DNA of 21,182 bases from a virus. Under the pieces are notes generated by a model. That model did no database searches. It saw nothing but the letters and a program-made list of their open reading frames with translations, and was not told where the DNA came from. Every line of letters starts with the position of its first letter. Position 1 is the stretch's first letter. Position numbers and translations under genes: made by a program. Shown here piece by piece: positions 1 through 21,182 of the stretch. The DNA lies in the IMG/VR virus record IMGVR_UViG_3300043469_000847, positions 1 through 21,182 of that record; one strand, given 5' to 3'.

Positions 1-292
1 GTCTAGATACATACTTAGGGTTGATTTCTTTTGATTTGTTTGATTCAAGGTAGCCTCCGTGGAAAGGACCAATTTTATCATTTTGATAAAGTGAACCATT
101 TGCTACAACAATGTTACAACAACCTACAGAGGTATTATAAGTAGTTGGTAAAATGTTCCAGGTGTTTGCTCTTACAAGAGCAAGATCACCTTCAGATAAA
201 GTGTTATTAGGAGTACCTAACACACCAAGCGCTTTTTGGGTAAAGTTGCTTACCAAAAAACTCTTATTAAACGCGTGATTAAAATAAGACAT
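1..292 (-). CDS. Partial structural-type protein, N-terminal 97 residues
   Basis: The gene starts at an ATG on the minus strand (complement of 290-292) and reads open through 97 codons to the window edge, so its C-terminus is missing. The visible protein begins MSYFNHAFNKSFLV. It has a Cys pair (GCCN) near residue 59 and a motif NDKIGPFHGGY near residues 72-82. I see no signal peptide or membrane helix. It follows the Dps-like and connector genes in the late structural operon, after a 64-base AT-rich gap with a TATATTTA box 20 bases before the start. Its position suggests a virion component, possibly a major tail or neck protein, but I cannot name the family. That the ORF is real is well supported by its A-rich leader and clean start; the function is a guess from position. 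Confidence 0.7.
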   Translation of the reverse strand, partial: MSYFNHAFNKSFLVSNFTQKALGVLGTPNNTLSEGDLALVRANTWNILPTTYNTSVGCCNIVVANGSLYQNDKIGPFHGGYLESNKSKEINPKYVSR

Positions 293-356
293 TTTTCTAA
301 GTTTTAATTAATAAATATATACTATAATATAGTGAAAGTTTTTTAAACTTCCAAAA
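293..356 (-). promoter_or_regulatory. AT-rich intergenic gap with hairpin and TATATTTA box
   Basis: This gap separates the Dps-like gene from the partial gene at the left edge. On the minus strand the stop is followed by a short stem AAGTTT/AAACTT (complement of 336-350) without a clear U-tract. An AT-rich run with TATATTTA (complement of 312-319) then lies 20 bases before the next ATG. The box differs by one base from the Bacteroidota -7 consensus TAnnTTTG, and no TTTG is seen at the -33 position. It may be a promoter for the next gene; the evidence is weak. Confidence 0.3.
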
Positions 357-875
357 TTATTTTAAGAAAAGCAATTTGTATTTGGTAGAATTAATCGCAT
401 CCTTAACTAAATCTAAGTTGTTTACAATCTCAGAGTATGGCATCATACCCTGAAGTTTGTTGATAGAGTTATACATATCTCTAAGATATGCTACACCATC
501 TGCTACAGTATCTAATGTTCTGATAGGCATATCGGTGTAACTTAAAAGCTTCTCTGTTACTCCTTGATATCCTTCTATAAGAGTATCTGCATGACCATGA
601 AGACCATCATAAAAAGTATTAAGAGCTTTGTGTGCCGCATAAGAACCCTCACCAGTTACTCTTAAATGAAGTCTATGAAAACTTGTAGCAGCATTCATCA
701 TCTCTGTTGCACATGCCGCTGTCATTGTATCTAATGAACTACCGCCAACTCCAGTACTTGGAGTAGGTTCAGGTTTAGCTGGTTCTGTTTTAGGTTGTGT
801 AACAACAGGCTGAGGTCTACTAAGTGTTTTAGTAGGCTCAGGATTTCTTTTTAATAGTCTTGATTTTGTTTCCAT
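357..875 (-). CDS. Dps/ferritin-like protein with proline-rich N-terminal tail
   Basis: This 172-aa protein has a disordered proline-rich N-terminus (residues 11-40) followed by a helical domain. The segment from residue 70 reads H-x11-H-x14-D-x3-E (H70, H82, D97, E101). E. coli Dps ferroxidase residues H51, H63, D78 and E82 have exactly this spacing, and the conserved Gly five residues after the first His is also present (G75). The fourth Dps acid, D67, is replaced by N86, although D90 lies one turn away. The C-terminus ends in TKYKLLFLK. From memory the family resembles an uncharacterised phage domain, DUF5856. A four-helix mini-ferritin that binds iron or DNA is the best guess. The basic, proline-rich tail could tether it to DNA or the capsid. 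It sits two bases after the connector gene, inside the structural operon, so it may be a virion protein. The catalytic role is inference because one ligand is changed. Confidence 0.65.
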   Translation of the reverse strand: METKSRLLKRNPEPTKTLSRPQPVVTQPKTEPAKPEPTPSTGVGGSSLDTMTAACATEMMNAATSFHRLHLRVTGEGSYAAHKALNTFYDGLHGHADTLIEGYQGVTEKLLSYTDMPIRTLDTVADGVAYLRDMYNSINKLQGMMPYSEIVNNLDLVKDAINSTKYKLLFLK

Positions 876-877
876 GA

Positions 878-1576
878 TTAGTTGTTACGTTCTGCAGTTT
901 CAGTACCTCTAGAGAATTGGTTACCAGATTCTATATCTCCAGCTAAAATACTGACTGTTTCATCTATGATTACTTCTATGATATCATCTTTAAATTCACA
1001 TTCTACATTCTGCGTAGATTCTACACTAGTATATGGATCAACACATCCTTGAATTTGAATTTGTATAGGTTGTCTATAATAAATTAAATTAGCTGATTCT
1101 ACTTCAAATTCTCCATTTGTATAAATGTGAGTAGTATTTCCAATAAGAGTAGCAAATGTTTCAGCCCATTCAAAGTTTGGTTGTTTTGCTTTATCTCTTA
1201 ATAGTTGATTTAAATCTCCTTCCTGTGCAAGATAGACTGTCATTCTTCTTTTGTCACAACAGTCTTTCTTAGCATAAACATCTACTCTCTTCCATTGTAA
1301 ATAGTCACCGGGTAGATTTGCAAAATAATAATATTCTTTATTATTAACAGATAAAGCTTCTGTATTTAAAAGAACTTGAAGGTCATCCTTTCTTCTAGTA
1401 GAACCTTCATCACCTTCTTTAACAATATTAATACCATGCAATTGTCTTCTAGCCCACTCAACTTGTGCTTTATTAAATGCCTCAACTATTTGCCAACATT
1501 CAATGTTGTCATAGTCTTGACTATCTAATTTATTTAGCCGTTGCTTAACTTTTATTTCAATTGTGCTATTTAACAT
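878..1576 (-). CDS. Probable head-tail connector or neck protein
   Basis: This is a 232-aa soluble protein without a signal peptide or membrane helix. The N-terminal 45 residues are helical (NIECWQIVEAFNKAQVEWARRQL), as is typical of phage adaptor or head-completion proteins. A beta-rich middle follows: YYYFANLPGDYLQWKRVDVYA, and later LIYYRQPIQIQIQG. The C-terminal helix (residues 195-225) carries DDIIEVIIDETVSILAGDIES, resembling the helix that ends several connector proteins. It lies downstream of the capsid genes and one gene before the left-edge structural gene, where head-tail joining proteins are usually coded. A CC pair near residues 106-107 has no known role. Connector identity is inferred from size, predicted fold and position; I do not recognise the exact family. 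Confidence 0.5.
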   Translation of the reverse strand: MLNSTIEIKVKQRLNKLDSQDYDNIECWQIVEAFNKAQVEWARRQLHGINIVKEGDEGSTRRKDDLQVLLNTEALSVNNKEYYYFANLPGDYLQWKRVDVYAKKDCCDKRRMTVYLAQEGDLNQLLRDKAKQPNFEWAETFATLIGNTTHIYTNGEFEVESANLIYYRQPIQIQIQGCVDPYTSVESTQNVECEFKDDIIEVIIDETVSILAGDIESGNQFSRGTETAERNN

Positions 1577-1579
1577 CTG

Positions 1580-1870
1580 TTATTTCTTTTTATTCATTTT
1601 GCCAAGAGTAATAGCAAGTCTTGCTCTTTGACCAAGTTTGCCATCTTTCTTAGCAGCTGCAGCTAATTTAGCTTTAGGAATAGTTTCTCCTTGTTTAACA
1701 CCAAGTTGTTCTCTAAGAGCTCCTGGTTTTTTAATAGCTCCTTGAATCCAGTTACCACCTTTTGCCATTTTTTTAGGTACAGCTTTTACCGACATACCTG
1801 GCTTCAATGGTTTTTTAACTGCACTAGGTACAGAATATTTCATTGGCTTTAGTTTGGCTGGAGCTTTCAT
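1580..1870 (-). CDS. Small lysine-rich phage protein, KKPGALREQLGV type
   Basis: This is a 96-aa, very basic protein. The first 37 residues are rich in Lys, Pro and Val and probably disordered. The conserved part starts at a MAKGGNWIQGAIKKPGAL stretch (about residues 35-52) and continues through GQRARLAITLGKM near the C-terminus. I recall similar short basic proteins in many environmental phages, but no characterised function. It carries one copy of the Gly-Gly motif shared by its neighbours. The gene is packed three bases from the connector gene and two bases from the next small basic gene, so they are translated together. A DNA-binding or virion-associated role is plausible from charge and context only. 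Confidence 0.6.
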   Translation of the reverse strand: MKAPAKLKPMKYSVPSAVKKPLKPGMSVKAVPKKMAKGGNWIQGAIKKPGALREQLGVKQGETIPKAKLAAAAKKDGKLGQRARLAITLGKMNKKK

Positions 1871-1872
1871 GA

Positions 1873-2151
1873 CTATTTCTTTTTAGCCATTTTTTTCTTA
1901 GCGCCTACAATAACATCAGCTCTAGTGATTTTATTCTTAGGAGCGGCAAGAGCAGCAAGTTTAGTATTTTTAACCATGCCACCTTTTTTCATTGTATTGA
2001 CACCTTGATAGTTAGGACCTGTAGGACCTGTTTGTGGAATACCATAGATCTGACCTTTTGGAGTAGCTTTACCTACAGTAGTTTTCATTGTACCACCACT
2101 TGCCATTTTTTTCATTGTACCACCGCATTTAGCACATGCAACTTTTTTCAT
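1873..2151 (-). CDS. Small basic protein with CxxC and Gly-Gly motifs
   Basis: This 92-aa protein starts MKKVACAKCGGTMKKMASGG. It has a Cys6-x2-Cys9 pair that could be half of a zinc site or a redox pair, and no second CxxC is present. Three Gly-Gly motifs occur (CGGTMKK, SGGTMKT, KGGMVKN). The C-terminal part, from about residue 65, reads LAALAAPKNKITRADVI and ends in Lys-rich KKKMAKKK. No membrane helix is seen. It belongs to the row of tiny basic proteins between the 338-aa gene and the connector. I cannot assign a function. The antisense strand here also has an 85-codon ORF, which I regard as a shadow. Confidence 0.55.
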   Translation of the reverse strand: MKKVACAKCGGTMKKMASGGTMKTTVGKATPKGQIYGIPQTGPTGPNYQGVNTMKKGGMVKNTKLAALAAPKNKITRADVIVGAKKKMAKKK

Positions 2152-2163
2152 AATATCTTAGTT

Positions 2164-2436
2164 TTAACAATTCCATTTTTTCAAAGAAAGAGCCTTTCTA
2201 GTAGGTCTTCCTTTTTCATCCTTCATAGGACCTTTGACACCAGACATTCTAGCACAAAATGATTTTCTCCTTTTAGCATCTTTGCTATCTGGATTAAGTT
2301 TTGATGGTTTGGTAGTTACGGCCATCTTAAGTTTGCTTCCAGGATTCTCTCTTCTATAAGAAGCTACACCTTTAGCATTAAGACCTCCAGTAGGATTCTT
2401 GCCTTCTTTGCGAGTCCAAGCTGCTGTCTTTGCCAT
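2164..2436 (-). CDS. Small basic phage protein (DUF6321-like)
   Basis: This 90-aa protein begins MAKTAAWTRKEGKNPTGGLN and continues with GVASYRRENPGSKLKMAVT. A Cys-containing block, KRRKSFCARMSG, lies near residues 56-67, and the protein ends RKALSLKKWNC. From memory this whole pattern is a widespread phage family of unknown function, DUF6321. It is strongly basic and short, has no signal peptide, and ends in Cys. Its two Cys could form a crosslink or a metal site between subunits. It is followed 12 bases later by the CxxC protein. Family membership is fairly secure by pattern; the function is unknown, and nucleic-acid binding is only suggested by charge. Confidence 0.65.
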   Translation of the reverse strand: MAKTAAWTRKEGKNPTGGLNAKGVASYRRENPGSKLKMAVTTKPSKLNPDSKDAKRRKSFCARMSGVKGPMKDEKGRPTRKALSLKKWNC

Positions 2437-2438
2437 AA

Positions 2439-2699
2439 TTAAGTAGTTAACAATTCATTTATTTCTTTTACAAGATCTTCTTTTGTACGATTGCCTTGCT
2501 CTATAAGAGTATAAAGAATAGTACCCTTTTTAAGTTCTTTTATGCCATAAATATATTTAATAGTACCAATGGTTACAACTATTAAATTTTCTTTAGAAGA
2601 ACCTCTTTCAATATTTTTAAGTGCGTCAATATAAGTTTCTAAGTTACTTAATGAACTTAGCAATACTTCAACTTTTTTTATATTTTCTTGTGACGGCAT
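2439..2699 (-). CDS. Small protein of unknown function
   Basis: This 86-aa protein differs in composition from its basic neighbours: it is close to neutral and has no Gly-Gly motif. An N-terminal helix (residues 4-32) is followed by beta-like segments ENLIVVTIGTIKYIYGI and KGTILYTLIEQG, then a C-terminal helix KEDLVKEINELLTT. This looks like a compact alpha-beta-alpha fold. No catalytic motif, signal peptide or membrane helix is visible. It is packed two bases from the genes on both sides, so it is probably expressed with them. I do not recognise it. Confidence 0.5.
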   Translation of the reverse strand: MPSQENIKKVEVLLSSLSNLETYIDALKNIERGSSKENLIVVTIGTIKYIYGIKELKKGTILYTLIEQGNRTKEDLVKEINELLTT

Positions 2700-2701
2700 A
2701 A

Positions 2702-3040
2702 TTATGCTTTTTTAACTCTTCTTCCCATTCCTACTTTAGACTTCTCAGCTTTTTTAGCAGCAAGTTTAGAAGGAGTTAATTCATATTTAGTTTTAGGCGT
2801 ATCCTTAGATACTTTCCTTGTTGGCCGGCAGTATTCATTTTTACCACCGGCTCCACAAGGTTTACCAGATTTTGTGTCTTGCCATTTTTCTGCTTGCCAT
2901 CTTTTCAAGTCTGATCCTGCTTTTGTTTTTCTAACAGTCCCAGAACCTTTCCTACATTTAGCAATAGCTTGAGAAGCCCTTGCTGAAGGAAACACAGCAT
3001 ACTGTGCTTTTACTTTACTATAGCAAGCATCCTTTGGCAT
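2702..3040 (-). CDS. Small basic Cys-containing protein (DUF5872-like)
   Basis: This 112-aa basic protein begins MPKDACYSKVKAQYAVFPSA and has ASQAIAKCRKGSG shortly after. That N-terminal block with two Cys about 23 residues apart matches, from memory, the DUF5872 family found in phages and giant viruses. A second Cys pair lies in KPCGAGGKNEYCRP (about residues 61-74). The four Cys could bind zinc, but this is not shown. The C-terminus is Lys-rich (LAAKKAEKSKVGMGRRVKKA). The gene starts one base after the stop of the 242-aa Gly-Gly protein. Function is unknown. Charge and context suggest nucleic-acid or virion association. Confidence 0.6.
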   Translation of the reverse strand: MPKDACYSKVKAQYAVFPSARASQAIAKCRKGSGTVRKTKAGSDLKRWQAEKWQDTKSGKPCGAGGKNEYCRPTRKVSKDTPKTKYELTPSKLAAKKAEKSKVGMGRRVKKA

Positions 3041-3041
3041 A

Positions 3042-3770
3042 TTAACAAGACTTACCTTTCATACCACCCATTTTCATTTTAGGTGATGCAGCTTTAGGAG
3101 CTTTGCTAATACCACCAGTTCTTCCTGTTGCTTTTTTAGCAGCAGATTTAGGTTCAGCAGATTTAGCTGGTCTACCTTTAGCAACTTTAGAAGCTTGTAC
3201 AGATGCATTAGGATTTACCATTCCACCTGTTTTATATTTAGTAGCTCCACCTTTTTTCATACCAGGACCGCTTGTTCCAGTTCTTGCATCCTTAATTGCT
3301 TTTGCAGCTTCAGCAGCAGCACCAGCAGTTTTAGCTACATTTCCAGAAATAGTTGAAACTTTCTCATATGTTGAAGGTTCTGTACCAGCATTAATTCTAT
3401 CAAGTTTAGCTTTCATTTTAGCTTGCTTGATATCTTGTCTAGTAACACCACCATCTTGATATTTTTTAGCACCACCATTTTTATAACCCATTACAGATTT
3501 AACAGCTGATTTAGCTCCATCATAAAATGATCCTTTACCAGTATAGTTAGGATATCTTTTTTGTAAAGAATCATCTACACTTTTCATTGCGCTACCTGCA
3601 GCTTTATAAGCTTTGTATTGAGGAGTTGCTTTTACTACAGCTTTAGCTGTAGATTTTGCAGACTTAACTGTGTCATCAACACCTTTTTTTACACCTTTAG
3701 CAACTTGCTTTACTCCAGATTTAATTTGTGAAGTAGCACCACCATTTTGTTTTTTAACTAGTTTTTTCAT
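3042..3770 (-). CDS. Lysine/alanine-rich protein with seven Gly-Gly motifs
   Basis: I chose the ATG at complement 3768-3770, giving 242 aa starting MKKLVKKQNGGATSQ. An in-frame ATG 24 bases upstream would overlap the previous stop and add an unlikely MEFLIIYK. The protein is low in complexity, rich in Lys, Ala, Gly and Ser, and has histone-tail-like stretches. Seven Gly-Gly motifs recur: NGGATS, NGGAKK, DGGVTR, KGGATK, TGGMVN, TGGISK and MGGMKG. Two alanine-rich helices (about residues 55-75 and 145-165) could be amphipathic. It has a single Cys, at the last residue. No enzyme motif or signal peptide is seen. It is the largest of the small basic proteins encoded after the capsid module. A virion DNA-binding or scaffold-like role is a guess. 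Confidence 0.55.
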   Translation of the reverse strand: MKKLVKKQNGGATSQIKSGVKQVAKGVKKGVDDTVKSAKSTAKAVVKATPQYKAYKAAGSAMKSVDDSLQKRYPNYTGKGSFYDGAKSAVKSVMGYKNGGAKKYQDGGVTRQDIKQAKMKAKLDRINAGTEPSTYEKVSTISGNVAKTAGAAAEAAKAIKDARTGTSGPGMKKGGATKYKTGGMVNPNASVQASKVAKGRPAKSAEPKSAAKKATGRTGGISKAPKAASPKMKMGGMKGKSC

Positions 3771-3781
3771 TTTATATATAA

Positions 3782-4798
3782 TTAAGAATTCCAATATTTT
3801 TCACAGGCTTTTGCAAGATCCGTTAGAACATCCTCATTAAGTGGATTCTTCATGTACTCAATTACATCTGAAACATTGCGTCCTAACATTGCATTAGTCT
3901 TAGCATGGTAGATGTAACCATCAGCCTTATTAATAATATACTTAAAAAATACGGAATCACGTACAATTGATTTAATTTTAAGTGTTTCCATATCCATTCC
4001 TACAGCTTCAAGGAAAGACTTAGCAGCTCTTTCTTTGTTGCTTTCAACTCCTTCACCGTTAATGTACAAGTCCATGTTCTCATACATAACATCATTAGGT
4101 GTTGACTTTCTATATTGTGTACTATTACCGTCTACTACTTTAGCTACGTAGAATAGTTTAGTACTGTTCTTGTCAAATAATTTCTGAAGTTCCGCCAATG
4201 CTTTGTTACGCATTTTCTTGTATTCAGTTCTTGCAATAACTGTCTGCTCCTGTTTGTCTAAGTAAAACTTAGGAGGAACAGCTCTTGATCTTGCATCATC
4301 AAAACTTTTTGATACAATAGAAAAACCCCCAGCCTCAATAGCATAAAGTTTAATTCTATCATATGGGTCATTAGGATCTAAGAACAAAGGTTCATTACCA
4401 CAAGCAATATGAATTCTATTCCAGAATTCTTTATTATCAGGCTTGAGCAATTTAACTTGGTTCCAAAACTGTGGATCCTCAATATCTAAAACATTAGCAG
4501 CAAGCTCTCTCTCGAGCTCTGCTACAGCAGTTCTAATTTCTCTTACTCTTGCTTGTTTATCTTCAGGTAAAAGAAGTTTAATCTCTGGTGCAAATTCATT
4601 TAGACCAGTAAGATATCTAATAACTCCATTTTGCTCAAGGCAAGCAAGTTGTTCAAAGTGCTTAACTCCATCATATAGAGATAAGCCATAATTTTCCAAT
4701 CCCATATTAGAGACTGCATTGTCAAAGAACGGACGGACTGCAATTGCTGTTTTTTTAACTATGCCGTGACCGGTTTCTACCATTGTGAAATTTTCCAT
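3782..4798 (-). CDS. Conserved-looking 338-aa protein of unknown function
   Basis: This 338-aa soluble protein has no signal peptide. It begins MENFTMVETGHGIVKK. Residues 85-100 form a charged helix (REIRTAVAELERELAANV). A central part has DPNDPYDRIKLYAIEAGG near residues 142-159, and residues 190-215 form another charged helix. The C-terminus is helical (LTDLAKACEKYWNS). It is the first gene after the terminator that follows the capsid gene, and it shares a 16-base leader sequence with the scaffold-like gene. Both facts suggest a separately tuned, possibly abundant late product. I do not recognise a family. A structural or capsid-associated protein is most likely from context. Confidence 0.5.
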   Translation of the reverse strand: MENFTMVETGHGIVKKTAIAVRPFFDNAVSNMGLENYGLSLYDGVKHFEQLACLEQNGVIRYLTGLNEFAPEIKLLLPEDKQARVREIRTAVAELERELAANVLDIEDPQFWNQVKLLKPDNKEFWNRIHIACGNEPLFLDPNDPYDRIKLYAIEAGGFSIVSKSFDDARSRAVPPKFYLDKQEQTVIARTEYKKMRNKALAELQKLFDKNSTKLFYVAKVVDGNSTQYRKSTPNDVMYENMDLYINGEGVESNKERAAKSFLEAVGMDMETLKIKSIVRDSVFFKYIINKADGYIYHAKTNAMLGRNVSDVIEYMKNPLNEDVLTDLAKACEKYWNS

Positions 4799-4800
4799 GT

Positions 4801-4816
4801 TTTGTTGGTTTTGTTT
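4801..4816 (-). promoter_or_regulatory. Leader motif shared with the scaffold gene
   Basis: On the minus strand the sequence AAACAAAACCAACAAA lies two bases before the ATG of the 338-aa gene. The identical 16 bases occur at 7802-7817, one base before the ATG of the scaffold-like gene. A second partial copy, AACCAACAAA, lies just upstream at 4815-4824. An A-rich unstructured leader without a Shine-Dalgarno suits translation in Bacteroidota, so a translation-enhancer role is plausible; protein or RNA binding is another option. Confidence 0.4.
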
Positions 4817-4825
4817 TTTGTTGGT

Positions 4826-4833
4826 TAAATATA
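4826..4833 (-). promoter_or_regulatory. Candidate -7 box (TATATTTA) for the 338-aa gene
   Basis: TATATTTA reads on the minus strand 28 bases before the start, just after the terminator of the capsid gene. It differs by one base from the Bacteroidota -7 element TAnnTTTG. No TTTG is seen about 19 bases upstream, where the terminator U-tract lies instead. A promoter here would restart transcription after termination. Confidence 0.3.
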
Positions 4834-4835
4834 AA

Positions 4836-4865
4836 GAAAAAAAGGGAGGAGTTTCCCCCTCCCTT
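4836..4865 (-). terminator. Intrinsic terminator after the capsid gene
   Basis: On the minus strand the stem AAGGGAGG (complement of 4858-4865) pairs with CCTCCCTT (complement of 4842-4849) around the loop GGGAAACT. A run of seven T follows (complement of 4837-4843, the first two inside the stem). The stem is GC-rich in an otherwise AT-rich region, and it starts 17 bases after the capsid stop codon. This is a textbook Rho-independent terminator in the right orientation. Confidence 0.85.
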
Positions 4866-4881
4866 CACTTTCTAGTTTAGA

Positions 4882-6498
4882 TTAGAATGATCCACCAGTT
4901 ACTGGGTTTCTCATAACAATTTTCAACACTTTAGTTGGGTCTTTAACCCAGATAGCTGGCATTGTTTGGCTCATCATTACACGGTAACCATTGAACTGAC
5001 CAGAAGACTGGAAGCCTTGGCTACGTCCCATGTAATCCATAGTACCATTTTGATACCACCATTTCAATTGATTATCCCAAGACAATTTCAACAAGAAGAT
5101 ATTGTCATTAGTATTATCAGTGATATCAAAGATAATGAATGAGTAAGAAGATAATGGGAAACCATCAATGATTGGGTTCTCAATATCATTTGTATGAACA
5201 TTGTCAAATGCTGGGTTCAATACAAACTTAACGTTAGCCAAGAATGGGATAACATAAGATGTATAAGCAAAACCAAAGTTCAAGTCCATACCTTTACCAG
5301 TGATTGCACCGATGTCAGCAGCTTGAATAAGAAGACCAGAAGAGATAGCCTCTTGTTTGATAGCCTCATTAACCATACGCATACCACCCATACCAGTTTG
5401 TACAACTAGGCTACGTTTTGGATCTGGACCTTGGAATTCAACTTTACCATTGAAGAAGTTGTAGATCTCAGAACGGAACAAGTCAAGTGTGAAGTTATTC
5501 TTATTGTATACTCTTTTGAATGAGTTGTCCAACTGCTTCCAAAGACCCACAGACAATCTAACATCATCTGGACCATCCTGACGTACTCTACCACCATGAC
5601 CCCACATGAGGTATGTTTCAATATCAATTGCAATTTTGCTCAAGTGAGCCGCTTCCATATTGGTCAAGAATGTACGTGACAAGTTACCATTGTCAAATGC
5701 TTTTTTAACAGCATCTTTACCCATTACTTTTACCATATCTTCCAAAGAAGAAATAGACGGATCCATAGTTTTGTCAAAGTTTCTCCAGATCTCAGTTACA
5801 GGAACTGTACCATCTGCATTCATACCACCTTTGATCATCAAGTCAGCACGGCTAGAGATAGAGTAGTGAACGTGAGCTTCAGCACCACCTACGTAGTTGT
5901 AGAATTCACGGAAACCTGCATTTGTTACAATGTCAGAAAATCTTTCACCATACTCACCACGTGCAGAACCTTTACGGAATACTTTAGTACCATTAGCCAA
6001 GTACTTATTATCTAAGTATTTGTAGTTGTCATTGTTTACCAACTGTACAGTATAGATAAAACCATCACCAATAGGGAGAATATCTTCAGAGGTAATGTAC
6101 ATCTCAACACCATTGTATTTGTCATAAGTGATGATATCACCATGTCCAAATTCTCTTTTGTTAAGTTTGATACGGAAAGTAGTACCTTCAATACCTTTGA
6201 AATCATTGGTTGGTTCCATATCCTCAACAATGTAAGGAAGGTCAATAGAAACCGGAGTTTGCCATTTGTACTCTCCACGAGCATTATCTACTTGGATAAC
6301 ATTTTTACCACCAAATGATGACATTTGATAAAGAGGCATTTCTACCTTTTGAGCCATAGCCCATAGATCCACTGGACCAAGATCCATTGGTTCAGCATCT
6401 TTCAGCATGTTCACCAAGTGGTATGAATCCACATGGGAACTTGCGTTGTAAGCGGTATCCCTAAGGAATATACCATTGTTTAAAACTGGAGTTGCCAT
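4882..6498 (-). CDS. Major capsid protein candidate
   Basis: This 538-aa protein starts MATPVLNNGIFLRDTAYNAS. It is soluble and rich in aromatic residues and Gly, with an alternating alpha/beta pattern: a helix at residues 31-55 (VDLWAMAQKVEMPLY) and long beta segments later (YGERFSDIVTNAGFREFYNY). It has no signal peptide or low-complexity region. It comes directly after the acidic scaffold-like gene in the order TerL, portal, scaffold, then this gene, and a strong terminator follows. That is the standard place for the HK97-fold major capsid protein. Its length exceeds that of HK97 gp5 but is usual for large Bacteroidota phages. The identification rests on size and gene order; I cannot prove the HK97 fold by eye. 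Its leader is AT-rich without a Shine-Dalgarno. Confidence 0.75.
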   Translation of the reverse strand: MATPVLNNGIFLRDTAYNASSHVDSYHLVNMLKDAEPMDLGPVDLWAMAQKVEMPLYQMSSFGGKNVIQVDNARGEYKWQTPVSIDLPYIVEDMEPTNDFKGIEGTTFRIKLNKREFGHGDIITYDKYNGVEMYITSEDILPIGDGFIYTVQLVNNDNYKYLDNKYLANGTKVFRKGSARGEYGERFSDIVTNAGFREFYNYVGGAEAHVHYSISSRADLMIKGGMNADGTVPVTEIWRNFDKTMDPSISSLEDMVKVMGKDAVKKAFDNGNLSRTFLTNMEAAHLSKIAIDIETYLMWGHGGRVRQDGPDDVRLSVGLWKQLDNSFKRVYNKNNFTLDLFRSEIYNFFNGKVEFQGPDPKRSLVVQTGMGGMRMVNEAIKQEAISSGLLIQAADIGAITGKGMDLNFGFAYTSYVIPFLANVKFVLNPAFDNVHTNDIENPIIDGFPLSSYSFIIFDITDNTNDNIFLLKLSWDNQLKWWYQNGTMDYMGRSQGFQSSGQFNGYRVMMSQTMPAIWVKDPTKVLKIVMRNPVTGGSF

Positions 6499-6528
6499 TT
6501 GTATTTATTTAATTTAAATTGTTACTAA

Positions 6529-7800
6529 TTAAAATCTCTTGAACAAATTGTTTGGTCTAGAGATGGTTCTTTGCGGTTTTTGAGTTCTTCTTGCTGTACT
6601 TTCTTCAGAAACTACAGAGGAGCTGATCTTTCTACCTTCTTCTGTTTTTAATTTTCTTACAGTTTCTTCAACTGTTTTCTTTGAGCCTTGCTCTCTTACT
6701 TTACCTTTATATCCATCTGGATCTGCAAGTAACCAAAGAGCTTCAGCAATTAAGTCATGTCTTGGTTCTACAAACTGATACTTTTCTAAAAGGTGACCCA
6801 ACATGTTAGTTGGCTTACCTGATATAGAAGGATAGTTAGGTTGAACAAGGCCTGAGTATAATAAGCTTTGTACTTTTCTATCAAGCTTGATACCGCCAAT
6901 GTCTCCTTTAGATAATGTGTTATATACATTGTCTGTGTACATTTTAGCTTGCTGAGCTTGTTGTTCTTTCTTTGTTTCTTGTTCAGCTAATTGTCTTGCA
7001 ATAATCTCTTCTTGCATTCTATCCAACTTCGGTTTAAACTGTTGAGCTTTTTGACCCAACTTTCCTAAGTCATCCCAGTCTTGGATTTCAGATTCAATTT
7101 CTTCTGGTGTACCAAACTGTGTTGCATATAAATATTGTCTTGCAATTTCAGCTTGATCATATTCACTATCTGGATCTAATTGTACAACTTCCTCAACTTG
7201 AGCAAGTGTTCTAAATAGAGACTTAAGATCTGTACCACCATCTGCAACATACTTAGCAGCAATTTGAAGTTCTTCTGGAAGAGATTGAAAAAATTCCTTT
7301 GGGGTATCTTGTCTTATTTTATTTTCTCTCTCTTGGAAGTTAGCTTCAAATAATTCACGGAAATCTTTGGTAGTATATTCTTCTAATGGTTTATCATCAT
7401 CAAAAGGAATAAGTGCACCCTCCTCAATCATTTTCATTGCTAACTCAGAAAGACCAGACTTATCTACCTTTGGTCTTCCTTTGTTTCCAGTTTCCTCTTC
7501 TTGACTAATCATATCATCAAGTTGAGCAATTGCTTCTTCTACAGCTGCCGGACTTGCAGTATCATTTGCACTAGCTGAATCATTAGATTTAGAAGTACTC
7601 TTGTCAAGGAACGAAGTGTCTACATCTTTTGGTTTAGAAAAGACTGACTGTTTGTTATCATCTTGGTCACCATCTGTAGGAAGCATTACACTTTCTGCAC
7701 TAGGCATTCCAAATAACTCATCAATGTTTACATCTACTTGACCTACCGTTGTAGTGTCTAAGACCTGATCTTCTTCAGGATTTTTTGTTGGTTGTGACAT
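6529..7800 (-). CDS. Scaffold-like acidic coiled-coil protein
   Basis: This 423-aa protein lies between the portal and capsid genes. The N-terminal 130 residues are acidic and Ser/Thr-rich (VDVNIDELFGMPSAE, LDDMISQEEETG) and probably disordered. Residues 145-170 and 245-295 form long charged helices; the latter is a Gln/Glu/Lys-rich coiled coil (EEIIARQLAEQETKKEQQAQ). The C-terminus is basic (TQKPQRTISRPNNLFKRF), as in scaffolding proteins whose basic tail contacts the capsid protein. No protease triad is obvious. Capsid scaffold is the best call from position, composition and basic tail. An internal virion protein is the alternative. The leader repeats the 16 bases found before the 338-aa gene. 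Confidence 0.6.
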   Translation of the reverse strand: MSQPTKNPEEDQVLDTTTVGQVDVNIDELFGMPSAESVMLPTDGDQDDNKQSVFSKPKDVDTSFLDKSTSKSNDSASANDTASPAAVEEAIAQLDDMISQEEETGNKGRPKVDKSGLSELAMKMIEEGALIPFDDDKPLEEYTTKDFRELFEANFQERENKIRQDTPKEFFQSLPEELQIAAKYVADGGTDLKSLFRTLAQVEEVVQLDPDSEYDQAEIARQYLYATQFGTPEEIESEIQDWDDLGKLGQKAQQFKPKLDRMQEEIIARQLAEQETKKEQQAQQAKMYTDNVYNTLSKGDIGGIKLDRKVQSLLYSGLVQPNYPSISGKPTNMLGHLLEKYQFVEPRHDLIAEALWLLADPDGYKGKVREQGSKKTVEETVRKLKTEEGRKISSSVVSEESTARRTQKPQRTISRPNNLFKRF

Positions 7801-7892
7801 CTTTGTTGGTTTTGTTTATAATTTAATATACTAATTAAACTTCAGATATTTAAAACAGCATGTTTAATTTTTTGGACTATATAGCTAAAAGA
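7801..7892 (-). promoter_or_regulatory. Gap between portal and scaffold genes, likely leader or promoter
   Basis: This 92-base AT-rich gap follows the TAG stop of the portal. On the minus strand an AT stem AGTTTAAT/ATTAAATT (complement of 7820-7841) surrounds TAGTAT, and a TATATTAA box lies 23 bases before the scaffold ATG. The stem has no following U-tract, so I do not call a terminator. The last bases carry the shared 16-base leader. The gap may hold an internal promoter or an mRNA processing site that raises scaffold and capsid expression. Confidence 0.35.
7802..7817 (-). promoter_or_regulatory. Leader motif shared with the 338-aa gene
   Basis: AAACAAAACCAACAAA on the minus strand ends one base before the ATG of the scaffold-like gene and is identical to the copy at 4801-4816. 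A third AACCAACAAA lies inside this gene, five codons after the start (complement of 7784-7793). Same placement next to a start codon in two genes argues for function in translation initiation. Confidence 0.4.
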
Positions 7893-10637
7893 CTATTTCT
7901 TTTTCTCTGACTTACTGTCAAATTTGTTTTTATTCTCTCTTGCTATCTGTAATTGCTTATCTGCAATCTCTCTTTGGGCTTGAATTTTTTCTCTTTCAAT
8001 GTCCATTTTTTGAGATTGTCTCATGTTTTCACCTGCTTGTTTCTCTCTCTGTAAACTGTTTTGTTCTTGATATTGCTCACTTTGTCTGATGTCTTTCATG
8101 GCATCTTGATAGTCAGACATCTGGTTCTCATTAACATCCACAGCAGCTCCATAACCAGCAGCTCTAATCTCAGCAATAAGGATATCTCTTTGTCTGTTTT
8201 TCTCAGCTTCAGCCATATCAAAGTCTCTCTTAAGTTTTTCTTCTTGAGCTTTAGCTTGAAGTTGTTGTTCTTGCATTTGCTGTGCTTGTTGCATTTCTTG
8301 TTGTTTCTGATCTTGTTGTTTTTGTTCAGAATCTTTAAGAGCATTATTAAGTTCAGCAATTGAATCAGATTGTACTACTTTACCAAGATCATAGATAGAA
8401 GCTCCGGTAGTATTGTTTTGCATAGCCATTTGTTTTAACTGTTCAAGAACAGCTCTATGGTTAGCAGTAGTAGTAGCAAAAATATTAAGGTCTCTCATTA
8501 ATAGATCAGTACCTTCTATTTCAAAGTTTACTTTCTCATCTGCACCTGTAATATAAGATAGTCTAGTAGAAGGTTTAGTTGAGTTATAGTATTGTGCCAA
8601 GTCTGTACGCATTTGGTGGACTCTAGGCATTAGATAATCACAGTGCTGGATAAAGTATATCTCTGTCTGTGCGTAAGAGGCTGCCATAGCTTGTTCTACT
8701 CCAGTAGCCGTAGTCTGAGATAACTGTTGCCCCATCCTTTGTGGATTCACACCAATTACCTCATATGCTTGTTGCTTAAAGTAGTTAGCAAGTTGAATTC
8801 TTGACATGAGCCTATTTGTTTGCTCAAGATCAAGTTTTTGAAAATGCTGGAAGTTTAATGCATTCTCTGTATTTGTAATAGAAGTATCAAGCGGAAGAAT
8901 CTGGAAGTTCTTCATTGCCACATATGCATTAGCATAATTACCTTTACCCCAGTCTTCTCCAAGTGAATGTTTAGGTAATGTATTCTGATCAAGCATAATT
9001 ACAGTACCAAGTTCATCTACTAAGATATCTGCAATCTGATTGTTTACAATATTATAGCCAATCTGATATGGCTTCATCAAGTCAATAAGTGCAGTAGACT
9101 TAGTATTTCTATCTGAGAATACGGCACCTTCTACAGGAAGTTTACATCCATACAATGATGCATCACCTTTAAATTGAAACTTAAGTGGACCAATGTGGTT
9201 CTTACCAACACCAATATAAATTGGAGAGAAGCCACCAGGGTTATTCATACCCCAGAATGAAGGAAGATTTGGTCCAACTTTTACACCGCCCCAAACTTCA
9301 TTAATCCAGATCCAGTCAATATGCTCACCTAGAATAAGATTCTCTTTTGTTTTATTCTTGAAAAGTCTAGTATCATATACAGGCTTTTCAGTTACTAAAT
9401 AATCTTCAGTAATGATCTCATTAAGAACTTCTCCTTCTTCTGTAACTTTAGTAAGATGTCCAACTTTTCTTTGAGATTTCCAATATGCTGTTGTTACTCT
9501 TAATAAGAAGGCAGTACCCTGATCAAAATAATCTTCACCTTCTGCAAGAATTTGATTTATAATATCACCACCTTGAGTTACAGAACCAGCTACTGCTGAA
9601 GTATATTGTCTATAAGCAAGAGATGGCATATTAGTATTCCATTCATGAGACTTAGTAGCATCATAGAATGAACCATCATTTTGTAATCCACCAATGTTAT
9701 ATCCAGCAGATCTAATTGGATAAATGGCTTCGAGTGCTGCCATTTGTTCTTCAGTCATTAAGTATCCATACTTATCAATAACATCTGCAACAGTAAGCAT
9801 ATCTACTTTACCTACCCAGTTAGCTTGAGAAATATATCTTGCATCCGGAGACTTATGGTAGAATGTTAAAACAGGATTCCAAAGTTCTACATCATAGTCA
9901 TCTTCCATCATATGGAAATGCCAGAACTCCCTATCTGTAATAAGTGAATCTCTAAAACCTCTTTCTTCTAATTCATCCATGCGGTATCTTTCAACATCTA
10001 CTTTATGTTGATGCGATGCCCACTGCTCTACCATAGATCTGTAGTCTTTCTTAAAGAAAGATTCAATCTCAGGAAGTGTTTTTAATTTTTCAGGATTAAC
10101 TTGTTCTTGTGCTTCTGGAGAATTTGGATCAAGTCCTGCATCCAACATAGCGGATACAATTTTCATTTGAGCATTAGACATTAGAGTTTCCTCTACCATC
10201 TTTCTTTTCTGCTCAATCATCTCATTGTATGAGAACTCATCTACTGCTCTATATGTTAACTTAGTTGATCTTTTTGCAAATTCAGCTACAAGAACATTAA
10301 TAACATTTGGAATAATAGGATAGAACTTTAATTCTAAAGCTGTTGGATCTTCTTTAGTAAGTAATTCAACAACATCTCTATATTCATTATTTTCTTCAAC
10401 AATATAATCAGACTTATCAATAATACCTTTTGCAAGCTTATAGTTTTTCATAAGTCTGCGGGCATTTCTGCGGATTTGTTTTAAACCATTCCACTCAAGC
10501 CAGTCAAGATTCCAAGCTGCCCATTCTTCATCCTTATCTTTAGACGGGACAAATTGTAAAGGTTGGGTAACACTACCCATCCTATTTTGCTCAACCTTTG
10601 CCCCCTTTTTTAATTGTATAGCATTATATACTTGCAT
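7893..10637 (-). CDS. Portal protein with long Gln-rich C-terminal coiled coil
   Basis: This 914-aa protein is coded directly after the large terminase, where portals usually lie. Residues 1-760 have portal-like composition: an early basic helical region (LKQIRRNARRLMKNYKLAKG), a Trp-rich wing-like part, and near residue 650 QLSQTTATGVEQAMAASYAQ. The last leads into a long helix (TEIYFIQHCDYLMPRVHQM) typical of the portal stem and crown. From about residue 765 the protein is a Gln/Glu/Lys coiled coil (QKQQDQKQQEMQQAQQMQEQ) of roughly 130 residues that ends basic. Total length is near the upper end for portals. The long C-terminal barrel or crown is reminiscent of P22, whose portal has an extended helical barrel. 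The portal forms the dodecameric DNA channel. The gene ends with TAG, showing that TAG is a stop here. Confidence 0.82.
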   Translation of the reverse strand: MQVYNAIQLKKGAKVEQNRMGSVTQPLQFVPSKDKDEEWAAWNLDWLEWNGLKQIRRNARRLMKNYKLAKGIIDKSDYIVEENNEYRDVVELLTKEDPTALELKFYPIIPNVINVLVAEFAKRSTKLTYRAVDEFSYNEMIEQKRKMVEETLMSNAQMKIVSAMLDAGLDPNSPEAQEQVNPEKLKTLPEIESFFKKDYRSMVEQWASHQHKVDVERYRMDELEERGFRDSLITDREFWHFHMMEDDYDVELWNPVLTFYHKSPDARYISQANWVGKVDMLTVADVIDKYGYLMTEEQMAALEAIYPIRSAGYNIGGLQNDGSFYDATKSHEWNTNMPSLAYRQYTSAVAGSVTQGGDIINQILAEGEDYFDQGTAFLLRVTTAYWKSQRKVGHLTKVTEEGEVLNEIITEDYLVTEKPVYDTRLFKNKTKENLILGEHIDWIWINEVWGGVKVGPNLPSFWGMNNPGGFSPIYIGVGKNHIGPLKFQFKGDASLYGCKLPVEGAVFSDRNTKSTALIDLMKPYQIGYNIVNNQIADILVDELGTVIMLDQNTLPKHSLGEDWGKGNYANAYVAMKNFQILPLDTSITNTENALNFQHFQKLDLEQTNRLMSRIQLANYFKQQAYEVIGVNPQRMGQQLSQTTATGVEQAMAASYAQTEIYFIQHCDYLMPRVHQMRTDLAQYYNSTKPSTRLSYITGADEKVNFEIEGTDLLMRDLNIFATTTANHRAVLEQLKQMAMQNNTTGASIYDLGKVVQSDSIAELNNALKDSEQKQQDQKQQEMQQAQQMQEQQLQAKAQEEKLKRDFDMAEAEKNRQRDILIAEIRAAGYGAAVDVNENQMSDYQDAMKDIRQSEQYQEQNSLQREKQAGENMRQSQKMDIEREKIQAQREIADKQLQIARENKNKFDSKSEKKK

Positions 10638-10642
10638 ATCTA

Positions 10643-12850
10643 TTATTTTAAGTTCTTAAAAGCTGACCTATTAAAAACTTGACCATTAACTTTTCTACCT
10701 GAGCCGCCCATATGACGGAACGGGGTTCTATTTAATTTAAACAAATTATCTGACTTTTGCAAGTTTTTAGACGCATCATCCATGATAACTCTCTTAGAAT
10801 AACCTCTATTAGCATGCTGTATTCTCATAAATGCAACCATAGCTGCAAAAGATACAAGTCTATCCACGTTGACTCCATCTGCATACTCTTGCATTTCTTT
10901 AAGCAACATAGGATCTGGAATACGTTCTATACCATACTTAGTCCTTACAATAGTACCATCGGTCTTAGTTTCTACATCTAATTCTTCTTTACAGTATTCA
11001 ATAGCATAACTTAATAAGTGAGCCTTAAATAATGTACCGGTGTTTTTCCAACCATACTCCTGGAATACATTAGCATTTGCACCTAGATCTTTTAGAAATA
11101 AGATTTGATTCTTAGGTACTAAATATCTTTGTTTCTTTCTTGATATCATATACTGGATAAACAATGAGATGTTATTCTCAATTACTGTCCAGGCATTATA
11201 CCATTCAATTATTAATTCTAATCTTTGGTGAGTTTTATTAATATCATCAAATCTACCACACCAAGCAGCAACAATCTTATCTGGTTCTATATATGTTTCT
11301 GTTTCTCCCATAGTTACTTTAGTAACTTCTACAGGAGCTTTCATAATATAAATAGAACAGAGTGATTCTGATGTTGTTGTTTTACCTTCTGAAACGGGGT
11401 CAATAGAAGCATAGTACTGTCCAAATGTAGGATCAGCAATAGGTCTTTCCCATACAACAAGTACTCCAGTTTTATCTTCTGTTTTTTTACTTATAGGAAA
11501 CTCTTTAATAGGTTGTTTATCTGAATTTCTTACAGCAACTTTACCCATCTCATCTGTATAGATATCTAAGAATTCATATGCATATTCTTTCTCTTCTATT
11601 CTTCTTTGTTGTGCAGCAACCAAGTGTGTTGGAAACTTAGATACAGATCTATGTGCAAAAGCTTCTTGAATATTTCTAGGGTGCTGAGAAATCCTCAACT
11701 GATAAGTTTCCGGATCAAGTTCTTTTTTCCAGGTTGCAAACTGATCATCTAAAGCTTTTAATGCTTCTTCTACAAGTGAATTACCATACTCATCTACATA
11801 AGGTGGCATTGACCATTGTTCAGGAATAAACAAACCTGAGGTACCTACAGTTCCTTTATTATCTATAAGATCTGTTTCTACCTCATAGATATCATTATCA
11901 TGAGGCTTGGTAATCATCTTTCTTAATGGCTCACATTGGGACAAGTCACCCACAGATCCTGCTGCAATAAACATACCTGTAGTAACCATACCTGAGCGCA
12001 TGGCTGGGCGCATGTACTCATATGTTTGATCCATCTTAGGAGCAATACCGGCTTCCTCATGGAAGAAGTATTTTACCGGACCCCCTACACCATTTGTTGG
12101 ATCTTTCTCAAATGACATACCTTGTATAGTACCTTTGAGACCAACCTCTGTTTTTCTATCTCCTTTTCTTACCTCAATCTTCTGTTGCCACATCATTACC
12201 TTGTCTGGAGACATAGGTCTATACCATGCTGTATGCTCATTTAAGAAGGCTGCGTATTCCTGTAAGAACTTCCAAGATCCTTTCTCATTGATATAATCCT
12301 TGAGACTAGCTCCTATCTTTAGAGTAACCCCTGCTTCAAACCATTGCTGGTTGATGAGTTTACCCATATGGTAGTAAGAAGATGCAATCTGACGTTTCTT
12401 TAGAATAGCTACATGCTTGTAGTTTAACTCTGCGAGAAACTCATATAATGCCATATGATACTGTGCATCTCTGATATCAGCAAAACCAAACTTCTGAATC
12501 TCTTTGTTAAAGATTGGTAGAAAGTTTAACCACATATAGTATTCTCTTGCAAGAAACCATGTGTTGTCTTTATCTTTTACAATTATACCCTTACGACATT
12601 TTGTCTTTTGGTCATCCCAATAGTTTATAAAGTCTTTAGATTTGAATGGGGCTGTGCAATATACTCCATTATCTCTAAACTTTCTTGACTCAGATATAAA
12701 TACCTGATTACTTGTATCGTTGAATCCGTACTTACCGGGTTCTCTGAAAACTCCCAATATAAAGTTATTGAAGTCCTGTCTGGAGCCAAAGCTTGTTGTT
12801 GTCCATGTTCCATTGTCATAGGTTGGTATGTCTTGATAAATTTCACTCAT
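10643..12850 (-). CDS. terL: Terminase large subunit (ATPase-nuclease)
   Basis: This 735-aa protein powers DNA packaging. ATPase domain: VAILKKRQIASS (residues 147-158) fits the deviant Walker A of many TerL proteins, with the Lys ahead of RQ and Ala where Gly is usual. YFFHEEAG (261-268) is Walker B with the catalytic Glu, with His-Glu replacing the usual Asp-Glu. GMFIAAGSVGD (292-302) fits the coupling motif. Nuclease domain: YYASIDPVSEG (479-489) with D484, TVIENN (555-560) with E558, and LKDLGANAN (586-594) with D588 give an RNase H-like acidic centre; a later VDRLVSFAAM may give the last Asp. The order of motifs and neighbour (portal) make TerL secure. At 735 residues it is longer than most TerLs; an N-terminal domain of about 130 residues precedes the ATPase core. 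It starts two bases after the preceding gene ends. Confidence 0.92.
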   Translation of the reverse strand: MSEIYQDIPTYDNGTWTTTSFGSRQDFNNFILGVFREPGKYGFNDTSNQVFISESRKFRDNGVYCTAPFKSKDFINYWDDQKTKCRKGIIVKDKDNTWFLAREYYMWLNFLPIFNKEIQKFGFADIRDAQYHMALYEFLAELNYKHVAILKKRQIASSYYHMGKLINQQWFEAGVTLKIGASLKDYINEKGSWKFLQEYAAFLNEHTAWYRPMSPDKVMMWQQKIEVRKGDRKTEVGLKGTIQGMSFEKDPTNGVGGPVKYFFHEEAGIAPKMDQTYEYMRPAMRSGMVTTGMFIAAGSVGDLSQCEPLRKMITKPHDNDIYEVETDLIDNKGTVGTSGLFIPEQWSMPPYVDEYGNSLVEEALKALDDQFATWKKELDPETYQLRISQHPRNIQEAFAHRSVSKFPTHLVAAQQRRIEEKEYAYEFLDIYTDEMGKVAVRNSDKQPIKEFPISKKTEDKTGVLVVWERPIADPTFGQYYASIDPVSEGKTTTSESLCSIYIMKAPVEVTKVTMGETETYIEPDKIVAAWCGRFDDINKTHQRLELIIEWYNAWTVIENNISLFIQYMISRKKQRYLVPKNQILFLKDLGANANVFQEYGWKNTGTLFKAHLLSYAIEYCKEELDVETKTDGTIVRTKYGIERIPDPMLLKEMQEYADGVNVDRLVSFAAMVAFMRIQHANRGYSKRVIMDDASKNLQKSDNLFKLNRTPFRHMGGSGRKVNGQVFNRSAFKNLK

Positions 12851-12852
12851 AG

Positions 12853-13368
12853 TTATTGGTCATATGCCATTCCAATTCCACCTCTTACTTTGCTTGATTG
12901 TTCATCCTGAAGATCTTTGTAGACCCCTTTAAATGATGCTCTAATCTGATCAAAGTTCTTAGCTGCCGCTACTAGTGAGTTAATGTTTCCATCTCTACCT
13001 GCAGTAATCTGTGTAGTCTCCATATATCTGGCTAATCTATCTAACATAGATGCCATACCCTTGTATGCTCTAGATGTAGGAGTTTCATACATTCTTTGGC
13101 AGAATATTAAAGCAGTATGTATATCATCATCTTCTGTAGAAAACTCTGCTTGTATTTCTTTTAGAATAATATGTTCTTTATCTACTTCCGGAGTATGAAA
13201 GAAAGGGTTCATGTCTGGATTAGGACATGTCATATAAAACAAGTAGAGATACACTTTAAGATAATCATCTGGATAGTTATCCATTACATCTTTAAGCGCC
13301 TTTAGTGTATAACAATGTTCAGTAGGAATTACTTTACCATTCTGAACATCAAATAGTCTTACAATCAT
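12853..13368 (-). CDS. Unknown protein immediately upstream of TerL
   Basis: I use the ATG at complement 13366-13368 (171 aa, MIVRLFDVQNGKVIP). It gives a TAATATG junction with the preceding nuclease gene, whereas a start 66 bases upstream would overlap that gene and add an unlikely hydrophobic stretch. The protein is mostly helical, with LKALKDVMDNYPDDYLKVYL near residues 25-44, a CPNPDMNPF loop, and a long C-terminal helix (NINSLVAAAKNFDQIRASF). The end is basic and Gly-rich (SKVRGGIGMAYDQ). Its place next to TerL suggests a packaging role, possibly a small terminase subunit, but no helix-turn-helix is evident and the winged-helix protein nearby competes for that role. I do not recognise the family. 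Confidence 0.55.
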   Translation of the reverse strand: MIVRLFDVQNGKVIPTEHCYTLKALKDVMDNYPDDYLKVYLYLFYMTCPNPDMNPFFHTPEVDKEHIILKEIQAEFSTEDDDIHTALIFCQRMYETPTSRAYKGMASMLDRLARYMETTQITAGRDGNINSLVAAAKNFDQIRASFKGVYKDLQDEQSSKVRGGIGMAYDQ

Positions 13369-13369
13369 A

Positions 13370-14206
13370 TTACTTCTTTTTAATAATGTAAGGATTATCC
13401 TTGAGATAATTAATAACAGAAATAACCTCATCATAAAGATAAGGTATTGGCATTGGTATCACTTCTAATACTTTTGGTTCTCCGTTGTCATCTAACTTAG
13501 CAATAGGATATCCATATTGATCTTCTCCGGCTGTTTCAAATGTAATATGGTGAATAAATATCTTTCCTGGCTGGAGTTTAGGATTATGCTTTAGGATAAT
13601 ATACATGTATATACTTAACTGTAAAGCATAGTGATTAAAGTTACAGTCATCTAAATGATCTATTGGTGAAAGCATCTTCTCAGACATTCCTTCCCAGTTT
13701 TTAAATGATTCTGTTTTAATCTCCTTATTAGTCTTGTAGTCAATAATATTTACTCTACCATTGACTACTTCAACTAGATCTGATTGACCACATAAGCCTG
13801 CTGACTTAAGATAGACCATATGTTCAGGATACACGCCTGGATCAAGCTTTTGTGAAGGAGCAATCTTTAAACCATTTGGTTGTTCAAACGGTTTAAAAAT
13901 AGGAACTGTTATACCTTCTCTTTCAATAGATGCTAGTGAACATAAGTCAGTTTCTCTTTGGTTATGATAGAATGTCCCAAGAGTTGTAGCTCTGTTAGCT
14001 TCATTATCCCATATCTGAACAATGGTTTTAGGATCAATACCATACCACTTAGACTTCTTATTCTTACTTACTCTTTCTGCTACTTTCTTAGCATCAAAAG
14101 GTTTCTTAAGACTAGACAATAGAGTAGTCACACTGATCCACTTAATTTCATCATTGGGATCTACACTCTTGTAGCTGTGATCATCTGCGTTAAATACTAT
14201 GCTCAT
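13370..14206 (-). CDS. RecB/Cas4-like PD-(D/E)XK nuclease
   Basis: This 278-aa protein carries all the motifs of the RecB-type nuclease family. They are G77-x3-H81 (LGTFYHN), E128, GQSD with D143, D156-x-K158 in INIIDYKTNK-like context (VNIIDYKTN), and Q196-x3-Y200 (ALQLSIY). These form the metal-binding active site and the family-specific QhxxY helix. No Fe-S cluster cysteines as in Cas4 are evident; Cys are few and scattered. The predicted reaction is 5'-3' or 3'-5' exonuclease or flap cleavage of DNA. It overlaps the zinc-binding gene by four bases (ATGA) and is followed by genes for the unknown protein and TerL. Location in the packaging cluster rather than with replication genes suggests a role in trimming or resolving packaged concatemers, which is inference. 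Confidence 0.85.
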   Translation of the reverse strand: MSIVFNADDHSYKSVDPNDEIKWISVTTLLSSLKKPFDAKKVAERVSKNKKSKWYGIDPKTIVQIWDNEANRATTLGTFYHNQRETDLCSLASIEREGITVPIFKPFEQPNGLKIAPSQKLDPGVYPEHMVYLKSAGLCGQSDLVEVVNGRVNIIDYKTNKEIKTESFKNWEGMSEKMLSPIDHLDDCNFNHYALQLSIYMYIILKHNPKLQPGKIFIHHITFETAGEDQYGYPIAKLDDNGEPKVLEVIPMPIPYLYDEVISVINYLKDNPYIIKKK

Positions 14207-14496
14207 AATTGTTCTAGTTTATCTTCTTCTTCTTCTGTAGCAATTGCTTGCCATTTACCAAGAGGACATTCTGATGAAAGAGATCTAGTCTTAAATGTTA
14301 ATGAGCATCCGCATTCATTACAGCAAGGAGCCGTACCTTTTACTGCACACTTCTTACCTTTGCTTGGACATTCATCACAGACATCATATCTCATTCTTGC
14401 AACATCTTCTACAAACTCATCTCTAATTACTGAGTTCTTAATGCCTTCAAGAATTGCTTTCTTGTTCTCCCAAATTGCTTTTAGTGCTGCTTTCAT
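14203..14496 (-). CDS. Cysteine-rich zinc-binding protein
   Basis: This 97-aa protein has eight Cys between residues 40 and 77: C40, C43, C50, C58, C59, C62, C64 and C77. They occur in CDECPSKGKKC, APCCNECGC and SSECPLGKW. This is a compact zinc-ribbon-like arrangement that could bind one or two metals. The N-terminal helix (residues 1-35) is amphipathic and basic, and the C-terminus is acidic (TEEEEDKLEQL). I recall similar Cys-rich small proteins in many phages, unnamed. It overlaps the HU-like gene by 50 bases in another frame and the nuclease gene by four bases (ATGA). A partner or cofactor of the nuclease or packaging complex is possible. A frameshift fusion is not supported because the downstream frame is +1 and the gene has its own ATG. 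Confidence 0.7.
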   Translation of the reverse strand: MKAALKAIWENKKAILEGIKNSVIRDEFVEDVARMRYDVCDECPSKGKKCAVKGTAPCCNECGCSLTFKTRSLSSECPLGKWQAIATEEEEDKLEQL

Positions 14497-14848
14497 TACC
14501 TTGTTTAAATTTTTTTCTTGACTCTTTTTGTTCTTTTAAAATTCTGTCAAGTTCAATAAGTCTATCTAATTTTTCCTCAAGACCTTTCTTATTAAAGTAA
14601 GCTTTAAATGTAGAAACATCATGTGTTCTAAGTGTAGCTGTAAACTTCTCAATACTTGATCTAACTCTTGGATGTTTAATTACAAAATGACCAAGACCAA
14701 TTACATTTACTCTTTCATGCTTAAGATTTACTAAACTATCTCTTAGATCTTTATAATAGTGTTCTATTATACTTTCAACAAGATTTTCACTAATATTTAA
14801 ATCTTCTGAGACTATCTTATATAGTTTACTGGACCTGTGGGGCGTCAT
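14447..14848 (-). CDS. HU/IHF-like DNA-binding protein
   Basis: This 133-aa protein matches the HU/IHF fold in residues 8-62. An initial helix is followed by a long helix (SENLVESIIEHYYKDLRDSL, residues 20-39), then the beta segment ERVNVIGLGHFVIKHPRVR, in which GLGHF (51-55) corresponds to the GFGTF turn of HU. The tail after residue 90 is charged and probably disordered. HU-like proteins bend or compact DNA. IHF-like genes are known in the structural region of crAss-like phages, so a packaging or virion role is plausible. It overlaps the winged-helix gene by 23 bases at its start and the zinc gene by 50 bases at its end. Beta-arm length looks shorter than in bacterial HU, so DNA-binding mode could differ. 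Confidence 0.75.
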   Translation of the reverse strand: MTPHRSSKLYKIVSEDLNISENLVESIIEHYYKDLRDSLVNLKHERVNVIGLGHFVIKHPRVRSSIEKFTATLRTHDVSTFKAYFNKKGLEEKLDRLIELDRILKEQKESRKKFKQGNESSTKSNLGEQESNS

Positions 14849-15206
14849 TACCTAAAAACTTAAAGTCTAATAAAATTGTGCCTTCTGTTTGAATTTTTAA
14901 AGTAGGATTAACAAAAATTATTTTTTTGTTGGCCGGATCCTTAATTACCAAACTATTTTTTTCAGCCTTATTAATACAATTTCTTACTGTTTGAGGTGAC
15001 TTAAAAATAGGTTCTTCTTCTGAAGAAGCCTCATAACAAAATTCAGTAAGTTCAATAGGTTGATTTAGACTTAGTAAAGTAAGACAGTTTAGATCAGAAT
15101 CACTCATGGTAATTCTGTTAATGTAACAATGTACTAATATCTGGAACTTTACAACATCCCACTTAGACATTTTTACACGTTTCTGTACCTGATTTACTAA
15201 AGCCAT
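14826..15206 (-). CDS. Winged-helix DNA-binding protein, candidate small terminase or regulator
   Basis: This is a 126-aa protein. Residues 15-33 form a hydrophobic helix (KWDVVKFQILVHCYINRI). Residues 70-87 (SPQTVRNCINKAEKNSLV) look like a recognition helix, followed by a beta wing (KDPANKKIIFVNPTLKIQ) and an end-strand (GTILLDFKFLG). That is a winged helix-turn-helix. It starts two bases after the first gene of the packaging operon ends, with AAGGA within that gene's end as a possible Shine-Dalgarno. Position ahead of the HU-like protein, nuclease and TerL suggests either the DNA-recognising small terminase subunit or a late regulator. I cannot separate these by eye. Confidence 0.6.
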   Translation of the reverse strand: MALVNQVQKRVKMSKWDVVKFQILVHCYINRITMSDSDLNCLTLLSLNQPIELTEFCYEASSEEEPIFKSPQTVRNCINKAEKNSLVIKDPANKKIIFVNPTLKIQTEGTILLDFKFLGNDAPQVQ

Positions 15207-15208
15207 GA

Positions 15209-15493
15209 CTATCCTTTTCTAAGCTTTCTTTTACCTTGCTCAGAAGTAGTAGGTTGATCATCAGTATCAGATTCTTCTTCTAACTCTCCTTCTTGTTGAG
15301 CTTGAGCCATCATTGCATACTGCATTTGAATATTAGTTCTTTTAAATCTTACTTCATCAATTGCAAAAAGCATTTGCTCATACTTAAGTTGTGCTTCTAG
15401 GTAAGGTAAAGATTCAGTATAAAACTGAAGCATTTGTTCTTTTTGAGCTGCCATTTCTTCAGCTGTAAACTCTCTTTCTTGTTGGTTTTCCAT
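15209..15493 (-). CDS. First gene of packaging operon, coiled-coil protein
   Basis: This 94-aa protein begins MENQQEREFTAEEMAAQKEQ. Residues 8-70 form a nearly continuous helix with FYTESLPYLEAQLKYEQMLF and RFKRTNIQMQYAMMAQAQQ. The end is acidic then basic (EEESDTDDQPTTSEQGKRKLRKG). It has no signal peptide or membrane helix. I recall similar proteins near terminase genes in Bacteroidota phages, without a known role. It ends with TAG. The gene is the first after the candidate promoter at 15518-15525 and after the terminator of the upstream module, so it leads the packaging and capsid operon. Confidence 0.6.
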   Translation of the reverse strand: MENQQEREFTAEEMAAQKEQMLQFYTESLPYLEAQLKYEQMLFAIDEVRFKRTNIQMQYAMMAQAQQEGELEEESDTDDQPTTSEQGKRKLRKG

Positions 15494-15517
15494 GATGGTT
15501 AAATTATTGGTTTACAA

Positions 15518-15525
15518 CAAATATA
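15518..15525 (-). promoter_or_regulatory. Candidate promoter -7 element TATATTTG
   Basis: On the minus strand TATATTTG exactly matches the Bacteroidota consensus TAnnTTTG and lies 25 bases before the ATG of the 94-aa gene. No clear TTTG is found about 19 bases upstream; a GTTTAAAC palindrome lies near. It falls between a terminator and the first gene of the next operon, where a promoter is expected. Confidence 0.5.
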
Positions 15526-15546
15526 CAAAATAAGTTTAAATGTATA

Positions 15547-15558
15547 TTGTTTAAACAA
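15547..15558. promoter_or_regulatory. 12-base palindrome, possible operator
   Basis: TTGTTTAAACAA is a perfect inverted repeat just upstream of the candidate promoter and overlapping the U-tract of the terminator. A half copy, GTTTAAA, lies at 15534-15540. It could bind a dimeric regulator. It could also be chance in AT-rich DNA. Confidence 0.2.
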
Positions 15559-15587
15559 AAAATCCAGGCACAGAAAGTACCTGGATT
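15556..15587 (-). terminator. Intrinsic terminator ending the lysis operon
   Basis: On the minus strand AATCCAGG (complement of 15580-15587) pairs with CCTGGATT (complement of 15561-15568), eight base pairs around an eleven-base loop. It is followed by T-rich TTTTG (complement of 15556-15560). It lies 17 bases after the stop of the 98-aa gene and points in the direction of that operon. Confidence 0.85.
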
Positions 15588-15604
15588 ATAGTAGTTTAAG
15601 TATA

Positions 15605-15901
15605 TTACTTTTTCTTAGCCGTTCTTTTTATAGCTCCACCTTTCTTTTGCTGGTTTAACATTTTCTTTAAACCTAATCCAGCAGCAGCACCCGCAGCAAG
15701 ACCTAATATTACATCACGGCCTGTTGTGCTTGATCCACTACTCTTAACTCTATAAGTCTTTGATTTACCACAATTACTTTTTCTTCTTCTTCTTCTTTTA
15801 CCATCTGCAGCAGTATACTCTTCCATACAAGAATCATCTGAAGCACCACCTGCTTCATAACTCTTCATAGAACGGATCATTTGATTTTTACTATCTATCA
15901 T
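15605..15901 (-). CDS. Basic protein with Gly-zipper helix and Gly-Gly motifs
   Basis: This 98-aa protein has AGGASDDSC near residue 18 and an Arg run KRRRRRKSNCGKSK (35-48). A small hydrophobic Gly/Ala segment, VILGLAAGAAAGLGL (64-78), could form a glycine-zipper helix in a membrane or in oligomers. The C-terminus is KKGGAIKRTAKKK. Two Cys (25, 44) flank the Arg stretch. The Gly-Gly motifs match those of the proteins at 1580-3770 and the endolysin tail. It is the last gene before the terminator. Function is unknown. A basic membrane-active or virion protein is possible. Confidence 0.5.
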   Translation of the reverse strand: MIDSKNQMIRSMKSYEAGGASDDSCMEEYTAADGKRRRRRKSNCGKSKTYRVKSSGSSTTGRDVILGLAAGAAAGLGLKKMLNQQKKGGAIKRTAKKK

Positions 15902-15903
15902 GA

Positions 15904-16062
15904 TTACCTATTTTTAATTGTAAAGTTTAATACTGTAAGTAAGTAAAAGTCTCTAGAGATATCTACCTCAATAGATAAGATATCAATAAAAGAGAATCTA
16001 ACTTTAATTGCTAGTTTATCCCATTGTTTAGAATAACTATTCCAACCATTTCTAACTTTCAT
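15904..16062 (-). CDS. 52-aa ORF filling the gap after the endolysin
   Basis: An ATG at complement 16060-16062 opens a 52-codon frame, MKVRNGWNSYSKQWDKLAIK, that ends with TAA two bases before the next gene starts. Its start is six bases after the endolysin stop, so it fits the operon spacing exactly. The second half is beta-like and hydrophobic (IDILSIEVDISRDFYLLTVL). No signal peptide or known motif is seen. I rate it likely to be a real small gene because of the tight spacing, but have no function. Confidence 0.5.
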   Translation of the reverse strand: MKVRNGWNSYSKQWDKLAIKVRFSFIDILSIEVDISRDFYLLTVLNFTIKNR

Positions 16063-16068
16063 ACGTCC

Positions 16069-16530
16069 TTATTTGTATGGAACATAAGAGGTAGCTCCGC
16101 CTTTTTTAACAGCTTTAAGAATCTGCTTGCGTTGCTTACCTGTAGATTCATAAGATACGTGTACCCAATCAGGATTAGTGTCTGTTCCAAACTCCCAGAT
16201 AAGTTGGTCAAATTCTAAGTTATCTTTAATGTAGTTAAAGATTGCAGCATTAGTTACTGATGTGCCATCCATGTCAATATCAATTGCCTCACCAGAACAA
16301 TGTTGTGATGTAGCTGATCCACCAATAGCTTTATTAAGGGCTGCGGAGCGGTATCCTGAACTAATATGAATTGGAACAGCAAAGTGTTCACGGATTGGTT
16401 GAAACACCTTCTCAGCTAATAATTTGAAGTTCTCAATATGTGCCTCTGTAGGCATGTTACTTACCCCTTTTCTTTTAGCAGTTTCTGATCTCATTACTTC
16501 TGCTAATGATAAATTTTTACTTAGTTGCAT
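16069..16530 (-). CDS. M15-type peptidase, probable endolysin
   Basis: This is a 153-aa peptidase of the Peptidase_M15_3 type. Metal ligands are H77 and D84 in SQHCSGEAIDID (residues 75-86) and H124 in WVHVS (122-126). E113 is the likely catalytic base. ISSGYRSAALNKAIGG (56-71) is the conserved block before the first His. It should cut the peptide stems of peptidoglycan (L-Ala-D-Glu or D-Ala bonds) for lysis. No signal peptide or anchor domain is present, so release probably needs the holin coded just before it. The last 15 residues, after the domain, read KAVKKGGATSYVPYK, with the same Gly-Gly motif as the small basic proteins; this tail is unusual for an endolysin. The start follows the holin-like gene by 18 bases with an A-rich leader. 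Confidence 0.85.
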   Translation of the reverse strand: MQLSKNLSLAEVMRSETAKRKGVSNMPTEAHIENFKLLAEKVFQPIREHFAVPIHISSGYRSAALNKAIGGSATSQHCSGEAIDIDMDGTSVTNAAIFNYIKDNLEFDQLIWEFGTDTNPDWVHVSYESTGKQRKQILKAVKKGGATSYVPYK

Positions 16531-16548
16531 TTTGTTTATTTTATATGA

Positions 16549-16824
16549 TTAATCTACTACTTCTTCTGAAGTCTCTTCTTGTTTCTTTGCTTTGTTCTTT
16601 AAGCTCATAATGCGTCCGGCAGTTGTGATACCAAATGCACCTAAGGTAAGGAGCATAAAACCATCAAAGATAAATTCTTTAATGATTAGTTCATTGCCAA
16701 TGATTCCTGTAATTACATCTGTAAGTAATACAAATACCATTGCAAAAAATGATACAACCCCTACAAAGGCTTGCTCATTAATGTTATTATCATCTGAGAT
16801 TAACTCTCTAAAAAACTTTTTCAT
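16549..16824 (-). CDS. Two-helix membrane protein, holin candidate
   Basis: This is a 91-aa protein with a short charged N-terminus and two hydrophobic helices, AFVGVVSFFAMVFVLLTDVI (residues 19-38) and a second at about residues 50-70 (FDGFMLLTLGAFGITTAG). A Lys-rich then acidic C-terminus follows (KNKAKKQEETSEEVVD). This is the layout of a class II holin, and it is coded directly before the endolysin. It overlaps the 183-aa secreted-protein gene by four bases (ATGA). It is the most likely pore-forming holin among several membrane proteins here, by position and topology. Confidence 0.65.
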   Translation of the reverse strand: MKKFFRELISDDNNINEQAFVGVVSFFAMVFVLLTDVITGIIGNELIIKEFIFDGFMLLTLGAFGITTAGRIMSLKNKAKKQEETSEEVVD

Positions 16825-17372
16825 AACTTATTTATTTTTGGTCTGTTGGGTAATATTACCTCTTTTTCCCATCCTCTTCTAGGATAGTCATTTTTCTTTT
16901 TATCTTCTGGAGGACATGTTTCTGCTCTATAGAAGAATATGTCCCCGGTTTGATCATTCTTTCTTACTACATATACTGATAAGTCTACTGCTTCAATCCA
17001 GTTACTATCATATGAATAATACAACCAGGCCCCTTCTTTTGCTCTGCTTACTATCCATTCTTCTGTATGCTCATTAAGAATCAACATATCTGTGTACTCT
17101 TCTCTTAACATTTTATATGCAGAATAGTATCCAGAATTATATCTAAGCATAGAATCTTTATATCTTATAATAGAGTCTTTAGTTCTTAGTTCAACCTTAG
17201 AGTCAGCAATCTTTTTCTTCTGGCTTTCAAAGATATCATTGATTGTATCAGCTTGACCCTTGGTAAGAATAACTACTGAGTCACCTTCAATTACCGTCTG
17301 CAGTGGGTAACGTGATTGGCTGGAACTCAAACTGCTTACCAGTAGACTGCTTGCGAACAATATCTTTTTCAT
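16821..17372 (-). CDS. Secreted coiled-coil protein, possible outer spanin-like partner
   Basis: This 183-aa protein starts with MKKILFASSLLVSSLSSSQS, a good Sec signal peptide with likely cleavage near residue 20. No lipobox Cys is found. Residues 45-85 are charged coiled coil with a heptad-like pair DSIIRYK/DSMLRYN. The rest has mixed Tyr/Trp-rich sequence (WLYYSYDSNWIEAVDLSVYVV) and one Cys (ETCPPED). It overlaps the previous gene's 3' end by 86 bases in another frame, as Rz1 overlaps Rz in lambda-like phages. Lack of a lipid anchor argues against a classical o-spanin, so a periplasmic partner of the 126-aa inner-membrane coiled-coil protein is more cautious. Confidence 0.5.
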   Translation of the reverse strand: MKKILFASSLLVSSLSSSQSRYPLQTVIEGDSVVILTKGQADTINDIFESQKKKIADSKVELRTKDSIIRYKDSMLRYNSGYYSAYKMLREEYTDMLILNEHTEEWIVSRAKEGAWLYYSYDSNWIEAVDLSVYVVRKNDQTGDIFFYRAETCPPEDKKKNDYPRRGWEKEVILPNRPKINKL

Positions 17373-17667
17373 TTGCTAATTCTTTTTTAATGTCTTTTAC
17401 TACAGATCTTGTACTATCTAAGTCTCCAATAACTTCAGAGACCATCTCTTCTAGGTTTGTTTTTTCTTCTACTAGTTCTTTATTTGCAGCTTTTAACTTA
17501 CCTACACTTTTAGTTAACTTAGTATTTGCTGTAGTAAGTTGTTTGTTCTTTCCAGTTAATTGAACATTATCATCTACAACAACTACATGTTCATGACCAC
17601 TTGAGAATATCTGTAATATTACAAGTAGAATAAAACCACCCGCTATCAGAAATAATCTAGTTCTCAT
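17287..17667 (-). CDS. Inner-membrane coiled-coil protein, i-spanin-like
   Basis: This 126-aa protein has one N-terminal membrane helix (LFLIAGGFILLVILQIF, residues 5-21) and then a periplasmic coiled coil from about 32 to 108 (LTTANTKLTKSVGKLKAANK and on). The end is Thr/Pro-rich. The N-in, coiled-coil-out topology fits an inner-membrane spanin subunit (Rz-like). It overlaps the 81-aa gene by four bases (ATGA), and its last 86 bases overlap the secreted protein gene. Order is holin-like genes, this, secreted partner, holin, endolysin. Spanin identity is by topology and overlap, not by a named family. Confidence 0.55.
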   Translation of the reverse strand: MRTRLFLIAGGFILLVILQIFSSGHEHVVVVDDNVQLTGKNKQLTTANTKLTKSVGKLKAANKELVEEKTNLEEMVSEVIGDLDSTRSVVKDIKKELANEKDIVRKQSTGKQFEFQPITLPTADGN

Positions 17668-17909
17668 TTCTTCTTACTAAAAAGCAATAGTATAGTTTCT
17701 TTTAAACTCTTTGAGCTTTCAGTGCTTTCTTCTAGTTTCTTTTCTAGCTCATCTCTATAATCACCTTCTAGTTCTTCTACTTTTATTTTTAACTCTTCTT
17801 CACTCTTGAGAAGTTTGTTTAAAAACATCCAGCATAAGTAACCCAGTGCTAAGACAGCAAAGCCTAATACTCCATACTGTGTTAATACTTCAAAGGGACC
17901 AAATGACAT
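17664..17909 (-). CDS. Holin-like single-helix membrane protein, paralogue B
   Basis: This is an 81-aa protein with helix YGVLGFAVLALGYLCWMF (residues 12-29) followed by a charged coiled-coil tail (EELKIKVEELEGDYRDELEK) and basic end (FSKKK). Its helix matches that of the next-upstream 66-aa gene at 14 of 23 positions, so the two arose by duplication. It joins that gene by a TAATG overlap. Short, one-helix proteins with cytoplasmic charged tails are common holin or antiholin types. Which of the two, if either, makes the lethal hole is unknown. Confidence 0.5.
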   Translation of the reverse strand: MSFGPFEVLTQYGVLGFAVLALGYLCWMFLNKLLKSEEELKIKVEELEGDYRDELEKKLEESTESSKSLKETILLLFSKKK

Positions 17910-18109
17910 TATTTCCTAGTTTTTCTTTTTGTTGTTTTCTTTTCTGTAAGCTCTTCTTTCATCTTCTTGTTCTCATCAAGATATCTCTTGATAAATAACC
18001 AAGCAACATAACCAAGGGCTAATACTGCTAATCCTAGGGGACCATAGTCTCCTAGTTGTGCAAATACACCAAAATCTGGTGCTGTTGTTTCTACTGCTGT
18101 TGTATCCAT
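17909..18109 (-). CDS. Holin-like single-helix membrane protein, paralogue A
   Basis: This 66-aa protein has an N-terminal Thr/Ala-rich stretch of 20 residues, a helix YGPLGLAVLALGYVAWLF (22-39), and a strongly basic tail (KKMKEELTEKKTTKRKTRK). The helix is shared with the following gene. Its tail is basic rather than coiled-coil and shorter. A holin with a basic C-terminus and an antiholin-like partner from duplication is a familiar arrangement (as in lambda dual starts), but this is inference. It joins both neighbours by TAATG overlaps. Confidence 0.5.
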   Translation of the reverse strand: MDTTAVETTAPDFGVFAQLGDYGPLGLAVLALGYVAWLFIKRYLDENKKMKEELTEKKTTKRKTRK

Positions 18110-18369
18110 TATCTTTGTAATATTAGTTGTTTGACTGCATCAGATAATTCAGCAACACTTCTAGCTAAGTTTTTAATCTCAAGTTGAGTCTGTTCCTGAA
18201 TGGCCTGATATTTTAATCTTGATTCTTGTTCTACAAGTTCAATTTTTCCTTTTAGTTTGCCTAGGCTTTCTGTATTGTTTCTAACATCTGTGTGAATGAT
18301 TCTTAGAAAGTATCCAATAACTCCTGTTACTGCTACCAAACCCCACTGTACAAGTTGTGCTATTTCCAT
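18109..18369 (-). CDS. Membrane-anchored coiled-coil protein
   Basis: This 86-aa protein has one N-terminal helix (LVQWGLVAVTGVIGYFL, about residues 6-22) and then a coiled coil to the C-terminus (LGKLKGKIELVEQESRLKYQ). No signal peptidase site is seen. Such one-helix, coiled-coil proteins occur in XhlA-like lysis clusters, where they assist holins. It joins neighbours by TAATG overlaps and lies in the lysis cassette. Role in holin assembly or spanin-like function is inferred from topology only. Confidence 0.45.
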   Translation of the reverse strand: MEIAQLVQWGLVAVTGVIGYFLRIIHTDVRNNTESLGKLKGKIELVEQESRLKYQAIQEQTQLEIKNLARSVAELSDAVKQLILQR

Positions 18370-18863
18370 TATTTTATAATTAATCCTGTAGTTAGTATTC
18401 CATTTAATATGAAAGAGATGTTTCTTTGTCTCTTTAGTTTCTTGATATCAAAAGCCTGTGATGTAATAATAGTATCCTGGGAGTTTATAATGTATCTCTG
18501 GGCTACTATAATGGTATCCTGGGCAGATATAATGGCATCCTTCTCTTTGTCTCTACGGTAGAGTACATGAATCATTGTATCCTGGATCTGTGTAATTCTA
18601 AAGGTATCTCTAGAGTTTTTAACATTTTCTAGTTCTGCTTGTAAATCAAAGAGTCCATGGTTGAGTTCATCAATAATAACTTTGCTGTTGTCTATTGCTT
18701 TACCTTGTTGTTTGATTACAGTCTCCTTACCTTGAATTCTGGTTTCAATAGTCTTTTGTGTACTTACTGGGTATACCTGTTTAGGTTCTCTCATAATAAG
18801 CACCACACACATTACTCCTAGAGCAATCTGAATTAAAAGAGTTATGTTAGCTTTATTTATCAT
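18369..18863 (-). CDS. Membrane protein with heptad repeats, two terminal helices
   Basis: I use the ATG at complement 18861-18863 (164 aa, MINKANITLLIQIALG). It overlaps the fibre stop as ATGA and gives a clean N-terminal helix; an upstream ATG 33 bases earlier would add 11 residues inside the fibre gene. The protein has an N-terminal membrane helix (about 5-24), a Gln-rich coiled coil, four near-identical heptads (DTIIVAQ, RYIINSQ, DTIITSQ and a first DAIISAQ) near residues 105-135, and a C-terminal hydrophobic end (ISFILNGILTTGLIIK). The heptads are coded by a 21-base tandem repeat. It could be a large spanin-like or a tail or membrane-associated protein. No family is recognised. Confidence 0.45.
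   Translation of the reverse strand: MINKANITLLIQIALGVMCVVLIMREPKQVYPVSTQKTIETRIQGKETVIKQQGKAIDNSKVIIDELNHGLFDLQAELENVKNSRDTFRITQIQDTMIHVLYRRDKEKDAIISAQDTIIVAQRYIINSQDTIITSQAFDIKKLKRQRNISFILNGILTTGLIIK
18468..18551 (-). repeat. Four 21-base tandem repeats coding heptads
   Basis: Four copies start at 18468, 18489, 18510 and 18531 with exact 21-base spacing; each begins aat on the plus strand and carries a version of GTATCCTGGG. They code seven-residue units of the coiled coil. The last copy has diverged. Such repeats can change length by slippage while keeping the reading frame and heptad phase. Confidence 0.8.
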
Positions 18864-21061
18864 GGTACAATATTTAATACACCAGCATTTGACCAAACAG
18901 AACCTGAAGGTAAACCAGTTGCTACTGTAGGGATATTTTTAATTGACAGGTTATTGACAAATGTTGCACATACTCTATCTGAAATGATATTAGAACCAAC
19001 TATAAATGAACGAGTACAAGATGCTGTGTTTGAAGAACCTCCCAAAATTCCTGAATAAGCACCACTTGCCGTATTTGTACAACCTCCGCTTACTATTGAA
19101 AAATCAGAAGATGCTAAATTATTACATCCTCCACCTATTGTAGACACAAGTCCTGTTGCTCTGTTTATAATACCACCACCTACTGTAGAATATATTCCAC
19201 CTGCTTGATTCTGAAATCCTCCACCTATGAAAGAGAATTGACCAGCATTAACTATAGCTGGAGTAGCAGTAAATGCACATGATGCTAATGACCAAGTTCC
19301 ACAACTTGTATTATTACCAACACCCCCTGTTACTACCGCACCATAAGATAAGCAGCCACTTGTTGAATTACATACGTTGTTGCAATTACCACCACCAATA
19401 AAACTATCTATGGAGTTAGTTGAGTTATAATGTCCACCAGCAACGGAACTTCTTAGTCCAGAGGATATATTTTGACATCCACCTAATACTGCTGAAGCAA
19501 CACCACTTGCTGTGTTTACTCTTCCACCAGCAACTACTGTTGTATTATTACTTGCTGTATTAGTGGTACCCCCTCCAATAAATGAAGTATTTCCACTTGC
19601 AATATTACAATTTCCTCCAAGTATTGCTGCACTAAGGTTACTCGATGTATTTTGGAAACCACCACCAATTGCGGTATAACCAAAACATGCTGAATGATTA
19701 AAACCACCAGCAATTATAGCACAAGCACCAACTGCTTTATTACAAAAACCTCCACCAACAAATGACGCTGTCCCTGATCTATTTTGTAAACCACCTCCAA
19801 TAAATGAATATTGACCAGCATCACATATAACTGGTGCAAGTGAAAATGAACATGTAGGTAAATCCCATACACCACCTATAGTATTGTTTCCTACTCCACC
19901 AACTACAACTGCTCCATAAGCAAGACATCCACTTGTTACATTACAAACATGGTTGCAATTACCACCACCAATAAAACCGCCTGCTGCTTGAGAAGAATTT
20001 CTTACACCTCCACTGATAGTTGATTGATTACCTAATCCCTTATTACCATAACCACCACTTATTGTGGAAAAACCTCCACCTGTTGTATTTAGGCAACCAC
20101 CACTTATTGTTGAACTTAAACCATTAGCAATATTACAAGAACCACCACCAATTGTAGACAATTGACCTGAAGCAGCGTTTTGAAAACCTCCTCCAATGAA
20201 TGAATATTGACCGGCATCACAAATGGTAGTTGGACCAGATGTAAATTTGCAATCTGCTAAACTCCATGTACCTCCAACAGTGTTATTTCCTACTCCACCT
20301 GCAACTACTGCTCCAAATGCAAGACATCCTGATATAGAATTACAAGCAGCATTGGTATTACCACCACCAATAAAACCTGCAAATGCATTTACAAGATTTT
20401 TTTGTCCACCAACTATTGTTGATTGTAATCCACTTGAAACATTTATTTGACCACCTCCAACTATTGAATAATAACCACTTGCTGTATTACCACCACCACC
20501 ACTAACTGTTGAATAACAATCACTTGCTGTATTACCATATCCTCCACTTATTGTTGAATACTTAGAACTTGCAGTATTATTATAACCTCCACTAACTGTT
20601 GAATAAGCACTACTTGTAGTATTAGATTTACCACCAGCTATCACCATGCTATTATTGTAATACCCACTCATTGTATTACCAAATCCCCCAGAAATAGTTG
20701 AACGACTAATACCATATCCACTGATTGTATTACCAAATCCCCCAGTAATCACATTGTACATACCAACGGTAAGAAGCCCACCTGAAGAATTGGTATTTTC
20801 TTTGCCACTAAGAATAGAAGAATAATCACTATTTGTTGAATTACGTATACCAAATACGGTTGAATATGCACCTAATGCAGTATTTAAAGCACCACATCTT
20901 AATGAAGAACCTAATCCTGCTCCTTCTATAATGATACCTCCTGCTGCAGGAGCTGTTTCTAATGCTACAGCAATACACTCAAGACCTTGAAGTACTCTTA
21001 ACTCATAGTCAAAGTTTGAACCTTTATCACCATATGATGGATTTCCGTTACCTAGTCCCAT
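18860..21061 (-). CDS. Beta-roll repetitive tail fibre or adhesin, Cys-rich
   Basis: This 733-aa protein is the likely receptor-binding fibre. Residues 1-30 (MGLGNGNPSYGDKGSNFDYE, then LRVLQGLECI) look like a virion-anchoring head. From about residue 60 to 690 it is built of roughly 15-residue repeats such as YSTISGGYGNTASDC and YSTVSGGGGNTASGY, resembling YadA/Hep_Hag left-handed beta-roll adhesins. Three inserted modules (residues 229-295, 362-428, 552-618) contain GCLxYGAVVxGGVGNNT and TWSLAxC. About 28 Cys occur, unusual for such a fibre. The C-terminus is IPTVATGLPSGSVWSNAGVL, typical of a capping or trimerising end. It is followed by the lysis genes with an ATGA overlap. Fibre assignment is firm; receptor and anchor details are inferred. 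Confidence 0.8.
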   Translation of the reverse strand: MGLGNGNPSYGDKGSNFDYELRVLQGLECIAVALETAPAAGGIIIEGAGLGSSLRCGALNTALGAYSTVFGIRNSTNSDYSSILSGKENTNSSGGLLTVGMYNVITGGFGNTISGYGISRSTISGGFGNTMSGYYNNSMVIAGGKSNTTSSAYSTVSGGYNNTASSKYSTISGGYGNTASDCYSTVSGGGGNTASGYYSIVGGGQINVSSGLQSTIVGGQKNLVNAFAGFIGGGNTNAACNSISGCLAFGAVVAGGVGNNTVGGTWSLADCKFTSGPTTICDAGQYSFIGGGFQNAASGQLSTIGGGSCNIANGLSSTISGGCLNTTGGGFSTISGGYGNKGLGNQSTISGGVRNSSQAAGGFIGGGNCNHVCNVTSGCLAYGAVVVGGVGNNTIGGVWDLPTCSFSLAPVICDAGQYSFIGGGLQNRSGTASFVGGGFCNKAVGACAIIAGGFNHSACFGYTAIGGGFQNTSSNLSAAILGGNCNIASGNTSFIGGGTTNTASNNTTVVAGGRVNTASGVASAVLGGCQNISSGLRSSVAGGHYNSTNSIDSFIGGGNCNNVCNSTSGCLSYGAVVTGGVGNNTSCGTWSLASCAFTATPAIVNAGQFSFIGGGFQNQAGGIYSTVGGGIINRATGLVSTIGGGCNNLASSDFSIVSGGCTNTASGAYSGILGGSSNTASCTRSFIVGSNIISDRVCATFVNNLSIKNIPTVATGLPSGSVWSNAGVLNIVP
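19208..20377 (-). repeat. Three copies of a 67-residue module inside the fibre
   Basis: Copies lie at about 20177-20377, 19778-19978 and 19208-19408. Each codes a stretch starting FIGGGN and including CN(S/V)xSGCL, GAVVxGGVGNN, a Trp, and (N/D)AGQ(Y/F)SFIGGG. Cys positions within the module are mostly kept. The copies are separated by 133 and 190 residues of 15-residue repeats. They probably form lateral protrusions from the beta-roll and could bind receptors. Confidence 0.75.
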
Positions 21062-21063
21062 AC

Positions 21064-21168
21064 TTAAATAGCATTATAAATTCTTTGTAATAACTGAAGA
21101 ACCTTTAATTGGAAATTAAAGTTGGATTTCTTGTTTCCGTAATTTGGATTATTGTTACCTAGTCCCAT
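21064..21168 (-). CDS. 34-aa minigene paralogous to the fibre N-terminus
   Basis: The ORF starts at an ATG (complement 21166-21168) and ends with TAA (complement 21064-21066), two bases before the fibre ATG. It reads MGLGNNNPNYGNKKSNFNFQ, then LKVLQLLQRIYNAI. The fibre starts MGLGNGNPSYGDKGSNFDYE, then LRVLQGLECI, so the two align without gaps over 30 residues. It is either a remnant of a second fibre that lost its body, or a short protein that uses the same anchor. It is intact in frame and has an A-rich leader, so expression is plausible. Confidence 0.6.
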   Translation of the reverse strand: MGLGNNNPNYGNKKSNFNFQLKVLQLLQRIYNAI

Positions 21169-21182
21169 GTCTTTTTATTTTA

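Follow-up and report, generated by a model that had tools for sequence, protein, structure and literature searches.

The DNA analysed here, referred to as the window, is a viral record of 21,182 bases (IMG/VR IMGVR_UViG_3300043469_000847, positions 1 to 21,182) and belongs to a crAss-like phage. It contains a Crassvirales-type virion module, with a crass portal, a crass major capsid protein (MCP) and a ring protein present in order. An open reading frame (ORF) for a Dps-like protein is found directly behind the ring gene, at a position that we call the slot. The following features were assigned.

1..292, minus strand: start of the next structural gene (MSYFNHAF...), the downstream border of the slot; a homologous border gene is found in the loci.
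357..875, minus strand: Dps-like mini-ferritin of 172 aa with an ATG start, DUF5856 / phrog_858, from profiles and predicted fold.
878..1576, minus strand: tail-barrel ring/adaptor protein, crassvirus R1-like, upstream of the slot (phrog_29507; BLAST).
2164-2436: DUF6321 protein in a Lys-rich cassette.
2702-3040: DUF5872 protein in the same cassette.
4882..6498, minus strand: MCP (PF23898 Crass_capsid).
6529..7800, minus strand: 423-aa protein in the portal-MCP interval, with a C-terminal QRTISRPNNLFKRF resembling the cage tag described below (position, structure, motif).

The first-pass annotation had located the Dps-like gene in a virion structural operon, and indeed the portal, MCP and ring protein adjoin it; a terminase gene is also among its neighbours. 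By BLAST, the ring protein is related to that of csAssE-Sib and to gp062 of phi4:1, which has been detected by mass spectrometry (MS). The gene at 1..292 runs past the window end and shows weak similarity to XAI97412 of Lbo-JY46. The order TerL, portal, 423-aa gene, MCP, 338-aa gene and ring gene is the same as in Cellulophaga phi4:1 and Leptolyngbya phage Lbo-JY46; in these two phages the ring gene is followed by the next structural gene with nothing between. A cassette of small Lys-rich proteins (1580-3794), flanked by the 338-aa gene and the ring gene, varies strongly in content and order among relatives, which suggests a rapidly changing group of basic proteins that may associate with DNA.

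The relationship to Dps, originally proposed from an alignment made by eye, was borne out by profiles and by structure prediction. The ORF product scored 53.6 bits against DUF5856 (PF19174; curated cut-off 34.6) and matched phrog_858 ('starvation-inducible transcriptional regulator') with E=3.8e-18; the NCBIfam search returned nothing useful. Because phmmer with the single sequence gave only borderline Dps matches in the PDB (0.038), a profile was built from 20 relatives, and its best 11 matches were all Dps-family or Dps-like. The ferritin domain PF00210 was matched by 7 of the 20 relatives (best 2.4e-4) and not by the window protein itself. The AF2 model obtained on the alignment (pLDDT 77 overall, about 90 in most of the core) contains helices at residues 47-72, 78-102, 124-144 and 148-169 and a short BC helix at 106-112, that is, a predicted four-helix bundle of the Dps type preceded by a disordered arm (1-45). 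Foldseek placed E. coli Dps first in the PDB (probability 1.00, E 0.012), and nearly all of the top 50 matches were Dps proteins, the few remaining ones being ferritin-like; these matches are modest in both E-value (about 0.01) and TM-score (about 0.5), the disordered arm being counted in the query length. Among viral models (BFVD), the best matches were uncharacterised phage proteins, followed at lower rank by phage proteins named Dps and two crass-like 'DNA-binding proteins'. Proteins of the giant viruses Pithovirus LCPAC404 and Fadolivirus (115-129 aa, E about 0.012) also appeared among these model matches, and a Dps-like fold may exist in giant viruses as well.

In every relative recovered with the Dps query and having a locus that covers the region, the Dps gene lies directly behind the ring gene. 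To avoid the circularity of a Dps-anchored search, ring proteins were used as queries. In the first such search, 77 ring genes had enough downstream sequence; 71 were followed by Dps and, of the remaining six, five by a classical ferritin in the corresponding position. All ring-anchored searches together yielded 124 distinct ring genes, followed by Dps (103), by ferritin (11) or by an empty slot (10), and never by another protein; a ring-gene search with the Lbo-JY46 query gave no relatives. Over all loci the slot held Dps in 148, ferritin in 31, a ferritin-then-Dps tandem in two and nothing in 10, again without any other protein, and it was always flanked by the ring gene and the MAYFNHAF gene. 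The tandem arrangement, ferritin first, belongs to two lineages (L168, L169, L171, L173), and ten lineages are without a slot gene. The slot ferritin is a classical one (Pfam Ferritin PF00210, 1.7e-26; PDB ferritins, 2.6e-22) with a complete ferroxidase site, and it is unrelated in sequence to the slot Dps. Only 4 of 50,697 public phage records were matched by ferritins of this kind. Other viral contigs, up to 142 kb long and without the ring-gene context (L193, L196-L210), encode short ferritins that lack the tag and are about 38-47% identical to the slot ferritin, and phage-borne ferritin seems more widespread than the public phage records suggest.

The residues expected to form the ferroxidase site were then compared across both kinds of slot protein.

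573..668, minus strand: ferroxidase ligand codons (H70 666-668, H82 630-632, N86 618-620, D97 585-587, E101 573-575).

As first annotated, H70, H82, D97 and E101 align, ungapped between them, with H51, H63, D78 and E82 of E. coli Dps (reference sequence verified as PDB 1dps). When the window protein and E. coli Dps were aligned with two closer homologues and four distant DUF5856 proteins from phages, only five columns stayed invariant: H70, H82, D97, E101 and G105. The same four ligands show zero substitutions in 152 unique slot Dps proteins, the few missing cells being gaps. The exchange of the fifth Dps ligand, D67, for N86 was likewise confirmed, and position 86 is N in 85, G in 60 and D in 4 of the 152 proteins; because this ligand is absent, the ORF 357..875 is Dps-like and not a canonical Dps. 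The Gly previously described as conserved between the two His did not hold up: G75, which aligns with G56 of Dps, varies in the phage family ('VKDLGS' variants), and G77 is invariant instead. In Dps, the ferroxidase site combines two His from one subunit with Asp and Glu from its two-fold mate. H82 and D97 are 15 residues and about 22 Å apart within helix B alone. A wide separation of the four residues in the model, which the annotation would have taken as a refutation, is therefore no valid objection because the site is inter-subunit. In 31 unique slot ferritins, no substitution was found at E17, E50, H53, E94, Q127 and E130 (numbering of E. coli FtnA, reference verified). Judged from sequence conservation, the catalytic competence of the ORF product is well supported. 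The loss of D67 would fit a purely structural four-helix protein devoid of metal chemistry; however, the other ligands of both cage types are kept without substitution and the slot is only ever filled by ferroxidase cages, which makes such a protein very improbable.

Both slot proteins carry a disordered N-terminal arm of very variable sequence, which combines a short motif with a flexible linker. The proline-rich tail noticed at first pass does exist, but it sits at the N-terminus (residues 1-46). In the window protein the motif occurs twice.

846..860, minus strand: N-terminal tag R6-L-L-K-R10, first copy of the R-x-L-x-R motif, common to the Dps and ferritin slot proteins.
813..830, minus strand: K16-T-L-S-R-P21, second copy of the motif.

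The motif has the form K/R-x-L/I-x-R-P/N, or more broadly [KR]-x-[LI]-x-[RK]-[PN], with one or two copies per Dps arm. Counted as [LI][KSQPA]R and compared with composition-preserving shuffles, the tag was present in 101 of the 109 unique Dps arms, against a mean of 7.5 and a maximum of 18 in the shuffles, and in 24 of the 25 unique slot ferritin arms, against a mean of 2.1 and a maximum of 8, the arm sequences being related so that these counts are not independent events. None of the eight ferritins outside the slot contained it. The exceptions are conservative (KLKKP, KLTRP, LRRP), as are other replacements of the motif (KLQRP, KIPRP), and the shortest arms consist of little beyond the motif and a Gly/Ser linker. 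At the tandem loci, the ferritin, which is the first gene, bears RMLKR and the Dps behind it has no tag. The tag lies at varying distances from the start codon and is written with synonymous codons, among which TTA AAA AGA is dominant.

The net charge of the Dps tail has a median of +2 (range -2 to +5), and the tail was dropped as a candidate for a strong DNA-binding arm because this charge is too low. A genome-compacting DNA-binding protein, acting with the adjoining Lys-rich small proteins and using its tail as E. coli Dps does, could draw on the Dps precedent, on the vicinity of the basic cassette and on the K/R residues of the tail. We consider such a role quite unlikely, in view of the tail charge, of very short tails that retain the motif only and of the substitution by ferritin, since ferritins are not known to compact DNA.

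The occupants of the slot have been exchanged repeatedly. On a tree of 188 ring-protein sequences, the presence of ferritin changed 18 times, and at least 12 times when branches with an SH-aLRT under 95 were collapsed; because recombination could have separated ring and slot genes, these numbers count changes of the slot occupant as seen against the ring gene. One clean exchange separates phages whose ring proteins are 95.7% identical. The loci L434 and L438, with DNA 98.5-99.0% identical, differ by a clean presence or absence of the Dps gene. Between L014 and L160, which carry Dps and ferritin, respectively, the flanks are about 90% and 81% identical, and at the left breakpoint homology stops exactly after the AGAATGTTAAAAAGA codons, i.e. 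at the end of the tag. Given this coincidence, the tag could have been carried along in recent swaps. The same breakpoint and the prevalence of TTA AAA AGA would also be compatible with a tag devoid of function, which would merely anchor recombination or help to initiate translation and be left behind with the upstream gene while the body is swapped. This is an unlikely reading, since the distance to the ATG varies, the replacements are conservative, and the shortest and most divergent tails still have the motif, in loci whose ring proteins are about 50% identical. Since the ferroxidase function is all that the exchanged cage types have in common, the property under selection is most likely iron oxidation or storage.

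A related motif terminates the 423-aa protein encoded in the portal-MCP interval.

6532..6570, minus strand: C-terminal motif R411-T-I-S-R-P-N-N-L-F-K-R-F423, conserved in relatives.

This protein is probably the scaffold, as indicated by its position, its predicted helical make-up and its same-position counterpart in phi4:1, gp065, which is not marked as MS-detected. The model, of low confidence (pLDDT 57), consists of helices throughout, a long one at 248-298 among them, and its ends are disordered; it is compatible with a scaffold and does not prove it. Close relatives end in QRT[LI]SRPNNLFKRF and further relatives in related endings; in distant crass-like phages, the cage-like motif is absent from the C-terminus of the scaffold-like protein. 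In one complete-looking contig of 118 kb, [RK]x[LI][KSP]R[PNQDT] gave five matches in 35,294 residues, two of them in the Dps arm and one at the scaffold-like C-terminus, a coincidence that is weaker in other contigs. In the 24 window proteins, the regular expression [LIV][KSQRT]RP gave two matches, against a rough chance estimate of about one. Since this is no better than chance, the resemblance rests on conservation in relatives and on rarity in the whole contig, for a motif that is short and was defined after being seen. The likeness between the C-terminus of the scaffold-like protein and the cage tag is thus no more than suggestive.

A position reserved in the virion operon, two kinds of cage and one tag together point to a need of the virion or of its assembly, and on the grounds of tag and gene position this is the likeliest place of cage function. 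We infer the oligomer, chemistry, docking, encapsidation and purpose of the cage as follows. A Dps-type ferroxidase cage, of 12 subunits by analogy, would be made late in infection alongside the virion proteins. Through the motif in its disordered N-terminal arm, the cage would bind the machinery of capsid assembly, plausibly at the site used by the C-terminus of the scaffold-like protein; it would in this way be drawn to procapsids and probably remain in the virion as cargo. Within the particle it would oxidise Fe(II), with peroxide if it behaves like Dps, and store the iron as a ferric mineral, so that DNA in the particle or just injected from it would suffer less Fenton damage. The need would be for a ferroxidase cage and not for a particular protein, as a 24-mer-type ferritin with the same tag substitutes in many relatives. 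Against this view, a cage of 9-12 nm cannot pass a portal while folded, and ten lineages manage without a slot gene. No virion proteomics was found for any carrier, and phi4:1, an isolated crass-like phage with MS data, has an empty slot. Taken as a whole, tag-recruited ferroxidase cages in capsid assembly, probably retained as virion cargo, are the best explanation, and we consider it about evenly balanced whether it is correct.

The main rival is a cytoplasmic stress-protection enzyme, i.e. an auxiliary metabolic gene for a ferroxidase that shields the infected cell from reactive oxygen species (ROS), with the late-operon site serving expression only and the tag acting as a minor localisation or solubility element. 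Phage Dps genes have so far been read as helpers of the host oxidative-stress response, and this is the published interpretation of gut-phage Dps and Mn-catalase genes (Benler et al. 2021, PMC8008677). In addition, the DUF5856 genes of T4-like phages, unlike that of the window, lie among non-virion genes such as thymidine kinase, and the strict conservation of the catalytic residues suits an enzyme of this type. However, the fixed position with two virion genes as borders is left unexplained, and so is a tag common to two sequence-unrelated cages and absent from the ferritins of other phages. We regard this rival as a serious possibility, although short of an even chance. The Benler et al. study shares with our system a phage-borne Dps and the iron/ROS theme; its available portion describes no fixed virion-operon slot, ferritin swap or N-terminal tag.

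Phage Dps proteins, DUF5856 and crassvirus cargo proteins are already known. With E. coli Dps and the bacterial Dps mini-ferritins, the window protein shares the predicted four-helix bundle with a short BC helix and the H, H, D, E spacing. Unlike E. coli Dps, the phage proteins have N or G for D67, a Pro-rich N-terminal arm of 46 residues in which L-K-R / S-R-P motifs are conserved, a conserved C-terminus KYKLLFL and a virion-operon location. The DUF5856 (PF19174) / phrog_858 proteins of Klebsiella phage Tauntaun and of crAss-like cr108_1 (gp063, 32.7 bits against DUF5856, just below the cut-off of 34.6) belong to the same family but lack the tagged arm. Although cr108_1 is likewise a crassvirus, its gene, annotated as a DNA-binding protein, lies between capsid and DNA-metabolism genes and not directly behind the ring gene. 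In the literature on DUF5856, Lbo-JY46 and crass-like phages with ferritin or Dps, only PMC8008677 was relevant, and no report of a ferritin/Dps exchange slot or of a shared N-terminal motif was found in the open-access literature, outside which most subscription papers and preprints lie.

In the EncFtn system, a ferroxidase is loaded into an HK97-fold shell via a short terminal peptide. The likeness to our cages is a works-like analogy; on the phage side the motif is conserved and loading is proposed. EncFtn differs in that it has two helices, bears its peptide at the C-terminus and belongs to a cellular compartment, whereas the window encodes predicted full cages with an N-terminal motif in a phage genome; the housing of EncFtn in encapsulin is described in PMC5012862. 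In favour of a cargo role for the cages, crassvirus virions hold large amounts of cargo protein (PMC10172136); in PhicrAss001 this cargo resides in capsid and tail, but the proteins described there include large injected ones such as viral RNA polymerases and not ferritin-family cages. More tentatively, and with doubt outweighing belief, crass-like phages might package iron cages through a transferable N-terminal motif that imitates the capsid-binding end of the scaffold, 12-mer and 24-mer ferroxidases being freely exchanged behind the tag, as a viral counterpart of the encapsulin-ferritin compartments. These data suggest that iron and oxidative damage matter for the virus particle or its assembly, offer a testable cargo-loading motif for crass-like phages and raise the possibility that iron connects phage particles with their environment.

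Two further observations concern the host and a repeat-rich protein. The ring-Dps-structural arrangement was also seen on a contig binned with a Sphingomonadaceae MAG (L321), the one locus found in a search of genome contigs and too little for a host call; the binning is perhaps an error, perhaps a host hint. At 18860-21061, the window encodes a 733-aa protein made of repeated GG-x-x-N / ISGG motifs and longer repeated blocks, which is probably a fibre or adhesin-like protein.
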